A stretch of DNA of 64,000 bases, from positions 620,001 through 684,000 of the forward strand of contig CP040678.1 in the NCBI GenBank assembly GCA_005954745.1, in the 5' to 3' direction. Of this stretch, positions 1-64,000 are shown in pieces (position 1 is the first letter of the stretch; each line of letters starts with the position of its first letter). The notes under the pieces were generated by a model that saw only the letters and a list, made by a program, of their open reading frames with translations, ran no database searches and was not told where the DNA came from. A program made the translations under genes and the position numbers. This DNA is from Halostella pelagica (GTDB taxonomy: Archaea; Halobacteriota; Halobacteria; Halobacteriales; Natronoarchaeaceae).

Positions 1-183
1 GATGACTTAGGCTTTCTGCTTGTTTTCGGTGGAAAATAGAGGCTGCCATGGCAGCGAACCTGTCTCGACAGGTTAGTACTGTCACGACGGCGCATTATTG
101 GCCACTTAACGAAGTCGCGATCCTCGGGTGGCAGGAGCCGACAGATCCGGACCCTTTTGTCGCCTTTCGTCGGATCCCAGACC

Positions 184-927
184 GTGACCCGAGCGACAGT
201 GTGGAACGAGTTCCGCCACGAACGAGAGCACGACCAGGTCGCGGAGATATATCCGGACGGAATTCACGTCACCATCGCCGAGGCGCTCGAAGAGCGCGGT
301 ATCGACGCCGAGACAGCGACGCTCGACGAACCGGAGCACGGGCTACCCGAGGACACTCTCGACGACACTGACGTGTTGCTGTGGTGGGGCCACGACGCGC
401 ACGAGGAGGTGAGTGAGGCGGTCGTCGACCGCGTTCAGGACCGTGTCCTCGCAGGGATGGGTCTGGTCGTACTCCACTCGGGGCACTTTTCGAAACCGTT
501 TCGGCGGCTCATGGGCACCAGCGGGACGTTACGGTGGCGCGAGGCCGCCGAGACGGAACGGCTCTGGACGGTGAACCCCGGCCACCCTATCGCCGACGGC
601 GTCGGGGAGTACTTCGAGGTCGACGAGGCGGAGATGTACGGCGAACCCTTCGATATCCCTGCCCCCGACGAACTCGTCTTCACCTCGTGGTTCGAAGGTG
701 GCGAGGTGTTCCGCTCGGGCTGTTGTTTCTACCGCGGGAACGGCCGCCTGTTCTACTTCCGACCCGGCCACGAGACGTATCCGGTGTACCACGACGAGAC
801 CGTCCAGCGGGTGCTCGGTAACGCCGTCGAGTGGGCCGCTGACGGGAGTGACGCGCCAGCGCCCGGCGTCGAAAACGTCGACCCTATCGAACCGATCGAC
901 ACAGACGACGATCGGAGCGTCCACTGA
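184..927 (+). CDS. ThuA-like domain protein
   Basis: This 247-residue protein resembles the ThuA-like family (trehalose-utilisation-type, class I glutamine amidotransferase-like fold). Visible family features are the N-terminal TVWNEFRHE segment, the LLWWGHDAH segment near residue 65, GLVVLHSGH near residue 95, and a [14 protein letters not shown] segment in the C-terminal third. I chose the GTG at 184 because it places TVWNE directly after the start as in relatives; an in-frame TTG at 157 would add nine residues. ThuA proteins are linked to sugar metabolism, but nothing nearby concerns carbohydrates, so the substrate is unknown. The gene stands alone and is followed by a palindromic repeat. 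Confidence 0.8.
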
Positions 928-937
928 CGCATTCATC

Positions 938-1012
938 GGGACTACTGTAACTGTGTACCGGTATTCGCCGACGCGGGGTCGGCGAACTACCGAACTGACT
1001 TACAGCAGTCCC
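938..1012 (+). repeat. Palindromic intergenic repeat, copy 1
   Basis: This is a near-perfect long inverted repeat of about 75 bp lying between two plus-strand genes. The left arm starts GGGACTACTGTAA and carries ATTCGCCGAC. The right arm has GTCGGCGA and ends CTTACAGCAGTCCC. Two further copies in this window (17211-17285, inverted, and 40634-40710) share arms and spacer layout, so it is a dispersed element and not a local terminator. No coding capacity is seen. Confidence 0.8.
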
Positions 1013-1124
1013 TATCAGGGCCGCACATCCCCGGAGCCACGGTCGTTCACCGACCGATTCAGGATCGTGGACTAACCGACCGGGCCACAAACTCTCTTCC
1101 GGCTCGATAGTGTACTCTCCGGCC

Positions 1125-1607
1125 ATGGCGATGGAAAACGACTCCGCGCCGGATTTCGCCCTGGAAAGCACCGCAGGTGGAACCGTCAGGCTCTCGGAAA
1201 CGCTGGAAGACGGGCCGGCTATCGTCCTCGTCAACCGCGGGCATTGGTGTAGTTTCTGCGCGGAGCAGCTGCAGACGTTCAGCGAGGTGTCCTACGATCT
1301 CTGGATCAACGAAAACGTCGATATCCTCCCGGTCGTGACCGACACCGTCCCGAAACTCCGGGAGATGCGCGACCGGTTCGACTACGACTTCCAGTTGCTC
1401 GCCGACCCTGACGGCGATGTTGCGGAGCAGTACAGCGGTACCGAACAGACCAGTCACGGAATAACGGGTGTCGCCGCAACGTACGTCGTCGACGAGGGCG
1501 GGACGGTGCGGTACGAACAGGTGGCGGACGACCCCGCCGACCGGACGTACGGCAACTGGATCCGCTACTACATCCGCAACGACTACGAGGACCCATTCGG
1601 GGAGTAA
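1125..1607 (+). CDS. Peroxiredoxin/redoxin-family thioredoxin-fold protein
   Basis: A 160-residue protein with the AhpC/TSA-redoxin layout: an N-terminal APDFALES segment, then a beta strand leading into RGHWCSFCAEQ, a CxxC active-site pair near residues 43-46. Typical Prx family members have a single peroxidatic Cys in a PxxxTxxC motif; here the CxxC resembles the thioredoxin-like or bacterioferritin-comigratory-like branch, so it could be a disulfide reductase and not a true peroxidase. The start is ATG 1125 or ATG 1131; an upstream GTG at 1110 is less likely. It is probably a cytosolic redox enzyme and appears monocistronic. Confidence 0.78.
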   Translation: MAMENDSAPDFALESTAGGTVRLSETLEDGPAIVLVNRGHWCSFCAEQLQTFSEVSYDLWINENVDILPVVTDTVPKLREMRDRFDYDFQLLADPDGDVAEQYSGTEQTSHGITGVAATYVVDEGGTVRYEQVADDPADRTYGNWIRYYIRNDYEDPFGE

Positions 1608-1665
1608 CGCCGGATCCACGGACCGAATCGCCGAAGATAACCGCCTGCCCTGAAACGGTCAGATC

Positions 1666-2049
1666 ATGACCGAGAACGCATCCGACGGTCCATCTCCGTA
1701 CGACCACGTGCGAGCGGAGGACGGATCCCTTCCGGACGGCATCTACCGCGTAGTGGGAGTCGGGGCCGACGACGTGACACTCCTTTTCGTCGCCGACGCC
1801 GCGGGAAGCCGGGTCCACGACGGCCGCGTCTTTACCGTCTCGCACGAACAGTACGCGGACCTTCCCGCGGCACCAAACCCCGACGACGACGGTCTCTTCC
1901 GCCGGTGGGGCCTCGTCGCCCTCGCAGGGGTGCTGTTCGCCGTCAGCCTCTCGTCGACTGCAACCGAGACGCTCGGCGTCTCGCAGTCGTTCATCAGAAC
2001 CGTCGTCATCCTTCTGATCGCTCTTGACGTGGTCGATAAACTGCGATGA
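1666..2049 (+). CDS. Small membrane protein, function unknown
   Basis: A 127-residue protein that I do not assign to a named family. Residues 1-80 form an acidic, soluble N-terminal domain with a compact beta-rich look (IYRVVGVG, VTLLFVAD, GRVFTVS). Two hydrophobic segments follow at about 84-100 and 107-123, ending with a short DVVDKLR tail. This is a common haloarchaeal design of a cytoplasmic or extracellular sensor-like domain on a two-helix anchor. It sits about 60 bp after the redoxin gene on the same strand, so co-transcription is possible. The next gene has its own promoter. Confidence 0.7.
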   Translation: MTENASDGPSPYDHVRAEDGSLPDGIYRVVGVGADDVTLLFVADAAGSRVHDGRVFTVSHEQYADLPAAPNPDDDGLFRRWGLVALAGVLFAVSLSSTATETLGVSQSFIRTVVILLIALDVVDKLR

Positions 2050-2202
2050 AGGCAGTCGTCGCAACGGGCACGACGAGCGCTGTCGCGGCGTGGAGGTGAC
2101 GTGGTGAACGGAGATAAACACCGCACCGCCTGCCTGGACTCGTCTTTCGGCGTGTTTTATACTTCAGTCACGATAGAATATTTTAATACCATTATGTGAA
2201 AG

Positions 2203-2208
2203 TTTAAA
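2203..2208 (+). promoter_or_regulatory. TATA box of the pilus-like operon
   Basis: The hexamer TTTAAA lies 25-30 nt upstream of the ATG at 2233, in an AT-rich stretch that stands out from its surroundings. In haloarchaea this spacing places the transcription start at or next to the ATG, so a leaderless or nearly leaderless mRNA is expected. No Shine-Dalgarno sequence is seen. Confidence 0.65.
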
Positions 2209-2232
2209 TGCGGGGCGGCAGCAGGCCGGGGT

Positions 2233-4590
2233 ATGTCTGATTCACCGTCACTGGAACTCACGTCGGGTCAGAACCAGCGCCACGACGACGCCAACGAGGC
2301 CGTTCCGCCGCCGTTACCGCCCGACGACCCCGAGGCCTGGTACGCACCGACCGTTCGGGCCCAGTACGAACTCCGGCCTGACGTGGTCGCGACCGTCCGA
2401 GAGACCGACGACGCGTTCGCGTACGACGTGCGCGAACCGCATCTCTCGACCGCCGACTGGCACGCGGTCGAACGTGTCCACGACCACTTCGACGGAGCGA
2501 ACCTCCGTCGCCCCAGAACTCGGGAGGGCACCGCCGAGCGGATCGCCGACGGGTTCGCCGAAAAGTACCGACGGGCTCTCGAACGGTTAACGGACGAGAC
2601 GCCGACGGCGCGCCGACGCGTGTCGTACTACGCGCTTCGGAACCTGTGCTGTCTCGGCGACCTGACCCCGCTCGCACTGGACGACTCGATCGAGGTTGCG
2701 GACACCGCGGGGGAACGGTTGGTTGTCCACACCGAGGACTACGCGCCAGCGACGACGGACCTGTCCGCCGACCCGGAGTACATAGAGCGATTCGTCAGCG
2801 AGCGGATCGACACGTACTCCGTCCCGTTTCGCGGGTTCGACGTGCCCGTCGTCCTCTACCGCGAACGTCTCCTCGGCAACGACGCGTTCGCGGTGAAATA
2901 CGCCGTTCTCGAACCTGATCTCCTGCCCGGAGACGAGGCGCTCGTCGAAGAGTGCAAGGAGCGCATCTGGGAAGCGAACGTCGACGAGGTTATCGCCCCC
3001 GGGAGCGGCGGCGACGACGGCGACCCCCGCGAGGCGTTCATCCGGGACCGCTCAGCGAACTTCCTCTCCCGGAAACTCACCGCGCACAACACCCGCGAGT
3101 GGCTAGACGCCGCCGAGTATCGCGTCCGGTCCGCCCTGTCGGAGTACGGGTTCGGTGTTCCGCCGGTCGACGGCCGCTACGCCGACGACCGACTCTCCGA
3201 TCTCGTCTACTACGTTCTGCGAGACTACGTCGGTCACGGGAAACTGACGATCCCGATCCGCGACCCACATCTGGAAGACGTCGAGGCGAACCGGGTCGGC
3301 GAACGCGTGAAGGTCGTCCCGCGGACGGGTGTCGACCACGATGGGCGAGTCCCGACGAATCTCGTCTTCGAGGACGAACGCGAGTTCGTCAACGTGGTCA
3401 CACAGATCGCCGCCGCCGACGGAACCGAACTGAACGCCAGCAACCCGAGCGCGAAGGTGAACGTCCGACCGGAGGGCGTCGACGACGACGTGACGATCCG
3501 GTGTGCCGTCGCACTACCGGTGATCAGCGAGGACGGCCCGCACGTCTCTATCCGGAAGCAGGCACCCGACGCGATGACGCCGGTCGACCTGATAGACCGG
3601 GGCAGCCTCTCGACCGAACTGGTCGCTCTGCTGTGGCAACTGTACGAACACCACTGCGTCGTGCTGTTCTCCGGGCCGACCGGCGTCGGCAAGACGACGC
3701 TGATGAACGCACACATGCCGTTTATATCGTTCGAGGACCGGCCGATCAGCATTGACGAGGGGTCTCGGGAAGTACGACTCCCCCACGAGACAGGCGTCTC
3801 CCTGACGACCCGCGACCACGAGAGCGACTTCAAGCAGGTGTCGATGGCCGACCTGATGACAGAATGCAACTATCTGAATCCGGACGTGGAAGTGATCGCC
3901 GAGATAAACACGCCCGAAAGCTTCCGGACGTTCGCGGAGACCCTCAACACCGGCCACGGCGTCATCGGAACCACCCATGCGGAAGACATCGAGAAACTCG
4001 TAAACCGTGTCGTCGAACAGGGGCTTCCCCCGTACCTTCTGGCCGAGATCGACCTGGTCGTGTTTCCGAAACACGTCGACGGTGACCGCTACGCCGGCCG
4101 CGTCGTCGAATTCCTCAGTGAGCGAGAGTACCAGCGCCTAGACGATAGCCGACGTACCGACGACGACAGCGGAACGATCGAGAAAGGTGGGACGACGATC
4201 TGCTGGAACACGGTCGCCCGGCGCGAGAGCGACGGGACCTTCAACTTCGGGTATACCCATCCGGACATGCCCGGCGGGAGCGAGACGCGGCGGAACGACG
4301 TTCGCGTGTTTCACCGCCTTGCCGACAGGACTGACCGCTCGGTCGAGGCCGTCGAGGCGGAGTTCCACCGGAAGCACGGATACGTTCAGTATCTCGAACA
4401 CGAGGGCGTTCGAGATTTCGACGCGCTGTTTGATTTCCTCGCCGACCTGGAGACGAACGAGGCGGCGACGGTCGAACGAGCGACCAGTAGCCGGCGGCCG
4501 GCCGGTACTCCAACGAGCGATCCGACGGTGCCCTCGTCACAGGAACGGCCGGACTCCGGGGGCTATCCCGAGGAGAGTATGAACAGATGA
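2233..4590 (+). CDS. pilB: Type IV pilus/secretion-type ATPase (PilB/GspE-VirB11 family)
   Basis: This 785-residue ATPase would power assembly of a pilus-like structure at the cytoplasmic membrane. The N-terminal half is a long, divergent family-specific region. The C-terminal ATPase core shows a Walker A GPTGVGKTT at about 481-489, an Asp-box-like SIDEGSREVRLPH, and the Walker B/His region EINTPESFRTF...TGHGVIGTTHAED. The usual EIR of this family reads EIN here. The last 170 residues are an acidic haloarchaeal extension. The gene overlaps the downstream platform gene by 4 bp and heads a seven-gene operon. Archaella, adhesive pili and secretion systems all use this ATPase; the absence of fla genes argues against an archaellum. 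Confidence 0.9.
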   Translation: MSDSPSLELTSGQNQRHDDANEAVPPPLPPDDPEAWYAPTVRAQYELRPDVVATVRETDDAFAYDVREPHLSTADWHAVERVHDHFDGANLRRPRTREGTAERIADGFAEKYRRALERLTDETPTARRRVSYYALRNLCCLGDLTPLALDDSIEVADTAGERLVVHTEDYAPATTDLSADPEYIERFVSERIDTYSVPFRGFDVPVVLYRERLLGNDAFAVKYAVLEPDLLPGDEALVEECKERIWEANVDEVIAPGSGGDDGDPREAFIRDRSANFLSRKLTAHNTREWLDAAEYRVRSALSEYGFGVPPVDGRYADDRLSDLVYYVLRDYVGHGKLTIPIRDPHLEDVEANRVGERVKVVPRTGVDHDGRVPTNLVFEDEREFVNVVTQIAAADGTELNASNPSAKVNVRPEGVDDDVTIRCAVALPVISEDGPHVSIRKQAPDAMTPVDLIDRGSLSTELVALLWQLYEHHCVVLFSGPTGVGKTTLMNAHMPFISFEDRPISIDEGSREVRLPHETGVSLTTRDHESDFKQVSMADLMTECNYLNPDVEVIAEINTPESFRTFAETLNTGHGVIGTTHAEDIEKLVNRVVEQGLPPYLLAEIDLVVFPKHVDGDRYAGRVVEFLSEREYQRLDDSRRTDDDSGTIEKGGTTICWNTVARRESDGTFNFGYTHPDMPGGSETRRNDVRVFHRLADRTDRSVEAVEAEFHRKHGYVQYLEHEGVRDFDALFDFLADLETNEAATVERATSSRRPAGTPTSDPTVPSSQERPDSGGYPEESMNR

Positions 4591-6509
4591 CGGGGGCAGA
4601 GAGTCCGACACGGTCGGACCTGGCGCTCCGGTCAGCGGGAAGTCCGTCCGCCGTTTTCGACCGCGTGCTGTACGCTCTGTTCTCGCGACACGCCGACCGG
4701 GCGCGCCACGACGGTGACCGGAAACAGTACCGTGGCACCGACCTCCGCGTGAGCTTCGGCGTGTATGTCGCCAGGGTGTACGGCATCTCCTGGCTGTCGT
4801 TTGTCGCGCTCACGTTCGTCGGATTCGCCCTCGGAATGACTGTTCCGGACCAGACGGTCGCGGGGGTCAACGGGTTCTTGCAAAAGGGGATACCGGTACT
4901 AAACCGGCTGTCGGCCCCGTCACTGCCACGGACAGCAATCGCACTGGTCGTCGCGCTGGCGGTCGGCGGTGTCGGCAAGCGCGCGACGGTCGCGCTCGGC
5001 AGTCGGTATCTCAGTTGGCTTGCGCGTGCGCGGCGAGCGAGTATCCGTCGGACGCTCCCGGGCGCGGTCAGATACCTCCACGCGCTCTCGACCGGTAGCG
5101 GCGGACAGCGAGCCATGCTTCGCAAGGTCGCAAACAACCGGAACGCGTACGGCGAGACCGCCGTCGCCGTCCGCAAGGCGCTCAACAAAGCTGCCCTCAC
5201 CGGAAGCCTCGACGAGGGATTGCGGATCGTCGCCCGCGACACGCCGTCGAGGAACGCCCTGGCTCCCTTCCTCATGAAGTTCCGCGAGCACGCCGACCAG
5301 GGAGCCGACGAACTGGCGAGTTACCTACGTCTGGAAAGTCGGATGCTGTCACATCGACAGCAGCGATCGAGGGAGCAGGCCGCTGGCTTTCTCGAACTGA
5401 TCGCGGAACTATTTATCGTACTGCTCGTACTGCCGGCCCTGCTCGTTATCGTGCTAACAGTGATGAGCGTGCTCTCACCGGAACTGAACCGACCGCTTAC
5501 GACTCCACTGGGCTCGACCACGACCAGGGGTGCCCTGGTGTACGGAAGCGCCGGATTCGTTCTCGTCGTCGGCGGACTCGCGGCGGGACTCGTCGGTGCG
5601 CTCCGTCCCCCGGGACAGTCACTTCCGTCGTACCGACGGCCGGGGGGAACACTGGCGACGTTGAGAACGATCGGAACGAACCCGTCGAGCGCTGTGGTGG
5701 TCAGTGTTCCGTTCGCGGCCACTGCCGCGGGATTCCTCTGGTGGCTATCGTACGACCTCGTTAACGTGGCGTTGTTGGGGTACGCGGCGTTCGCAATTCC
5801 GGTCGGTCTGGTGGCCGCTCGCCGAGCGCGCCTCGACGACGCGAAAGACCGGGAGATAAAGGACTTCATTCACGCCGTCTCCGGCCACGTCAGCCTCGGG
5901 CGCCCGTTCTCGGAAGCGACCGCCATCGTCGCGCGCGATGTCGACCTCGGCGCTCTCGATGACGACGTTGCTGACCTCGCGTTCAACGCGAACCTCACCA
6001 CGTATGACGGCGATCTCAGAACCGCCGCACTCGACCGCTTCGTCGAACGAGTCGGAACACCGCTCGCCGAACAGACGATGGGCCTGGTCACGGGTGCCCT
6101 AGACGCCGGCAGTGACGCCGAAGACGTCTTCGACACGCTTCAGACGGAAGTCGGCAGGCTCTATCACGAGAAGAAGGCGCTCCGGGATTCTATGCTGGTG
6201 TACGTCGCTGTCGGCTGGACGACGGCACTGCTCGTCGTCGGGATCGTCGTCGCGGTCGACGGCTACGTCATCGATGGGTTCACGCAGTTGTCCTCGGTGT
6301 CGAGCGTTTCGGGAGCGTCGACGCTCGATCCGAACGCGATAGAACCCGCCCGCGAGCGACATCGGTTCTACGTCGTGACCCAAGCGACGATGCTTGCGAG
6401 CGGGTGGTTCGCTGGCATGGCGAACCGCGGACGGTACGATGCACTGCTCCATTCGGGCTTGCTCGTCTGTATCGCGTACGTCGTCTTTTCGGGGGTGGGA
6501 ATGACATGA
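4587..6509 (+). CDS. pilC: Type IV pilus membrane platform protein (PilC/TadC family)
   Basis: A 640-residue polytopic membrane protein, the usual partner of the ATPase encoded just upstream with an ATGA overlap. It shows two repeats of the T2SSF arrangement: a soluble helical stretch (about 155-270 and 425-540) followed by paired transmembrane segments (about 275-300 and 325-345; 375-400 and 550-575), plus N-terminal hydrophobic segments near 65-85 and 105-130. This two-repeat form is usual for archaeal PilC proteins. It would anchor the ATPase and gather pilin subunits. The 3' end overlaps the first pilin-like gene by 4 bp. Confidence 0.88.
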   Translation: MTGAESPTRSDLALRSAGSPSAVFDRVLYALFSRHADRARHDGDRKQYRGTDLRVSFGVYVARVYGISWLSFVALTFVGFALGMTVPDQTVAGVNGFLQKGIPVLNRLSAPSLPRTAIALVVALAVGGVGKRATVALGSRYLSWLARARRASIRRTLPGAVRYLHALSTGSGGQRAMLRKVANNRNAYGETAVAVRKALNKAALTGSLDEGLRIVARDTPSRNALAPFLMKFREHADQGADELASYLRLESRMLSHRQQRSREQAAGFLELIAELFIVLLVLPALLVIVLTVMSVLSPELNRPLTTPLGSTTTRGALVYGSAGFVLVVGGLAAGLVGALRPPGQSLPSYRRPGGTLATLRTIGTNPSSAVVVSVPFAATAAGFLWWLSYDLVNVALLGYAAFAIPVGLVAARRARLDDAKDREIKDFIHAVSGHVSLGRPFSEATAIVARDVDLGALDDDVADLAFNANLTTYDGDLRTAALDRFVERVGTPLAEQTMGLVTGALDAGSDAEDVFDTLQTEVGRLYHEKKALRDSMLVYVAVGWTTALLVVGIVVAVDGYVIDGFTQLSSVSSVSGASTLDPNAIEPARERHRFYVVTQATMLASGWFAGMANRGRYDALLHSGLLVCIAYVVFSGVGMT

Positions 6510-7261
6510 GAGCGACGTCCGGTGGTCAGCGAGACCCGAACCGCGGTCAGTCCAACGTGATCGGCGTCGCGATACTGCTCGGCGTCACCGTCGTTGCGCT
6601 CGGTGCGCTTACTGCAAGCATCGGTGCAGTCATCGAGAGCAACGCCGCGACGGCCGACGCCGACCGCGTCGCGGACGGTCTGGACGAGGCGATACGTCCG
6701 GTCGAAACGACCGGGCACCACCGCGCTAGGGTGTCCGTCTCCGGCGGAGGGTTCCGTACGGAGCCGAGAGAATTACGCGTACTCGACGAGACAGGTGTCG
6801 TAACGACGACCGAAGTCGGTGCGTTAGTGTACGAATCCGACGGCCGGACGGTCCGGACGGTCGGCGGGGCGATCCTCCGCGGCGGAACCGGCGGGTCGGA
6901 GATGTCGCGCCCGCCACAGATAACAGCAAGCAGACGGTCCGGTGGTGTCCTCGTGATCGGTGCCGCCCGTCTGAACGCCACCGGCGTCAGCACGGGTGGG
7001 ACCGGTCGGACCGACCTCGTCTTTCGGTCGAACGTCTCTCACGACCGTCGGGCGCTCGGGGACGCGACGTATCGAATCGCGATAGAGACGGAGACGCCGA
7101 CCGCATGGCGGTCGTACTTCGAAGACCTGAACGCGACCGTCGTCACCGTTGACCACGATTTCGACGACGACGGCGTATCAAGCGTCGTCGCGCGGTTCGA
7201 GGGTGACAGGACGGCGTATCTGATCGTTCACGACCTGCGTCTGGAGGTGAACAATGGCTGA
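6506..7261 (+). CDS. Pilin/archaellin-like secreted protein
   Basis: A 251-residue protein with a short charged N-terminus ending RGQSN, then a hydrophobic stretch at about 18-40 (VIGVAILLGVTVV), resembling class III signal peptides of archaeal pilins. The remainder is a beta-rich, Thr/Ser-rich extracellular domain. I believe it matches a haloarchaeal DUF family (DUF7289), from memory. The ATG at 6506 overlaps the pilC stop by 4 bp and is preferred over upstream starts that lie inside pilC. Length exceeds a typical major pilin (about 140), so it may be a minor or adhesive subunit. Confidence 0.8.
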   Translation: MRATSGGQRDPNRGQSNVIGVAILLGVTVVALGALTASIGAVIESNAATADADRVADGLDEAIRPVETTGHHRARVSVSGGGFRTEPRELRVLDETGVVTTTEVGALVYESDGRTVRTVGGAILRGGTGGSEMSRPPQITASRRSGGVLVIGAARLNATGVSTGGTGRTDLVFRSNVSHDRRALGDATYRIAIETETPTAWRSYFEDLNATVVTVDHDFDDDGVSSVVARFEGDRTAYLIVHDLRLEVNNG

Positions 7262-7700
7262 CCGGGCGATGACGCCGGTCGTCGGGAAAGCCCTCGAAGC
7301 GACGATAGTCGTACTCTACATCGGTCTGTTGACGACGACGCTGTACGGCGGCGCTATCCCGGAGTATCAGACCGCTGCGGCAGAGGAAGTCGGGGACCGA
7401 ACGCTGTCGAGAGCGAGCCACGGCGTCCAGCAGGCCGTCCCGGTGAGTGGCGCAGTACAGGAGGCGCGGATCCGGGTCGACCTGCCTGACAGGATCCGGG
7501 GAGAACCGTATCGAATTCGGGCCGACGGTGAATCGCTCGTTCTCGACCATCCCCACCCCGACGTGGGTGGTCGCTCTCGACTGTCGCTACCGGATTCTGT
7601 CGTTGCGGTTAGCGGCACCTGGCGGAGCGGAGCCGCGACAGTCGTGGTACTCGAACGTGTCGACAATGGGGTCACCCTCCGGCTGGAGGACGGGACATGA
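7254..7700 (+). CDS. Pilin-like minor protein, operon member
   Basis: A 148-residue protein with N-terminus MADRAMTPVVGK, then one hydrophobic segment at about 12-33 and an extracellular-type acidic domain. It overlaps the previous gene by 8 bp and the next by 4 bp, so it is translationally coupled in the pilus-like operon. I recall similar haloarchaeal proteins as DUF7266, without proof here. The D/T-R-A/G-M/Q motif before the hydrophobic segment is shared with the other four small proteins of this operon. No enzymatic motif is seen. Confidence 0.75.
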   Translation: MADRAMTPVVGKALEATIVVLYIGLLTTTLYGGAIPEYQTAAAEEVGDRTLSRASHGVQQAVPVSGAVQEARIRVDLPDRIRGEPYRIRADGESLVLDHPHPDVGGRSRLSLPDSVVAVSGTWRSGAATVVVLERVDNGVTLRLEDGT

Positions 7701-8377
7701 CTCGCGGCCAGGCAAACATGCCCGCCCTGCTCGTCGCTTTGCTGGCGTTGACGGCTGTTGCCGGTATCGGAACGCTCGTCGCCGACGACGCCTTCGGAGG
7801 CGCGACGCGCGACGCCGACGGGCAGAGAATCGCGACTGGACTCTCAGAGCGACTCGTCAGAGCTGACAGCCCGCTCGCCGACCGCGCGAACGTGTTGAAC
7901 GGGAGCGAAACGGCATCGTTGACGGCCGCTGAGCTGGAGTCGCTGTTTCCCGTCGTTCAGAACCGCTCCGTCCGAGTTTCCCTCGACGACGAGACGCTCG
8001 CCCAGACGGGGCGGGTAGACGGCGGAACGACTGTCCGACGGATCGTCCTCGTCGAGCGGCGTGAGGCGGTCACGATAACGCCCTCACTCGGTTCGAACAG
8101 CGAACAGTCGGTGACGCTTCCGCGGCGGACGGAAAACGTGACGGTAGAGCTATCACCGCCCGTCGGAACGACGGTCCGGACGGTCCGTGCGAACGGACGG
8201 GTCGTCCTACACGACGACTCCGGCCTCTCCGGAACCGAGACGGTCTCGGTGTCGCGCTACGAGACCACGGCGCTCACCTTCGAAGCGACGGACCGACTTC
8301 CGGACGGGAGCGTGACGGTGACGTACTACCCTTCACAGACCCGAAAGGCGGTGTTGGCGGTGACCGTCGATGGATAG
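7697..8377 (+). CDS. Pilin-like minor protein, operon member
   Basis: A 226-residue protein beginning MTRGQANMP followed by a hydrophobic stretch at about 9-30 and a long extracellular-type domain rich in Thr, Val and Glu with NxS/T sites. It is one of five small proteins behind the pilus ATPase and platform and overlaps both neighbours by 4-8 bp. It resembles the haloarchaeal DUF7263 group as I remember it. It is probably a pseudopilin or a secreted structural component; no catalytic residues are apparent. Confidence 0.75.
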   Translation: MTRGQANMPALLVALLALTAVAGIGTLVADDAFGGATRDADGQRIATGLSERLVRADSPLADRANVLNGSETASLTAAELESLFPVVQNRSVRVSLDDETLAQTGRVDGGTTVRRIVLVERREAVTITPSLGSNSEQSVTLPRRTENVTVELSPPVGTTVRTVRANGRVVLHDDSGLSGTETVSVSRYETTALTFEATDRLPDGSVTVTYYPSQTRKAVLAVTVDG

Positions 8378-8774
8378 AGCACAGCTCTCACTGCCGGCTA
8401 TCGAGGTCGGTGTCGGAATCGTGCTCGTCGTCGGCGTCCTCACGACGTTCGCACTCGGAATCCCCGACGCGGACACGAACGAGCCCCAACTCGACGCGTA
8501 CGCGGAGGACGCCGCGACCGTGCTCGCGAGCGAGTCGCCGCGTCATCAGGGTGCCACGCGGCTTGCAGAGGTGGTCCGCGCGCCGGAGACGTTCGAGCGC
8601 GAGAAGGCTGCGCTGGAACGCCGGGTCGACCGAATCCTGCCGGATAATCTGCTGTTCCGCGTCGAAACGCCGCAGGGAGCTATCGGGTACGAGAAACCGC
8701 CCGGGGTCGCGGTCGGATCAGCAACGGTGACGACGACCGGCGGCGACGTGACCATCCGGGTGTGGTACGCGTGA
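8370..8774 (+). CDS. Pilin-like minor protein, operon member
   Basis: A 134-residue protein starting MDRAQLSLPAIE with a hydrophobic segment at about 8-30, then a helical acidic stretch (about 40-95) and a short beta-rich tail. The RAQ motif at the membrane border recurs in its neighbours. It overlaps the preceding gene by 8 bp and the next start by 4 bp (GTGA). I recall such proteins as DUF7262. By size and layout it is close to a minor pilin, with the long N-terminal helix that packs in a pilus core. Confidence 0.75.
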   Translation: MDRAQLSLPAIEVGVGIVLVVGVLTTFALGIPDADTNEPQLDAYAEDAATVLASESPRHQGATRLAEVVRAPETFEREKAALERRVDRILPDNLLFRVETPQGAIGYEKPPGVAVGSATVTTTGGDVTIRVWYA

Positions 8775-9313
8775 CCCGCGAAGACCGCGGCCAACTCGTG
8801 CTCGTCGCCGCGGCCGTCCTCGCTCTCGCACTGGTCCCCATCGCGTTCGCGTACCTCCAGTTAGGCTATCACGCCGATGTCCGAGCGAGCGTCGAGTACG
8901 ACGACCCCCAGAGAAACGCCGAGCGCTTGCTCGAACGAAGCGTGTACGAGGCCAGCGCGGACGTCCAGGGCGAATACGACTGGTGGCAGCGAGAGAACGT
9001 GGTCAGAGACGTCCGCGACGGTCTCCAGCCCGGTCTGGAAACGTTGCGTTCGGCCCGCGTGGAGTCGGGGACAGCCTACGAAGTGAGCTACAATCGGACG
9101 GCCGCCGAGCGGTGGGCGGGGGATAACTGCCCGTCGGGTTCGAGCCGGGAATTCGGTCCTTGCGAGGCGATAGACGGCGTGGTCGTTCAGGAGCGCGCCG
9201 ACGAGACGGAGGTCCTCGCGGTAGTCGTCGACGTTCGTGTGACGACCGAACGCGGATGGTCACAGTCGACAGTAGTGGTGCGGTCGGTCGGGGAGACGGC
9301 GGACTCGTCGTAG
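8771..9313 (+). CDS. Pilin-like minor protein, last gene of operon
   Basis: A 180-residue protein starting (GTG) VTREDRGQLVLV with a hydrophobic segment at about 8-30 ending in an AYLQLGYHAD turn. The rest is extracellular-type, with a Cys pair (NCPSGSS...GPCEA) that may form a disulfide. The GTG at 8771 overlaps the previous stop in a GTGA; an in-frame GTG at 8762 would lie inside the upstream gene. I remember related haloarchaeal proteins as DUF7261. It closes the seven-gene pilus-like operon. Confidence 0.75.
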   Translation: MTREDRGQLVLVAAAVLALALVPIAFAYLQLGYHADVRASVEYDDPQRNAERLLERSVYEASADVQGEYDWWQRENVVRDVRDGLQPGLETLRSARVESGTAYEVSYNRTAAERWAGDNCPSGSSREFGPCEAIDGVVVQERADETEVLAVVVDVRVTTERGWSQSTVVVRSVGETADSS

Positions 9314-9395
9314 TTTAAATCCATACTGTCGGCTCGCCACGTTCGCCACGGCCGAGGAACGGTCCGCAACCGGGACGGTCCACCCGTCGGTCCAG

Positions 9396-10319
9396 TTACA
9401 ACCCAACCAGCGGCGCGAACACGGCCACTGCAACCAGTACGACCGTCAGAACGCTCGCGGAGTGGACGACGAGTACCCGCATCGGCCTCCCGAACGCACG
9501 GCCGCGCAGCGCCGGGACCCATTGCAGTGTGATAGCCAGCACGCGACCGCCGTCCAGCGCGGTGACGGGAAGCGCGTTCATGAGCGCGACGTTGGCGTTG
9601 AGCAGGGCGACCCAGAAACAGAGGTTGGTGAGCGCGCCGAGCGACGCCACCGACGCCGCCGACGGTGCAGCGCCGTCGACGAACACCCACCCGAAGTACG
9701 TCACGTACGCCTCCGTGGGCGAGGCGGCAAACGGCGAGCGGAGCACGGCGAACGCGGCGGCGGCGACGAGCAGGTTGTGGAAGGTGCCGATGGCGTAGAC
9801 GCGCAGTTTCGAGCGCGCGGACGCCGCATCGAGAGCCTCGTCCGGAAGCACGTAGGCGGCGAGGGGGACAACGCCGAGAAAGAGCGCGATACCCCACTCG
9901 GTGACGGGGATTCCCTCGGCGCGGCAGGCCAGCGCGTGGCCTGCCTCGTGAACCACCGTCGCGACGAGGAGTGCGGCGACGATGTACGGCGCGGCGGCAA
10001 CGGGCATGAACGCGTTGAGTCCGGGGATGGCGATGGTGTTCGCCGGGTCGTTCAAGGCGGTCGCGCGGGACTGGCCGAGCGCCAGATACGCTGCGGTCGC
10101 GACGAGTGCGAGCGCCGTCACCTGCAGGGAGACGAGAGTGACGACGCCGATGTCGCTCCAGCGCTTCCAGAGCGGGCGGTCGGCGATGCCGTCGAGAGCG
10201 GTCGTCCCGCGCGAGGAGTGCCAGTAGAGGGTGAGAAAGCCGACTTTCAGACCGCGCGGGAGACGTTCGTTGATCGCCGTCTCCAGAGCGGTGACGTGAC
10301 TCGATAGCGTCCGATTCAT
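9396..10319 (-). CDS. Site-2 protease family intramembrane metalloprotease (M50)
   Basis: A 307-residue polytopic membrane protein with the M50 signature: HEAGH at 124-128 inside a transmembrane helix (two His zinc ligands and the catalytic Glu) and NALPVTALDGGR at about 248-259 giving the third ligand Asp 256. About six hydrophobic segments are visible. S2P enzymes release membrane-bound regulators by cutting within the bilayer; the substrate here is unknown. The start at 10319 (MNRTLSS) is preferred over an upstream ATG at 10415 that would add 32 basic, low-quality residues. It is convergent with the pilus-like operon, with 82 bp between the ends. Confidence 0.88.
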   Translation of the reverse strand: MNRTLSSHVTALETAINERLPRGLKVGFLTLYWHSSRGTTALDGIADRPLWKRWSDIGVVTLVSLQVTALALVATAAYLALGQSRATALNDPANTIAIPGLNAFMPVAAAPYIVAALLVATVVHEAGHALACRAEGIPVTEWGIALFLGVVPLAAYVLPDEALDAASARSKLRVYAIGTFHNLLVAAAAFAVLRSPFAASPTEAYVTYFGWVFVDGAAPSAASVASLGALTNLCFWVALLNANVALMNALPVTALDGGRVLAITLQWVPALRGRAFGRPMRVLVVHSASVLTVVLVAVAVFAPLVGL

Positions 10320-10567
10320 CGTTCGCCCGGTCGAACCGAACGGCCGTATAGTTATCGCCGCGAAACGGTCGGAACGAACAAGCGATAGACACGCCCGTTC
10401 GAAACGACATTTCAACTACTGCACCGATCATCTTCTATTCGCAAATTACCGGAGCAGTAACGGCGTCTACGCGTCGATTCCGCCCCGTCTTAGGTTTGCT
10501 AGGAGTTCACACTCCGCATTCCCTAGTATTCACATTCGATGACGTTGAGAGGTCACAGTGAGTGGGT

Positions 10568-12181
10568 ATGGGGGAACACAATCCCGCGAACGGAACGCTG
10601 GTATCGATCGTCATCACTGCGGTACTTCTCGGTAGCGTCTTCGCCGCCGTACCGGCCGCAGGTGCAACAACGGGGGTATCGTCGGATCAGGCGGCTGCGA
10701 CGGACGCCCTTCAGGAGAACGACACGGCTGACGACGTGGATACGTACGCGGTTTCGCAGGGCGGTAACTGCATCGAAGTTGTCCCGTACGGTGACGGGAG
10801 CGAGTCCGTCGAGGAGTTCTACCGCTACGGACTGCACTGGGGGCAGTACAGTTCCCAGGGGACTCTCGAAATGCAGGACGTAGACGAGAGTCAGTTGCTC
10901 ATCCACGACGGGAGCGAAGGCGCGAGTATCGTCTTCGTCCACGCCGAAGCCGGCAGCGAGCGCGGCGGGGGCAAGGCCTCGGTGACGCTGACCGACGTCT
11001 CGCCCGATAGCGAGTGGGCCGTCAGGGACGACAACTACACGTACAACAACTCGGACAGCTTCAGCAAGGACGGCCGGGAGGCGCGTGCCGACTGGGTCTG
11101 GGAGGAAAACCGGACTGACGGCGGCGCGTACCGCGGATTGGAGGCGGGTGATTACGAGGCGGTTACTATCGAACCCGGGTTCAACGTGAACGCCCGTCAC
11201 GGGTCGCTCGATACGCCGTTGGCAATCGACGTGTGGCGTCTCCGCAGCGCCGACGGCGAAACGGTCCAACTGGCGTTGAACGAACCGGTGACGGTCCGTC
11301 CGGGGTCCTGTGAAGGGGTGTCGACAGTGGTCACGACCGACAGTGACGACCGCTACAACGCGACGGCGCGCAACACGGTCGAGAGCAACAACGTGACGTT
11401 CGACACGTCGCTTACGGCCGCGACGGACGGCGTCACCCTCGACCGAGCGACTGTCGACCACGCGGACGGCCGCTCGTGGTACCAGCTCCAGCTCCGCGCG
11501 TCGAACGAGAGCGTCGTGCCGGACGGTAGCGCGCCCGAGGAACCGCTCCTGTTCGTCGAATCGAACAGTCCCCAACTGGACGACAGTCGGGACGGCGTGC
11601 AGTACGCGGTTGACCTCGACGCGGAAACGCTCGCGGAGCAGGACGTTCGAGTCAGCGATGTCGCGATGTTCCAGTACCGCGACGGGGAGTGGCACCGCCT
11701 CGACCACCGGACGGACCGTCAAGGGGACACGTGGGAGCTCCGTTCGACTGACGCCGACGGGTTCGGACCCGTGGCCATCACCGAACTACAACCCGACTTC
11801 CGAACGCAGGACGTTACGGTGTCGGAATCGAAGATAGACGTCGGCGGGACGGTCGAGATAACGGCCACGTTGGTCAACGAAGGGGGCGGTAACGGAACGC
11901 ACACCGTCGGACTCACGATGTTCGGGGAGACGGTCGACCAGCAGTCGGTCGCTATTCCTCCCGGGGAGACTCGGGAAGTGACGTTCACCCGGACGGTCGA
12001 ATCACCCGGTACGTACACGATCGAGGTCGGTAGCGGCAAGGCCGAACTCCGCGTCGAGGGGGACGGTAGCGGGGAGAACCAGAACAGCCTCCCCTCGTCG
12101 GGATCGATCCCGACTGAACTACTCGCCGGCGGCGTTATCGCTCTCCTCATCGTCGTCGGCGTCGGCTACCGCGCCGGGTAG
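10568..12181 (+). CDS. Secreted CARDB-domain surface protein with C-terminal anchor
   Basis: A 537-residue exported protein. A Sec-type signal peptide spans about residues 8-33 (hydrophobic stretch ending AAVPAAGA). The mature part is acidic with several Asn-X-Ser/Thr sequons, and residues of about 420-495 form a CARDB-like Ig-type adhesion fold (VSESKIDVGGTVEITATLVNEG...). A final hydrophobic helix at about 513-534 anchors it to the membrane. Such proteins are typical of haloarchaeal cell surfaces. The ATG at 10568 is used; a GTG lies two codons upstream. Its last 63 bp are antisense to the end of the convergent neighbour. Confidence 0.8.
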   Translation: MGEHNPANGTLVSIVITAVLLGSVFAAVPAAGATTGVSSDQAAATDALQENDTADDVDTYAVSQGGNCIEVVPYGDGSESVEEFYRYGLHWGQYSSQGTLEMQDVDESQLLIHDGSEGASIVFVHAEAGSERGGGKASVTLTDVSPDSEWAVRDDNYTYNNSDSFSKDGREARADWVWEENRTDGGAYRGLEAGDYEAVTIEPGFNVNARHGSLDTPLAIDVWRLRSADGETVQLALNEPVTVRPGSCEGVSTVVTTDSDDRYNATARNTVESNNVTFDTSLTAATDGVTLDRATVDHADGRSWYQLQLRASNESVVPDGSAPEEPLLFVESNSPQLDDSRDGVQYAVDLDAETLAEQDVRVSDVAMFQYRDGEWHRLDHRTDRQGDTWELRSTDADGFGPVAITELQPDFRTQDVTVSESKIDVGGTVEITATLVNEGGGNGTHTVGLTMFGETVDQQSVAIPPGETREVTFTRTVESPGTYTIEVGSGKAELRVEGDGSGENQNSLPSSGSIPTELLAGGVIALLIVVGVGYRAG

Positions 12182-12730
12182 GTTCGCGAGTTCGTCGGCG
12201 AGCCCCCACTCCTGAGCGCGGTCGCGCGCCTCGGAACGTGCTTGCTCGCGTATCGCGGTTATCTTCTCTTCGTCGTCGAGAAACGCGGCGACTGCGTCCG
12301 GTCCGTCGGCGGCGGTGTCGCTTCCGCCGACGCGGTCCGCGGGGGCAGCGTCGCGGGTTCGGTCTGCGAGCGTCGGGTCGCCGGCGAGGCGTTCCGCTGG
12401 GAGTCCCGGGGCGACCCGAAGCGGCGGTGTGTCGTGAATTTCGGCCAGGTCGGTCGCGTCGAGTTCGAAGAGGTCGACGCTGTAGGGTCCCGGGACCGCG
12501 AGGTCCGCGAGCGCCGTTGCGCCGCCGGCGTCGGTCCTCGTGTGATAGGCGAGAACGGGGACGCCGGCCTCGAACGTGAGCACGCCCTGGCCGTCGGCGT
12601 CGAGGAGGAGCGCGTCCCGCGGTTCGAACACTGCGTACCCGGTAAGGTCCGTCTCCAGTGCGGTCGACAGCGTGGTCCCGGGGTCGGCGACCACCCGCGA
12701 ACGCAGGAGTTGCCCGCGGGGGAGTTTCAT
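12119..12730 (-). CDS. Hypothetical haloarchaeal protein coupled to MinD-like ATPase
   Basis: A 203-residue soluble acidic protein that I cannot place in a named family. Residues 1-110 look like a compact beta-rich domain (LRSRVVADPGTTLSTAL, GYAVFEP, GQGVLTFEAGVPVLAYHT). A disordered Asp/Ala-rich linker follows, then a charged helix (about 150-190) and an acidic tail. Its start overlaps the stop of the MinD-like gene by 4 bp, so the two are translationally coupled and may act together. The 3' end overlaps the convergent surface-protein gene by 63 bp. No catalytic motif is visible. Confidence 0.72.
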   Translation of the reverse strand: MKLPRGQLLRSRVVADPGTTLSTALETDLTGYAVFEPRDALLLDADGQGVLTFEAGVPVLAYHTRTDAGGATALADLAVPGPYSVDLFELDATDLAEIHDTPPLRVAPGLPAERLAGDPTLADRTRDAAPADRVGGSDTAADGPDAVAAFLDDEEKITAIREQARSEARDRAQEWGLADELANLPGAVADADDDEESDNAAGE

Positions 12731-13500
12731 GGCCTGTCCGGGACGACAGCGCTTCGGAAACGGTCCGCCACGGCCGTGGAGTCGCCCGCCCGCACGTCCA
12801 GCGTGTCGGCCGCATCGCGGTACGCGGCGGCCGCGGCGGAGTCGGGCGCGTGCGCCAGCAACGGCTCTCCGGCGTCACGTGCGCCGTGGACCGCGTCGCT
12901 CTCTGGGACCGTCGCGAGCGTCGGCCCGTCGAAGTACTCCTCGGTCCGGTCGGCGATCCGCTCGACGGCGGCCTCGTCTCGTACCTTGTTGAAGAGAACG
13001 CCCGCGTTCCCCGTGCCGTACGACCGGGCGTATTCGCCGACCTTCAGGGCGTCCGAAAGCGCCGGAATAGTCGGCTGAAGCACGGTGACGATGCGGTCGG
13101 CCAGCACGATCGGGAGGACGGCGCTTTTCGACCCCAGCGCTGCCGGCGAGTCAAGTAGAAGAACGTCCGTTTCGGCCGCGAGCGACGCCACGACATCGCG
13201 GAGACGGTTGGGGTTCGCCGCCTCGAAGTCGGCCAGGTTCGTCCCGCAGGGGACGACTCGCATTCCGAACCGTTCGTACGTCGCGTCGTCGATAGCGGCG
13301 TCAGCCCCCTCGATCAGGAGGTCGTGTAACGTCACGTCGGCGTCTTCGAGTCCGGCGTGAAAGAGCAGGTTCGCAAGCCCCGTGTCCGCGTCGACGACCG
13401 TCACGTCGTACTCCTCCGCGAGCGCCATGCCGAGAGCGAGCGTGCTCGTCGTTTTCCCGGTCCCACCCTTTCCGCTCGCCACGGCGAACGCCTCGACCAT
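12727..13500 (-). CDS. MinD/ParA-family P-loop ATPase
   Basis: A 257-residue ATPase with a deviant Walker A GKGGTGKTT at about 10-18, switch region VVDADTGLANLLFHAG and LLLDSPAALG as the Walker B strand. The protein therefore belongs to the MinD/ParA group that organises cargo position on membranes or nucleoid. Haloarchaea carry several MinD paralogues; which process this one serves is not shown. A membrane-targeting amphipathic C-terminal helix is not obvious. It overlaps the partner gene by 4 bp and has its own promoter 30 bp upstream, although it follows cbiP by only 53 bp. Confidence 0.85.
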   Translation of the reverse strand: MVEAFAVASGKGGTGKTTSTLALGMALAEEYDVTVVDADTGLANLLFHAGLEDADVTLHDLLIEGADAAIDDATYERFGMRVVPCGTNLADFEAANPNRLRDVVASLAAETDVLLLDSPAALGSKSAVLPIVLADRIVTVLQPTIPALSDALKVGEYARSYGTGNAGVLFNKVRDEAAVERIADRTEEYFDGPTLATVPESDAVHGARDAGEPLLAHAPDSAAAAAYRDAADTLDVRAGDSTAVADRFRSAVVPDRP

Positions 13501-13526
13501 TGCAGTTCAGTACAGGCGGTACGAGT

Positions 13527-13537
13527 GTTAAAATTTA
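13527..13537 (-). promoter_or_regulatory. TATA box for the MinD-like gene
   Basis: On the minus strand this AT-only stretch (AAATTTTAAC core) lies about 30 nt upstream of the start at 13500, in the 53-bp gap after cbiP. The spacing suits a leaderless or near-leaderless transcript, so the MinD-like pair can be expressed independently of the cobalamin genes upstream. Confidence 0.55.
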
Positions 13538-13553
13538 CCTTCCGGGTCGGTTC

Positions 13554-15182
13554 TCAGTCCTCGAAATCGGTGGCGGGCGTATCGGCCGCTCCGAACGCCC
13601 TCAATGCGTCGAGATCGCAGTTCTCGGCGAGCAGATCCGCGGCGTCTTCGTACGGCGTCGGCATCTCGCCCCTCCCGGGTCGCGACGCGTCGAACAGCGT
13701 CTCCAGAAACGCTTCCCGTGCCGCCTCGTTCTCGAACAGCCCGTGGAGATAGGTCCCGAGTACGTCACCGCGGGCCGCACCGTGACCGTCGAACGGCCGC
13801 GCTACGTCATCCACGGGGGTCGTTTCGCCCATGTGGATCTCGTAGCCCGACACCTCGGCGTCGGCGTCCGCCAGCGGCCCCGCACCGTCCAGATGGCGGG
13901 TCGTTCGCGTCACACGCTTCTCGGGCGAGAACTCTGTTTCGACGGGGAGGAGACCGAACCCGTCCACGGTGTCTCGCTCGTCCGTCGACTCCACTCCCGC
14001 GTTCGTGATCCGCTCCCCGAGCATCTGATAGCCTCCACAGAGGCCCACAATCGGGCCGTCGAAGGCGGCCAACTCATCGCCGAACCCTGCCTCGCGGAGC
14101 GTGAGCAGGTCGTCGACGGTGTTTTTCGTTCCGGGCAGGACGACCGCGTCCGCGTGCCTACTGGCACGCTCCGAACTGGCGGCAGTCATAGCCCCGTCGG
14201 CGTCGTCGAGCGACGCCTCGGGGGGAATGAACGCCACGCGGACACCGGGTTCGCGCGCCAGCGGTTCGAAATCGGTGAAGTTAGAGATGCGGGGCGTCCG
14301 GGGTACGGCGACGGTGACCGCACGGTCTTCGTCCACCTCGTCGTCAGCGCCGCGAACATCGCGCTCGCCTACGGCGGGCAGCGACACGCTGTCCTCTTCG
14401 GGGAGCCCCGGATCGTCGTACGGGAGGACGCCGAGAACGGGGACGCCGGTTCGCTCCTCGAACGCCTCGACGCCGGGAGCGAGCAGTGACTCGTCCCCGC
14501 GGAATTTCGTGATGACGCAGCCGACGACCCGTTCGCGGACGTCGTCGGGCATCAGTTCGAGCGTCCCGACGAGGCTGGCGAAGACGCCGCCGCGCTCGAT
14601 ATCGGCGACCAGAACCACGTCGGCGTCGCCGAACCGCGCCGCCTCGACGTTCGCGAGGTCGCGGTCGTGGAGGTTGATCTCCGCGATGGAGCCGGCACCC
14701 TCCGCGACGACCACCTCGTGGTCGCGGGCGAGTCGGCAGTGAGATTCGACCGCCGCGGCGCGGGCCTGGTCCCAGTACTCCTCGTAGTACGATTCGGCCT
14801 CGTAGTGGCCGACCGCTTCGCCCTGGATCACGAGCTGGCTCTCGCCCTCGCCGCGGGGTTTCAGCAGGACCGGATTGTGGTCGGTGGTCGCCGGCACCTC
14901 GGCGGCACGGGCCTGTACGTACTGTGAGACGCCGATCTCGCCGAACGCGCCGGATTCGCCGTCGCCCGCTTTCGGCACCGCCTGGGCGTTGTTGCTCATG
15001 TTTTGCGCTTTGAACGGAGCGACGTCGACGCCCTGTCGCGCCAGCAGGCGACAGAGTCCCGCCGCGACGGTGCTCTTGCCGACGTGACTGGCGGTGCCCG
15101 CGACGAGGACTGTGTGTGCGTCGGGCGTCTCGCCGTCCGGGGACGGTGTCTCGCCGTCCCTCTCCTCTGTATCGTCAGCCAT
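13554..15182 (-). CDS. cbiP: Cobyric acid synthase
   Basis: A 542-residue glutamine-dependent amidotransferase that amidates adenosylcobyrinate a,c-diamide at four positions to form adenosylcobyric acid. An N-terminal ATP-binding domain shows a P-loop-like [10 protein letters not shown] near residue 29-38 and [10 protein letters not shown]. The C-terminal class I glutaminase domain has the nucleophile segment [10 protein letters not shown] and a His-containing HMGETTP. A roughly 20-residue acidic leader precedes the conserved part. Length is somewhat above the bacterial norm of about 500. Its start codon shares one base with the stop of the upstream cobO. Confidence 0.93.
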
Positions 15183-15823
15183 CAGTACTCGGTGCCTTTG
15201 CGCGCCCCCTGTCCGTCATCGATAGGGTGCGTCTCCTTCCGGACCTCGGTGACGAGGTCGGCGCGGTCGGCGGCGTAGTCGGGGCGGTCGTGGCCGCCCG
15301 TCAGGACGAGTTCGAGATCGTCGGGTTTCGATCCGATCAGATCGACGACCGTCTCTGGATCGACCAGTCCTCGGTTCGCGGCGTACAGAATTTCGTCGAC
15401 GATCAGCATGTGAACGCGCTCGCCGTCGATCTGAGGGTCGGCGAGCAGGTCCCGCAACCGCGCGACGCCGCCTTCGGCCCGCGCCGCGTGTTCGTCGTCG
15501 TCGCTACCGTCGTGAAAGCCGTGCCAACCGTAGTGGCCGCTGTTCTCGTAGGAGAACCGTGGGAACGCCTCGATAGCGTTGTACTCCCCGCGAACATCCT
15601 CGACGCTCCCCGCGCCGCCTTTCATGAACTGGAGCATGTGGACGCGGTAGCCGTGGCCTGCGGCGCGAAAGCCCATGCCCATCGCAGCGGTCGTTTTGCC
15701 CTTGCCGTCGCCCCAGAACGCCTGAACGAGTCCGAACTCCTCGGGGGATGCGGGGTCGATAGGCTGTTCGTCGACGGACGCGGCCTCTCGTGCCGACGAG
15801 GGCGAAGGAGTATCGTCAGTCAT
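15182..15823 (-). CDS. cobO: Cob(I)yrinic acid a,c-diamide adenosyltransferase
   Basis: A 213-residue ATP:corrinoid adenosyltransferase (CobO/BtuR type) that attaches the adenosyl ligand of B12. The P-loop GDGKGKTT is at about 38-45 and the family segments [19 protein letters not shown] and LTGGHDRP are clear. The first 28 residues are an acidic haloarchaeal extension. The ATG at 15823 is chosen because upstream in-frame sequence is basic and lacks family similarity. It is followed by cbiP with TGATG coupling. The 3' end of cobO is thus the first part of a cobO-cbiP unit. Confidence 0.92.
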
Positions 15824-16002
15824 GGTGTGTCGTGTCGGTTCGTCGCGTCGTGTCGCGTCGCACCGACTCCTAGTTCGTATCTCCGCGCCGGGGATAAACA
15901 ACGTTCCGGGTATGCGACGACTCGTTGCGGAGCGGGGCGATGGGCCTCCGTCTCGCGTCTCGGGACCAGCGTTTACCTGACTCCGCGTCGGAGTACGGAT
16001 CG

Positions 16003-16449
16003 ATGGAGGGGACTGGAGCGTATGACGGCGTGCTGATATACGACGGGGAGTGTCCGCTCTGCTCGGCTGCGGCCACGGCATTGCGCCGCCTCCGGACCGC
16101 CGGTTCCGTCTCCTGGTACGACGATGCGGCGCAGGCGTTTCTCGCGGCGCAGTTCGGGGAGACGCCGTTCGCCCTGGTTTTCGTCGACCGCGAGACGGAG
16201 GCGGTCTACGCCGGCCGCGCCGCGGCGAGCGAACTCTGCGACCGGGCGGGGCTACCGGTACTTGTCCGGGACATCGTCGGCGAGAACTACGAAGCGATCG
16301 CGGACGGTATCCGTTCGGTCGCCGGACTCGACGGGTCGCCGGACCCCTATCACGGCGTCTATCCGCTGGCAGACGACGCCGCCGAGCGGTTCGACGCCCT
16401 CGCCGACGCCGCGGACGGGACCGTCCACGTGCCGCGGACGGAGCAGTAG
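16003..16449 (+). CDS. DCC-family thiol-disulfide oxidoreductase-like protein (DUF393)
   Basis: A 148-residue small protein with the DxxCxxC signature YDGECPLCS near residues 13-21, which defines the DCC/DUF393 family of predicted thiol-disulfide oxidoreductases. A later conserved pattern VYAGRAAASEL also fits. The ATG at 16003 places the motif close to the N-terminus as in relatives; upstream in-frame starts add unsupported sequence. The physiological partner is not known. It sits alone between cobO (divergent) and the Dps-like ferritin gene. Confidence 0.82.
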   Translation: MEGTGAYDGVLIYDGECPLCSAAATALRRLRTAGSVSWYDDAAQAFLAAQFGETPFALVFVDRETEAVYAGRAAASELCDRAGLPVLVRDIVGENYEAIADGIRSVAGLDGSPDPYHGVYPLADDAAERFDALADAADGTVHVPRTEQ

Positions 16450-16544
16450 AGCGCGCGTTGCTTTTCTAAACCCGAACTACTGTTTCACGGTTGGTAAAAT
16501 ATCGTTAAGTATCACGGTATCGTATTTGCTTTGGGGGATATCTA

Positions 16545-17210
16545 ATGTCAGACGAAGACCCAGAACACGCCTCGGGGAGCATCTCCCCGGGCGATACGAG
16601 CCAGCGAGTGGGGATGGAAGTACTGCGCGAGCGAGGACTGGAACCGGAGGAGTTGCGCGAGAAACTGATAGACGCCATCGGCGCGGAGTTCACCACGTAC
16701 TACTACTACACGAACCTCCGGATGCATCTCGCGGGCAACGAGGACTACAAGGAGATCACCGAAGACGCCCGTCTCGAGGACCGCGCACACTTCGAGTTGG
16801 TCGCCCCGCGCGTCTACGAACTGGGCGGTCACCTGCCCAACGACATCCGCGACTTCGCCGACCGGGCGTCCTGCCCGGACGCGGAACTGCCGGTGCCCTA
16901 CGACGACGAGGGGGGGCAGTTGCAAATCGAAGATCTCACCGCAGAGGACGTGCTCGAAGTGCTTCTAGAGGCGGAGCGCTGCGCCATCCGCACCTGGTCG
17001 GAGGTCTGTGATATGACTCATGGAGTCGACCCGCGGACGTACGACATGGCCCAGCGCATCCTGCAAGAGGAGATCGAACACGAGGCCTGGTTCGTGGAAC
17101 TCCTGAGCATGGAGCGCGACGGCGAGATCAACCCCGCCGGCCATTTCGTCCGCGGCGAACCCGGCGACGCGCCGTACTCGACGAACCGCCGGTTCAACGA
17201 CAGCGCCTGA
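16545..17210 (+). CDS. Dps-like ferritin-superfamily protein (DPSL type)
   Basis: A 221-residue four-helix ferritin-like protein for iron storage and protection from peroxide. Candidate di-iron ligands are E48, E79, H82, E144, E176 and H179. Cys 110, 146 and 155 are present, and C146/C155 lie next to ligand E144 as in Dps-like (thioferritin) proteins of archaea, which separates it from classical DpsA of haloarchaea. The conserved helix segment around SEVCDMTHG and TYDMAQ supports this. The ATG follows a purine-rich GGGGGATATCTA. A palindromic repeat begins right after the stop. Confidence 0.83.
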
Positions 17211-17285
17211 GAGGGACTGTTGTACGTCAGTTCGGTCTCTCGCCGACACGTGGTCGGCGATACCGGCACACAGCCAGGACCGTCC
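17211..17285 (-). repeat. Palindromic intergenic repeat, copy 2 (inverted)
   Basis: This copy lies in the opposite orientation, starting one base after the stop codon of the Dps-like gene. It shares GGGACTGTTGTACGTCAGTT, CGCCGACACGTGGTCGGCGA and CCGGCACACAG with copies at 938-1012 and 40634-40710. The outer arm (CCAGGACC side) is more diverged. The inner stem is a perfect GCCGAC/GTCGGC pair around ACGTG. Confidence 0.72.
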
Positions 17286-17350
17286 TTTCGAGTGGCCTGC
17301 GATCCGACAGGAGCCGCCATCCTCTTTTTCCTCTGTCGATAAACCCTCAC

Positions 17351-17713
17351 GTGAGTAGTCACACCGTCGAGTTCGTCGTCCCGGACGAGTGCGATGTCGA
17401 ACCGTCGGGCGAGACGGTCGCAATGGAGGTCCACGAGGACCAGTACCTGCTTGCGGCCGCCAGGAGCAACGGCCTGTGGCTCCCGGCGGACTGCCAGATG
17501 GGGTGGTGTACGGTCTGTGCCGCTCGCCTCCTCGAAGGCGAGGTCGACCAATCCGACGCTCGTCGCTACTACGACGAGGACCGAGAGGCCGACCTCGTGC
17601 TGACCTGTGTCGCCAGGCCGCGCTCGGACCTCCGCCTGCGCGTCTGCCAGGAAGAGAGTATGCTAAACCACCGTTCCGACTTCGGCTTGCCGCCCGGGCG
17701 ATCGAAGCGGTAG
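17351..17713 (+). CDS. 2Fe-2S plant-type ferredoxin
   Basis: A 120-residue ferredoxin with the cluster ligands C48, C53, C56 and C86 in the CxxxxCxxC...C arrangement (DCQMGWCTVC, then VLTCVARPRSDL). Unlike the long haloarchaeal Fdx (about 129 residues with an acidic insertion near the N-terminus) this is a shorter paralogue, similar to the one at 31753-32088. The GTG at 17351 is the only suitable start. It would carry electrons to an unidentified partner; its position between the ferritin and cbiA does not settle which. A Cys 98 (RVCQEE) is extra. Confidence 0.85.
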   Translation: MSSHTVEFVVPDECDVEPSGETVAMEVHEDQYLLAAARSNGLWLPADCQMGWCTVCAARLLEGEVDQSDARRYYDEDREADLVLTCVARPRSDLRLRVCQEESMLNHRSDFGLPPGRSKR

Positions 17714-17758
17714 CCGGACCGGCGTCGAAGCGGGGAACGCCAGCGCGGTCGCCGCCCG

Positions 17759-19072
17759 TCACAACCGTTTGATGAACGCGTCGAACGCCCCGCTTTCGGG
17801 GTGGATGTGCGCGTACGTCCCGAGCGTACTGTACTCCGTGAGTCCGTCGCGCTCGTCGTCGATGCCGTCGCCGCGCACCACGTCGAACGCGAAACGGGCG
17901 TCCCGGTCCACGTCGGCACTGGAGTAGTGGAACTCGTGTCCCCGCAGCGTCTCGCCCGCGTCGGCAGTGAGCGCATCGTCCCGCGCTTCCAGTTCGACGT
18001 GGTCGAGCGCCTGATAGCGGTCGTGCATCGACACGTCCGCGGGGAGGATACCGGCCATGTCGTGGCTGTCGGCGTCGTCGCCGGCGGGTTCGAGCGAGCG
18101 CGTGAGCGCCATCAGGCCCCCGCACTCGCCGAGAATCGGTAGGCCGTCGGCGGCGCGGTCGGCCAGCGTCGAAAGCGCGGGGGACGCGGCCAGGTCCGCT
18201 GTGTGGAGTTCGGGATACCCGCCCGGCAGGTACACACCGTCGCATTCGGGCAGGTCGTCGCCAGCCGTCGGTGCGAACGTGACCACGTCGGCACGCTCCC
18301 GGAGGCGCTCTATCGTCGCCGGGTAGTAGAAGCAGAAGGCGGCGTCCTGTGCGACGGCGACGGTCGGGTCGCGGTTCGCGTGCGTCACCGCCACGTCGTC
18401 GGTCGGCGGCCGCGCCGGCGCGGAAGACAGGTCGACCAGTCGCTCCGTCCGAACGTGTTCCGCCGCCGCGTCGAGCGCGTCCTCGGGGAGCGACGCCTCC
18501 CCACCCATATGCAGGCCGAGGTGGCGGTCCGGTATTTCGAGGTCGTCGTTCGGCGGGATCCGCCCGAGGTACTCCAGGTCCTCCGGAAGCGCGTCGCGGA
18601 TCCCCTGTTCGTGGCGGCCGCCGTGTGCGCGCTGGACGAGAACGCCGGCGACGTCGATCTCCCGGCCGATCCGGTCGGCGTACTCCCGGAAGCCGAGCGC
18701 CGTCGCGGCGACGCTTTCCATCCCCGCTTTCGCGTCCGCGACGAGGACCACGGGTAATGAAAGCGCCTCGGCGACCATCGCGGTGCTGGAGCCGTCGCCG
18801 TCGTACAGCCCCATCACGCCCTCGACGACCGTCAGGTCGCCCTCGCCGCGGTAGTAGTTCCGGTGCAGGCCGTCCTCGCCTTCCAGCCACAGGTCGAGCG
18901 TCCGCGACGGCCGGTCCGCGATCGCTTCGTGGTGGCTCGGGTCGATGAAATCAGGCCCGGCCTTCGCGGGCTGGACCTCGTACCCCTCGCGCCGGAGCGC
19001 GCGGATCACAGTCAGCGTCGCAACGGTCTTGCCGACGCCGGAGCTCGTACCGCCGAGAACGACGCCGTTCAC
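17759..19072 (-). CDS. cbiA: Cobyrinate a,c-diamide synthase
   Basis: A 437-residue glutamine amidotransferase amidating the a and c side chains of cobyrinate. The N-terminal P-loop GTSSGVGKT is at 8-16, followed by AGPDFIDPSHH, a family hallmark, and VEGVMGLYDG. The C-terminal glutaminase domain shows LGECGGLMALTRS with the nucleophile Cys. It is the last gene of the eight-gene cobalamin chain and overlaps cbiZ by 4 bp. It is separated from cbiP and cobO, which lie upstream of another unit on the same strand. Confidence 0.93.
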   Translation of the reverse strand: MNGVVLGGTSSGVGKTVATLTVIRALRREGYEVQPAKAGPDFIDPSHHEAIADRPSRTLDLWLEGEDGLHRNYYRGEGDLTVVEGVMGLYDGDGSSTAMVAEALSLPVVLVADAKAGMESVAATALGFREYADRIGREIDVAGVLVQRAHGGRHEQGIRDALPEDLEYLGRIPPNDDLEIPDRHLGLHMGGEASLPEDALDAAAEHVRTERLVDLSSAPARPPTDDVAVTHANRDPTVAVAQDAAFCFYYPATIERLRERADVVTFAPTAGDDLPECDGVYLPGGYPELHTADLAASPALSTLADRAADGLPILGECGGLMALTRSLEPAGDDADSHDMAGILPADVSMHDRYQALDHVELEARDDALTADAGETLRGHEFHYSSADVDRDARFAFDVVRGDGIDDERDGLTEYSTLGTYAHIHPESGAFDAFIKRL

Positions 19073-19800
19073 GGCTCGAACACCTCCACGTCCGTCTCGG
19101 CGACGGGAGCGACGCCGTATCTGGCTCCGTCGACGGTGTCGGGGACCTGCTCGTCCGAGTACCGCGACGCCAGACTCGCCCGCACGGCGTCTCTGACGCA
19201 GGCCCGGGCCGACGCGCCGACCGCCGTGGCGCTCCCCGAGAACCGCGCGCGGTCGCCGTCCGGGTCACAGGCGGCGACGACGGCGTCGCTCGTCGTCCCG
19301 GGGAACCCAGTCTCACGGAGCAGAACCGTCGCCTTCGCCTCCGCGGCGACCGCGACGAGATTCGCCAACGCTCCGGACCCGAGCGAGCGTTCGGTCCCGA
19401 CGAAGACGTTGACGGTCCCGGGACGCGGCCTCTCGTCGGAGGTGTCGGCGTTGCTCCCGTCCGCATCGGACGGGTCGAGCGGCGCTGGGTTCGACACCCC
19501 GACCGTCGCGACGGCCGAGACTGACCCGTGTTCGGCGACGCGGGCGTGGCGCTGGGAGACGCCGGTCAGCAGTGCGGGACCGCTCACGTCGTCCGCGTCG
19601 CTCGCTTCCGGACCGAATCCGGCGTCCCGTCGCCGTTCGGCGACGTACGCGGTCAGGTCGGTCCACTCCCACTCCTCCGGTACGGTCACGTTGTACGCGG
19701 CGTTCGCGACCGTTTCGCCGCCGTCGAACCCCGTGCTGAGCCAGCGGGTTCCCGGCCGGCGGAGACGGGTAACGCCGTCTCGAACGGCCGTTTCAAACAT
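19069..19800 (-). CDS. cbiZ: Adenosylcobinamide amidohydrolase
   Basis: A 243-residue protein matching CbiZ, which cleaves the aminopropanol arm of adenosylcobinamide (or pseudocobalamin) to adenosylcobyric acid so that salvaged corrinoids can re-enter the pathway. Supporting segments are RWLSTGFDGGE, ANAAYNVTVP, ALLTGVSQRH, and a VNVFVGTERSL run before AVAAEAKATVL. The ATG at 19800 (MFETAV) overlaps cobD by 8 bp; an open frame extends further upstream but inside cobD. CbiZ is characteristic of archaea and a few bacteria that salvage incomplete corrinoids. Confidence 0.88.
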   Translation of the reverse strand: MFETAVRDGVTRLRRPGTRWLSTGFDGGETVANAAYNVTVPEEWEWTDLTAYVAERRRDAGFGPEASDADDVSGPALLTGVSQRHARVAEHGSVSAVATVGVSNPAPLDPSDADGSNADTSDERPRPGTVNVFVGTERSLGSGALANLVAVAAEAKATVLLRETGFPGTTSDAVVAACDPDGDRARFSGSATAVGASARACVRDAVRASLASRYSDEQVPDTVDGARYGVAPVAETDVEVFEP

Positions 19801-20803
19801 CGGCCATCGCCTCCAGCAGTCGGTCGTTCTCCGCGGACGTTCGCACGGCGACGCGGACGTGCGAATCGAGGCCGCGAAACGTCGTCGCGTCCCGGACCGC
19901 GATCCCCCGTTCCCGCAACCGGGCCACCAGCCCGTCCACGTCGCAGTCTCCCACGTCGACGAGCAGAAACGGCGCGTCGGACGGGCGGACGTCGTACTCG
20001 TCGTCCAGCGTCTTGCGCATCCTCTCGCGCTCCCGGTCGACGCGGCGACGGGTGGTTTCGGCGAACGCGGACTGCCGCAGACAGTGCGCGCCAACCGCCG
20101 CTGCCGGTGCTCCGAGCGTCCACGCGCGTCGGGCGTTTTCGAGACGGCCGAGTTCGTCTCCCGTCGCGGCGGCGAACCCGGCACGGAGACCGGGCAGTCC
20201 GTACAGTTTCGTCAGCGACCGCGCGACGACGACGCCGTCCGTTCCGGCCATCGACGGGCGGTCGGTGAAACCGAGAAACGCCTCGTCGACGAGCAGCGTC
20301 GTTCCCGCAGCGTGGCACCGCTCGGCGAACGCCCGCAACTCGTCGTGGTCGTACGCGTCCCCCGTCGGGTTGTTCGGGTTACAGACGATAGCGAGCGCGC
20401 GGCCCGCGGGGTCGGCGTCGAGGACCCCGTCCTGATCGACGAACTCGGGGGTCGCGCCCTGCAGGCGTACCTCGCGTGCGTACTCGCCGAAACTCGGCGC
20501 GGGGACGAGAACGGAGTCCCCCGCGTCGACGGTCGTCCCGATGGCCAACCGGATCGCCTCTAAACCGCCCGCGGTGGGTACGATACGCTCCAGGTCGCAG
20601 TCGAGCGAGTCGGCGGCGGCGCGGCGGAACTCGCCGTACCCGTCGTCCGGATACCGCCGTGCCGTCTCGAACGCCGACTCGTAGACGGAGACGGTGTCCG
20701 ACGGGCACTCGGGGTTGACGTTCGCGCTGAAGTCGATCAGGGTTTCGTCGTCGCTGCCGCCGTGGGGGACCCGTCCGGTCGCGGCGGCGGCCTCGGGGTT
20801 CAT
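19793..20803 (-). CDS. cobD: L-threonine-O-3-phosphate decarboxylase (PLP aminotransferase fold)
   Basis: A 336-residue fold-type I PLP enzyme of the CobD/HisC type, supplying (R)-1-aminopropan-2-ol phosphate for the nucleotide loop. The N-terminal [18 protein letters not shown] is typical of CobD; CNPNNPTG is at 141-148 and the PLP lysine is K199 in [12 protein letters not shown]. HisC is the alternative by fold, but context within the cobalamin chain and the DFSANVNP motif support CobD. The start overlaps the cobT stop by 4 bp. Confidence 0.9.
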
Positions 20804-21810
20804 GGGGACCCGGACCCGTTTCTCTCACCGAGCAGTCCGTCGTAGACGGTTGCGATCCGGTCTCTGACCCGTTCCATCGAAACGCCGGTGCGGTCCGCGA
20901 GCGAGAGCGCACCACCCATCCCGACGCCTTCCTTCGCCTCGCCGGCGACGTAGCGCTTCATCGCGACGTGGTCGCTCTCGTCGAACCCGGGGTCTGTCAC
21001 GGTGAGGTCGAGGTCGAACGCGTCCGCCGCGCCGTCGAGGTCTACGCCCTCGTCCTCGGCGACGAAACTCGTCGTGGCGAGCGCCAGCGGCGCGTCGACG
21101 TCCGCGTGTCGGACCAGCGCCGCGGCGGCGAGCATCTGCGTCCCGCCGGCGAGCGTCACGGGCGTGTCCGAGCGAAGTGCGCCGACGGTCAGACCGGCGA
21201 CGGTCGCCAGCACGGGGTCGCCGGCGTACCGCGCGGCGTACGCCGGTTCGCCGGACAGTTCGCCCGGTGTGAGGCCGTTTACAGCAAGCGCCTCGTCGAC
21301 CACGTCGCGCTTCCGTTCGATCGGGTTCTCCGGGAGCGACGAGGAGACGCCGACCTCCTCGCCGAGCGCGGTGAGGACGCCGAGCGCCGTCGTCGTCCCG
21401 CCGGGGACTGTCTCACCGATCACGAGTTCGTCGTCCGGGAGCGCCCGGCCGAACTGTCGGGCGGCGGCGAAGGCCCCGGGCGCGGTGGGGACCGGGTCCT
21501 CCTCGCGGATGTCGTCGCCCGGGCGTGCGCCGACGGTGACGGTCGGCGCTGCGGTGTTTTTCGCGAGGCCGCCGTCCACGACGGTCAGGTCGAACCCGAC
21601 GAGGTCGCGGACCGCCCGGGTGACGACGGCGGGCGTCGGACAACCCGTCGGGCTCACTGGCACCGACGGCGCGCGGACGGTGTCGCCGTACGCGAGAACC
21701 TCCGCGTCGGCACTCGGGGTGTGGACCATCAGGTCGGCGTCGGCACCAGCGGCGCTGATACCCTCGATGGCGGCGGTGCGGGTCGTCCCCGCTGCGAGGA
21801 CGAACCTCAC
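20800..21810 (-). CDS. cobT: Archaeal CobT-type phosphoribosyltransferase (UPF0284)
   Basis: A 336-residue protein of the archaeal CobT group, predicted to activate the lower-ligand base (dimethylbenzimidazole or similar) to its ribotide. Visible family features include [19 protein letters not shown] at the N-terminus, [25 protein letters not shown] and the [11 protein letters not shown] segment. The GTG at 21810 overlaps the cobY stop by 4 bp; longer in-frame sequence upstream lies within cobY. Bacterial CobT sequences differ strongly, so the substrate is inferred from context and family. Confidence 0.87.
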
Positions 21811-22388
21811 AGGAGCGCCTCCGCGATCTGTGCGTCTCTCTGCCGGTTCACGTTCACTGCGAGTCGTGCGTCGTATGTCGTGTACATCGTATCTGAATCC
21901 TCCGTCTCGGCGACGACGTTGACGCCAGTCGGCGCGAGGCCGTCGAACTCGGTGTCGCAACTGACGCCGAGTAAGTCCTTGAGCGCGGCGGGAACGCAGA
22001 CCGTCATCGACCCGTCGTCGCCGGAGTCACGGGCCGCGCGGTACGCCCGGAGGGTCGCGTCGACCGCATCACCGCCGAGCAGCGGCAGGTCCGAGGCGAC
22101 GGTCAGGACGGGCGGGTCGACCGCATCGTCGGCGAGCGCCGCGTTCAGGTCGGCGACGTACCCGTCGCCCGCCGTCTCGATGGCGGGGAGTCCGAGGTCC
22201 TCGGTCGCGTGCGCGGCGGTCTCGGGTGCCTGCGGCGAGGTGACGGCGTAGGTCGTCTCGACCGCGCTATCCGCCAGCGCGTTGGCGACGCGGTCGATCA
22301 TCGGCCGCTCGCCGACCGGAAACAGCGGTTTCTCCGCGTCCGAATCGAGTCGCGTCCCCTCCCCGCCGCAGATCAGGAGAGCGTCCAC
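21807..22388 (-). CDS. cobY: Adenosylcobinamide-phosphate guanylyltransferase
   Basis: A 193-residue nucleotidyltransferase of the archaeal CobY type, which replaces bacterial CobU in attaching GMP to adenosylcobinamide phosphate. The nucleotide-binding loop CGGEGTRL is at 8-15, followed by [27 protein letters not shown], and GVNVVAE. It lacks the kinase function of CobU, in keeping with the archaeal route where CbiB makes the phosphate directly. It overlaps cobS upstream by 16 bp and cobT downstream by 4 bp. Confidence 0.92.
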
Positions 22389-23209
22389 GCGACCACCCCC
22401 GCGTGCAGACCGGCGACTCGGCCGAGTTCGTTCACAGCGCCGAAGACGTCACCGCTGACGCCGCCGAGCGCACCGCGGGCCCGGCGCATCACCGCGACGG
22501 CAACGGCGAGCGCCCCGGCGAGTGCCGCTGCCGCGGCCGGCGACGGCCACGACAGTGCGACCGCCGGCGCGGCGGCGAGCGCGGGACGTGCGAACGACTC
22601 CGGCGTCGCGGGAGCCGTCAGCGCTGACCCGAGTCCCTCGTGCGTCGCCGTGCCGGCGCAGGCGAGCAGCGCCATCCCCGCCTTCGCGCCCACCTCGCTC
22701 GCGACGACGACGGCGACCGCCGTCGACGGCGATGAGCCGGCGAGGTCAGCCAGCGCGAGGCCGCCGAGCGCGAGTCCCGCGAGGACGACCGCGACCGCGA
22801 GGACCGCCCCCACGCCGACGGTCGTGTCTTTCATCGCCTCTCGGCGGCGGTCCGCGTCGCCGTGGACGACCGCCGCGTCGCCCAGGTCAGCGACGCCGTC
22901 GAGGTGATTGATCCCCGTGACGGCGTACACGGCGACGACGTACGCGAACGCGACGGTCGGGGCCAGCGGGGCGACCGCCGACGGGACGGCGACGAGCGGA
23001 ACCGTCGAGGCCAGTGTGACGATCGCGAAGGGAGCGGCGACGAGCGCCCCGACGAGATAGCCCGCGAGGGGAAACGTCGCCGGGGCGGTCTTGAACGCCT
23101 CCCAGGCCCGTTCGTCGCGCCCGACGGGCACGCGCGTCAGGAACCCGACCGCGCCGCGTAGCGCCGCGACGCCGTCGCCGACCCGGGAGACGGGTCCGCT
23201 TAGAGCCAC
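22373..23209 (-). CDS. cobS: Adenosylcobinamide-GDP ribazoletransferase (cobalamin synthase)
   Basis: A 278-residue integral membrane protein joining adenosylcobinamide-GDP and alpha-ribazole (phosphate). It shows GFLTRVPVG early, the metal/substrate segment GINHLDGVADLGDA with Asp residues near 100-112, and about seven hydrophobic segments, as is normal for CobS. The GTG at 23209 overlaps the end of cbiB by 10 bp; longer upstream frames are inside cbiB. Most of the protein is Ala/Val-rich, which produces strong shadow reading frames on other strands. Confidence 0.9.
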   Translation of the reverse strand: MALSGPVSRVGDGVAALRGAVGFLTRVPVGRDERAWEAFKTAPATFPLAGYLVGALVAAPFAIVTLASTVPLVAVPSAVAPLAPTVAFAYVVAVYAVTGINHLDGVADLGDAAVVHGDADRRREAMKDTTVGVGAVLAVAVVLAGLALGGLALADLAGSSPSTAVAVVVASEVGAKAGMALLACAGTATHEGLGSALTAPATPESFARPALAAAPAVALSWPSPAAAAALAGALAVAVAVMRRARGALGGVSGDVFGAVNELGRVAGLHAGVVAWTLS

Positions 23210-24168
23210 GCCACCACCCCCGCGACGGCGTAGGAGAGCACGCCCGCCCGCGAGACGATGCCGACGCCGCGGTGCGCCTCGTCGACGGACGGGAGCCGCC
23301 CCATCGCGTTCAGTTCGTACGCGCCGGGTTTCTCCAGGCGGACGTGGAGCGCGCCGGCGAGCGTCGCCATCGGCCAGCCGGCGTTCGGCGACTGCGGCGT
23401 CGCCGCCCACCGCCGCGCCGAACGCAGCGCATCGGGGTCGACCGCCGCGACGGCGACGGCGACCGCGGCGATCCGGGCGGGGAGCCACATCACCACGTCG
23501 TCCAGGCGCGCGCTTGCCCAGCCGACGGGTTTCGAGCGGTAGCCGAGCATCGAATCGAGCGTGTTGACCGCTTTGACCCACGCGGCGGCGGCGGCCGCGA
23601 GCGGCAGCGACACCGTCGCAACTGCGGCGAACGCGAAAAGCGGGGCGACCAGACCGTCCGCGAGGTTCTCCGCAGCGCTCTCGACGGCCGCGCTCCGCAG
23701 ATGTTCCGGAGAGAGGTCGCTCGGGTCGCGGCCGGCGAGCGCTGGGAGTCGGTCGCGAGCGTCGGCCGGATCCGCCGCAGTCGTGTCTACGACGCCCCGC
23801 GCTTCTTCGAGGAGCATCCGGAGACTGGTCGACGCGAAAAGCGCCAGCCCGGCACCCACAGCGCCGGCGAACGGGTGGACTCGAACCGCGGCGAACACGA
23901 CCACGCCGACAGCCCCAGCGGCGATCGCGGGGAGCACCACCGCGGCGACGCTCCCAACCAGCCGCGGCCGCGACCACTCGCGGTCGAACAGCGCGACGAG
24001 TCGGCCGAACCACACCACCGGATGCAGACTCTCCGGCGGTTCGGCGACCGCACGGTCGAGGGCGAACGCGAGCGCCACGGTGAACGGTCCGGTCAGCGTC
24101 AGAGCGAGCGGACCGGTTAGCGACGGACCTCCCGGATCAGCCTGAAGCAGTTGGACGCTCGCCGTCAC
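23200..24168 (-). CDS. cbiB: Adenosylcobinamide-phosphate synthase
   Basis: A 322-residue membrane protein that joins adenosylcobyric acid to aminopropanol phosphate. The family's PESLHPVVWFGR near the N-terminus and a GWPMATLAGALHVRLEKPGAYELN segment near the C-terminus are clear, with several hydrophobic segments between. The GTG at 24168 forms a GTGA overlap with the HAD phosphatase gene; an in-frame ATG at 24186 lies inside that gene and is less likely. The product would feed CobY. Confidence 0.9.
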   Translation of the reverse strand: MTASVQLLQADPGGPSLTGPLALTLTGPFTVALAFALDRAVAEPPESLHPVVWFGRLVALFDREWSRPRLVGSVAAVVLPAIAAGAVGVVVFAAVRVHPFAGAVGAGLALFASTSLRMLLEEARGVVDTTAADPADARDRLPALAGRDPSDLSPEHLRSAAVESAAENLADGLVAPLFAFAAVATVSLPLAAAAAAWVKAVNTLDSMLGYRSKPVGWASARLDDVVMWLPARIAAVAVAVAAVDPDALRSARRWAATPQSPNAGWPMATLAGALHVRLEKPGAYELNAMGRLPSVDEAHRGVGIVSRAGVLSYAVAGVVAWL

Positions 24169-24791
24169 ACGTTCTCCTCCAGCCATACCGGGAACTCGCT
24201 CAGCGTGACGTCCTCGACGGAGACGAACGTCCCGCCGCAGTTCTCGACCCCGGCGTCGGTTCTGGGGTCATCTCCTACGTGGATCAGGTCGGTGAGGTCG
24301 ACGCAGGCGCGCCGCCCGACGGCCTCGAACGCCTTCGGGTGCGGCTTTCGCCAGCCACAACCGACGCTCGTCACCACAGCGTCGAACCGGTCGGGGTCTA
24401 TCTCCGACCGAACCAGCGCGCGCCGGGCGAGTTCCGGCACGGAGCAGTTCGAGCAGAGAGCGACCGGTCCGCGGTCGGCGGCCGCCGCGACGGCGTCGCG
24501 GGCACCGTTTAGCGTGGTCACGTCCGGGTCGAAGGCCGACACGACGGCCCGGCGAGCGGCGTTGCCCACGGCGGCGTCGACGCCGCGACTCGACAGGGCC
24601 GCGGCGACGTGTGCGGGCAAGGGCACCTCCGCGCCGTCGGGCGCGTCGACATGGCGCTCCCGGTAGGCCTCGTCCCAGTCTTCCGGGACGGGCACGTCCC
24701 TGGCGGCGAGTTCCCTGGCGACGGCTGACGCGGGGTCGGCGGGCCTGTCAGCGTCGACGAGCGTGCCGAAGAGGTCGAACGATACTGCCAC
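24165..24791 (-). CDS. HAD-family phosphatase at head of cobalamin operon
   Basis: A 208-residue haloacid dehalogenase-type hydrolase. Motif I is SFDLFGTLVD (nucleophile and acid Asp), motif II LCSNCS, motif III the Lys in GWRKPHPKAF, motif IV HVGDDPRTD. The helical cap is small. The GTG at 24791 puts motif I next to the start as usual. The gene overlaps cbiB by 4 bp and is the first of eight overlapping cobalamin genes, in which no cobC or cobZ alpha-ribazole phosphatase is seen. A role as that phosphatase is my inference from context; HAD enzymes are otherwise promiscuous. Expression starts at a short AT-poor upstream region. Confidence 0.82.
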   Translation of the reverse strand: MAVSFDLFGTLVDADRPADPASAVARELAARDVPVPEDWDEAYRERHVDAPDGAEVPLPAHVAAALSSRGVDAAVGNAARRAVVSAFDPDVTTLNGARDAVAAAADRGPVALCSNCSVPELARRALVRSEIDPDRFDAVVTSVGCGWRKPHPKAFEAVGRRACVDLTDLIHVGDDPRTDAGVENCGGTFVSVEDVTLSEFPVWLEENV

Positions 24792-24901
24792 TACTCCGAG
24801 ACTAGTGCAAGCACACTTGAATTCTCCGGGGTGACGCCGGGACAAGCGGAAAAGGGGTGACAGAATCAGACCTGCCTGCTGGACCGGCCCGTGGCGCACG
24901 C

Positions 24902-26098
24902 TCACCGTATCGTGTTCGCGGCGAGGTCCCGCGGGAAGTAGGTGAGACGTTCGGTACCGTCTTCGGTGACCGCGACGGTGTCGGAGTGGCGGTAGCCCGC
25001 GTCGTCGGTGTACAGTCCGGGTTCGATGGTGTATACGTGTCCGGGTGCCATCTCGCGGTCCCCTTCGTCGCGCCCGTCGACGGCGGCGCAGTGGTCCTCC
25101 CATCCACGGTCGAGATACGGCGGTTCGTGCGCGCCGAGGCCGATGTTGTGCCCGACGTGGTGTTGCGCGAGGTCCGCGACGCCCTGTTCCTCGAAGTAGT
25201 CCCACACCGCCTCGTCGACGTAACTGACCGAGACGCCCGGGCCGAGCGCGTCGATTGCGACGGACTGGGCCTCGCACATCACCTCGAAGTAGTGTTCCTG
25301 CTCGTCGGTCGGGTCGCCGACGAACATCGTCCGTTCGAGTTCGGCCATGTAGCCGTCGACGGCCGCCGTCGCGCCGGTGATGAGAACGTCGCCGTCCTCC
25401 AGCCGTCGGTTGGCGGTGTGGCCGTGCGGGAGTCGCGTCTGTTCGCCGCTGATGAACCCCGCCGTGACGGGGCCGTCGCCGCGGGTCCGGGGCACGTAGC
25501 TGTCACCGAGCGTGTCGAGCATGGCGCGGGAGGCTTCCAGCGAGGCGCGCTGGCTGACGGTTACGGGATGCGCGCCGACCTCGGCGTGGTCGGCGAGGTA
25601 GCGGTGGCCGAGGTTCGCCCAGCGCGCGGACTCGCGGATCAGGTCCACCTCGGCGTCCGACTTCGCCCAGCGCAGACGGTCGACCCAGGACTGCGTTTCG
25701 ACCTCGACGAACTCCGTGAGCGGCGGGCCCTCGTACCCCATCGTTCCCGGCGCGCCCTCGGCGTCAGCGGCGACGCGGTCGGCGGCGAGGTCGTCGAGCA
25801 TGCCCGCGACGGTCTCGACGGGAGCGCCGCCGGGGTAGTCGAAGTAGTGATAGACGGCGTCGATGCGCTCGTTGTCCTCGACGCGTCCGACTTCCAGGCG
25901 CGGCACGGTCACCGCGACGCGGTCCTCGGTTGCAGCGAGGACGACCGGTCGCTCCGTCTGAATGTGGTCGAAACCGGTGAGATACTCGATGCTCGTCGCG
26001 CCGAACCAGACGCCTGCGTCGGCGTCGGCTTCGGCGAGGCGGTCGCGGACGGCCGCCAGGCGGGACGCGTACTCGCTCTCAGGAACGTGGGTCGGCAT
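24902..26098 (-). CDS. M24-family peptidase-like protein with altered metal site
   Basis: A 398-residue protein with the two-domain layout of Xaa-Pro peptidases: an N-terminal creatinase-like domain (about 1-140) and a pita-bread domain. GHNIGLGAHEPP and YTIEPGLY supply the usual His and Glu metal ligands. The two Asp ligands are changed (GATAAVDGYMAELERTM, where Gly and Glu occupy the Asp positions), and the last Glu is Ser (RHSDTVAV). It could use one metal, another chemistry such as creatinase-type hydrolysis, or be inactive. It is upstream of the HAD gene by 110 bp on the same strand. Confidence 0.82.
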   Translation of the reverse strand: MPTHVPESEYASRLAAVRDRLAEADADAGVWFGATSIEYLTGFDHIQTERPVVLAATEDRVAVTVPRLEVGRVEDNERIDAVYHYFDYPGGAPVETVAGMLDDLAADRVAADAEGAPGTMGYEGPPLTEFVEVETQSWVDRLRWAKSDAEVDLIRESARWANLGHRYLADHAEVGAHPVTVSQRASLEASRAMLDTLGDSYVPRTRGDGPVTAGFISGEQTRLPHGHTANRRLEDGDVLITGATAAVDGYMAELERTMFVGDPTDEQEHYFEVMCEAQSVAIDALGPGVSVSYVDEAVWDYFEEQGVADLAQHHVGHNIGLGAHEPPYLDRGWEDHCAAVDGRDEGDREMAPGHVYTIEPGLYTDDAGYRHSDTVAVTEDGTERLTYFPRDLAANTIR

Positions 26099-26288
26099 GC
26101 GGGTGTCGTCGGTCGGGGCGAGCAAAAACGTTCGCGTCGTGGAGGTTCGCCGTACATCTGGCGTTCGCCGTCCGTCCGCGGCGCTCCCGCGTTTCGGCGT
26201 CCGGTTTCGGCGCTCGACGGGAAGAGATCGCTGGACAATGGGGGCTCGCTGGGAAACAGGGTTCACTGGACACCGGCGCGAGGGGACG

Positions 26289-27143
26289 CTACGAGCGAAC
26301 GATATCGAACTCGTGTTCGCCCCGTTCGTTCGCCTCAGCCAGTGCTTCGACCGCCGCGTCGAAGGTCTCGCGGTCGTCGACCGAGATCCGCTCGGGCATC
26401 GCGTCGGGGTCGTCGACCAGCGAGAACAGTCCGAGCGTCGCCTTCCCGAGCGCGCGGGCCACGCGGCTCTCCGACGCCTCGACGCGCTCCGAGGGCGTTG
26501 TCCAGTCGAAGACCAGATCGGCGCGAGCGTCGTCGACGTAGACGCGTCGGAGGTTGTCCAGCCCCGGTGACTGCTCTGGGGCACGGAACTCGTAGCAGCT
26601 GATGGCGTACTCGTCCCATTCGACCAGCGGGTCTTCGGGGACGACGACCGACGGCGTCCCGACCAGCGCCTCGTTCGCGCGTGCCGGCGCGTCCGGGTCG
26701 ACGTCGGCGTTCAGGTACTGCTGGGAGTGATGCGGAACCGACCGATAGAGACACTCGCCGTTTCGGACGACGAAGAGTTCGCCGACCTCGTACACCCGCC
26801 AATGGTTCTCGCCCGCAGCGCCCCAGTTGTCGGGGCTCTCCGACTCCTCGACCGTCAGCGCGTCGACCAGTGCGTCCGCCCCGTCCGGGAGATCGACTCG
26901 GAACTCAGGGTCACCGCTCCCGTTGCGGACCTCGTCGTCCGGGACGCGCTCGAACCGTTCGTCGAGCAGCCGCTGGGTGTGCGGACTCAGGTTGCCGACT
27001 GACGTTCTTCCCCGGAGTGAGAGACGGGCGGCGTCGCCACGCTCCGCGACTGCCCCTGCCACTCGGTTTAGCGCTTCGACGCGTTGCTCGTCGGTGCCCC
27101 GACACAACACTCTGTGCGTGACTGACCCACTCCCCGGATCCAT
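26289..27143 (-). CDS. Hypothetical protein, no recognised domain
   Basis: A 284-residue soluble acidic protein that I do not recognise. The N-terminal 60 residues look like an alpha/beta unit (VLCRGTDEQRVEALNRVAGAVAERG), the middle has a Trp/His/Tyr-rich segment (HWRVYEVGELFVV, PHHSQQYLN), and the end carries charged helices. No catalytic pattern, signal peptide or membrane segment is evident. Codon use and composition match its neighbours, so it is likely a genuine haloarchaeal gene. It is separated by 190 bp from the M24 gene downstream on the same strand. Confidence 0.65.
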   Translation of the reverse strand: MDPGSGSVTHRVLCRGTDEQRVEALNRVAGAVAERGDAARLSLRGRTSVGNLSPHTQRLLDERFERVPDDEVRNGSGDPEFRVDLPDGADALVDALTVEESESPDNWGAAGENHWRVYEVGELFVVRNGECLYRSVPHHSQQYLNADVDPDAPARANEALVGTPSVVVPEDPLVEWDEYAISCYEFRAPEQSPGLDNLRRVYVDDARADLVFDWTTPSERVEASESRVARALGKATLGLFSLVDDPDAMPERISVDDRETFDAAVEALAEANERGEHEFDIVRS

Positions 27144-27237
27144 AAGTTCGATAGCGTATCCGGTGAAAATATGTGTTTCGGCATGGTCCGACCGCCGAGA
27201 CTACGTTACTCGGTTTCGCCCATCTTCTCGTCGGACT

Positions 27238-27819
27238 TTACCTTGCGGCGCGCTCCCAGGCGACGGGGTCGACGCGTCGGGCCACGAGGACGAGCGTGAC
27301 CGCGAGCGTCGCCGCCCCGACGGGAACGAGCCAGGCGAACACCGTGAGTAGGACGCCGCTAGCCTGAACGCCGAGGGCGAGCAGGATAACCGGGCCGCAG
27401 CAGGCGGTTCCCGACAGCAGCGCCGGGACGGACGCGACCAGTCCGGCCGTCGCCCGCGGCCCGCAGGCGCTCGGACGGGTCAGCGCGAGGTACGACAGTG
27501 CCAGGTTCGCGCCGACCAGCGCGGCGAGGACGCTCCCGACGAGTGCATTCCCGGGCGAGAACAGCAGGCGGACGTGCCAGAGGTCGACCAGCGCCACGGC
27601 CTCGAACGCGAACGGACCGACTCGCCGAAGCGCGGCCCCGACCGGGTCGCGAGCGACGACCAGACCGGTTCCCACACCCGCCCGTGGCACGAGGTCGCCG
27701 AGCGCGAACAGGTAGGCGAGCAGGTAGGCGGTACCGGTCGCGACGGCGACGGCCGCGCCATCGCGGCGGGACAGCGCCTCGCGGACGACTGTCGCCGCGT
27801 GCCGAAGCGTTTCAGTCAT
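27238..27819 (-). CDS. Polytopic membrane protein with SGTACCGP motif
   Basis: A 193-residue membrane protein with about five hydrophobic segments (near 23-43, 70-85, 92-114, 122-136, 138-180). A CC pair (C140-C141) sits in SGTACCGPVILLALG inside a membrane segment, with C119 in SACGPR just before it. Similar paired-Cys membrane motifs occur in metal or thiol transport/redox proteins such as MerT or MauE-like families, but I cannot assign it. The start overlaps the DUF3179 lipoprotein gene by 8 bp, so the two are probably coexpressed and may work together at the membrane. Confidence 0.72.
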   Translation of the reverse strand: MTETLRHAATVVREALSRRDGAAVAVATGTAYLLAYLFALGDLVPRAGVGTGLVVARDPVGAALRRVGPFAFEAVALVDLWHVRLLFSPGNALVGSVLAALVGANLALSYLALTRPSACGPRATAGLVASVPALLSGTACCGPVILLALGVQASGVLLTVFAWLVPVGAATLAVTLVLVARRVDPVAWERAAR

Positions 27820-28885
27820 GGAGCGTCGTCGAGGGGTAGAACCCGGCCCAGGCGAACCACATCGCGTCGTACGACAGGACGCGGTCCAGCGGGAGGTCGG
27901 ACGGCGGATGCGCGTCGCCGTCCGGACCGACGATATCACTGTTCTCCGCGCGGAACGACGCGGCCTCCGGGTTCCGGTACACGTAGCCGACGTCCAGCGA
28001 CGGGTCATGAACCGCGAGGAAACGGGCGTCTCCGGCCGCCGCGGCAGCGATGCCGCTCTCGCGGAGCGCGTCCTTCTCGAACGCCGCGACGCCGTCGGTC
28101 GTTCGCCCCCCGACGACGACGGCTTTGTCGCCGAGGCGGTCGTCGCCGGAAAGCGGTTCGAACATCGTGCCGTCACCCGTGTAGTACCCGCTTTTGGGAT
28201 TGTAACTACCGTACGGATCCATCCCGTAATCTCTGACGTGGCCGGTGTCTTCGGTCAGCACCGCCGTCTCGGGGTACGCCGCGCGCCACTGCTCCCAGGT
28301 TGTCCACGCGACCGGAAACTCCCGAAGCGTCTCTCCGGCGAGCGGTCCCTCGACGGCCGTCGCCAACATCTGGGGCCATCGGCTGTCGGTACCGCGGTCG
28401 TACATCACGAGATTGCTGTTGAGCAGGTCGCCGGAGACGCCGAACGTCGTCTCCCCGCGCTCGAACCCCTGTGCCGTCCCCGTCAGCGGGCAGTAGGTGA
28501 CGCTGACGGGGTCGCCGCCAACCTCGTCGTTGACTATCTCGTGATAGACGAGGATATACTGCGGGTAGGCGCGCGCCTCGCCACCCCTCGCGATGCCGAA
28601 GACCACGTCGCGGTCGACGAGTCGACCGTCGGCGGCGTCGGCGTCCTCGAATCTCGGCTCGTCGACGGAGGGGATCCCGTCCTTCGAAACGCCCCCGGAG
28701 ACGACGTTCTCGGCGAGCGCCGTCGGCTCGTACTCCACGGGCAGAGCCCGATCGGCAAACGGCGGTGGAGTCCCGTCACCGCCGCGGTCGCCGCCGGTCA
28801 ACTGGTTGACTGCGTCGAGACAGCCGGCCGTCCCCACGACGGCCGTCGCGGCGAGGAACGCCCGCCGTGTCCCGTGTGATATCAT
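27812..28885 (-). CDS. DUF3179 lipoprotein (Tat-type signal)
   Basis: A 357-residue exported protein. The N-terminus has a Tat-type signal (TRRAFLAA, RR at 7-8) and a lipobox ending GTAGC with lipidation at C22. The rest matches the DUF3179 family: GIPSVDEPRFEDA, EARAYPQYILVYHEIVND, VTYCPLTGTAQGFER and the GYYTGDGTMFEP segment, with the conserved Cys and a His near the centre. DUF3179 function is unknown; a metal- or heme-related role has been suggested only by composition. The start at 28885 (MISHG) gives the RR motif next to the start. It is upstream of and overlapping the SGTACCGP membrane protein gene. Confidence 0.88.
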   Translation of the reverse strand: MISHGTRRAFLAATAVVGTAGCLDAVNQLTGGDRGGDGTPPPFADRALPVEYEPTALAENVVSGGVSKDGIPSVDEPRFEDADAADGRLVDRDVVFGIARGGEARAYPQYILVYHEIVNDEVGGDPVSVTYCPLTGTAQGFERGETTFGVSGDLLNSNLVMYDRGTDSRWPQMLATAVEGPLAGETLREFPVAWTTWEQWRAAYPETAVLTEDTGHVRDYGMDPYGSYNPKSGYYTGDGTMFEPLSGDDRLGDKAVVVGGRTTDGVAAFEKDALRESGIAAAAAGDARFLAVHDPSLDVGYVYRNPEAASFRAENSDIVGPDGDAHPPSDLPLDRVLSYDAMWFAWAGFYPSTTLHD

Positions 28886-28987
28886 GTCACTGTTTCGGTC
28901 CGCTGCGGAAGTAACCCTATCGTGAGCGTGTGCACCGCGCGCACGAGCGGCTGCCAACGCGACGGCCGACCCCTCTGGGTCAGGCTG

Positions 28988-29620
28988 TCAACAGAGCGGC
29001 TTCGGATCCACGCCGAGTTCGGTCAGCGAGTCGGCGTAATCGTCGTACGCCACCTGGATCACGTATTCCGCCGTTGCGGACGCGCGTTCCCAGTCGTCGG
29101 CGTCCTCGCAGAGTTCGTCGAGCAGGTCCGTCCCGTCGTCGATGACTGCCCTCGTCTCTTCCTTGAGGTCCCGAAAGAGGTCCGCCGTCGTCCGGTCCGC
29201 CTCGTTGGTGAAGAAGTTGATCACCTGCGTGTGCGTCCGGACGCTGACCAGCGGCCGCCCGACCATCCCGCCGGCGACCCGGCTGACGGCGTCCTCGCGC
29301 CCGCGGAGGTACGCGTGCATCGGACCGCCGTCAACCGGTTCGAACTCGTTCGGCAGGCGCTCCGCGACGCGGTCGTAGTGGTCTCGCTCCTGAGCGGCGA
29401 CCGCCTCGAAGGCCGTGCGGGCGCGGTCGTTCTCCTCGTCGTCGGCCCACTGACTGAACGTCCGCTCGGCGGCGTGTTCGCTGTTCCCTGCGGCCGTCAG
29501 CACGGTCGTCTCGTCGAGTTCCGCGTCGGTTAGCGCGACGAGCAGTTTCGACGACCCGAGTCGGTCCAGTTCGGTTCGCTTGTCGTTCTCGACCGCCTCT
29601 CTGAGTTCCGCGGCGTTCAT
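28988..29620 (-). CDS. Rubrerythrin/ferritin-like protein
   Basis: A 210-residue helical protein of the ferritin-like superfamily. It shows ExxR/ExxH-type ligand patterns in AERTFSQWADDEENDRAR and EAVAAQERDHYDRVAERL, and a later helix ELCEDADDWERASATAEYVIQVAYDDYAD. A rubredoxin domain is absent, so it is a short rubrerythrin-like protein, perhaps in oxidative-stress defence or iron handling. The start at 29620 (MNAAELREA) is preferred; much longer frames upstream contain arginine-rich shadow sequence. Its 5' end faces the divergent rhodanese-MBL gene. Confidence 0.75.
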   Translation of the reverse strand: MNAAELREAVENDKRTELDRLGSSKLLVALTDAELDETTVLTAAGNSEHAAERTFSQWADDEENDRARTAFEAVAAQERDHYDRVAERLPNEFEPVDGGPMHAYLRGREDAVSRVAGGMVGRPLVSVRTHTQVINFFTNEADRTTADLFRDLKEETRAVIDDGTDLLDELCEDADDWERASATAEYVIQVAYDDYADSLTELGVDPKPLC

Positions 29621-29716
29621 GCTCGCAATTATTACCGGGACCCGCTTGAACGTTCCCGTCGGCGCGGCCGCCGTCGGTCGCCGGCGATTTATCTCGCTGT
29701 CGGCCGTAGGGCAAGT

Positions 29717-30850
29717 ATGAGCGACGCCGACACGATACCGCCACGGGAACTGGCAGAGCGAGTGCGCGCCGGCGACCACGTCTCCGTGCTCGACGTGCGA
29801 AACCGCGACGAGTTCGACGCGTGGCGCGTCGACGGGTCGAACGTCTCTGCGGCGCAGGTGCCGGAGAACCGCTTCGTCCAGGCCGAAGTCACCGGCGGCG
29901 CGGCCGATCTGGTCGACGGCCTCGCGGAACCGATCGTCGCCGTCTGCGGCCGGGGAGAAGCCAGCGACTACGCGGCCGGCCTCCTGCGCGAGGCCGGGGT
30001 CGACGCCGTGAACCTCACCGGGGGGATGGACGCCTGGGCCAAGGTCCTCCTCGCCGCCGACGTTCCCACGGACGGGCCGGCGTCGGTCGTCCAGTACCAG
30101 CGGCCCTCCAGCGGTTGTCTTGGCTATCTGGTTCACGACGGCGAACGGGCGGCAGTCGTCGATCCGCTCCGGGCGTTCGCGGACCGGTACGCGGCGGACG
30201 CCGACGCTCGGGGTCTCGACCTGTCGTACGCCGTCGACACGCACGTCCACGCCGACCACGTCAGCGGCGTTCGAGCGGTGGCCGAGGCGACCGGTGCCGA
30301 CCCCGTCCTGCCCGCGGGTGCCGAGGACCGGGGTCTGGCGTTCGACGCGACGCTCGTCTCCGACGGGGACGCGCTCGAACTGGGTGACACCGCGCTCACT
30401 GCACTGCACGCCCCCGGACACACCAGCGAGATGACCGCGTTCCGCGTCGACGGCGTCGCCCTGACCGGCGACAGCCTCTTCCTCGACGGCATCGCCCGCC
30501 CGGACCTGGAGGCGACGGCCGACCCCGAGGACGCGGCGGCGCGACTCCACCGGACGCTTCACGAGCGACTGTGCTCGCTTCTGGACGACACCACCGTCGC
30601 GCCGGGCCACTACGAACTCGACGCACGCCCGGAGGCCGGCGACGCCTTCGCCGCGCCGCTCGGCGACCTTCGGGACTCGGTACCGGCGCTCTCGATGGAC
30701 GAGACTGAGTTCGTGGCACACGCCACCGGAACGTCCGCCCCGCCCGCCAACCACGACCGGATCATCGCGGTCAATCTCGGCCGCGAGTCGGCGGACGACG
30801 AGACGGCGTTCGAACTCGAACTCGGACCGAACAACTGCGCCGCGAAGTGA
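29717..30850 (+). CDS. Rhodanese-metallo-beta-lactamase fusion (persulfide dioxygenase-like)
   Basis: A 377-residue fusion. An N-terminal rhodanese domain (about 5-115) has the loop Cys 77 in AVCGRGEAS. The metallo-beta-lactamase fold domain (about 125-330) has HVHADH at 176-181, a GHTSEM His, GDSLFLDG and GHYELD. The order rhodanese-MBL is inverted compared with many bacterial ETHE1-rhodanese fusions. The likely task is sulfur trafficking: rhodanese transfers persulfide and the MBL domain oxidises it to sulfite. The substrate is inferred from family, not shown. Confidence 0.87.
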   Translation: MSDADTIPPRELAERVRAGDHVSVLDVRNRDEFDAWRVDGSNVSAAQVPENRFVQAEVTGGAADLVDGLAEPIVAVCGRGEASDYAAGLLREAGVDAVNLTGGMDAWAKVLLAADVPTDGPASVVQYQRPSSGCLGYLVHDGERAAVVDPLRAFADRYAADADARGLDLSYAVDTHVHADHVSGVRAVAEATGADPVLPAGAEDRGLAFDATLVSDGDALELGDTALTALHAPGHTSEMTAFRVDGVALTGDSLFLDGIARPDLEATADPEDAAARLHRTLHERLCSLLDDTTVAPGHYELDARPEAGDAFAAPLGDLRDSVPALSMDETEFVAHATGTSAPPANHDRIIAVNLGRESADDETAFELELGPNNCAAK

Positions 30851-30892
30851 CGCCCCAGAAGAGTTATGCCGGCCGCACCTGAGACGCGCCGT

Positions 30893-31702
30893 ATGAGCGA
30901 ACGCGACGCCGTAGAGCGGTCCGACGCGCCGGTAACGATGGACACGCTTGTAGCGGACCTCCGAGACCTCGGTCTCGAAGCGGGCGATACGGTCGTCGTC
31001 CATTCGTCGCTCTCGGCGCTGGGGTGGGTTGCGGGCGGCGCGGCGACGGTCGTCGACGCCCTGATCGACGTCGTCACCGACGATGGGACGCTCGTGATGC
31101 CGACGCACTCCACGCAGCTCTCTGACCCGAAGTCGTGGGGGAACCCCCCGGTACCCGAATCCTGGTACGACGACGTCAAGGAGGGGTCGGCGGCGTACCG
31201 CCCCGCAGTCACGCCGACGCGGGGGATGGGCGCTATCGCCGAATGCTTCCGGAACTACCCCGGCGTCCGGCGGAGTCGCCACCCCTGCCACTCGTTCGCG
31301 GCACGGGGAGCGGACGCCGTTACAGTCACCGAGGGTCACGCCTACGACTACCCGCTCGGGGAGGAGTCACCGCTCGCCCGGGTGTACGACCGCGACGGGT
31401 TGGTGTTGCTCCTCGGCGTCGACCACGATACCAACACGTCCCTGCATCTCGCCGAACACCGGGCGACGTACTCGAAGACTAAGACGGTCGACGGCGGACC
31501 GATCCTGGTGGACGGGGAGCGCCGCTGGCGGGCGTACGACGACATCGAGGGCGACACGAGCGACTTCTCGGACCTCGGGGCGGATTTCGAAGCGGCGACG
31601 GACGTTTCGACTGGCGCTGTCGGCGAGGGGTCGGCGACGCTCTGTTCGCAGGTCGACCTGGTCGACTTCGCCGTCGAGTGGTTCGCGGAGAACCGCGAGT
31701 GA
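30893..31702 (+). CDS. AAC(3)-family N-acetyltransferase
   Basis: A 269-residue protein of the aminoglycoside 3-N-acetyltransferase fold: VVHSSLSALGWVAGG near the N-terminus, VMPTHSTQLSDP, TRGMGAIAECFR, RRSRHPCHSFAARG with the family His-Pro and Ser pair, and LLLGVDHDTNTSLHLAEHR. Archaeal members have unknown natural substrates; acetyl-CoA-dependent acylation of an amine is expected. The ATG at 30893 is chosen; an in-frame ATG at 30866 would add nine residues. It follows the rhodanese-MBL gene by 42 bp on the same strand. Confidence 0.85.
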   Translation: MSERDAVERSDAPVTMDTLVADLRDLGLEAGDTVVVHSSLSALGWVAGGAATVVDALIDVVTDDGTLVMPTHSTQLSDPKSWGNPPVPESWYDDVKEGSAAYRPAVTPTRGMGAIAECFRNYPGVRRSRHPCHSFAARGADAVTVTEGHAYDYPLGEESPLARVYDRDGLVLLLGVDHDTNTSLHLAEHRATYSKTKTVDGGPILVDGERRWRAYDDIEGDTSDFSDLGADFEAATDVSTGAVGEGSATLCSQVDLVDFAVEWFAENRE

Positions 31703-31752
31703 CCGTCCGCGAGAAGCGGTCGGCCCACAGAAGGTGACTGCGCGACGACCGG

Positions 31753-32088
31753 TCAGTCGTCCGCCGCGGCGGGGTCGCCGCCGGCGTCCGCGTCGACGTC
31801 TCCCTCGATGCTCGGGGGGTACTTTCCGCGGTCGAGTTTCAGATCCGACTGCGGGCGAGCCATGCACGTCAGCGCGTACGATTCGGCCTCCTCCTCCGTG
31901 AGACCCCGGGCGGCCGGTTGCGTCACGTCGCCCTCGAGGATCTTCGCGGAACAGGCGAGACACATCCCCACTCGACAGGAGTACTCCTGAGCGATTCCTT
32001 CCTCGATACAGCGGCTCAGGATGGTCTCCTTGCCGGAAACCGTGATCTGCTCGCCGGTCCCGACGAACTCCACCGTGTACTCGGTCAT
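31753..32088 (-). CDS. 2Fe-2S ferredoxin paired with geranylgeranyl reductase
   Basis: A 111-residue plant-type ferredoxin with ligands C38, C43, C46 and C75 (SCRVGMCLAC and LTCMARPQSDLKL) and an Asp/Ala-rich C-terminal tail. It is divergent from the geranylgeranyl reductase gene with promoters that carry the same 11-bp element at the same distance from the start codon. In some methanogens a ferredoxin is known to reduce geranylgeranyl reductase for lipid saturation, so the same pairing is inferred here. C27 is an extra cysteine. Confidence 0.87.
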   Translation of the reverse strand: MTEYTVEFVGTGEQITVSGKETILSRCIEEGIAQEYSCRVGMCLACSAKILEGDVTQPAARGLTEEEAESYALTCMARPQSDLKLDRGKYPPSIEGDVDADAGGDPAAADD

Positions 32089-32114
32089 AACGTCGGATAC
32101 GAAAGGCCCCGACT

Positions 32115-32125
32115 AAACTCTTTAT
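32115..32125 (-). promoter_or_regulatory. Promoter element of the ferredoxin gene
   Basis: On the minus strand ATAAAGAGTTT starts 37 nt upstream of the ferredoxin ATG (32088). It contains a TATA-like ATAAA. The identical 11-mer occurs on the plus strand 37 nt before the ATG of the divergent reductase gene, which suggests shared regulation. Confidence 0.6.
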
Positions 32126-32188
32126 CACATCGTGTCCCCGCGAAAACGACGTATCCGGGTGTTCGCGTGGCCGAACCGGCGGGGGTAC

Positions 32189-32199
32189 ATAAAGAGTTT
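32189..32199 (+). promoter_or_regulatory. Promoter element of the geranylgeranyl reductase gene
   Basis: ATAAAGAGTTT starts 37 nt before the ATG at 32226, mirroring the ferredoxin promoter at 32115-32125. The downstream parts of the two leaders differ, so the match is limited to the core element and its spacing. Confidence 0.6.
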
Positions 32200-32225
32200 T
32201 CCTGTTCCGGGGTACACCAGAAGTC

Positions 32226-33635
32226 ATGACCAGTAGCGAGGCCGGTACGGGAACCTCACGGACGGCCGGGACGCGACTCTACGACGTAGTGGTCGTCGGC
32301 GCGGGAACATCTGGCTGTTACGCCGCGGCGACTATCGCGAACGCGGGGTACGACGTCGTCATCGTCGAGCGCAAGACCGAGGAGGAGGCCGGACACATCG
32401 CCTGCGGCGACGCGCTCAAAGGCGCAGACGAGTTCCCCGAGGCGATCCCGAAGTCGAAGCTCGAACCTGCGATGACTAACACGGACGTCGACCACGGCCG
32501 GTTCGAGATCCCGCAGGAGGACACCGTTCTGGAGATCCCGGTCCCCGGGAAACTCGCGGTCATCGACCGCTGGGAGTACGGCCGCGCGATCATCGACGGC
32601 GCGGACGAGGCCGGCGCGCAGTTCCATTACGACACGGTCGTACAGGACGTGGTACAGGACGATGACGGACGCGTCACGGGCGTCCGCGCCACGCGCCGCG
32701 GCGAGCCGCTGACCTACGAGTCAGACGTCGTCATCGACGCCGCGGGGGCGCTTTCAATCCTGCAGGACAAGGCCGATCTGGAGGACGCGTCGTTCGACAC
32801 GAACGTCGATTACTCGCAGTTTTGCTCCGCGTACCGCGAGATCGTTCACGTCGACGAACCGGTGGAGTGGGACGACGCCCTCGTGTTCAAGCCGACCGAG
32901 CGCGCCGCCGGCTACCTCTGGTACTTCCCGCGTACCGACACCGAGATCAACGCCGGCCTCGGCTTCCAGATGACCGAGGAGCCGATGCAACTCGTCGACG
33001 ACCTGAAAAAGGACCTGCGGGACCGCGAGGAGTTCGCCGGTGCCGAGGTCGAGGACAAACTCGGCGCTGCGCTCCCGACCCGCCGACCGTACGACTCGGC
33101 GGTCGCGCCCGGGTTCATGGCCGTCGGCGACGCCGCAGGCCACGTCAACCCCACCACCGGCGGCGGCATCGCGGGTGCCGCCTACGCCGGGCAGTACGCG
33201 GCGGAGACTGCCGTCGACGCCATCGAAGACGGCGACGTGAGCGAGGCCAACCTCTGGGAGTACAACGAACGCGTGATGGACCACTTCGGGTCGCGGTACG
33301 CCGGACTCGACGTGTACAACATCCTCTCGACGGCGGTCGATGTCGACGAACTGATGGGCCTGCTCGCCGCCTTACCCGGCGACAAACTCGCCGAGGCGCT
33401 TTACTCCGGCAGTACGTCGATAGGCTGGAAGCTCAAACTCCAGACCGCGCTGAAGAGTTTCGGCTACTACGACATCATCTGGACGTTCTACAAGACGAAA
33501 CAGTGTGCCGACGATATCATCGACCACTACGAGGACTACCCCTCCTCGCCGGACGCCTTCGACGCCTGGCAGTCCCGTCGCGACGACCTGATGGAGGACG
33601 TGTACGCGACGACCGGTGCGGATCCGAAGTACTAG
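32226..33635 (+). CDS. Geranylgeranyl reductase (archaeal lipid saturation)
   Basis: A 469-residue FAD-dependent reductase of the GGR family that saturates the isoprenoid chains of archaeal ether lipids. The N-terminal FAD-binding GAGTSG is at about 26-31, VIVERKTEEEAG follows, and the C-terminal GDAAGHVNPTTGGGIAGA is the family signature. The C-terminus has the helical part seen in archaeal GGR. The ferredoxin gene upstream and divergent likely supplies electrons. The stop codon overlaps the stop of the convergent membrane-protein gene in a CTAG. Confidence 0.92.
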   Translation: MTSSEAGTGTSRTAGTRLYDVVVVGAGTSGCYAAATIANAGYDVVIVERKTEEEAGHIACGDALKGADEFPEAIPKSKLEPAMTNTDVDHGRFEIPQEDTVLEIPVPGKLAVIDRWEYGRAIIDGADEAGAQFHYDTVVQDVVQDDDGRVTGVRATRRGEPLTYESDVVIDAAGALSILQDKADLEDASFDTNVDYSQFCSAYREIVHVDEPVEWDDALVFKPTERAAGYLWYFPRTDTEINAGLGFQMTEEPMQLVDDLKKDLRDREEFAGAEVEDKLGAALPTRRPYDSAVAPGFMAVGDAAGHVNPTTGGGIAGAAYAGQYAAETAVDAIEDGDVSEANLWEYNERVMDHFGSRYAGLDVYNILSTAVDVDELMGLLAALPGDKLAEALYSGSTSIGWKLKLQTALKSFGYYDIIWTFYKTKQCADDIIDHYEDYPSSPDAFDAWQSRRDDLMEDVYATTGADPKY

Positions 33636-34627
33636 AGCGGGCTTCCGCTCTGGACGTTGAACGGCACTGTCGACGCGGTGCCCCGCGTCACCGTCGCGAT
33701 CCGCAACACGTAGGCGAACAGCACGGTTATCGGGAGAAACGCCGTCGCCGTTAGCAGGAAGATGGTGATCTCGAGAAACGGCGTCTGGAGCATCGGCCCG
33801 ACGTTCTGCCCGTAGATCCACACCGAGATGAGCGCGGCGGCGATCGCTGGCACCCCGGTGTACAGCAGTTTCTTCGAGAGGTCCGCTAGTTCCCGTTGCA
33901 TGTACAGCGTTTTGAAATACTTCCGGGCGACCCCGGCGTCCTCTAGGAGTTCCAGCAGTTCGTCGAGTTCGTCGAGGGCGTCGTCCGGAAGGTCGTCCCC
34001 GTGATCGCGACGGATCTGACGAGTGGTCCGGATATCGTCGCTGTAGTCGATCTCCATGATCGTAAGCAACGTGTCGAAACTGTCGTACTCGTTCCCCTCG
34101 ATGGTCTCGGTCGCGAGGTCAGCCTGTTGTACGATGGAGTCGACGAATCGGTCGACGTCGGCACGGACCTCGTCGGAACACCCGTCGAGCGAGTTCCGGA
34201 GAGCGACTGCGCGGTCGCGCTTCACGTCGGTCAGGAAGTCGAGGAACTCCCCGGGCGTGGTCGGACTCACCTCGTCTCCAAACGCGTGCTCCTCCACTTC
34301 CTCCCGGTAGTCGATCACCTCGCTGACCCGATCGCGAACCTCATCGGGCGTGCCGAACTCTCGGGAGATGATCAGTTGGTTGATCGAGATGACGATGGTG
34401 ATGAGCGTGATGTTGCCGCCGATGAAGTTCGAGAGCGACCGCGTCACCGAGTCGGGGTTCGTCACCGCGATCACGCCCGCGAGGCGGAGGACGGTGATCA
34501 CGGCGAGAAAGGCGACGACGACGACGGCGGCGACCCGGTTACGGCTACCGGAAAGCAGGAACCACCGGCGGAGATCCCCGCGTCCCCAGCGCCGCAGTTC
34601 GTCGGGCGTCTCTTCGGACCTCGACAT
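33632..34627 (-). CDS. Four-helix membrane protein with cytoplasmic domain, unknown
   Basis: A 331-residue protein with two hydrophobic segments near the N-terminus (about 32-55 and 66-88), a long acidic, helical middle part (about 90-250) including DELDELLELLEDAG, and two more segments near the C-terminus (about 257-273 and 284-310). No catalytic motif is seen. Similar two-plus-two helix proteins with an internal acidic domain are widespread in haloarchaea and unassigned. The 3' end overlaps the reductase stop by 4 bp. It may be a small channel-like or sensor protein, but this is speculative. Confidence 0.72.
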   Translation of the reverse strand: MSRSEETPDELRRWGRGDLRRWFLLSGSRNRVAAVVVVAFLAVITVLRLAGVIAVTNPDSVTRSLSNFIGGNITLITIVISINQLIISREFGTPDEVRDRVSEVIDYREEVEEHAFGDEVSPTTPGEFLDFLTDVKRDRAVALRNSLDGCSDEVRADVDRFVDSIVQQADLATETIEGNEYDSFDTLLTIMEIDYSDDIRTTRQIRRDHGDDLPDDALDELDELLELLEDAGVARKYFKTLYMQRELADLSKKLLYTGVPAIAAALISVWIYGQNVGPMLQTPFLEITIFLLTATAFLPITVLFAYVLRIATVTRGTASTVPFNVQSGSPL

Positions 34628-34687
34628 ACCGGTCGTAGAACGCGTAGCGTGAAAAACGGCGGCCGGGTAGAGCGGTCGTTTCCCCGC

Positions 34688-36019
34688 TCAGGGTCGTTGT
34701 TCGGCCGTCGCCGCGATCGCATCAGTCAGCACGTCGATACCGATGTCGAGCGTCGCCTCGTCCACGTCGAACGTCGGCGTGTGGTGGCCGCCCGGGTGGT
34801 CGGTGCCGATGGCGGCGTACGCGGCAAGACCGCCCTGTTTCTGCACGTGACGCATCAGATACGTCGCGTCCTCGCTCCCGCCGAGGTCGTCGCGGCGCGT
34901 CGCCCGGTCGACATCGTGGTGTTTCGCGGCCACCCCCCGAACGATATCGACCAGTTCGGAGTCGCTCTTCGCGCTGGGGGCGTCCGCCATCGTTTCGAGG
35001 GAAACCTCGCAGTCGTGCATCTCCGCCGCCGCGCGGATCACGCGGTCGGCGTGGTCGGCCATGTACTCCTTCAGGTGAGTTTTCTCGCCGCGGACCTCCA
35101 CTTCCATTTCGGCGTGTTCGGCGACGATGTTCGCGGCGGTCCCGCCCTCGATCCGGCCGGCGTTGACTCGCGTCGCGCCGTCCTCGTGGCGCGGGATCGC
35201 GTAGAGGTTCTGGACGGCGGCGGCGAGCGCCTGGTTCGCGTTTCTGCCGGCGTTCGGCTTCCCGCCTGCGTGGGCGGATTCGCCGGCGAACGCCACGTCG
35301 AAGTGCTGGACGGCGAGGAAGCCGTCGATACCGGCCACGACTTCGCCCGTCGGGTGGTCCAGACCGACGTGGAGAGCGAACAGGTAGTCGACACCGTCAG
35401 ACTCCGTGTGCTGAGCTGTCGAGTCCTGCTCGACTACCCCGTCTAGGTGGCCGCTCTTCGCCATCGCCTTCCCGCCGCCGACGACTTCCTCTGCCGGTTG
35501 GAACAGCACTTTCAGGGTGCCCGAGAAGTCGGTGTCTGCGATGGCGTCGAGGACGCCGACGCCGATAGTCGCGTGGGCGTCGTGGCCGCAGGCGTGCATC
35601 GATCCCTCGTGTTCGGATCGGAACCCCTCTGTCGCCGGCAGATGGGTCGCGTCGTCGGTCGATTCCGTGATCGGGAGGCCGTCGATGTCGACTCTGAGCG
35701 CGACGGTCGGCCCGTCGCCGAGGTGGCGCTCCGCGATGAGACCCGTGTAGCCGCCCGCCAACTGCTCCAGAACGTCCTCGTCCGCGCCCGCTTCGCGAGC
35801 GCGTTCGTACGCCGCCTCGATGGCATCCTCGTCGGGGACGCCCATGCGCTCGTCGGTCGCCAACGCGTCCGGCCCGATGTGAAGGGCGTCAGTTCCGACG
35901 CGCTCGACCGCTTCGACGATCCGGGCGGTCGTGTAGAACTCTCGCCACGCCTGCTCTGGGTGGCGGTGCAAGTCGCGTCTCAGATCGACGAGTCGGTCGT
36001 CGGACTCCTGTTGTGACAT
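34688..36019 (-). CDS. M20-family amidohydrolase
   Basis: A 443-residue zinc-type metallohydrolase of the M20 aminoacylase/amidohydrolase group. It begins LRRDLHRHPEQAWREF, contains the metal site HACGHDAHATIGVG, and later VNAGRIEGGTAANIVAEHAEMEVE in the dimerisation domain. Substrates of this group include N-acyl amino acids, indole-acetyl amino acids and similar amides. It is divergent from the NhaC antiporter with about 160 bp between the starts, an association sometimes seen with amino-acid uptake; the actual substrate is not evident. Confidence 0.87.
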   Translation of the reverse strand: MSQQESDDRLVDLRRDLHRHPEQAWREFYTTARIVEAVERVGTDALHIGPDALATDERMGVPDEDAIEAAYERAREAGADEDVLEQLAGGYTGLIAERHLGDGPTVALRVDIDGLPITESTDDATHLPATEGFRSEHEGSMHACGHDAHATIGVGVLDAIADTDFSGTLKVLFQPAEEVVGGGKAMAKSGHLDGVVEQDSTAQHTESDGVDYLFALHVGLDHPTGEVVAGIDGFLAVQHFDVAFAGESAHAGGKPNAGRNANQALAAAVQNLYAIPRHEDGATRVNAGRIEGGTAANIVAEHAEMEVEVRGEKTHLKEYMADHADRVIRAAAEMHDCEVSLETMADAPSAKSDSELVDIVRGVAAKHHDVDRATRRDDLGGSEDATYLMRHVQKQGGLAAYAAIGTDHPGGHHTPTFDVDEATLDIGIDVLTDAIAATAEQRP

Positions 36020-36146
36020 ACCGCGTTTCTAGACCGCCCCTCACTTAATCTGCCCGCCGTCTTCCCCGGGCGTCGTGTACGGGCCTGCTCGAGTTCCGTT
36101 TCGGTTTACTGTAGTGCGTAAAGCAGCGAATACATCATGCAAAAAC

Positions 36147-36155
36147 GTTAAAATA
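36147..36155 (+). promoter_or_regulatory. TATA box of the nhaC gene
   Basis: GTTAAAATA lies about 27-30 nt before the ATG at 36177, the spacing for a leaderless haloarchaeal transcript. The stretch is AT-rich against GC-rich surroundings. No Shine-Dalgarno sequence lies before the ATG. Confidence 0.6.
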
Positions 36156-36176
36156 GTTTGACGATGGTATCCGTGT

Positions 36177-37748
36177 ATGGCAGTCGGACCACCCGACGAC
36201 GACGACACAGATATCGAACGGGAGATAGAAGAAGAGGAGACAGCCCGGGGGAAAAACGACATCGAGTTTTACGGCGGCAGGGCGATGAGCGCGTTTCCGA
36301 TCGCCTTCTTCATCGCGTGGGCGATAGTCCAGAGCGGTCTGTTGCGCATCGGCGACACGACGGGTCTCGTCGCCGGGATGCTGATCGGTCTCATCCTCGG
36401 TCTGTTGTTCGTGAAGGGGTCGTGGAAGACCTACGCGAACACCATCTTCGAGGGGATGACCCAGCGGGTCGCCGCGACGGCCATCGTCGCGTGGCTCTGG
36501 GCCGGCATGTTCGCCGACACGATCCAGGCCGGCGGATTCGTCAGCGGTCTGGTGTGGGCGGCTGACACCGCACAGGTCGGTGCGACGCTGTTCCCGGCGA
36601 TCACGTTCATTCTGGCTGGACTGCTCGCGACGGGGATCGGTACCGGATACGGCACGACGGTAGCGTTCACCGGTCTGTTCTTCCCGGCCGGGGTTCTCCT
36701 GGGAGCGAACCCCGTACTCCTGTTCGGCGCTATCCTCTCGGGCGCGGTGTTCGGCGACAACCTCGCGCCGGTCAGCGACACGACGATCGTCTCCGCAGTC
36801 ACGCAGGACTCGGACATCGGGGGCGTCGTCGCCTCGCGGTTCAAGTACGCTATCGTCGCCGCAGTGGTAGCGTTCGCGGCGTACGTCGTCGCCGGGAACG
36901 TGATGGAAGGGATCGAGATCACCGGCGACGCCGCCCAGATCCTCGTCGAGGAGAGCGAACCCGCCGGTCTACTTCACCTGGTCTCCATGAGCGTAGTGAT
37001 CGCCACGGCCGTCGCCGGTCGGCACATCGTCGAGGCGATCTCGTGGGGGATAATCACCGCGGTGATCTTCAACGTCGTCTTCGGTCTCGCTCCGGTGTCT
37101 GACATGCTCCTCTTCCAGGCACCCGAGGACGCACCGATCGCCGAGCAGGTCGAGTTCCTCCCGTTCGTCGAAATCGTCGAGAGCGGCGAAGAGATAGTCA
37201 GCGGTAGCATCTACTCCGGTGCGCAAGGGTTCTTCCCGCTGATCGTGTTGACGCTCCTCATCGTCGCCGGCGCGCAGATCATGATCCGCGGCGGCGGGTT
37301 CGAGGCGCTCCAGAACTGGCTCCTCGACAACGTCGCCACGTCGGTTCGCCGCGCCGAGACGACGATGGTCGGCGGGACCGCGCTGGTCAACGGGATGATC
37401 ACGATAAACACTGCGGCCGAGATCGCCATCGCGCCGTACATCGCCCGCATCGGCGAGCGGTTCAACATCAACGGCTACCGGCGCGCGAACATTCTGGACG
37501 CCAACACGTCGGCGCTCGGCTACATCTTCCCGTGGTCGGGCGGCGTGCTGGTCGGCTACGCGCAGATAACTCAGTTACCGGGTGAGTTCGAGTGGTTCAC
37601 GCAGGACATGGTGGTCAATCCGGCGGACGTGTTCCCCTTCGTGTTCCACGGCTGGTTGCTCGTCGCGGTGTTCCTGATCGCGGCGATCACCGGATTCGGT
37701 CGGGAGTACGTTCACGACCGTGAGAGCGAGGAGGTGGCTCGCCTATGA
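36177..37748 (+). CDS. nhaC: NhaC-family Na+/H+ antiporter
   Basis: A 523-residue polytopic membrane transporter with about 12 hydrophobic segments. The conserved VFGDNLAPVSDTTIVSAVTQDSD (residues about 196-218) and IGTGYGTTVAFTGLFFPAG support NhaC, including acidic residues for ion coupling. An acidic N-terminal extension of about 30 residues precedes the first helix. It would export Na+ in exchange for protons or, as for some NhaC relatives, carry organic acids. Its 3' end overlaps a small TRAM-like gene by 4 bp. Confidence 0.9.
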   Translation: MAVGPPDDDDTDIEREIEEEETARGKNDIEFYGGRAMSAFPIAFFIAWAIVQSGLLRIGDTTGLVAGMLIGLILGLLFVKGSWKTYANTIFEGMTQRVAATAIVAWLWAGMFADTIQAGGFVSGLVWAADTAQVGATLFPAITFILAGLLATGIGTGYGTTVAFTGLFFPAGVLLGANPVLLFGAILSGAVFGDNLAPVSDTTIVSAVTQDSDIGGVVASRFKYAIVAAVVAFAAYVVAGNVMEGIEITGDAAQILVEESEPAGLLHLVSMSVVIATAVAGRHIVEAISWGIITAVIFNVVFGLAPVSDMLLFQAPEDAPIAEQVEFLPFVEIVESGEEIVSGSIYSGAQGFFPLIVLTLLIVAGAQIMIRGGGFEALQNWLLDNVATSVRRAETTMVGGTALVNGMITINTAAEIAIAPYIARIGERFNINGYRRANILDANTSALGYIFPWSGGVLVGYAQITQLPGEFEWFTQDMVVNPADVFPFVFHGWLLVAVFLIAAITGFGREYVHDRESEEVARL

Positions 37749-38005
37749 TAGAGAAGTACACGAGGGGCTGGTCGTTCCGCAGTGCAACGCCGTCGTTCGA
37801 GCCGGGACAGGAGATATCCGCCTTTCTCACCGGCGTCCGGGGTGACGATGTCGTCGCACGGGTCGGCGATTCGACGCTGGTGGTCGACGGTGCGACCCCC
37901 GACGACGTCGACAGGAAAGCGCGGATCAAAGTGACCGAGTTCGACGACAACGACCACGACGGACGAGCGGAACTGCTGGAACTGGTCGGCGAATCGGCGT
38001 TTTAA
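37745..38005 (+). CDS. Small TRAM/OB-like protein (DUF7513-type)
   Basis: An 86-residue soluble protein. The central pattern EPGQEISAFLTGVRG...VARVGDSTLVVDGATPDDVDRKARIKVTEF follows a TRAM/OB-type barrel, known for RNA binding. I recall a haloarchaeal DUF7513 label, unconfirmed. It overlaps nhaC by 4 bp and is thus coexpressed with a transporter, an unusual partner for a TRAM-like domain. The stop TAA shares bases with the stop of the convergent S10-like gene. Confidence 0.7.
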   Translation: MIEKYTRGWSFRSATPSFEPGQEISAFLTGVRGDDVVARVGDSTLVVDGATPDDVDRKARIKVTEFDDNDHDGRAELLELVGESAF

Positions 38006-38328
38006 CTCCCGCCTAGCGGGTTCACCTGTTCCAGTTCCGCTTCGACGTGGACGGACGATGGGAACTCCCGGTGTGTCACTCGCCGGGCCAGTTCGTCGTG
38101 TCCGTGGATCTCGAGTTCGCGGGCGTACACGACGTAGTCCCAGTCCGAAAACCGGCCGCCGCCGTCGACCCGTTTGTGCTGTGGGACCCGCAGTCTCGAC
38201 GGCGGTTCGGAGTGGGGGCCTTTCAGTTCCGCGCCTTTGCGTTCGGCCGCGGAGCGGATGTCCTCGACGACTCGTTCGAGGGCGGCCCGGTCGCCGCTCT
38301 GGAGACGGAGTTTCGTGACGAAAGTCAT
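38002..38328 (-). CDS. uS10-family ribosomal protein paralogue
   Basis: A 108-residue protein with the S10 (uS10/mL48) pattern: TKLRLQSGDRAALERVVEDIRSAAERKGAELKGP, then LRVPQHKR, YVVYARELEIHGHDELARRVTHREFPSSVHVEAE. The canonical S10 of archaea is about 102 residues and normally lies near EF-1A, not beside nhaC or Nudix genes. So it is a paralogue of unknown use or a relocated S10. The ATG at 38328 is preferred over a start at 38379. It would be tested by asking whether another S10 exists in the genome. Confidence 0.8.
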   Translation of the reverse strand: MTFVTKLRLQSGDRAALERVVEDIRSAAERKGAELKGPHSEPPSRLRVPQHKRVDGGGRFSDWDYVVYARELEIHGHDELARRVTHREFPSSVHVEAELEQVNPLGGS

Positions 38329-38441
38329 CGTTATCGTAGCTGAGGGCCCTCCTCGGGTAAAAGCGTACCGTGACAGCACTGGGGCAGTCCCGGGTCCACG
38401 CTCCGGTATTCTCTTAAATGGTCACCGTTTAGGTAACGATA

Positions 38442-38897
38442 ATGACGGTCGAAGCGACGAGCGCCGGCGCGATCCTCTTTCGGGATACGCGTGGTCGGCG
38501 CGAGTACCTCCTCCTGAAGAGCCGCCCCGGGGACTGGGAGTTTCCCAAAGGCGGCGTAGAGGGAGACGAGGAGCTACAGCAGACGGCGATACGAGAAGTA
38601 CAGGAAGAAGCGGGTATCGAGGAGTTCCGCCTCCTCGACGGGTTCCGCAAGGATTACGACTACGTCTTCGAAGCCAACGGGAAGACCATCCACAAGACGG
38701 TCCACCTGTTCATCGCGAAATCCTTCGAGGCGAGCGCGGAGCTCTCTCACGAACACCGCGACCTCCAGTGGCGGGATTACGAGCAGGCGTTCAACACGGT
38801 GACCCAGGACGGTCCCCGCGAGATACTCGAGGACGCACACGAGTTCCTCGACGAACGGCTGGAGGACGACGAAGACGACGAGGAAAGCGAAGAATAA
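38442..38897 (+). CDS. Nudix hydrolase (Ap4A hydrolase-like)
   Basis: A 151-residue Nudix protein with a full box at about 37-59 (G...E...REVQEEAG) and the SRPGDWEFPKGGVE entry typical of bis(5'-nucleosyl)-tetraphosphatases. The end is a long acidic tail (EDDEDDEESEE). It probably clears dinucleoside polyphosphates or a related nucleotide. The AT-containing stretch before the ATG at 38442 (CTTAAATGG, AGGTAACGATA) contains a possible TATA box and a purine-rich segment. Confidence 0.85.
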   Translation: MTVEATSAGAILFRDTRGRREYLLLKSRPGDWEFPKGGVEGDEELQQTAIREVQEEAGIEEFRLLDGFRKDYDYVFEANGKTIHKTVHLFIAKSFEASAELSHEHRDLQWRDYEQAFNTVTQDGPREILEDAHEFLDERLEDDEDDEESEE

Positions 38898-39030
38898 CCG
38901 CTTAACGGGGATACGTGACCGGCGGGACGCTCCGCTCGGTCGACCGCGGATAGTGGCATCTGCGGCGTCGAGAACGGCACCGGCGGACCGAACCCGAACA
39001 CCTTAGCCGACGCGGCGACCACGGACTACC

Positions 39031-40104
39031 GTGTTACCCGGCGGTGACGCGGAGTTCGTCTTCGAGTTGCGGGTCTGTGGCTGGGCAGAACGCCACTGGC
39101 CCCCCGAGAGCGATGCGACCGACGACGCGACCAGCGATGCGACCGACGACACGACCCATTTCGTCGCCCGCCAACTGGGCACCAAGCGGCGGCGCTGGGA
39201 CACGGTAGTCGTGGAAACTGACCCGGCGGCCCTGAAGCGACGCGCCCGGTTCGGGCGCGACAGGCTGGACTCTGATCTCCTCCACGTCGTTCGTAACGCG
39301 CCGGTCGAGTGGGCCTGGTACCGCGACGCACTCCCGCATCCGGGCTACCCCTGGCAGTACGTCCGCGAGGCGGTCCACCGCGCCGACGACCGCGGCGTTC
39401 TCGACACTCGGCGGAACGGCAACCGGATCGAGATCCGGCGGAAGTGTCCCTACCCGGACTGGGTCGACCGGATCGTCGCTATCGAAAATAAGCCAGACCT
39501 CGACGCCCGCGCCGCCCGCACGCTTCAACCGCAACTCGAGCGCGACATCGCGCTCTCGCTCGCGGACGAAGTGTGGGTCGCCACCCGGGAAACGAACAGA
39601 CGAGTCGAACCCGCGATGCTCGAAGACATTCCTGTCGAAGCAGGCATTCTGACGGTCGACGGTTCCGCCGATTCGGCGACGGTCGGCTGGCACCCTCGAT
39701 CACTTTCGGTCGGGGAGGCCGGGACGCGAATCACCGACCGGCCTTCGAACAGCGAGTACGACCAGTCAGCGGCGCGGTTCGAGTACGTCGACCCGGACAA
39801 GAAGGCGACGAAGCGCCTGGAAATCGCCGAACGGGCGTACGAGCGAGGGTGGCGCTCCTACGCCGATACGATGCGTCCGGACTGCCGTCAGTTCGAACTG
39901 CGCGCGGAGAACGGTCAGCTTCTGCCGTGGTGCGCGGCGAAACACCGCTGTCAGACGGCGGCGGAGTGCTCCGGGACATGTTCGTCGTACGAGCCGGAAC
40001 CGCCCGCCTGGCGACAGCGCGGATGGCCGATCGAGGGCGGCCCAGGCAAACGCCTACAGCAGTTGCTCGCGGAGCGCCGCGACCGGAAACGGCCCGGTGA
40101 GTAG
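39031..40104 (+). CDS. DUF5787-type protein with PD-(D/E)XK-like motif and Cys cluster
   Basis: A 357-residue soluble protein, GTG start. A VDRIVAIENK segment (D146, E152, K154) in the middle matches the PD-(D/E)XK nuclease pattern (D...E-x-K), with LQPQLERDIALSLADEVWVAT after it resembling the following helix/strand. The C-terminal part has C285, C301, C307, C313 and C317, and an N-terminal C16; this recalls Cas4/RecB-like nucleases with Fe-S clusters. It also has a low-complexity DATDDATSDATDD stretch near residues 28-40. I recall DUF5787. Nuclease activity is inferred, not shown. Confidence 0.72.
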   Translation: MLPGGDAEFVFELRVCGWAERHWPPESDATDDATSDATDDTTHFVARQLGTKRRRWDTVVVETDPAALKRRARFGRDRLDSDLLHVVRNAPVEWAWYRDALPHPGYPWQYVREAVHRADDRGVLDTRRNGNRIEIRRKCPYPDWVDRIVAIENKPDLDARAARTLQPQLERDIALSLADEVWVATRETNRRVEPAMLEDIPVEAGILTVDGSADSATVGWHPRSLSVGEAGTRITDRPSNSEYDQSAARFEYVDPDKKATKRLEIAERAYERGWRSYADTMRPDCRQFELRAENGQLLPWCAAKHRCQTAAECSGTCSSYEPEPPAWRQRGWPIEGGPGKRLQQLLAERRDRKRPGE

Positions 40105-40191
40105 CGCCGGCCGGCCGCAGGCCGACGGAACTACGTTCGTCTATATATCCGGTGATAGCGAAACGTTCGGTTCTTATACACGGCTAAGAGG

Positions 40192-40235
40192 CTGAACTAC
40201 TTCGTCCCGAACGAGGACAGACCGCGGTAGTTCAG
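40192..40235. promoter_or_regulatory. 9-bp inverted repeat before the winged-helix gene
   Basis: CTGAACTAC at 40192-40200 and GTAGTTCAG at 40227-40235 are perfect inverted arms, with a smaller GTCC/GGAC pair nested inside. The block ends 7 bp before the ATG of the small winged-helix gene at 40243. It could be an operator for that protein or a 5'-UTR hairpin; TATA-like stretches lie at 40143-40149 and 40173-40179. Confidence 0.5.
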
Positions 40236-40242
40236 GGAACCC

Positions 40243-40563
40243 ATGATAGAAACAAATCGCGCCGACCGCCAGAACGGAGTCCAAGCTATCGGTTCCAGTA
40301 CAACCAGTCGACGCCACGAGTACGAACGGTACGTGCTGTGGTACACGTCATGTGAAGACGGAGCCGTATCGCTGACGGATCTATCGACGGATCTCGTCTC
40401 CTGGGAGGAGACCGTACTGGGAGTCGAAAACCGGGCCAAGCGCCTCGACAGCGTACGGATCAAACTGTTCCACAAACACGTCCCTCGGCTGACCGACGAC
40501 GGCGTCGTCGACTGGTACCGCGAGGACGGGACGATATACGTGGAACGCACCGCCGACGAGTGA
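40243..40563 (+). CDS. Small winged-helix protein (DUF7344-like)
   Basis: A 106-residue protein with a compact winged helix-turn-helix look: RRHEYERYVLWYTSCEDG, VSLTDLSTDLVSWEE, a basic helix RAKRLDSVRIKLFHKHVPRL, and the wing DDGVVDWYREDGTIYV. Many haloarchaea encode such DUF7344 domains as transcription regulators, as I remember. A 9-bp inverted repeat 7-50 bp upstream could be its own operator. The gene is isolated; a palindromic repeat copy lies downstream. Confidence 0.72.
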   Translation: MIETNRADRQNGVQAIGSSTTSRRHEYERYVLWYTSCEDGAVSLTDLSTDLVSWEETVLGVENRAKRLDSVRIKLFHKHVPRLTDDGVVDWYREDGTIYVERTADE

Positions 40564-40633
40564 TGCCGTCGGCGGTCGTCGCGACAACCCGAACTCGCTG
40601 TGCGGTCGTCGGACACTAAGACAGGATCCATCG

Positions 40634-40710
40634 AGACTGCTGTAACTGTGTATCGGTATTCGCCGGCCCAGGTCAGCGAAACACCGAACTGACGTACAGC
40701 AGTCCCTATC
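40634..40710 (+). repeat. Palindromic intergenic repeat, copy 3
   Basis: This copy sits between the convergent ends of the winged-helix gene and the DUF5797-like gene. It shares AGACTGCTGTAACTGTGTA, GGTATTCGCCG, ACCGAACTGACGTACAGCAG and TCCCTATCAG with copy 1 at 938-1012, in the same orientation. The loop (GCCCAGGTCAGC) has drifted, so the inner stem is weaker. Confidence 0.78.
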
Positions 40711-40736
40711 AGTGGGCGGCGCTACGAGCGTTCGCG

Positions 40737-41237
40737 CTACTCTCCGGCCACTTCCACGTCGACTTCGTCGCGTTCGACTGCGAGCCTGAACGTCGGCACG
40801 GTCCGGTACTCCACCTCGACGACGTCCTTGCGCCGGAGACTCTGTAGCGCTGACCGAACCTGTTCTGTCCCCGGGTCAACGTCGAACGTCTCGCGGAGTT
40901 TGTGCAGGACGGAGACGACGCTCTCGGAGCGCTCGTCCGGTCCGGCGAGTACCTCGAACACCTGTGACTGCAGCTCCGGCACCCGGATCACGTCGGGCGT
41001 CTTCCCCTCCACCGCCTCGACGCCCGGCTCCACGTCGACGAGGTCAGCCGCTTCCGCCGTCGCGCGGATGAGGCTGTTGTCGTCGCGGTAGTAGTACTCC
41101 CCGAGTTCGTCTTCGAGGTACGAGTGAACCTCGCTACCGCTCTCTACGCCCCAGCGCTCCTGCAGTTCCGCGTTTTTCGTGGGTTGTAGCTCCACGACAT
41201 CGGCGAGGCGCTCACGGGCTTCGTCCGAGAGAGTCAT
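40737..41237 (-). CDS. DUF5797-like haloarchaeal protein
   Basis: A 166-residue acidic protein. The first 80 residues include a helix-turn-helix-like stretch (ARERLADVVELQPTKNAELQERWG, then EVHSYLEDELGEYYYRDDNSLIRAT), the second part a VLHKLRETFDVDPGTEQVRSALQSLRRKDVVEVEYRTVPTFRL segment like a winged domain. I believe it matches DUF5797. It may be a transcription regulator of DNA-binding type, but no target is visible. Its stop is about 25 bp from the repeat. Confidence 0.7.
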   Translation of the reverse strand: MTLSDEARERLADVVELQPTKNAELQERWGVESGSEVHSYLEDELGEYYYRDDNSLIRATAEAADLVDVEPGVEAVEGKTPDVIRVPELQSQVFEVLAGPDERSESVVSVLHKLRETFDVDPGTEQVRSALQSLRRKDVVEVEYRTVPTFRLAVERDEVDVEVAGE

Positions 41238-41351
41238 TATCGACGCTAAGCGGAGGCGCTATTTCTGTTTTCCGTACCAGTTCCGTCCCGGTCCGTTCAG
41301 CTGACGTATCTAGCGATATGTAAAAGTCCCTCGACCACGTTACGGGAACAC

Positions 41352-41633
41352 ATGACACGAACAGTCACCCGAAACCAGATGGAATCGCTGCTGGACGACC
41401 TCTCCTATCCGGTGATGCGCATCGACGCCGCCCGTGAGTTCGCGGACGTGACGCTCCAACTCGGTGACGGCGAAGTGAACCTCGGGGGACTTGTCTCCGA
41501 GACGAAAAACGACGCGTTCGATTCGATAGACGACCTGAAAACCGAACTCGACGACGTTCTGGAGTCCGACCACGACGACGTTCTCCCGGGGGAGGTGACG
41601 GGTCTCTCCGGCCGGTCCGAGAGCGACGGGTAA
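41352..41633 (+). CDS. DUF5789-like small protein
   Basis: A 93-residue acidic protein (LLDDLSYPVMRIDAAREF, VTLQLGDGEVNLGGLV, DDLKTELDDVLESDHDD). This pattern is that of a haloarchaeal DUF5789 family, from memory, with unknown function. It ends 43 bp before the transcription factor S gene, which has its own TATA box in the gap. No signal or membrane segment is present. Confidence 0.7.
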   Translation: MTRTVTRNQMESLLDDLSYPVMRIDAAREFADVTLQLGDGEVNLGGLVSETKNDAFDSIDDLKTELDDVLESDHDDVLPGEVTGLSGRSESDG

Positions 41634-41641
41634 CCACGTGG

Positions 41642-41648
41642 TTTAAAT
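41642..41648 (+). promoter_or_regulatory. TATA box of the TFS gene
   Basis: TTTAAAT lies 29-35 nt before the ATG at 41677 and follows the stop of the DUF5789-like gene. The distance suggests a very short 5' UTR. Confidence 0.6.
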
Positions 41649-41676
41649 CAGTTGGACCGTCTATCTGCACCCAGTA

Positions 41677-41988
41677 ATGGAGTTTTGCGACGAGTGCGGC
41701 TCTATGATGAAAGCGGAGGACGGACTCTGGGTCTGTTCGAGCTGCGGTAACGAGCAGATAAAGGACCCGGACGCGAACTACGTCATCACCGACGACCAGG
41801 AGGTCAGCGAGGTTATCGAATCCAGCACGGAGGAGAGCGGCCTCCCCACCACCGATGCGCGCTGTCCCGAGTGCGACAACGACCAGGCGCACTGGTACAT
41901 GCAACAGATCCGCGCCGCCGACGAGTCGGAGACGCGGTTTTTCATCTGTACCGAGTGCGAGCACAAGTGGCGCGAGGACGATCACTAA
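41677..41988 (+). CDS. tfs: Transcription factor S (archaeal TFIIS-like)
   Basis: A 103-residue archaeal TFS, which stimulates RNA cleavage by RNA polymerase at stalled complexes. The N-terminal zinc ribbon uses C4, C7, C20 and C23; the C-terminal ribbon uses C63, C66, C91 and C94. The catalytic acidic pair is D82-E83 in QQIRAADESETRF. It therefore belongs to the cleavage-active TFS type and not to inhibitory TFS4-like proteins that lack this pair. An acidic linker joins the ribbons. Confidence 0.93.
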   Translation: MEFCDECGSMMKAEDGLWVCSSCGNEQIKDPDANYVITDDQEVSEVIESSTEESGLPTTDARCPECDNDQAHWYMQQIRAADESETRFFICTECEHKWREDDH

Positions 41989-42291
41989 CCGCGACCTTTT
42001 GCGCTGTGTAGCGGGAAACACGCCGCGTCGCGGCGGTTTTCCTTGACTCGGCAAAAGCTCGACCAAAATCACGGCGTCGCTCCCGTCGCAGCGCCGAGGC
42101 GCTGCGGTGCCCTCCTTGGACCGCTCACTCACTTCGTTCGCTCGCGGGTGCATTGCTTGACGACTACCTGCCCTTCCCCGAGTCGTGCGGCGCTCGCCGC
42201 GAGGGCTCGCGCCGCGCTCCCGGCCCGTAGATGGTAGTCTGTAGCATCGAACGAACAGGTATTTATATCGGTTCTGCATATCCCGCAGTCC
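41989..42291. other. Intergenic region with degenerate sequence
   Basis: About 300 bp without a supported gene. It contains a run of small GC-rich repeats and palindromic bits (GAGGCGCTGCGG, CACTTCGTTCGCTCGCG) of a kind common in haloarchaeal intergenic DNA, a CCCTTGGACC-like motif region, and finally GGTATTTATATCGG at 42259-42272, a likely TATA box 25-30 nt before the ATG of the Nudix gene at 42292. No conserved reading frame or RNA structure was seen. Confidence 0.55.
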
Positions 42292-42738
42292 ATGACCTGG
42301 CGCGAAATCCGGCCGCTGGCGCTTGGGGCCGTTCGACGGGGGGACGAACTCATGCTCGCGGAGCATTACGACCCCGAGGAGGAGTACACGTTCTACCGGC
42401 CGCTCGGCGGCGGCATCGAGTTCGGCGAACACAGTGAGGAGGCAGTGGCGCGGGAGTTCGACGAGGAACTCGGCGTCGAACTCGACGAGATATCGTACGT
42501 CGACACGTACGAGCGCGTGTTCTCGTTCGCGGACAGCGCCGGCCACGAGATATGGCGCCTGTACGAGGTGAGCATCGTCGAGGACTGGCCGTACGAGCGA
42601 GAGCGGTTCACGGCGGAAGAGCCGGAACTCGACGAAACGTTCGAGGTCGTCTGGAAGGACACGTCGGACTTCGAAGACGGGGAAGAGATCCTCTACCCGC
42701 CGGAACTGATCGACGACCTCACTCGCGCCGGGCGATAG
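42292..42738 (+). CDS. Nudix hydrolase
   Basis: A 148-residue Nudix protein with a box at about 40-62 (G...E...REFDEELG). The YRPLGGGIEFGEHSEEA segment is the usual lead-in. The substrate is not apparent from sequence; the WRLYEVSI and TWREIRPLALG patterns resemble ADP-ribose or dihydroneopterin-type pyrophosphatase groups only loosely. Its 3' end overlaps the convergent trmI gene by 20 bp. A TATA box lies about 28 nt upstream (ATTTATAT). Confidence 0.82.
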   Translation: MTWREIRPLALGAVRRGDELMLAEHYDPEEEYTFYRPLGGGIEFGEHSEEAVAREFDEELGVELDEISYVDTYERVFSFADSAGHEIWRLYEVSIVEDWPYERERFTAEEPELDETFEVVWKDTSDFEDGEEILYPPELIDDLTRAGR

Positions 42739-43441
42739 TCAGGTAGCCGGTGTGGCCAACGGGACTCGTCGACGGACGGGACCCGCGGTCGTCGAAGTCC
42801 ATCTCACGGTCGATGGTTTCGAGGGTCCGTACGTCCGCCAAGCCGACCTCTCTGGCCGTCATCGCGACTTCTCGCGTGTCCTCGACGAACGGCGAGTAGA
42901 CGACGATGAAGCCGCCACGAACGAGGAGGTCGGACGCGTGTTCGACCACGGCGGGCGCGTCCTCGGTGTCGAGCGTTATCACGTCGAACTGGCCGAGGTC
43001 GTCGAGTACGTCGGTGACGTCGCCGGTCCGTACGTCGACGCAGTCTCCGACGTCCGCGGTTTCCATGTTCTCGCGGGCGACCGTTGCGAACTCCGCGTCG
43101 CGTTCGAACGTCAGCACGTCCGCGCCGATGCGTCCGAGATACGCCGCGAGGACGCCCGTGCCGGTGCCGGCGTCCAGCACCCTGTCCGCGGCCTCGACGC
43201 CCACTTCACCGACGATCCGTCCCACGTCGCGGGGAACCATCGGCGCACCGGTCCGGTCGAGGTGGTGAAACAGGTCCGGGCCGCGCAGGCGTCGAACCTG
43301 GAACTCGTCGCCGAGATGCGTCTCCAGCGTGTCGCCCGGCCGGACGTCCTCCGGCACATCGAGCACGCCGAGGTCGGTCTGGAGTTCTTCGCCCGGTTCT
43401 CTGAGATACTCGCGGTCGCCGTGAACGAGGACGACCGTCAC
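42719..43441 (-). CDS. trmI: tRNA (adenine-N1)-methyltransferase
   Basis: A 240-residue SAM-dependent enzyme of the TrmI family, methylating adenine 57/58 in the T loop of tRNA. The N-terminal part gives [13 protein letters not shown] and the linker [17 protein letters not shown]. The SAM motif [15 protein letters not shown] is at about 91-105, with [11 protein letters not shown] later. It overlaps the NAC gene upstream by 4 bp and is convergent with a Nudix gene. Archaeal TrmI is often cotranscribed with translation genes, as here. Confidence 0.9.
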
Positions 43442-43833
43442 TCTAGGCTGTCGACGGCCGCCGCGAGGTCGCCGTCGTTGTCTTCGAGCGCCTGACGCGC
43501 TTCGTCCTCGCCGGCACCGGTACGCTGTGCGACAATCATCACGTCGTCGTCAGGTATCTCGCCGGTTCCGTCGCTCTCGCTTTCGGTTTCGTTGCCGCTC
43601 TCGATGCTGCCGGCCGCGCCGGAATCGCGGGATTCGGGTTCGCCGACGACCTGATAGGTCTGTTGACCCTGCGCGTCCATGCGGGTCACTTCGGCGTCGT
43701 CGAACACGAGGTCCTCGTCTTCGGTTCGAATGATCACTTCTTGGGCGTCGAGTTCCTCGAAATCGATGCCCATCTGTTGCATCATCTGTTTCATCTTGCG
43801 GGGATCCATTCCCCCGCCGCCTCCTCCGAACAT
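43438..43833 (-). CDS. nac: Nascent polypeptide-associated complex protein
   Basis: A 131-residue archaeal NAC homologue, the ribosome-associated factor that contacts nascent chains. The NAC domain (about 9-70) begins [23 protein letters not shown]; an acidic Ser/Glu/Asp linker with [11 protein letters not shown] follows, and the UBA-like C-terminus (about 93-131) has [23 protein letters not shown]. Archaeal NAC is normally this size. It is coupled with trmI by a 4-bp overlap. Confidence 0.93.
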
Positions 43834-43874
43834 ACTCGGAGGGTCACGTTACTCCGAGAAAAGACTGACGAACG

Positions 43875-44420
43875 TCATTCGCCGCCCGCGCCGACGCGCA
43901 CCTTCACGGCCATCCCCGATTCGAAGTCGGTCATCGCGTCGGCGGAGAGTTCCGCGCGGCCGACGCCGAGCAGTTCGCCGGACCCGTGGACCACGAACAC
44001 CTCGTCGTCGGGGCGGACGGCCGGATCGACCTCGTCGACGAACTTCGCGAAGACGTTGCGGCCGTCCCGGACGAACGGCTCACTCTCGTCGCCGACGACG
44101 ACCCGCCCCGCGGGCGGTTCGAACGCCGCCGCGAGGCGACGGCCGCCAGTGAGTCCGAGCGTGAATCGACCGTCGGTCCCGTGCGAGACGAGGCGTCCCC
44201 CCGCCGCAATGACCTGCTGGGGGCGGCCGGTGCTGGTGCGTTTGATCTCCAGGTCCTCGTCGGGCGGAAACAGCGCCGCTCCGGCGCCGCTACCGAACTG
44301 GTAGTCTGCGACGGTGCGGAGGCGGGCGAGGTCGCGAGCGTCACCGGTCATCGGAAGGTGTTTCGCGCCTGCATCCGAAAGCCCTTCGACACGCAGTCGC
44401 CGGGCCGCCTCGAACGTCAT
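43875..44420 (-). CDS. PUA-domain RNA-binding protein
   Basis: A 181-residue protein with a C-terminal PUA domain (about 100-178): GRNVFAKFVDEVDPAVRPDDEVFVVHGSGELLGVGRAELSADAM. The N-terminal part (GLSDAGAKHLPMTGDARDLARLRTVADYQFG) is a family-specific extension seen in archaeal PUA proteins and some tRNA-guanine transglycosylase-like partners. It may act on rRNA or tRNA as a chaperone or accessory; no catalytic residues are visible. It is divergent from the small membrane-protein gene. Confidence 0.78.
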   Translation of the reverse strand: MTFEAARRLRVEGLSDAGAKHLPMTGDARDLARLRTVADYQFGSGAGAALFPPDEDLEIKRTSTGRPQQVIAAGGRLVSHGTDGRFTLGLTGGRRLAAAFEPPAGRVVVGDESEPFVRDGRNVFAKFVDEVDPAVRPDDEVFVVHGSGELLGVGRAELSADAMTDFESGMAVKVRVGAGGE

Positions 44421-44495
44421 CGGGAAATCGCTTATACGGATTCACGGTTATTGTCAACTTATACCACGCCGTCGTCGGGCGGTTTCAGAGAAAGC

Positions 44496-44501
44496 TATAA
44501 A
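44496..44501 (+). promoter_or_regulatory. TATA box of small membrane-protein gene
   Basis: TATAAA ends about 26 nt before the ATG at 44527, a textbook haloarchaeal spacing for a leaderless transcript. This supports the reality of the 58-residue gene that follows. Confidence 0.6.
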
Positions 44502-44526
44502 CCTTGAGTCCGTACTAACTGTCACT

Positions 44527-44703
44527 ATGAACACGAAAAAAGTCGCGTTGGGGGTCGTGCTGCTGGCGGTGAGTAGCGCGATTCTCCTGGCTACTGGTGT
44601 ACTGCAGGAAAGCGCCCTACTCATTCCGGCCGCTATTGCCTCACTCGGCATGGCCGCGGGCGCTTTGCTCGTCGGTACTGCGGGTAGCGGTCGCCCGGTG
44701 TAG
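44527..44703 (+). CDS. 58-residue two-helix membrane protein
   Basis: A small protein with two hydrophobic segments (about 6-23 and 31-52) separated by a short polar turn, with a K/K N-terminal charge pattern, so both termini should face the same side. No family was recognised. A TATA box at 44496-44501 and a clean ATG support expression. Such mini membrane proteins often modulate larger partners; which one is unknown here. Confidence 0.65.
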   Translation: MNTKKVALGVVLLAVSSAILLATGVLQESALLIPAAIASLGMAAGALLVGTAGSGRPV

Positions 44704-44741
44704 TTTCTCCGCGCCCGGACAGCGAGGACGGCGGCCGGCGT

Positions 44742-45239
44742 TTACAACAGGAACGTATCGGACCGTTCGCTCAGGTCGATGAACTCGTCAGCGGCATCTA
44801 ACAGGTCCTCGGACGCGGACTCGTTGAAACCCATCGCCTCGACGCGGACGCCCTCGTGACGCAGGTGCGAACAGAGTCGGGAGAAGTCGCCGTCGCCCGT
44901 ACAGAGTATTATCGTGTCGACGTGAGACGTAAGCGTCACCGCGTCAAGGCACATGCCGACGTCCCAGTCCGCCTTCTTCGACCCGTCTTGGAACGTCTTG
45001 ATGTCCTTTATCTTCGTCTCGTAGCCGATATCGGTCAACGCGTCGAAGAAACTCTCCTCCTCGGGCGAGTCCGCGCGTATGACGTACGCGATGGCTCTGA
45101 CGAGTTCGCGGTCCTGCACTCCCTTTTCGAGGAGCGCGGAGTAGTCGATGTTGCGACTGTAAATGCTTTGGGCGGTGTGATAGAGGTTCTGCGCGTCGGC
45201 GAGCATCGCCACGCGCTGGCCTGAATGGATATCTACCAT
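44742..45239 (-). CDS. NYN-domain protein (LabA/PIN-like)
   Basis: A 165-residue protein with the NYN fold, a PIN-like endoribonuclease fold: VAMLADAQNLYH at the start (Asp 15, Asn 18), KKADWDVGMCLDA in the middle (a second acidic site) and CTGDGDFSRL with catalytic-type Asp. LabA/DUF88 relatives include RNA-processing or RNA-turnover enzymes. The function is likely nuclease, although substrates are unknown. It ends close to the lipoprotein gene on the same strand but in a separate unit. Confidence 0.82.
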   Translation of the reverse strand: MVDIHSGQRVAMLADAQNLYHTAQSIYSRNIDYSALLEKGVQDRELVRAIAYVIRADSPEEESFFDALTDIGYETKIKDIKTFQDGSKKADWDVGMCLDAVTLTSHVDTIILCTGDGDFSRLCSHLRHEGVRVEAMGFNESASEDLLDAADEFIDLSERSDTFLL

Positions 45240-45303
45240 ACCCGAACGTGTGTCGGGGGCCAGTAAAATGGCTTCGGGGACGGACGTAGTAGGGCCCGCC
45301 CGC

Positions 45304-45756
45304 TTACGCCCACGCAGTCGTTGCCTTCACTTCCTCCCTGTCGTGGGCGGCGTGGAACACGTCGACCGGCGACGGCTGCTGGTTTAACTGGAGGCGGGCG
45401 CGGTACTCGATGGTCGACTCGCAGCTTCGGGCACAGGTATCCGACGGGTCCGTCGACACCCGCAGGATCGCCGACTCCTCATCGGATCCGGCGGGCGGAC
45501 TGAACACGGAGACAAACAACGGTTCGCAGGGATCGTTTGTCCGAATCCGGCCGGAGACGACGATCACCGCGTTCGAACGGAAGTCGACTGTCGCGGCGTT
45601 ATCCGTCCCCCGGCAGCGGGCATCGATTCGGTCTATCGTCTTGTCCTCGGCACGGAACTTGTAGTTGTCATCGGAGCCGGTCAGCGCCGTACAGCCGGAA
45701 CAGAGCGCTACGGCCGTCGTGAGGATCGTCCTCCGTGGGACGGACGAAAAGGACAC
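45304..45756 (-). CDS. Tat-type lipoprotein, unknown
   Basis: A 150-residue exported protein. A signal with RR at 8-9 and a hydrophobic core leads to a lipobox ending CSGC, with the lipid-bearing C22. The mature part has conserved-looking Cys residues (RCRGTD, DPCEPLF, DTCARSCEST), possibly disulfides, and beta-rich composition. No family was assigned. An AT-rich promoter (TAATTAAACC on the minus strand near 45800) lies upstream. Confidence 0.7.
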   Translation of the reverse strand: MSFSSVPRRTILTTAVALCSGCTALTGSDDNYKFRAEDKTIDRIDARCRGTDNAATVDFRSNAVIVVSGRIRTNDPCEPLFVSVFSPPAGSDEESAILRVSTDPSDTCARSCESTIEYRARLQLNQQPSPVDVFHAAHDREEVKATTAWA

Positions 45757-45833
45757 GGATCGACGGTTCGCGCGCCCGGTGAAATTATTTTTGGTTTAAT
45801 TATGGGGAAATAATGTGTCCGGGTCCGGCGTCG

Positions 45834-46664
45834 TCAGTAACTCCGGAGCTTCTCGATACGCTTCTCGACCGGCGGGTGCGTCGCGAGGATCTTCTTCATG
45901 AGGCCGCCTTCGCTGTCGAAGATACAAAGTGCGCTCACGTCGTCGCCGACGCGGCTCTCACGACCCTGGGAGCCGTGCTGGATCTTCTCTAAGGCGCGAG
46001 CGAGGGGTTCGCCGCTCCCGATGTACTGCGCCGCGTCGCTGTCGGCCACGTACTCGCGGTACCGCGAGATGGCGAGTACGAACAGCATGACGAACATCTG
46101 GGTGAGTATCCCCGCGATGTAGCCGAGCACGAAGTCGGCGATGTCGTTGTCGCCCGAGAGCATCACCGCCCACTGGACCGCGATCCCGAAGATGGAGGCT
46201 ATCGACTGCCCGAGCACCATCGTGATCACGTCGCGGTTGTCGATGTGTGCGAGTTCGTGCGCGATGACGCCTTCGAGTTCGTCGCGGTCGAGGAGTTGGA
46301 TGAGTTCCCGCGAGACGACCACGACGCCCGCACCGCGCCGACCGGTCGCGAAGGCGTTCGGCACGCCCATGTCCGCGACCATCAGCTTCGGTTTGTCCAT
46401 GTTCATCTCGAAGCAGATATCCTCGACCGTCTTGTGGATCCCCGAGTACTGCTGTTCGTCCATCTCTTCGGCCCCGACGCTTCGGAGCGACAGCCACTTG
46501 CCGACCTTGTACTGGAAGACGGCGAAGAGGACGGTACCGACGAGAACGAACGGCCATGCGCCCGTACCGAACAGCAGGAGCGCGAACCCGGCTCCTGCCA
46601 GGTAAAAGGCGAACAGAATGGTTCCGACGAACGCCATCCTGAGCTTGAGTCCTATATGTCTCAT
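45834..46664 (-). CDS. htpX: HtpX-like membrane zinc protease (M48)
   Basis: A 276-residue integral membrane metalloprotease. HELAH is at 136-140 and the third ligand Glu comes from SRYREYVADSDAA. Two membrane segments precede the catalytic part (about 8-30 and 36-53), two follow (about 148-170 and 180-200). HtpX removes damaged membrane proteins. The size and MADMGVPNAFATGRR pattern are normal. The region before its start is AT-rich, with a possible TATA box. Confidence 0.92.
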   Translation of the reverse strand: MRHIGLKLRMAFVGTILFAFYLAGAGFALLLFGTGAWPFVLVGTVLFAVFQYKVGKWLSLRSVGAEEMDEQQYSGIHKTVEDICFEMNMDKPKLMVADMGVPNAFATGRRGAGVVVVSRELIQLLDRDELEGVIAHELAHIDNRDVITMVLGQSIASIFGIAVQWAVMLSGDNDIADFVLGYIAGILTQMFVMLFVLAISRYREYVADSDAAQYIGSGEPLARALEKIQHGSQGRESRVGDDVSALCIFDSEGGLMKKILATHPPVEKRIEKLRSY

Positions 46665-47127
46665 GCCCGAAAGTATCCCCCGAAGCGGTATAAATTTCTT
46701 GGTGAGACTGTCGAGAGTTATTCTGTCAGCCGGGCGGTATACTCCCGAAGAGAAACTATCGTGGCGTTTGCAACTGTTTCAGATCACACGACTGTGTGCG
46801 ATCAGGTGTGTATTGGCTTTCAGTGACTACTGTACGGCATGGTCAACGTCCACGGCGGGGCGCGCTGTTGCCGCTCTCGCGGAGGCAGGTTTCGCGGAGT
46901 GCGCAAGTACTAAGCGTGAGCGTTCCCGATCCGTCGGTAATGGCAGACACCGCTCGTCCGCAGTTCGTTCGGTCGACGAGTGGTGCGGCCGCTATTCTGA
47001 AACCGAAAAAACGCGCGTGACCAGCGCTCGCGGCGAGGGTGGCGTCCTCGTCCCGGGTGCGTTCGAGGGCACCGCGCAGTAACCGTCACGCGGACCACCG
47101 ACACCCGACACACTCACAGCAACGATC
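46665..47127. other. Intergenic region upstream of the lysine operon
   Basis: About 460 bp between the divergent htpX and dapA genes. It has AT-rich DNA near htpX, then GC-rich DNA. A 26-codon reading frame at 46940-47020 and alternating complementary CTCG/CGAGG/CCTCG/CGAGG segments at 47027-47068 precede dapA (see separate entries). I found no tRNA and no other reading frame with convincing coding character. Confidence 0.5.
46940..47020 (+). CDS. Possible 26-residue leader-type peptide ending in lysines
   Basis: An ATG-initiated frame of 26 codons with the C-terminal residues ILKPKKRA, i.e. three Lys codons near the end, located 107 bp before the lysine-biosynthesis gene dapA. Codon composition is poorer in GC at third positions than neighbouring genes and no TATA match of good quality is seen, so this could be accidental. 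It is listed because of its position and content, with low confidence. Confidence 0.25.
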   Translation: MADTARPQFVRSTSGAAAILKPKKRA

Positions 47128-48051
47128 ATGACACGCGATATCGACTTCAACGGCGTTTATCCGGCGCTCACGACGCCGTTCGACGCGGACCAGAGCATCG
47201 ATTTCGACCAACTACGCGCGGACGTACGGCGACTCGAAACCGCCGGCGTCGACGGCGTCGTCCCCGTCGGCTCCACGGGGGAGAGCGCGACGCTCACCCA
47301 CGACGAACACGTCGAGGTCGTCGAGGCCGTCGTCGAGGCCGTCGAGGACGTTCCCGTCATCGCGGGCACCGGGAGCAACAACACCCGCGAGGCGCTCGAA
47401 CTCTCCGAGCGAGCGGCCGACGCCGGTGCGGACGCGCTCTTGCTCATCTCGCCGTACTACAACAAGCCGGAACAGCAGGGCCTGGTCCGGCACTACGAGA
47501 CCATCGCCGACGCCGTCGACCTGCCGCAGATAGTCTACAACGTCCCCTCGCGGACGGGTCGTAACGTCGACCCCGACACCGCCGCCGAACTGGCGACCCA
47601 CGAGAACATCACGGGCTTCAAGGCCGCGAGCGGCGACCTCGGCCAGATAACCGAGATCGTCGAACGGACCCGCGACGAGCAGTTCGCCGTGCTCTCTGGC
47701 GACGACGCGCTGACGCTGCCGATGATCTCCGTCGGCGCTTCGGGCGCTATCAGCGTCGCCGGGAACGTCGAACCGGAGCGCACCTGCGCGATGGTCGGCG
47801 CGGCGCTGGCCGGCGATTACGAGCGCGCCCGGGCGATCCACCACGAACTCGGCGAACTGTTCCGCGCGCTGTTCGTCGAGACGAATCCCATCCCGGTCAA
47901 GGAGGCCATGCAGATCCGCGGTCACGGGTCGGCGCGCGTTCGCTCGCCGCTCACCCGCCTCTCCGAGACGCATCGCGACTACCTTCAGGACGTTCTCGAC
48001 GACCTCGTCGACGAGGACCTGGAGGACGAGTACGCGGAGGTGGAGCGGTGA
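47128..48051 (+). CDS. dapA: 4-hydroxy-tetrahydrodipicolinate synthase
   Basis: A 307-residue aldolase that condenses aspartate semialdehyde with pyruvate, the first step unique to diaminopimelate and lysine. The Schiff-base lysine is K165 in ITGFKAASGD; Y138 in IVYNVPSRTG, GSTGES near 48-53 and R142 complete the site. It begins an unbroken six-gene chain. The bacterial-type sequence and succinylase enzymes downstream suggest acquisition of the DAP route in the lineage; related KDPG/NAL aldolases are alternatives but the operon settles the role. Confidence 0.94.
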   Translation: MTRDIDFNGVYPALTTPFDADQSIDFDQLRADVRRLETAGVDGVVPVGSTGESATLTHDEHVEVVEAVVEAVEDVPVIAGTGSNNTREALELSERAADAGADALLLISPYYNKPEQQGLVRHYETIADAVDLPQIVYNVPSRTGRNVDPDTAAELATHENITGFKAASGDLGQITEIVERTRDEQFAVLSGDDALTLPMISVGASGAISVAGNVEPERTCAMVGAALAGDYERARAIHHELGELFRALFVETNPIPVKEAMQIRGHGSARVRSPLTRLSETHRDYLQDVLDDLVDEDLEDEYAEVER

Positions 48052-48839
48052 CCGTCCGACTCGCGATCACCGGCGCGACCGGTCGGATGGGCCGGGAACT
48101 GATCGCCGAGGCGAACGGCCGCGACGACGCGGAGGTCGTTCTGGCGGTCAACCGCGACCCCGACGAGGGGACGGTCGAGGGCGTCGAAGTGGATGATGCC
48201 GCCGACTTCCCGGCGCTCGTCGCGGACCGAGAACCGAACGTCGTCGTCGACTTCACCGGTCCCGAGTCCAGCGTCGAGTACGTCGAGGCCGCGGCCGACG
48301 CCGGCGTCCCGGCCGTCGTCGGCACGACCGGCTTCTCCGACGACAAGATAGACGCCCTCCGCGCGGCGAGCGATGAAGTGCCGGTGCTCAAGGCGGCCAA
48401 CTTCGCCCGCGGCGTTCAGGCGCTGCTCGATGTCGTCGGCGACGCCGTCGCGAACCTGCCGGGCTACGACGTGGAACTCGTCGAGACCCACCACAACGCG
48501 AAGCGCGACGCTCCCAGCGGCACCGCGAAGTCCATTCTGGGGGAGATAGAGGGCGCTCGCCGTACCGCGGACGGGCAGACGGGCGAACAACGCGTCCACG
48601 GCCGCGAGGGCGAGGCTCCGCGAGAGGACGGCGAGATCGGCGTTCACGCGCTTCGGGCGGGCGACATCACCGGCGAGCACGAGGTGTTGATCGCCGGGAA
48701 CCATGAGGAGGTGCGGCTCACCCACCGCGCGGAGAGTCGCGGCGTGTTCGCCGCGGGCGCGGTGGACGCCGCGGTCTGGATAGCGCAACAGGAATACGGC
48801 TGGTACGACTTCGGTGACGTACTGGAGGAATCAGCATGA
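48048..48839 (+). CDS. dapB: 4-hydroxy-tetrahydrodipicolinate reductase
   Basis: A 263-residue NAD(P)H-dependent enzyme. The Rossmann entry GATGRMGREL is at about 8-17 and the signature VETHHNAKRDAPSGTA gives the catalytic His and Lys. It converts the DapA product to tetrahydrodipicolinate. The GTG start overlaps the dapA stop (GTGA). Confidence 0.94.
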   Translation: MTVRLAITGATGRMGRELIAEANGRDDAEVVLAVNRDPDEGTVEGVEVDDAADFPALVADREPNVVVDFTGPESSVEYVEAAADAGVPAVVGTTGFSDDKIDALRAASDEVPVLKAANFARGVQALLDVVGDAVANLPGYDVELVETHHNAKRDAPSGTAKSILGEIEGARRTADGQTGEQRVHGREGEAPREDGEIGVHALRAGDITGEHEVLIAGNHEEVRLTHRAESRGVFAAGAVDAAVWIAQQEYGWYDFGDVLEESA

Positions 48840-49678
48840 GTCAGGCGACGCTTCAATCGGATATCGAGGACCTATGGCAGCGCTACCAGAACGACGATAT
48901 CGACGCAGAGAGCGCGGGCGCTGACGCCGCGGACACGCTCGAAGCGTTTCTGGATGCTCTGGAGGCGGGCGAGGTGCGTGCCGCGGAGAAGCAGGGAAGC
49001 GACTGGGTGGCCAACGAGTGGGTGAAAGAGGGGATCCTGCTCAACTTCGGCCTCCGCGAGACCGAACCGCGAGAGTACGGCGGCGTCCGGTACCACGACG
49101 TGCTTCCGCTGCGTGACACCGCGGACCTCGGCGAGCGCGGCACGCGTAACACCCCGGACGGCACCACGATCCGCCGCGGCGCGTACCTCGGTGAGGACTG
49201 CATCATGATGAGCCCGAGCTTCGTCAACGTCGGCGCGTACGTCGGCGACGGCACGCTCGTCGACTCGGCAGACACCGTCGGCTCCTGCGCGCAGATCGGC
49301 GAGAACGTCAAACTCGGCGCGAACACGCTGATCGGCGGCGTGCTCGAACCCGTCGAGGACGCCCCCGTCATCGTCGAGGACGACGTGTCCCTCGGCGCAG
49401 GCTGTCGAGTCACCAGCGGGTTCGTCGTCGGCGAGGGGTCGGTCGTCGGGGAGAACACGCTGCTGACGCCGCGGATCCCCGTCTACGACCTCGTCGAGGA
49501 GGAAGTCGTTTACGGCGAACTGCCGCCCGAACGCCGGGCGTTCACCCGCTTCGTCGAGTCGTCCGTCGGCGAGCACGACCTGTTCGAGGGCGGCGCGTAC
49601 AAGCCGGCGGTGGTTGCAACGGACATCGAACAGCAGACGCTGGAAGCGTCCGCAAAGGAGGACACGCTTCGGGAATGA
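48836..49678 (+). CDS. dapD: Tetrahydrodipicolinate N-succinyltransferase
   Basis: A 280-residue left-handed beta-helix acyltransferase; hexapeptide-type repeats (VGAYVGDGTLVDSADTVG, GENVKLGANTLIGGVLEP, VEDDVSLGAGCRVTSG) run through residues 120-215. It succinylates tetrahydrodipicolinate. Its presence with dapE below marks the succinylase variant of the pathway. It overlaps both neighbours by 4 bp. Confidence 0.92.
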   Translation: MSQATLQSDIEDLWQRYQNDDIDAESAGADAADTLEAFLDALEAGEVRAAEKQGSDWVANEWVKEGILLNFGLRETEPREYGGVRYHDVLPLRDTADLGERGTRNTPDGTTIRRGAYLGEDCIMMSPSFVNVGAYVGDGTLVDSADTVGSCAQIGENVKLGANTLIGGVLEPVEDAPVIVEDDVSLGAGCRVTSGFVVGEGSVVGENTLLTPRIPVYDLVEEEVVYGELPPERRAFTRFVESSVGEHDLFEGGAYKPAVVATDIEQQTLEASAKEDTLRE

Positions 49679-50928
49679 GCACGGCGAACCCGGCGGTGCG
49701 CAGGCTGGACGACTGGGACGCGGAGCGACTCCGCGCCCTCCGCGACGAGTACGACAGCCCGCTGTACGTCCTCGACCTGAACCGCGTCCGGGAGAACTAC
49801 CGCCGCCTCGCGCGGGCGTTCCCCGACGCCGACGTACGCTACGCCGCGAAGGCGAACACGCTCAGACACGCGCTCGCGGCGCTCGGCGAGTCCGGCGCGG
49901 GGATCGAGTGCGCCTCGGCGGGCGAAGTCGCGCGGGCGCTCGACGCGCTCCGCGGCGTCGCCGACGACCCCGGGGCTCGGGTCCAGTACACCGCCGTCAA
50001 CCCGCCGGACGTCGACCTCGACACCGTCGTGGGACTGTGGAACGACTTCCCCGCCCTCACTGTCACCGTCGGGGCCGAAGACACCGTCGACCGCCTCGAA
50101 GAACGGGGGTACGACGGCCGCCTCTGCGTCCGCGTGAACCCCGGTGTCGGCGCGGGCCACCACGAGAAGGTCCGCACCGGCGCGAACGCGAAGTTCGGCG
50201 TCCCGTACGACCGCGCGACGGACCTCCTCGCGGACGCCGCGGACCGCGGGTTCGACGTGGTCGGGATCCACGCCCACGCCGGCAGCGGTATCTCCGGCGA
50301 CGACCTCTCGGCGCACCGCGAACTCGTCGCGCGGATGGGCGACCTGGCGCGCGACTCGCCGGTCGACCTGGAGTTCGTGGATATCGGCGGCGGGTTCGGC
50401 GTGCCGTACGGACCGGACGAGAACCCGCTCGACCTCGACGCGGTCGCCGAGGCCACGCGCGAGGCGCTTGGCGACGTGGACGCCCGACTGGCTATCGAAC
50501 CCGGGCGCTATCTCGTCGCGGACGCGGGCGTCCTGCTGACGGACGTAAACACGGTGAAAGAGACGGCGGCGACGACCGTCGTCGGCGTCGACGCGGGGAT
50601 GACGACGCTGCTCCGGCCGGCGATGTACGACGCGTCTCACCGCATTCGGAACCTCGCGACGGACGCGGACGGCCGCGATACCGTCTCCCAGACCGTCACG
50701 GGTCCGATCTGCGAGAGCGCGGACGTGTTCGGCTCGGACCTCGACCTGCCCGCGCCGGAACGGGGCGACGTGCTCGCGCTCGGCAACGCCGGCGCGTACG
50801 GCTACGAGATGGCGAGCCAATACAACTCCCGGCCGCGCCCGGCGACGGTCGTGCTGGACCGCGGCGAGGCGAGTCTGGCACGCCGCCGGGAGACGGTAGA
50901 CGACCTGACCAGACTGGAGGAATTATGA
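49675..50928 (+). CDS. lysA: Diaminopimelate decarboxylase
   Basis: A 417-residue PLP enzyme of fold type III producing lysine from meso-DAP. The PLP lysine is K59 in YAAKAN; HAHAGSGISG, IGGGFGVPY and the EPGRYLVADAG segment mark the family. The order places lysA before dapF and dapE, which act earlier in the route, so operon order does not follow reaction order. An ATGA junction couples it to dapF. Confidence 0.94.
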   Translation: MSTANPAVRRLDDWDAERLRALRDEYDSPLYVLDLNRVRENYRRLARAFPDADVRYAAKANTLRHALAALGESGAGIECASAGEVARALDALRGVADDPGARVQYTAVNPPDVDLDTVVGLWNDFPALTVTVGAEDTVDRLEERGYDGRLCVRVNPGVGAGHHEKVRTGANAKFGVPYDRATDLLADAADRGFDVVGIHAHAGSGISGDDLSAHRELVARMGDLARDSPVDLEFVDIGGGFGVPYGPDENPLDLDAVAEATREALGDVDARLAIEPGRYLVADAGVLLTDVNTVKETAATTVVGVDAGMTTLLRPAMYDASHRIRNLATDADGRDTVSQTVTGPICESADVFGSDLDLPAPERGDVLALGNAGAYGYEMASQYNSRPRPATVVLDRGEASLARRRETVDDLTRLEEL

Positions 50929-51773
50929 TCCGCTACGAGAAGTACCACGGAACGGGTAACGACTTTGTGATCGTCGACGCGAACGCCGATGTCCCGGACT
51001 GGAGCGCGTTCGCGACGGCCTACTGCGACCGCGAGACGGGCGTCGGCGCTGACGATCCGGACCGGGAGACGGGCGCTGACGGCGTGCTCGTCCTCGATCT
51101 GGACGCCGCCCCGACAGCACCCGAAGTCGAGATGCGACTCTACCAGCCGGACGGCGGCACCGCCGCGATGTGCGGCAACGGCGCGCGCTGCGTCGCGCGG
51201 TGGGTCGCCGACCGCACAGGCGCGGAAGAGGTGATCATCCACACGCCCGCCGGCACTCGTCGCGCGGAGGTCCACGGCGACGAGGTCGCGGTCGAGATGG
51301 GCGTCCCATCGTTCGATTCGGCCGACATCCCGCTCAACCGAGATCGCCCGCTGGTCGAGGAGCAGGTCGAAGGCTGGGAGGTGACGGCGCTGACGACCGG
51401 CGTCCCCCACGCGGTGATCTTCGTCGACGACGTTTCGGACGTCGACGTCGAGGCCGCCGCGCCCGCCGTCCGCCACGCCGACGTGTTCCCCGAGGGCGCG
51501 AACGTGAACTTCGCCGCCGAGACCGCATCCGGCTTCGACCAGCGAACCTTCGAGCGCGGCGTCGAGGGCGAGACGGACGCCTGCGGCACCGGTGCCGTCG
51601 CCGTCGCCGCGGCCGCCCGCCGCATCGGCTTGACCGACGACGAGTCGGTGTCAGTTTCGCCGCCCGGCGGCGACCTGACCGTGCTGATCCCGCGTAAGGG
51701 GCCCGCGGTGCTTCGCGGCCCCGTCACCCGCGAGTTCGAGGGCGAACTCTCGCCGACCCCGACCCAGCCATGA
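50925..51773 (+). CDS. dapF: Diaminopimelate epimerase
   Basis: A 282-residue cofactor-independent racemase with the two catalytic cysteines, C83 in AMCGNGARC and the later one in TDACGTGAVAVA. GTGNDFV is at 9-15. An insertion near residues 40-52 partly duplicates DRETG/GAD around the usual GVGADG motif. The ATG at 50925 overlaps the lysA stop by 4 bp. It converts LL-DAP to meso-DAP. Confidence 0.92.
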   Translation: MIRYEKYHGTGNDFVIVDANADVPDWSAFATAYCDRETGVGADDPDRETGADGVLVLDLDAAPTAPEVEMRLYQPDGGTAAMCGNGARCVARWVADRTGAEEVIIHTPAGTRRAEVHGDEVAVEMGVPSFDSADIPLNRDRPLVEEQVEGWEVTALTTGVPHAVIFVDDVSDVDVEAAAPAVRHADVFPEGANVNFAAETASGFDQRTFERGVEGETDACGTGAVAVAAAARRIGLTDDESVSVSPPGGDLTVLIPRKGPAVLRGPVTREFEGELSPTPTQP

Positions 51774-52867
51774 CGTTCGACCCCGTCGACTTTCTGACGG
51801 ACGCGGTCCCCATCGACTCCACCGAAACCGTAGAACCGATGCGGGAGTTCCTCGTCGGGACGCTTTCCGACCACGGCGTCGAGGCGAGGGTCGACGACGC
51901 CGGCAACATCGTCGCCACCCGCGGGTCGGGCGACCCGCACGTCGTGTTGAACACACACATCGACACCGTGCCGCCGCACGTGCCGTACGAGCGCGGACCG
52001 GCACGCGAAGACGAGGCGACCGGCGGCGAGGTGATCCGCGGCCGCGGCTCCTGCGACGCGAAGGGGCCGCTCGCCGCGCTTCTCTCTGCGTTTCTCGCGG
52101 TCGACCCCGACGGCGGGCGAGTCACGCTCGCGGTCACGCCGGACGAGGAGACGCTGTCGACGGGCGCGGCGGTGCTTGACCTCGCTGCCGATTACTACGT
52201 CGTCGGCGAACCGACCGGTCTCGACGTGTGCAACGCCGCGAAGGGACGGTTCCAGGGGACGGTCACGCTCGGCGGCGAGAACGCACACGCCGCGGAACCC
52301 GACGACGGCGTCAACGCCGTCTCGGCGCTCCGGGAAGTCGTCGACGCGCTGGAAACGTTCGACGGCCGCTCGGACGCGCCGGGCGTCCACGCCGACCTCG
52401 GCGGGCCGACGCTGACGCCGACGACCGTCGACGGCGGCACCGCGACGAACCAGATACCCGCCGAGTGCGAGGTGGTCGTCGACCGCCGGAGCGTGCCGCC
52501 GGAGACGAGCGAGGGGTTTCGGTCGGCGATTTCGGCGCACCTGCGTGACTACGTCCCGGACGACGTGACCGTCACCTTCGACCTGACCGACCGCGAGAGC
52601 CCGTTTCTCGAAGCGTTTTCGACGCCGGCTGACGACCCGCTGGTGACGACGCTGGCGGCGGCGGCCGGCGGCGAGGTGCGGCCGTTCACCGCCGCGACGG
52701 AGGCGTCGTACTTCGCCGCGGACGCACCGACGGTCGTGTTCGGCCCGGGCTATCTCGCCGACGAGGAGGGTGCGGTGGCGCACTCGGACCGCGAGTACGT
52801 CCCCGTCGACGAGGTTCGCGAGGCGGCCGAGGCGGTGGAGGCGACGCTCGACGCCCTGCGTGACTGA
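51770..52867 (+). CDS. dapE: Succinyl-diaminopimelate desuccinylase (M20 family)
   Basis: A 365-residue M20 metallopeptidase-type enzyme, removing succinate from N-succinyl-LL-DAP. Metal-site segments LNTHIDTVPPH, GRGSCDAKGPLAALLS and VTPDEETLSTGAA are present, and a dimerisation domain covers about 175-285. ArgE/LysK are similar in fold, but the position at the end of a dap operon with dapD supports dapE. A short T-run at 52897-52901 follows about 30 bp after the stop. Confidence 0.88.
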   Translation: MTFDPVDFLTDAVPIDSTETVEPMREFLVGTLSDHGVEARVDDAGNIVATRGSGDPHVVLNTHIDTVPPHVPYERGPAREDEATGGEVIRGRGSCDAKGPLAALLSAFLAVDPDGGRVTLAVTPDEETLSTGAAVLDLAADYYVVGEPTGLDVCNAAKGRFQGTVTLGGENAHAAEPDDGVNAVSALREVVDALETFDGRSDAPGVHADLGGPTLTPTTVDGGTATNQIPAECEVVVDRRSVPPETSEGFRSAISAHLRDYVPDDVTVTFDLTDRESPFLEAFSTPADDPLVTTLAAAAGGEVRPFTAATEASYFAADAPTVVFGPGYLADEEGAVAHSDREYVPVDEVREAAEAVEATLDALRD

Positions 52868-52926
52868 GCGGTCGTCCCGAGCGGTCCACGGCCACGTTTT
52901 TCCCCGCAGTGGTCGACGCTACGAGC

Positions 52927-53568
52927 GTGACCCATCACGACCTCACCCACCCCGTCAAGACCGATATGCCGACGTTCCCCGGCGATCCGTCCGTGTCGGT
53001 CGACCCGCACGCTACCGTCGAGGCGGACGGCTACCGCGTCGGAGCGCTCTCGCTCGGAACACACGCCGGCACCCACGTCGACGCGCCGTGTCACACCGAA
53101 CCCGACGGCGAGACGATAGACGACTACCCGGCGGAGACCTTCGTCTTCGACGCCGTCGTCGCCGACCTCCGCGGCCGCGACCCGCGGTCGGCGATCCGTC
53201 CCGACGACCTGCCGGACGCAGACGCCGAGATGGTCGTCCTCCGGACGGGATGGGCCGACCGCTGGGGCGAGGCGGCGTACTTCGACCACCCGTTTCTCTC
53301 GCCGGCCGCCGCGGACTACTGCGTCGAGCGGGGGTACCACGTCGGGACGGACGGCGCGAGCGTGGACCCGTCCCCGTCCGCGAACGCGACGGCGGACGAA
53401 CCGGCGGGCGTTCCGGCCCATCACGCCCTGCTCGGCGCGGACCGGTTTATCGTGGAGAACCTGACGAACCTCGGCGACCCACCGGCCCGGTTCGAACTTC
53501 GGGCGTACCCGTTGCCGGTGAGCGACGGCGACGGGTCGCCGGTCCGCGCCGTCGCGGTAGTGAAGTGA
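52927..53568 (+). CDS. Cyclase-family metal-dependent hydrolase
   Basis: A 213-residue protein of the cyclase (KynB-like) family; the metal-binding motif GTHAGTHVDAPCH is near 44-56, and HHALLGADRFIVENLTNLGDPPARFEL closes the protein. The family hydrolyses formyl-kynurenine or related amides. A longer form from GTG 52909 is possible; the GTG at 52927 (THHDLTHPV) fits relatives better. It is downstream of the dap operon and upstream of the ABC genes but has no clear functional link with either. Confidence 0.82.
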   Translation: MTHHDLTHPVKTDMPTFPGDPSVSVDPHATVEADGYRVGALSLGTHAGTHVDAPCHTEPDGETIDDYPAETFVFDAVVADLRGRDPRSAIRPDDLPDADAEMVVLRTGWADRWGEAAYFDHPFLSPAAADYCVERGYHVGTDGASVDPSPSANATADEPAGVPAHHALLGADRFIVENLTNLGDPPARFELRAYPLPVSDGDGSPVRAVAVVK

Positions 53569-53679
53569 GCGCCAAGCGCCGGCGGCCCGGCAGGGCGAAC
53601 TGACTGTTCGGGACGGACCACCCCCGACCGCGGTCCGATGAACGGTAAATTCATCCGTTCACTGGTTGAAAATCACTGA

Positions 53680-54597
53680 ATGGCCGCTATCGAGGTAAAC
53701 GGCCTCACCAAGGACTACGGTGAGGTGCTCGCCAACGACGATGTCACGTTCGACGTCGCCGAGGGAGAGGTCTTCGGCTATCTGGGTCCGAACGGAGCAG
53801 GTAAGACGACGACGATCCGCACGCTGATGGGGTTCCAGTCGCCGACTGCGGGGTCCGGGACGCTCCTCGGCGCGGACGTGCGGACGGAAGAGGAACTGCT
53901 CGCGGCGAAGCGTCGGATCGGCTATCTACCGGCGACGCCGTCGTTCGACGAGACGGCGACGGGACAACGGGTGCTTGACCTGCACGCGTCGATAAAGGGC
54001 GACGAGCGTCGCGACGAGTTGCTGGAACTGTTCGACCCGCCGCTTTCCCGGCCGATCCGGGAGTATTCGACGGGAAACGCCCAGAAGCTCGGTCTCGTAC
54101 AGGCGTTCATGCACGACCCCGACCTGGTAGTGATGGACGAACCGACCTCGGGGCTGGACCCGCTGATGCAGCGGCGCTTCGAGGAGTTCGTCCGCGCCGA
54201 GCGCAGCGCCGGGACGACGGTGTTTCTCTCCTCGCACGTGCTGAGCGAGGTGCGGCGGCTCTGTGACCGCGTCGGCGTCATCCGGGACGGCCGCATCGTC
54301 ACCGTCGAGAGCGTCGCCGACCTGCTCGGACGGTCGGGCAAGTCGGTGCTGGCGCGGGTCGACGACCGGGTCGCGGCGGACGACGTGACGCTGTCGGGCG
54401 TTCACGACCTGTCGGTCAGGGACGCGACCGTCCCCGACGATTCGGCCGCCCCCGGCTCCGTCACCGAGCTAACGTTCACCTACACCGGCGACGTGAACGA
54501 ACTGGTCGACTTCCTCGACCGCTTCGACCTGCTGGAACTCGACGTGGAAGAGGCACCGCTGGAGGACGTGTTCATGCGGTTTTACGGGGACGACTGA
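53680..54597 (+). CDS. ABC transporter ATP-binding protein
   Basis: A 305-residue NatA-like ATPase. Walker A GPNGAGKTT is at about 36-44, the signature reads STGNAQKLGL, and Walker B is VVMDEPTSGLDP. The C-terminal 90 residues form the extra domain of exporters for drugs, Na+ or antibiotics. It pairs with the permease gene that starts at 54597 with a one-base overlap. The substrate is not evident. Confidence 0.9.
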   Translation: MAAIEVNGLTKDYGEVLANDDVTFDVAEGEVFGYLGPNGAGKTTTIRTLMGFQSPTAGSGTLLGADVRTEEELLAAKRRIGYLPATPSFDETATGQRVLDLHASIKGDERRDELLELFDPPLSRPIREYSTGNAQKLGLVQAFMHDPDLVVMDEPTSGLDPLMQRRFEEFVRAERSAGTTVFLSSHVLSEVRRLCDRVGVIRDGRIVTVESVADLLGRSGKSVLARVDDRVAADDVTLSGVHDLSVRDATVPDDSAAPGSVTELTFTYTGDVNELVDFLDRFDLLELDVEEAPLEDVFMRFYGDD

Positions 54598-55382
54598 TGC
54601 TCGAAATTGCCCGCTACGACGGCCGAAAGCGCCTGACCGGAGCGTTGGCGATGACCGTCGGCATCGCCGCACTGACGGCGATGTACGTCGGCCTGTTTCC
54701 GTCGATAACGTCGGCGGCAAACCTGGACGAGATCATCGCGGCCTACCCGCCCGCCTTTCGCGAGGCGTTCGACATCCGGACGATGAACACCATCGAGGGC
54801 TTTCTCGCCACGCAGCTGTACGCCTTCGCGTGGGTGATCCTGCTCGGCCTCTATTTCGCGTACGCTGCGGCCGGGCTGGTCGCGGCCGACGTGGAGCGCG
54901 GCCGGATGGACATGACTCTCTCGCTACCCGTCTCGCGGGGCCGGGTCGTACTGGAGAAGTTCGCCTCGCTGAGCGTGCCGCTTTTCGTCGCCAACGCGGC
55001 GATGCCGGTCGTCGTGTTCGTCTCCACGCTCGCCATCGGCGAGGAGGTGGCGATGGAGCGCGTGCTGATGGCCCACGTCCTCTCGGTGCCGTACCTGCTC
55101 GCCTGCGCCGGGATCGGTCTCCTCGCATCGGTCGTCGTCGACCGTGCGTCGGTCGCCCAGCGGGCCGCCGCGGGAGCCGTGTTCGCGCTGTTTCTCGTCG
55201 AATCCGTGGTGGCGGGAACCGACCTCGAACCGCTGGGCGCGTTGTCGCCGACGCGGTACTACGTTCCCAGCGAGATACTGGTCGACGGAACCTACGACCT
55301 CGGCGGGGCGGCGGCCCTGCTGGCTGGGACGGCGGTTCTCGTGTTACTGAGTCGCGAGTGGTTCCGACGGAGAGACGTGTAA
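54597..55382 (+). CDS. ABC transporter permease
   Basis: A 261-residue membrane protein with six hydrophobic segments (about 18-38, 71-90, 116-140, 150-170, 175-195, 228-250) and the ABC-2-type extracellular loop between the first two. It is the membrane partner of the ATPase above. The segment LSLPVSRGRVVLEKF on the cytoplasmic side is the expected coupling helix of this class. No other transporter subunit adjoins the pair. Confidence 0.88.
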   Translation: MLEIARYDGRKRLTGALAMTVGIAALTAMYVGLFPSITSAANLDEIIAAYPPAFREAFDIRTMNTIEGFLATQLYAFAWVILLGLYFAYAAAGLVAADVERGRMDMTLSLPVSRGRVVLEKFASLSVPLFVANAAMPVVVFVSTLAIGEEVAMERVLMAHVLSVPYLLACAGIGLLASVVVDRASVAQRAAAGAVFALFLVESVVAGTDLEPLGALSPTRYYVPSEILVDGTYDLGGAAALLAGTAVLVLLSREWFRRRDV

Positions 55383-55530
55383 ACGGCTTCAGCGATGCCG
55401 AGCGCGAGCGGATACGCATGCGATTGCGGATGACCCGCTCGCACCTGTTCCGCCGCCCCGACGGTGACAGCCGAACTCGAGCGACCGAGCGTCAGAGACG
55501 TCTGTCCGACAGCGTGAGAGCGCCGCCGGC

Positions 55531-56922
55531 CTACCGACCGCCGTCAGCGCCGTCGACCAGTTCGTCCGCGATGCCGGTGTAGCTGTCCGGCGAGAGCGCC
55601 CGCAGTTCCGCGCGCGTCTCGTCGTCGACGTCTAAGTCGTCGAACAGGTCGCGGAAGTCCTCGATGGCGACCGACTGCCCGCGAGTGAGTTCCTTGACCT
55701 GCTCGTACGCGTCCTCGTGGCCCTCCCGCCGGAGGATGGTCTGGACCGCCTCGCCGATGACTTCGGGCGTTGCGTTCAGGTCGTCGCGCATCACCTGCTC
55801 GTTCGGAACGACCGTTTCCAGGCCAGAGAGCGCCTTCGAGTAGCCGATCAGGCAGTGTGCGAACGCCGCGCCGATGTTTCGCTTGACCGTCGAGTCAGAG
55901 AGGTCGCGCTGGAGGCGGGACTTCGTGACGTAGTCCGCGAGGAAAGAGAGGTCGCTGTTTGCCTTCGAGAGATTCCCTTCGCTGTTCTCGAAGTCGATGG
56001 GGTTGACCTTGTGCGGCATCGTCGACGACCCCGTCTCGCCCTCGGTCGCTTTCTGTCCGAGGTAGCGGTCGCTGACGTACAGCCACACGTCCAGGTCGAG
56101 GTCGAGGAGAACGTTGTTCGCGCCGCGGAGGGCGTCGAACAGCTCAGCGAGGTCGTCACAGGGGTTGACCTGCGTCGTCAGGGGTTCGTATTTCATCCCG
56201 AGCCCGGTGACGAACTCCTCGGCGAACGCCTGCCAGTCGACGCCCGGGAAGGCGGCGACGTGGGCCGCGAAGGTGCCGCTCGCGCCGCCGAGTTTCCCGC
56301 TGATGCCGTCGAGCGCCCGCCGGATACGTCCGGTGGCGCGCCCGAGACGAGCGGCGTAGACGGCCATCTCCTTGCCGAACGTAGTCGGCGTCGCGGGCTG
56401 GCCGTGGGTCCGGGCGAGCATCGGCAGGTCGCGGTACTCCCGGGCCATGTCGGCGACGGCGTCGCGGACATCGCGGAGTTCCGACAGCAGTACCTCCTCG
56501 ACGGCGGGGCCGACGAGCAGTCGGTGCGCGAGGTTGTTCACGTCCTCGCTGGTGAGTCCGAAGTGGATCCACGCGGAGACGTGGTCCATCTCGTCGGCCA
56601 GATGGTGACGGATGTAGTACTCGACGGCTTTCACGTCGTGATTCGTCGCCTCGAACTCGCCGTAGCCCTCGGTCTCTAGCTGCTTGATCAGGCGGGCGTC
56701 CTCCTCCGCGAAGTCCTTGTACAGGACGCGGAGCGTCTGTCGCTCCCCGGTGTCGAGTTCCAGCGGCGTCGCGTCGAGGTCAGCGAGCGCGACCAGATAC
56801 TCCACCTCGACGCGAACGCGGGCGCGCATCAACGCGGCCTCGCTCGCGTAGGGTGCCAGGGGCGCAGTCCGATTCGCATAGCGCCCGTCAAGCGGCGATA
56901 CGGCGTGCAGGGATTCGGTCAT
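55531..56922 (-). CDS. purB: Adenylosuccinate lyase
   Basis: A 463-residue lyase of the fumarase/aspartase superfamily acting twice in purine synthesis (SAICAR and adenylosuccinate cleavage). The signature SSTMPHKVNPIDFE is clear; LARTHGQPATPTTFGKE and GLTSEDVNN are also present. The ATG at 56922 (MTESLHAVS) is chosen over longer frames that would run into the divergent promoter region. It is divergent from purNH with 169 bp between the starts, containing a 30-bp dyad. Confidence 0.94.
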   Translation of the reverse strand: MTESLHAVSPLDGRYANRTAPLAPYASEAALMRARVRVEVEYLVALADLDATPLELDTGERQTLRVLYKDFAEEDARLIKQLETEGYGEFEATNHDVKAVEYYIRHHLADEMDHVSAWIHFGLTSEDVNNLAHRLLVGPAVEEVLLSELRDVRDAVADMAREYRDLPMLARTHGQPATPTTFGKEMAVYAARLGRATGRIRRALDGISGKLGGASGTFAAHVAAFPGVDWQAFAEEFVTGLGMKYEPLTTQVNPCDDLAELFDALRGANNVLLDLDLDVWLYVSDRYLGQKATEGETGSSTMPHKVNPIDFENSEGNLSKANSDLSFLADYVTKSRLQRDLSDSTVKRNIGAAFAHCLIGYSKALSGLETVVPNEQVMRDDLNATPEVIGEAVQTILRREGHEDAYEQVKELTRGQSVAIEDFRDLFDDLDVDDETRAELRALSPDSYTGIADELVDGADGGR

Positions 56923-57015
56923 ACTCGTGGGTGCCGCGCGCCGAGGCAAAAGGATGACGAAACGCGAAGTGGCACGGACGTGGATATATGAATGGAAAAC
57001 ACAGACGATAATTCG

Positions 57016-57045
57016 GAAATTGTTCACGTACGTGGGTACAATTTC
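57016..57045. promoter_or_regulatory. 30-bp dyad between purB and purNH
   Basis: GAAATTGT at 57016-57023 and ACAATTTC at 57038-57045 are perfect inverted arms around a CACGTACGTG core. It lies 47-76 bp upstream of the purNH ATG and 94-123 bp upstream of the purB ATG, so a regulator bound here could control both. A TATA-like GATATATGA on the purB side is at about 56983-56992. The protein that would bind is unknown. Confidence 0.5.
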
Positions 57046-57091
57046 GCTCTCGACCGCAACTACTTTCCCGTCCGCGGGCTCGCTTCGAAAC

Positions 57092-58723
57092 ATGAACGTC
57101 GCAGGAATCGCCAGCAACCGCGGTCGAAACCTGATGCACATCGCCGACGAGTCGCCGGGCGACGCCGAGATCGCCGTCGTCCTGACCAACGACGCCGACG
57201 CGCCGGTTCTCGACGAGGCGGAGAAACGCGGCATTCCGACGGAGGCAGTCGAACGCACCGACGGCGAGGACCGCCGTTCGCACGAGCGCCGCGTCGTCGA
57301 CGCTCTCGACGACTACGACGTCGACCTGGTCTGTCTCGACGGCTACATGCGCATCCTCTCAGACGAGTTTCTGGAGGCCGCACCGACGACCCTGAACGTC
57401 CACCCCTCGCTCCTGCCGTCGTTTCCTGGAACGGACGCCTGGGGAGACGCGCTCGACGCCGGCGTCGACATCACCGGCTGTACTGTCCACGTCGTCACCG
57501 ACGCTACGGACGAGGACGGCGAGGTCGTCGACGAACTCGTCGACGCCGGCCCGGTCGTCACGCAGGAACCGGTCCCGGTGTACGAGGGCGACGACGAGGA
57601 CGACCTCGCGGACCGAGTGCTGTACCAGGGCGAGTTCAAGGCGTACCCGCGCGCTGTCGAGTGGTTCGCCGATGACCGCGTCGCGGTCGACCACGACGCC
57701 AACGCCGTCAGCGTCGAGGGCGACGAGGCCGCCGACCTGCCCGACCGCCGCGTCACGAGCGAGGACCGCGCGGCTGACCTGCGATACGGCGAAAACCCCC
57801 ATCAGGACGCCGCGCTGTACGCCGACCGCACCTGCGAGGAGGAAAGCGTCGTGGATGCTCCCCAACTGAACGAGGGGGCGAAGGCGCTCAGCTACAACAA
57901 CTACAACGACGCCGACGCCGCGTTGAATCTCGTCAAGGAGTTCGACCGCCCCGCCGCGGCCGTCATCAAACACACCAACCCGGCTGGCTGTGCCACCGCT
58001 GACTCGCTGGCCGAGGCCTACGACCGCGCGCTGTCGACCGACGCCAAGAGCGCGTTCGGCGGAATCGTCGCCCTCAACCGCGAGTGCGACGGCGCAACCG
58101 CCGAGCAGGTCGTCGACTCGTTCAAGGAGGTCGTCGTCGCACCGGGCTACACCGACGACGCGCTCGACACGCTGTTCGAGAAGGACAACCTGCGCGTGCT
58201 CGACGTCGGGCGCGGAACAGACGAAGGCGAGTTCGGCGAGATCAGCGAAGCCCACACCGAAAAGGACCTCGTCGGCGGCACGTTAGTCCAGGAGCGCGAC
58301 CAGCAGGCGCCCGCTCCCGAGGACCTCGAAGTCGTCACCGAGCGCGACCCGACCGACGAGGAAGTCGAGTCGCTCCTGTTCGCCTGGCAGACGATCAAAC
58401 ACGTCAAATCCAACGCTATCCTGTTCGCGACGGGCACCGAGACGGTCGGCGTCGGCGCGGGACAGGTCTCGCGCGTGGACGCAGTCGAGATAGCGAAGAT
58501 GAAAGCCGAGACGGACGCAGAGGGCAAGTCGGCCGACGGGGCGGTGATGGCCTCCGACGCGTTCTTCCCGTTCCCGGATGCCATCGAGGCCGCCGCCGAG
58601 GCCGGTATCGAGGCGGTCGTACAGCCGGGTGGTTCCGTCAACGACGACGACGTGATCGAGGCCGCGAACGAACACGATATGGCGATGGTGTTCACCGGCA
58701 GTCGGGCGTTCCGTCACGACTGA
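57092..58723 (+). CDS. purNH: Fused phosphoribosylglycinamide formyltransferase and AICAR formyltransferase
   Basis: A 543-residue fusion. Residues about 1-200 are a PurN (GART) domain with NVHPSLLPSFPG (Asn and His of the active site) and GCTVHVVTDATD. Residues about 225-543 are the AICAR transformylase domain of PurH: RYGENPHQDAALY, LSYNNYNDADAAL, IKHTNPAGCA and KSAFGGIVALNR. The IMP cyclohydrolase (MGS-like) domain usual in bacterial PurH is absent, so a PurO-type cyclohydrolase must act elsewhere. Start is ATG 57092; longer frames lie in the promoter dyad. Both halves use 10-formyl-tetrahydrofolate. Confidence 0.9.
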   Translation: MNVAGIASNRGRNLMHIADESPGDAEIAVVLTNDADAPVLDEAEKRGIPTEAVERTDGEDRRSHERRVVDALDDYDVDLVCLDGYMRILSDEFLEAAPTTLNVHPSLLPSFPGTDAWGDALDAGVDITGCTVHVVTDATDEDGEVVDELVDAGPVVTQEPVPVYEGDDEDDLADRVLYQGEFKAYPRAVEWFADDRVAVDHDANAVSVEGDEAADLPDRRVTSEDRAADLRYGENPHQDAALYADRTCEEESVVDAPQLNEGAKALSYNNYNDADAALNLVKEFDRPAAAVIKHTNPAGCATADSLAEAYDRALSTDAKSAFGGIVALNRECDGATAEQVVDSFKEVVVAPGYTDDALDTLFEKDNLRVLDVGRGTDEGEFGEISEAHTEKDLVGGTLVQERDQQAPAPEDLEVVTERDPTDEEVESLLFAWQTIKHVKSNAILFATGTETVGVGAGQVSRVDAVEIAKMKAETDAEGKSADGAVMASDAFFPFPDAIEAAAEAGIEAVVQPGGSVNDDDVIEAANEHDMAMVFTGSRAFRHD

Positions 58724-58908
58724 GCGGGACGCTATCGCTCTAGCAGCGTTTCGCCGACTCCCGGTCCGTCGGCGACGAGGCGACCGAGAGCGAGGATGGC
58801 CTGAACCCCGAGAGCAAGTGCGGCCGAGCCCCGAAAGCAATACCGAGACCACGGGTCGCAACACCCCGTTCCGAAGGGCTAAAGCGAGCGGCGGTTCCTT
58901 TCGCAGAT

Positions 58909-61365
58909 ATGGAGTATCACGAGGCGGCGAACTTCCTCTACGATCTGCGGCGGTTCGGCCCTCGACCGGGCACCGAGTCGACCGCGGATCTGCTCGACCA
59001 CCTCGACATCGCGGACCCCCCGCGGTTCGTCCAGATCGCCGGGTCGAACGGCAAGGGAAGCACCGCGCGGATGGTCGAAAGCGTCCTCCGCGAGACGGGG
59101 CTGTCGGTGGGGCTGTACACGTCGCCGCATTTCGAGGACCTGCGCGAGCGCGTCCGCGTCGACGGGCGGAAAGTCCCCCGTACGGCCGTGGTGGAGTTCG
59201 CCGAGACGGTCCGGCCCTACGTCACCGACCGGGCGGCAAACGGCGAGTCGCCGACGTTCTTCGAGACCATGACGGCGCTTGCCGTCTGGCAGTTCGCCCG
59301 GCGGGACGTCGACGTGGCCGTGCTGGAAGTCGGCATCGGCGGCCGCCTCGACGCGACGAGCGCCGTCGATCCGGTCGCCAGCGCGGTGACCACCGTCGCG
59401 CTCGAACACACGAGCGTTCTGGGCGATACGGTCGAGGAGATCGCCCGCGACAAGGCCCACGTCGCGCCCGACGACGCGCCGCTGGTGACGGGAACGTCCG
59501 GGGACGCCCTCGACGCTCTCCGGGACGTGGCCGGCGATGTCGTTACCGTCGGCGGCGTCGACGCGAACGACAGCGGGGGCGACACCGACGTAACCGTCTC
59601 CTATCAGGGGCGGGCGAACCACACCGAGGCAGGGATCACGATAGACGGGTCGGACTGGCGGGTCGAGACTCGCATCCCGACGCTCGGTGCGTACCAGGCG
59701 ACGAACGCGGGCATCGCGAGCGTTCTCGCCCGGCAGGTCGCCGACGTGGACGAGACGGACCTCGCGCGCGGCCTCCGCAACGCGCACTGGCCAGGTCGGT
59801 TCGAGGTGATGAACGACTCCCCGCTGGTCGTTCTCGACGGCGCTCACAACCCCGACGCCTGTGAGCGGTTAGCGGCGACCGTCGACGAGTTCGACTACGA
59901 CGACCTCCACCTCGTCTTCGGCGGGATGCACGACAAAGATCTCCGCGGGATGGCGGCCGCGTTGCCGACGCCCGACACGGTGACGACCTGCCAACCGACG
60001 CTCGACCGCGCTGAGGACGAGGACGTGCTCGCAACCGTATTCGAACGGGCGGGCGCTGGCGAGGTTCACTCCCGGAACTCCGTGGCGGGCGCGCTGGAGC
60101 GAACGCTGAAGCAGGCCGACGGGAACGACTTCGTTCTCGTGACCGGGTCGCTTTTCGTCGTCGCCGAGGCGCGGTCACGCTGGACGAGCGCCCCGATCCC
60201 GAAGACCGTCCGCGATATCGACGACGCCCGAGAGACGCTCGAAGGCGCGGACGTCACGCCGCCCGGCGTCTGGCGGATGCGCGGCAAGGGCGTCCACCGC
60301 GTTCTGAAGGTTCGCGTTCAGCGCCGGCAGGCCCAATATCTGAAAGAGGAGATGCTGTCTCTCGGCGGCGAGTGTGCGATTTCGGGCCTGAACGAGCAAG
60401 AGGACGTCGTCGTCGACGCCGTCCTGATGGGCACGCTGGCGCAGTTCAAGCGCCTCGCCGAGAAGTTAGCCGACCAGCCCTACGGCCTCTCCGTGTTCGC
60501 CGACCAACTGCGGGATGCGCTCGACATCGAGACGCCGCCGCTGGAGCGTGAGTACCCGTGGAACGACGGGACCGCCGTGATGGGTATCCTGAACGTTACG
60601 CCGGATTCCTTCCACGACGGCGGCGAGTACAACCGCGTAGACGCCGCGGTCGAACGTGCCGAAGAGATGGTCGCAGACGGTGCTGATATCATCGATGTCG
60701 GCGGCGAGAGCACCCGCCCCGGCGCTGACCGCATCCCGGCGGACGCGGAGATCGACCGTGTCGTACCGGTGATCGAGTCGATCCGCGATCTCGACGCGAT
60801 GGTCTCTATCGACACCCGAAAGGCTGCTGTGGCCGAAGCGGCCCTGTCTGCGGGCGCGGACATCATCAACGACGTGTCCGGCCTCGACGACCCCGAGATG
60901 CGCTTTGTCGCCGCCGACCACGACGCGCCGCTGGTCGTCATGCACAGCATCGACGCGCCCGTCGTCCCGGACCGCGACGTGACGTACGACGACGTCGTCG
61001 AAGACGTGATAACCCAGTTGCGCGAGCGCGTCCTCCTCGCGGAGAAGGCCGGACTCGACCGGGACCAGATCGTAGTCGACCCCGGCCTCGGATTCGGGAA
61101 GTCGGCGGCGGAGAACTTCGAACTCCTCGACAGGACCGACGAACTCCACGCCCTCGACTGTCCGGTCCTGATCGGCCACTCCCACAAGTCGATGTTCGAA
61201 CGGGCGGGGTACGAACACGGCAACCGACTGGACCCCACCATAGCGGCGACCGCGCTGGCCGCCGAGCGCGGCGCTGACATCGTCCGCGTTCACGATGTCG
61301 AAGAAAACGCCGCCGCTGTCCGGGTCCACGAGGCGCTCGGCGGCGATCCGTACGACGGCGAGTAG
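58909..61365 (+). CDS. folCP: Fused folylpolyglutamate/dihydrofolate synthase and dihydropteroate synthase
   Basis: An 818-residue bifunctional protein. The FolC ligase (about 1-415) has GSNGKGS at 45-51, TSPHFEDLRERVR and LDGAHNPDA. The DHPS domain (about 550-818) begins MGILNVTPDSFHDGG and has DVGGESTRPGA and IDTRKAAVAEAALSAGADIIND. The approximately 120 residues between (MLSLGGECAISGLNEQE region) look like the N-terminal extension of archaeal DHPS. A FolC-FolP fusion of this kind is known in haloarchaea. It sits 185 bp after purNH on the same strand, linking folate and formyl transfer. Confidence 0.93.
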   Translation: MEYHEAANFLYDLRRFGPRPGTESTADLLDHLDIADPPRFVQIAGSNGKGSTARMVESVLRETGLSVGLYTSPHFEDLRERVRVDGRKVPRTAVVEFAETVRPYVTDRAANGESPTFFETMTALAVWQFARRDVDVAVLEVGIGGRLDATSAVDPVASAVTTVALEHTSVLGDTVEEIARDKAHVAPDDAPLVTGTSGDALDALRDVAGDVVTVGGVDANDSGGDTDVTVSYQGRANHTEAGITIDGSDWRVETRIPTLGAYQATNAGIASVLARQVADVDETDLARGLRNAHWPGRFEVMNDSPLVVLDGAHNPDACERLAATVDEFDYDDLHLVFGGMHDKDLRGMAAALPTPDTVTTCQPTLDRAEDEDVLATVFERAGAGEVHSRNSVAGALERTLKQADGNDFVLVTGSLFVVAEARSRWTSAPIPKTVRDIDDARETLEGADVTPPGVWRMRGKGVHRVLKVRVQRRQAQYLKEEMLSLGGECAISGLNEQEDVVVDAVLMGTLAQFKRLAEKLADQPYGLSVFADQLRDALDIETPPLEREYPWNDGTAVMGILNVTPDSFHDGGEYNRVDAAVERAEEMVADGADIIDVGGESTRPGADRIPADAEIDRVVPVIESIRDLDAMVSIDTRKAAVAEAALSAGADIINDVSGLDDPEMRFVAADHDAPLVVMHSIDAPVVPDRDVTYDDVVEDVITQLRERVLLAEKAGLDRDQIVVDPGLGFGKSAAENFELLDRTDELHALDCPVLIGHSHKSMFERAGYEHGNRLDPTIAATALAAERGADIVRVHDVEENAAAVRVHEALGGDPYDGE

Positions 61366-61372
61366 CCGTCCG

Positions 61373-61377
61373 TTTTT
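61373..61377 (+). terminator. T-run terminator candidate after folCP
   Basis: TTTTT lies 8 bp after the folCP stop in otherwise GC-rich DNA. Archaeal intrinsic termination relies mainly on such runs. No strong hairpin precedes it. Confidence 0.35.
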
Positions 61378-61473
61378 CTCCCGATTCCGGGTCGTTCGTC
61401 CCGGATTCCTGTCCTGTGGCCGTATCGTAGAAAAACGCTTTGACAACTGTTACCGTATCTCTTGACTGGAACA

Positions 61474-61782
61474 ATGACTGCTATTGCCCGTCTCGAAGTC
61501 ACACCGCTCTCGGACGACAGCATGACGAAGGAGATAGTGCAGGCACTCGAAGCACTGGACCAGGAGGGCCTCACCTACGAGATGACGCCGACGGGGACGG
61601 TCATTGAGGCCGACTCCGCAGACGAGGCCTTCGAAGCAGCGAAGACAGCGCATCGGGCCATCGACGGCAAACGAGTCATTACGGAGGTCGAAGTCGACGA
61701 CCAGCGCGACCGCTCGCAGGACATCGGGGACCGTATCGCCGCCGTCGAGAACGAACTCGGTCGACCGCCGCGGAGCAGCTAG
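61474..61782 (+). CDS. MTH1187-type thiamine-binding family protein
   Basis: A 102-residue protein of the MTH1187/YkoF-like family, ferredoxin-like fold: IARLEVTPLSDDSMTKEIVQALEALDQEGLTYEMTPTGTVIEADSADEAFEAA. Such proteins bind thiamine or its pyrimidine moiety. The ATG at 61474 is used; a TTG at 61462 is possible. Its stop overlaps the stop of the convergent glycosyltransferase in a CTAG. Confidence 0.85.
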   Translation: MTAIARLEVTPLSDDSMTKEIVQALEALDQEGLTYEMTPTGTVIEADSADEAFEAAKTAHRAIDGKRVITEVEVDDQRDRSQDIGDRIAAVENELGRPPRSS

Positions 61783-62846
61783 AACAGCCCCACTCTCTCC
61801 TGGCGGTTCCCGTACCAGTCGAGATACTGTTCTAACACCTGCCCGCGGTCGAACGAACTGAGCGACTCGTCGACGGTCAGCCGTTCGAGGTCGCCCGCAT
61901 CGGCGATGGCGGCGGCGAGTTCCTGTTCGCTGGTCGTCCGAAACCCCCGCGTGCGGTTCTCCACGAGTTCGTGCGCGCTGGAGTCGGCGTGGTACTCCAC
62001 GATACCGATACATCCCGACGCGAGCGCCCACAGCAGTTCCGTCGGAAACGCGCACTGTACGGCGGTCTGGACGAACACGTGCGCTCCCCGATAGATGGCG
62101 ATCCGCTCGTCGCGAGCGCAGGAGCCAGCGAACTCGACCCGGTCGTCGATGCGGAGGTCCCGAACCTGCTGTTCGTACGCGTCGCGTTGCGGGCCGTCGC
62201 CGATCACCGTCGCGGACCAGTCGCGGTCCCGCAGCTCCGCCAACCCGAGCAGCATGCTCTCCAGGTTCGCGCCCTCGTCGAGGCGGCGGGCGTAGACGAT
62301 GTTCCCCCGTTCGACCGGGTCGATGTCGCGAATGCGCTCGATGTCGATGCTGTCCGGTATCGCGCGGACATCGTTCTCGTCCGCGCCTATCTCGCGGACC
62401 TGTGTCTTGATGAGTCGCGACGGCGTGACGATCCCGTCCGACCGATTCACGGCCCAGCGCCGCGCTCTGGGACTCCCCGCCTCGGACTCGTCGTCGCCGT
62501 ACCACTCGGTGACGAGCGGACACCGCGACAGGGTCGCACCGACGCTTGCCGGGGTCACCTGCGACGGCGGGAGCGCCCCCGCATGAACGACATCGGGGTT
62601 GACGATTCGCACGACGAACGGCAGCCGAAGCAGAAACGACCGCCGCGCCTCCGGTCCGACGACGACGCCGTGATAGGTGATATCCCCTTCCTCCCACCGG
62701 TCGCCCGAGTCCTCCCACCACTTCGAACAGAGGACGTGAACGTCGTGACCGCGGTCCGCGAGACCGTTCGCGACGTTGCGCAATCGCCGAAGCGCGTCGC
62801 TATCACGCTGTTTCCAGGTTTCCAACGAGACGACGGCGACCCGCAT
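61779..62846 (-). CDS. Glycosyltransferase (GT-B, family 1/4-like)
   Basis: A 355-residue GT-B enzyme: N-terminal Rossmann part MRVAVVSLETWKQ, RNVANGLADRGHDVHVL, and C-terminal donor-binding part NIVYARRLDEGANLESML, DRVEFAGSCARDERIAIYRGAHVFV and LLWALASGCIGIVEYHADS with the acidic E-x7-E-like region. It probably transfers a sugar to a lipid or protein carrier in the cell envelope. Neighbouring low-GC DNA and a surface-protein gene on the right fit an envelope context, but the acceptor is unknown. Confidence 0.84.
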   Translation of the reverse strand: MRVAVVSLETWKQRDSDALRRLRNVANGLADRGHDVHVLCSKWWEDSGDRWEEGDITYHGVVVGPEARRSFLLRLPFVVRIVNPDVVHAGALPPSQVTPASVGATLSRCPLVTEWYGDDESEAGSPRARRWAVNRSDGIVTPSRLIKTQVREIGADENDVRAIPDSIDIERIRDIDPVERGNIVYARRLDEGANLESMLLGLAELRDRDWSATVIGDGPQRDAYEQQVRDLRIDDRVEFAGSCARDERIAIYRGAHVFVQTAVQCAFPTELLWALASGCIGIVEYHADSSAHELVENRTRGFRTTSEQELAAAIADAGDLERLTVDESLSSFDRGQVLEQYLDWYGNRQERVGLF

Positions 62847-63245
62847 TTACACTGGGTCACGCACGGGGGTACTAAAAATCCCGTTCGTTCGGGGGCGATG
62901 GTGGTGGGCAGCGTTCGGCGTGCTTTGATAGCGTTAATACCAACCCGTCACCGTCATATTCGAACTTGGCAATGTCGCCTGCTATCGTCCTGTAATCGTC
63001 GATCCCAACCGGAATTAAGTGAGTATCTCCAGATATACCCTCACAAACAGAGCGGTTTCCTCTTTTGTGAATATGATTCGTGGCCGAACAACTGCAAATG
63101 ATAGTACTATCCGCAGTGTTTCAGAACGAGGTATACCCTTTAATAATTGACACCTACAGTCCCTATAGAGCGGACCTTACTCAGGCGAATTAGCTAAAAA
63201 TAGTTAGTGATATATCTAAAAGGAGAGAGGGCCAATAGCTATATT
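62847..63245. other. Low-GC intergenic gap with possible gene remnant
   Basis: About 400 bp with clearly lower GC than its surroundings from 62930 on, between the glycosyltransferase start and the repeat-protein end. On the minus strand, positions 63120-62873 are open for about 80 codons and read GIDDYRTIAGDIAKFEYDGD in the middle, but there is no standard start codon near its beginning and a stop lies directly before it. It may be a decayed gene or chance. No transposase or terminal repeats were seen. Confidence 0.5.
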
Positions 63246-64000
63246 TTAGCCATTGGACGGACAGCGGAACTCTACGTTGCTGATCGCGTGACCACCTAGA
63301 TCTGACGCACTGATAGTACCGCTTTCAGCGGTCATTGTCACAGTGTTCCCACCACCGGAGGCTACGACTTCAACCGGGCCGACGTTAGATTGGAAGGTAA
63401 GCTCTTCCACTTCGTTATCTTCGTCCCACTCAGTGATGGTTATCGATACCGCGTTTTCATAGTCTCCTTCAACTACCCAGTTCATGGGTTGAGATTCTGA
63501 CGTCTGATCGAGATTGTCATACTTGACGAGGAGCTCACCCGGACCAGTAGGACACTCACCTGCCCCTTGGTCGCACTGAATCTCGAACTGCAGGTCTCCT
63601 TGGCGGTCACCGTTAACGAAGACGTTGACGGTGCCTCCATCTTCGAGTTCGTCGCCACTGAGAGCGATGTCGGTGGTCTGGGTCGCGTCGTCACCTTCCT
63701 CAAAGGTGACTGCACCGACAACGTCGCCCTGAACTTTCAGTTGGACGTTGACCGGATATTCGACCGCATCCGGGTTGTTCAGCGTCACGTCCACCACTGC
63801 ACTACCGTCGTCGAGACACCTGTAATCGATGCTGATGTCCGGCTGTTCAGGCTCTGGTTCGGGCTGGTCACACTGGATCTCGAACTGGAGATCACTCAGC
63901 CGCTCGTCGTTGGCGAAGACGTTGATAACGCGGCTGTCTTCGAGTGCTTCGCTACTGAGAGCGATGTCGGTGGTCTGGGTCGTATCGCCACCTTCCTCGA
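63246..64000 (-). CDS. 3' part of a surface-type protein with 99-residue tandem repeats
   Basis: A partial gene entering from the right edge; 250 codons and the stop (TAA at 63246-63248) are seen. Two consecutive segments share DLQFEIQCDQ, ATQTTDIALS, NVFVNGDR and EEG, spaced 297 bp, so the protein has tandem Ig-like or CARDB-like units, linked by a Pro/Glu spacer (QPEPEPEQPD). Each unit has a Cys pair. The C-terminal about 100 residues form a different domain without membrane anchor. It is likely secreted. The real start lies outside the window; an internal GTG at 63797 is not the start. Confidence 0.72.
   Translation of the reverse strand, partial: EEGGDTTQTTDIALSSEALEDSRVINVFANDERLSDLQFEIQCDQPEPEPEQPDISIDYRCLDDGSAVVDVTLNNPDAVEYPVNVQLKVQGDVVGAVTFEEGDDATQTTDIALSGDELEDGGTVNVFVNGDRQGDLQFEIQCDQGAGECPTGPGELLVKYDNLDQTSESQPMNWVVEGDYENAVSITITEWDEDNEVEELTFQSNVGPVEVVASGGGNTVTMTAESGTISASDLGGHAISNVEFRCPSNG
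63567..63703 (-). repeat. Tandem repeat unit, inner copy (conserved part)
   Basis: The conserved part of the repeat unit in the partial surface protein. It matches 63864-64000 at 297 bp distance, with 31 of 45 encoded residues identical; DNA identity is highest at the GCGATGTCGGTGGTCTGGGT stretch starting at 63664 and again at 63961. Confidence 0.75.
63864..64000 (-). repeat. Tandem repeat unit, outer copy, cut by window edge
   Basis: The second copy of the same repeat unit, cut off by the window edge at 64000. More copies probably lie further right. Its linker to the first copy encodes PEPEPEQPD. Confidence 0.7.

What the first reader, a model, noticed from the sequence alone, without database searches (positions are those of the whole stretch)
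24165..24791. HAD phosphatase heading the cobalamin operon: candidate alpha-ribazole phosphatase
Eight genes (HAD, cbiB, cobS, cobY, cobT, cobD, cbiZ, cbiA) overlap by 4-16 bp each. The nucleotide-loop steps are all represented except a phosphatase (CobC or archaeal CobZ) for alpha-ribazole phosphate or adenosylcobalamin phosphate. A HAD enzyme with all four motifs occupies first place. A non-orthologous replacement is a natural hypothesis; HAD enzymes with other substrates are common.
Basis: inference. Interest (0 to 1): 0.57.

Follow-up and report, generated by a model that had tools for sequence, protein, structure and literature searches.

The report
HAD enzyme of haloarchaeal B12 operon
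The first gene of this salt-loving archaeon's vitamin B12 operon encodes a HAD-family enzyme that was proposed in print years ago as the missing last phosphatase of the pathway; genome comparisons mostly support that, with real exceptions and an unusual active site, and no test of it was found.

Summary
A 208-aa HAD protein (24165-24791, minus) heads eight genes (HAD-cbiB-cobS-cobY-cobT-cobD-cbiZ-cbiA) overlapping by 4-16 bp. The genome has no CobC-type (PF00300) or CobZ-type (PF04608) phosphatase. The hypothesis is already in print: PMC8305020 lists HVO_0586 = VNG_1577C (HSL01294) as predicted EC 3.1.3.73, after Rodionov 2003; Haloferax species show the same gene order. New here: (1) 90 of 107 haloarchaeal copies sit directly before cbiB; intact copies occur in 100 of 108 cobalamin-operon genomes and 2 of 8 without one (not corrected for kinship). 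(2) 'All four motifs' is too strong: motif I is DxF, not the DxD of HAD phosphatases, in all 106 copies that cover it. (3) Four copies beside an M24 peptidase, without cbiB, lost the nucleophile, form one clade, and still evolve under constraint. (4) Eight operon genomes lack an intact copy, six with no CobC-like protein either, so it is not universally needed. The phosphatase role is likely but unproven.

The parts
24165..24791 (-). HAD-superfamily hydrolase (208 aa), proposed alpha-ribazole-5'-P / adenosylcobalamin-5'-P phosphatase; ortholog group of HVO_0586 / VNG_1577C by gene order
23200..24168 (-). cbiB, adenosylcobinamide-phosphate synthase
   Evidence: PF03186 E=2e-73, TIGR00380 over cut-off; GTG start at 24168 overlaps the HAD stop by 4 bp
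22373..23209 (-). cobS, adenosylcobinamide-GDP ribazoletransferase
   Evidence: PF02654, TIGR00317 over cut-off; start
21807..22388 (-). cobY, adenosylcobinamide-phosphate guanylyltransferase
   Evidence: PF12804; TIGR00454 and NF045495 best but under cut-off
20800..21810 (-). cobT, archaeal nicotinate-mononucleotide-dependent phosphoribosyltransferase
   Evidence: TIGR00303 over cut-off; start
19793..20803 (-). cobD, threonine-phosphate decarboxylase
   Evidence: TIGR01140 over cut-off
19069..19800 (-). cbiZ, adenosylcobinamide amidohydrolase
   Evidence: PF01955 E=1e-37
17759..19072 (-). cbiA, cobyrinate a,c-diamide synthase
   Evidence: PF07685 + PF01656
15182..15823 (-). cobO/cobA, corrinoid adenosyltransferase
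   Evidence: PF02572 E=3e-46
13554..15182 (-). cbiP, cobyric acid synthase
   Evidence: PF07685 + PF01656
24902..26098 (-). M24 metallopeptidase (prolidase-like) directly upstream of the HAD gene; recurrent second neighbour of HAD copies
   Evidence: PF00557 E=3e-38; upstream of 20 of 107 HAD copies (flanks of 1.5-2.5 kb for most, so a lower bound)

Best explanation
The HAD protein is a Mg-dependent hydrolase working through an aspartyl-phosphate that serves nucleotide-loop assembly: it removes the 5'-phosphate from adenosylcobalamin-5'-phosphate made by CobS, or from alpha-ribazole-5'-phosphate made by CobT, in place of CobC/CobZ. Asp6 would attack the phosphate, Ser114 and Lys149 hold it, Asp174/Asp179 bind Mg. 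Because the usual general acid-base Asp at +2 is Phe8, proton transfer must come from another residue or from water. Shown: superfamily and predicted fold, conserved residues, operon membership, absence of CobC/CobZ, bias of intact copies to cobalamin-operon genomes. Inferred: substrate and catalytic activity.
For: No PF00300 or PF04608 in the genome; PF04608 over cut-off in only 1 of 116 haloarchaeal genomes. HAD is directly before cbiB in 90 of 107 copies. Nucleophile present in 102 of 107 copies; it is lost only in four copies beside M24 without cbiB, and one further copy is broken in a genome without cbiB or CobS. Intact copy in 100 of 108 operon genomes against 2 of 8 without operon, Fisher p=2.5e-5, uncorrected for kinship. 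In genus g7, where the gene is often unlinked, it is kept in 50 of 52 genomes, the two misses being 79% and 84% complete. In the lineage whose old copy died, two genomes carry a second, intact copy of different ancestry right before cbiB.
Against: Motif I is DxF in all 106 copies that cover it, unlike the 11 recognisable DxD HADs among the 22 PF00702 hits of the same genome; nearest solved relatives include haloacid dehalogenases and PH0459, which also lacks the +2 Asp. Eight of 108 operon genomes (G001, G002, G007, G026, G044, G050, G072, G088) have no intact copy; six of these have no PF00300 protein either. G073 and G089 keep an intact divergent copy without cbiB or CobS, beside a family III CoA-transferase. 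Co-loss of neighbours can be one deletion. A HAD substrate cannot be read from sequence.
Confidence: 0.5

Rival explanations
1. A HAD phosphatase of another or broad substrate range (house-cleaning, or a step linked to the M24 peptidase) that happens to sit at the head of the cobalamin operon.
For: M24 peptidase is directly upstream in the window and beside 20 of 107 copies; two genomes without cbiB and CobS keep an intact divergent copy; six operon genomes do without it and without CobC-like proteins.
Against: Linkage to cbiB (90 of 107) is far more common than the M24 linkage seen; among the eight non-operon genomes only two, both of genus g23, keep an intact copy. Its retention in genus g7 even when unlinked suits either reading.
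Confidence: 0.27
2. Not a phosphatase: a dehalogenase-like hydrolase of another bond, or a mainly structural partner of CbiB/CobS, consistent with the missing +2 Asp and with nucleophile-less copies that stay under selection.
For: Invariant Phe at +2; nearest structures include L-2-haloacid dehalogenases, cis-epoxysuccinate hydrolases and PH0459; dead copies have dN/dS 0.18-0.26, like intact ones at 0.12-0.41.
Against: An acidic Mg-type motif IV is kept in the copies beside cbiB; structure neighbours also include named phosphatases such as 4ygq and AlnB 4ex6; all cbiB-adjacent copies keep the nucleophile.
Confidence: 0.15
3. The phosphatase of the pathway in haloarchaea is the CobC-like histidine phosphatase, and HAD does something else.
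For: 41 of 108 operon genomes have a PF00300 protein; six tested match TIGR03162 (CobC) best, at 109-118 bits against a cut-off of 162.9; two HAD-less operon genomes, G044 and G072, have one.
Against: The window genome has none; 67 of 108 operon genomes have none; no PF00300 place lies closer than 142 kb to cbiB among the 27 of 52 places on the same contig.
Confidence: 0.05

Closest known systems
HVO_0586 / VNG_1577C (HSL01294), predicted EC 3.1.3.73 (PMC8305020 Table 3, citing Rodionov 2003)
   Same: Same gene order HAD-cbiB-cobS-cobY-cobT-cobD-cbiZ in Haloferax loci; same proposed function
   Different: Nothing known to differ; the H. volcanii and H. salinarum sequences themselves were not compared here
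CobC (Salmonella, histidine phosphatase, PF00300/TIGR03162)
   Same: Proposed reaction
   Different: Unrelated family; absent from this genome
CobZ (Methanosarcina; its assignment to PF04608 is recalled)
   Same: Proposed reaction; archaeal non-orthologous replacement
   Different: Unrelated family; PF04608 absent here and over cut-off in only 1 of 116 haloarchaea
PH0459 (1x42), HDHD3 (3k1z), L-2-haloacid dehalogenases (1qq5, 2no4)
   Same: Capped HAD core; PH0459 also lacks the +2 Asp (FDFVGT)
   Different: About 20% identity; substrates unknown or unrelated

Membership tests
HAD superfamily | HAD core with nucleophile Asp, motif II Ser/Thr, motif III Lys, acidic motif IV | tested here: met
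   PF00702 over cut-off; D6, S114, K149, D174, D179; model pLDDT 97 with HAD structures at Z 17-19
Canonical HAD phosphatase (DxD) | Second Asp of motif I (+2) as general acid-base | tested here: not met
   Phe at +2 in 106 of 106 copies that cover it; role of the second Asp from PMC8069645 and PMC12715507
CobC alpha-ribazole phosphatase | Histidine phosphatase family PF00300 / TIGR03162 | tested here: not met
   The protein matches only HAD families; no PF00300 in the genome
CobZ (PgpA-like, PF04608) | PF04608 domain | tested here: not met
   No PF04608 match for the protein or in the genome
HVO_0586 / HSL01294 ortholog group | HAD gene directly before cbiB at the head of the haloarchaeal cobalamin operon | tested here: met
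   Haloferax loci L092, L095, L145, L151 show the gene content and order of HVO_0586-0593; window copy 62-66% identical to Haloferax copies. HVO_0586 itself was not compared.
EC 3.1.3.73 enzyme | Hydrolysis of alpha-ribazole-5'-P or AdoCbl-5'-P | not testable with these tools
   Needs an assay or a mutant

The most novel reading that the evidence does not exclude
A HAD family found here only in haloarchaea completes coenzyme B12 with a phosphatase site that lacks the usual acid-base Asp, and has budded off a nucleophile-less pseudoenzyme that is kept under selection beside an M24 peptidase for a purpose independent of cobalamin synthesis.
Probability: 0.22. Interest if true: 0.5.

Novelty: already known. 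Interest (0 to 1): 0.32.

Why it matters
The last phosphatase of haloarchaeal B12 synthesis is a step that PMC8305020 lists as prediction only. If confirmed, it would be a third unrelated protein family for this reaction, after CobC and CobZ, and a HAD phosphatase without DxD. The four nucleophile-less copies give a natural contrast, and Haloferax volcanii offers a tractable test.

Tried and rejected
A replacement phosphatase at the same place in HAD-less operons: the gene before cbiB in G001, G002, G007, G050 and G088 is a BtuF-like binding protein (PF01497), not a phosphatase. A long 'CobY' ORF in cobT-first operons looked like a fusion, but the extension overlaps the cobS region and I judged it a start-codon artefact from coordinates. 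Genus g7 genomes without a cbiB match were first read as lacking the pathway; four of the five have CbiP, so they were not counted as lacking it. HAD outside Halobacteria: in a phylum sample 19 of 148 genomes matched at E<=1e-15, and all 19 are handles of the haloarchaeal set. No Rfam family reached its threshold in the window. Literature: only one paper names HVO_0586 or VNG1577C; searches gave no experimental test in their listings.

Full report
What is there. The window lies in a 3.94 Mb genome, 99.8% complete, haloarchaeal by its relatives. On the minus strand a 208-aa HAD protein (24165-24791, GTG start) is followed by cbiB, cobS, cobY, cobT, cobD, cbiZ and cbiA, overlapping by 4, 10, 16, 4, 4, 8 and 4 bp; families were checked. 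Upstream, 110 bp away, lies an M24 metallopeptidase.

The pathway gap. PF00300 (CobC) and PF04608 (CobZ) have no match in the genome. Across 116 haloarchaeal genomes PF04608 is over its cut-off in 1 and PF00300 is found in 42. Six of these PF00300 proteins were tested; all match TIGR03162 (CobC) best, but at 109-118 bits, below the cut-off of 162.9. None lies near cbiB: the smallest distance is 142 kb among the 27 of 52 places on the same contig as cbiB.

Already in print. PMC8305020 (passages seen) lists HVO_0586 as a prediction for EC 3.1.3.73 after Rodionov 2003 (not seen; cited there for HSL01294 = VNG_1577C), and says that CobC has no homolog in haloarchaea. Haloferax loci found here have the order HAD-cbiB-cobS-cobY-cobT-cobD-cbiZ-cobD, which matches HVO_0586-0593. 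I did not compare the H. volcanii sequence itself. A search for the locus tags found only this paper.

Distribution. With the window protein as query, 110 of 116 genomes match at E<=1e-5; a score gap separates 105 copies in 103 genomes (155 bits or more) from weaker paralogs (74 bits or less). I added the weak cbiB-adjacent copy of G021 and the broken copy of G042: 107 copies in all. Of these, 90 sit directly before cbiB. cbiB is found in 109 of 116 genomes; I dropped G020, whose match is 43.6 bits and which has no CobS, leaving 108 operon genomes and 8 others (G010, G020, G042, G047, G073, G078, G089, G108), all without CobS (CobS was tested in 19 genomes only). Intact copies: 100 of 108 against 2 of 8, p=2.5e-5. 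This is not corrected for kinship, and linked genes can be lost in one deletion. In genus g7, where the HAD gene is often unlinked, 50 of 52 genomes keep it; 51 of the 52 have cbiB or CbiP, so g7 cannot separate a cobalamin role from a housekeeping one.

Exceptions. Eight operon genomes have no intact HAD: G001, G002, G007, G026, G044, G050, G072, G088; only G044 and G072 have a PF00300 protein. In five of them a BtuF-like gene stands before cbiB. G073 and G089 have no cbiB or CobS but keep an intact copy, 48-51% identical, beside a family III CoA-transferase.

Active site. D6, S114, K149, D174 and D179 are conserved, but the second Asp of motif I is Phe in all 106 copies that cover it. Two papers describe that Asp as the general acid-base of HAD phosphatases (PMC8069645, PMC12715507; passages). 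In the same genome 11 of 22 PF00702 hits show DxD, 5 show DKT, this one shows DLF, one DNV, and four gave no clear motif. Lack of the +2 Asp is not disqualifying: I recall that E. coli YihX has Gly there (no call).

Dead copies. In G026, G062, G087 and G108 a copy beside the M24 gene, not beside cbiB, has D6 changed to Ala, S114 changed and D174 changed. They form one clade (100/97) among the copies of family f5. G062 and G087 also carry an intact copy before cbiB that branches elsewhere (with f2 copies, 88/76), as if the operon had been regained with its own HAD. The dead copies evolve at dN/dS 0.18-0.26 (four pairs), like intact ones at 0.12-0.41 (six pairs) (simple counting, dS up to about 1). 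So catalysis was lost where the operon link was lost, yet the protein was kept: this argues both for a cobalamin-linked catalytic role and for some other, non-catalytic use. G026, with a cobalamin operon and only a dead copy, speaks against strict need.

Verdict. The evidence here strengthens the link to cobalamin synthesis, weakens 'all four motifs', and shows that the gene is neither strictly required for, nor strictly confined to, cobalamin-operon genomes.

Noticed in passing
L074:6493-7128, L075:6704-7351, L080:6742-7407, L221 (G062): Nucleophile-less HAD copies beside an M24 peptidase, one clade, still under purifying selection.
   Followed up: partly
L031-L060: 42 of 116 haloarchaeal genomes have PF00300 proteins; six tested match CobC (TIGR03162) best though below cut-off, at odds with the statement in PMC8305020 that CobC has no homolog in haloarchaea.
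   Followed up: partly
L066, L068, L077, L079, L081: A second operon layout with cobT (mostly cobT-cbiA) before cbiB and no HAD gene occurs in several lineages, including part of genus g7, where the HAD gene sits elsewhere.
   Followed up: partly
L071 (G042), L072 (G073), L073 (G089): Genus g23 genomes lack cbiB and CobS but have a divergent HAD copy, beside a family III CoA-transferase in G073 and G089 and an erythromycin-esterase-like gene in G042 and G089; the HAD copy is broken in G042.
   Followed up: partly
15925-17713 (+): Three plus-strand ORFs lie between cbiA and cobO, splitting the cobalamin genes; their families were not searched.
   Followed up: no
26289-27143 (-): 284-aa ORF upstream of the M24 gene with no Pfam match.
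   Followed up: no
L061 (G091): The only PF04608 (CobZ/PgpA) match over cut-off in 116 haloarchaeal genomes, in a genome that also has the HAD gene; origin unknown.
   Followed up: no
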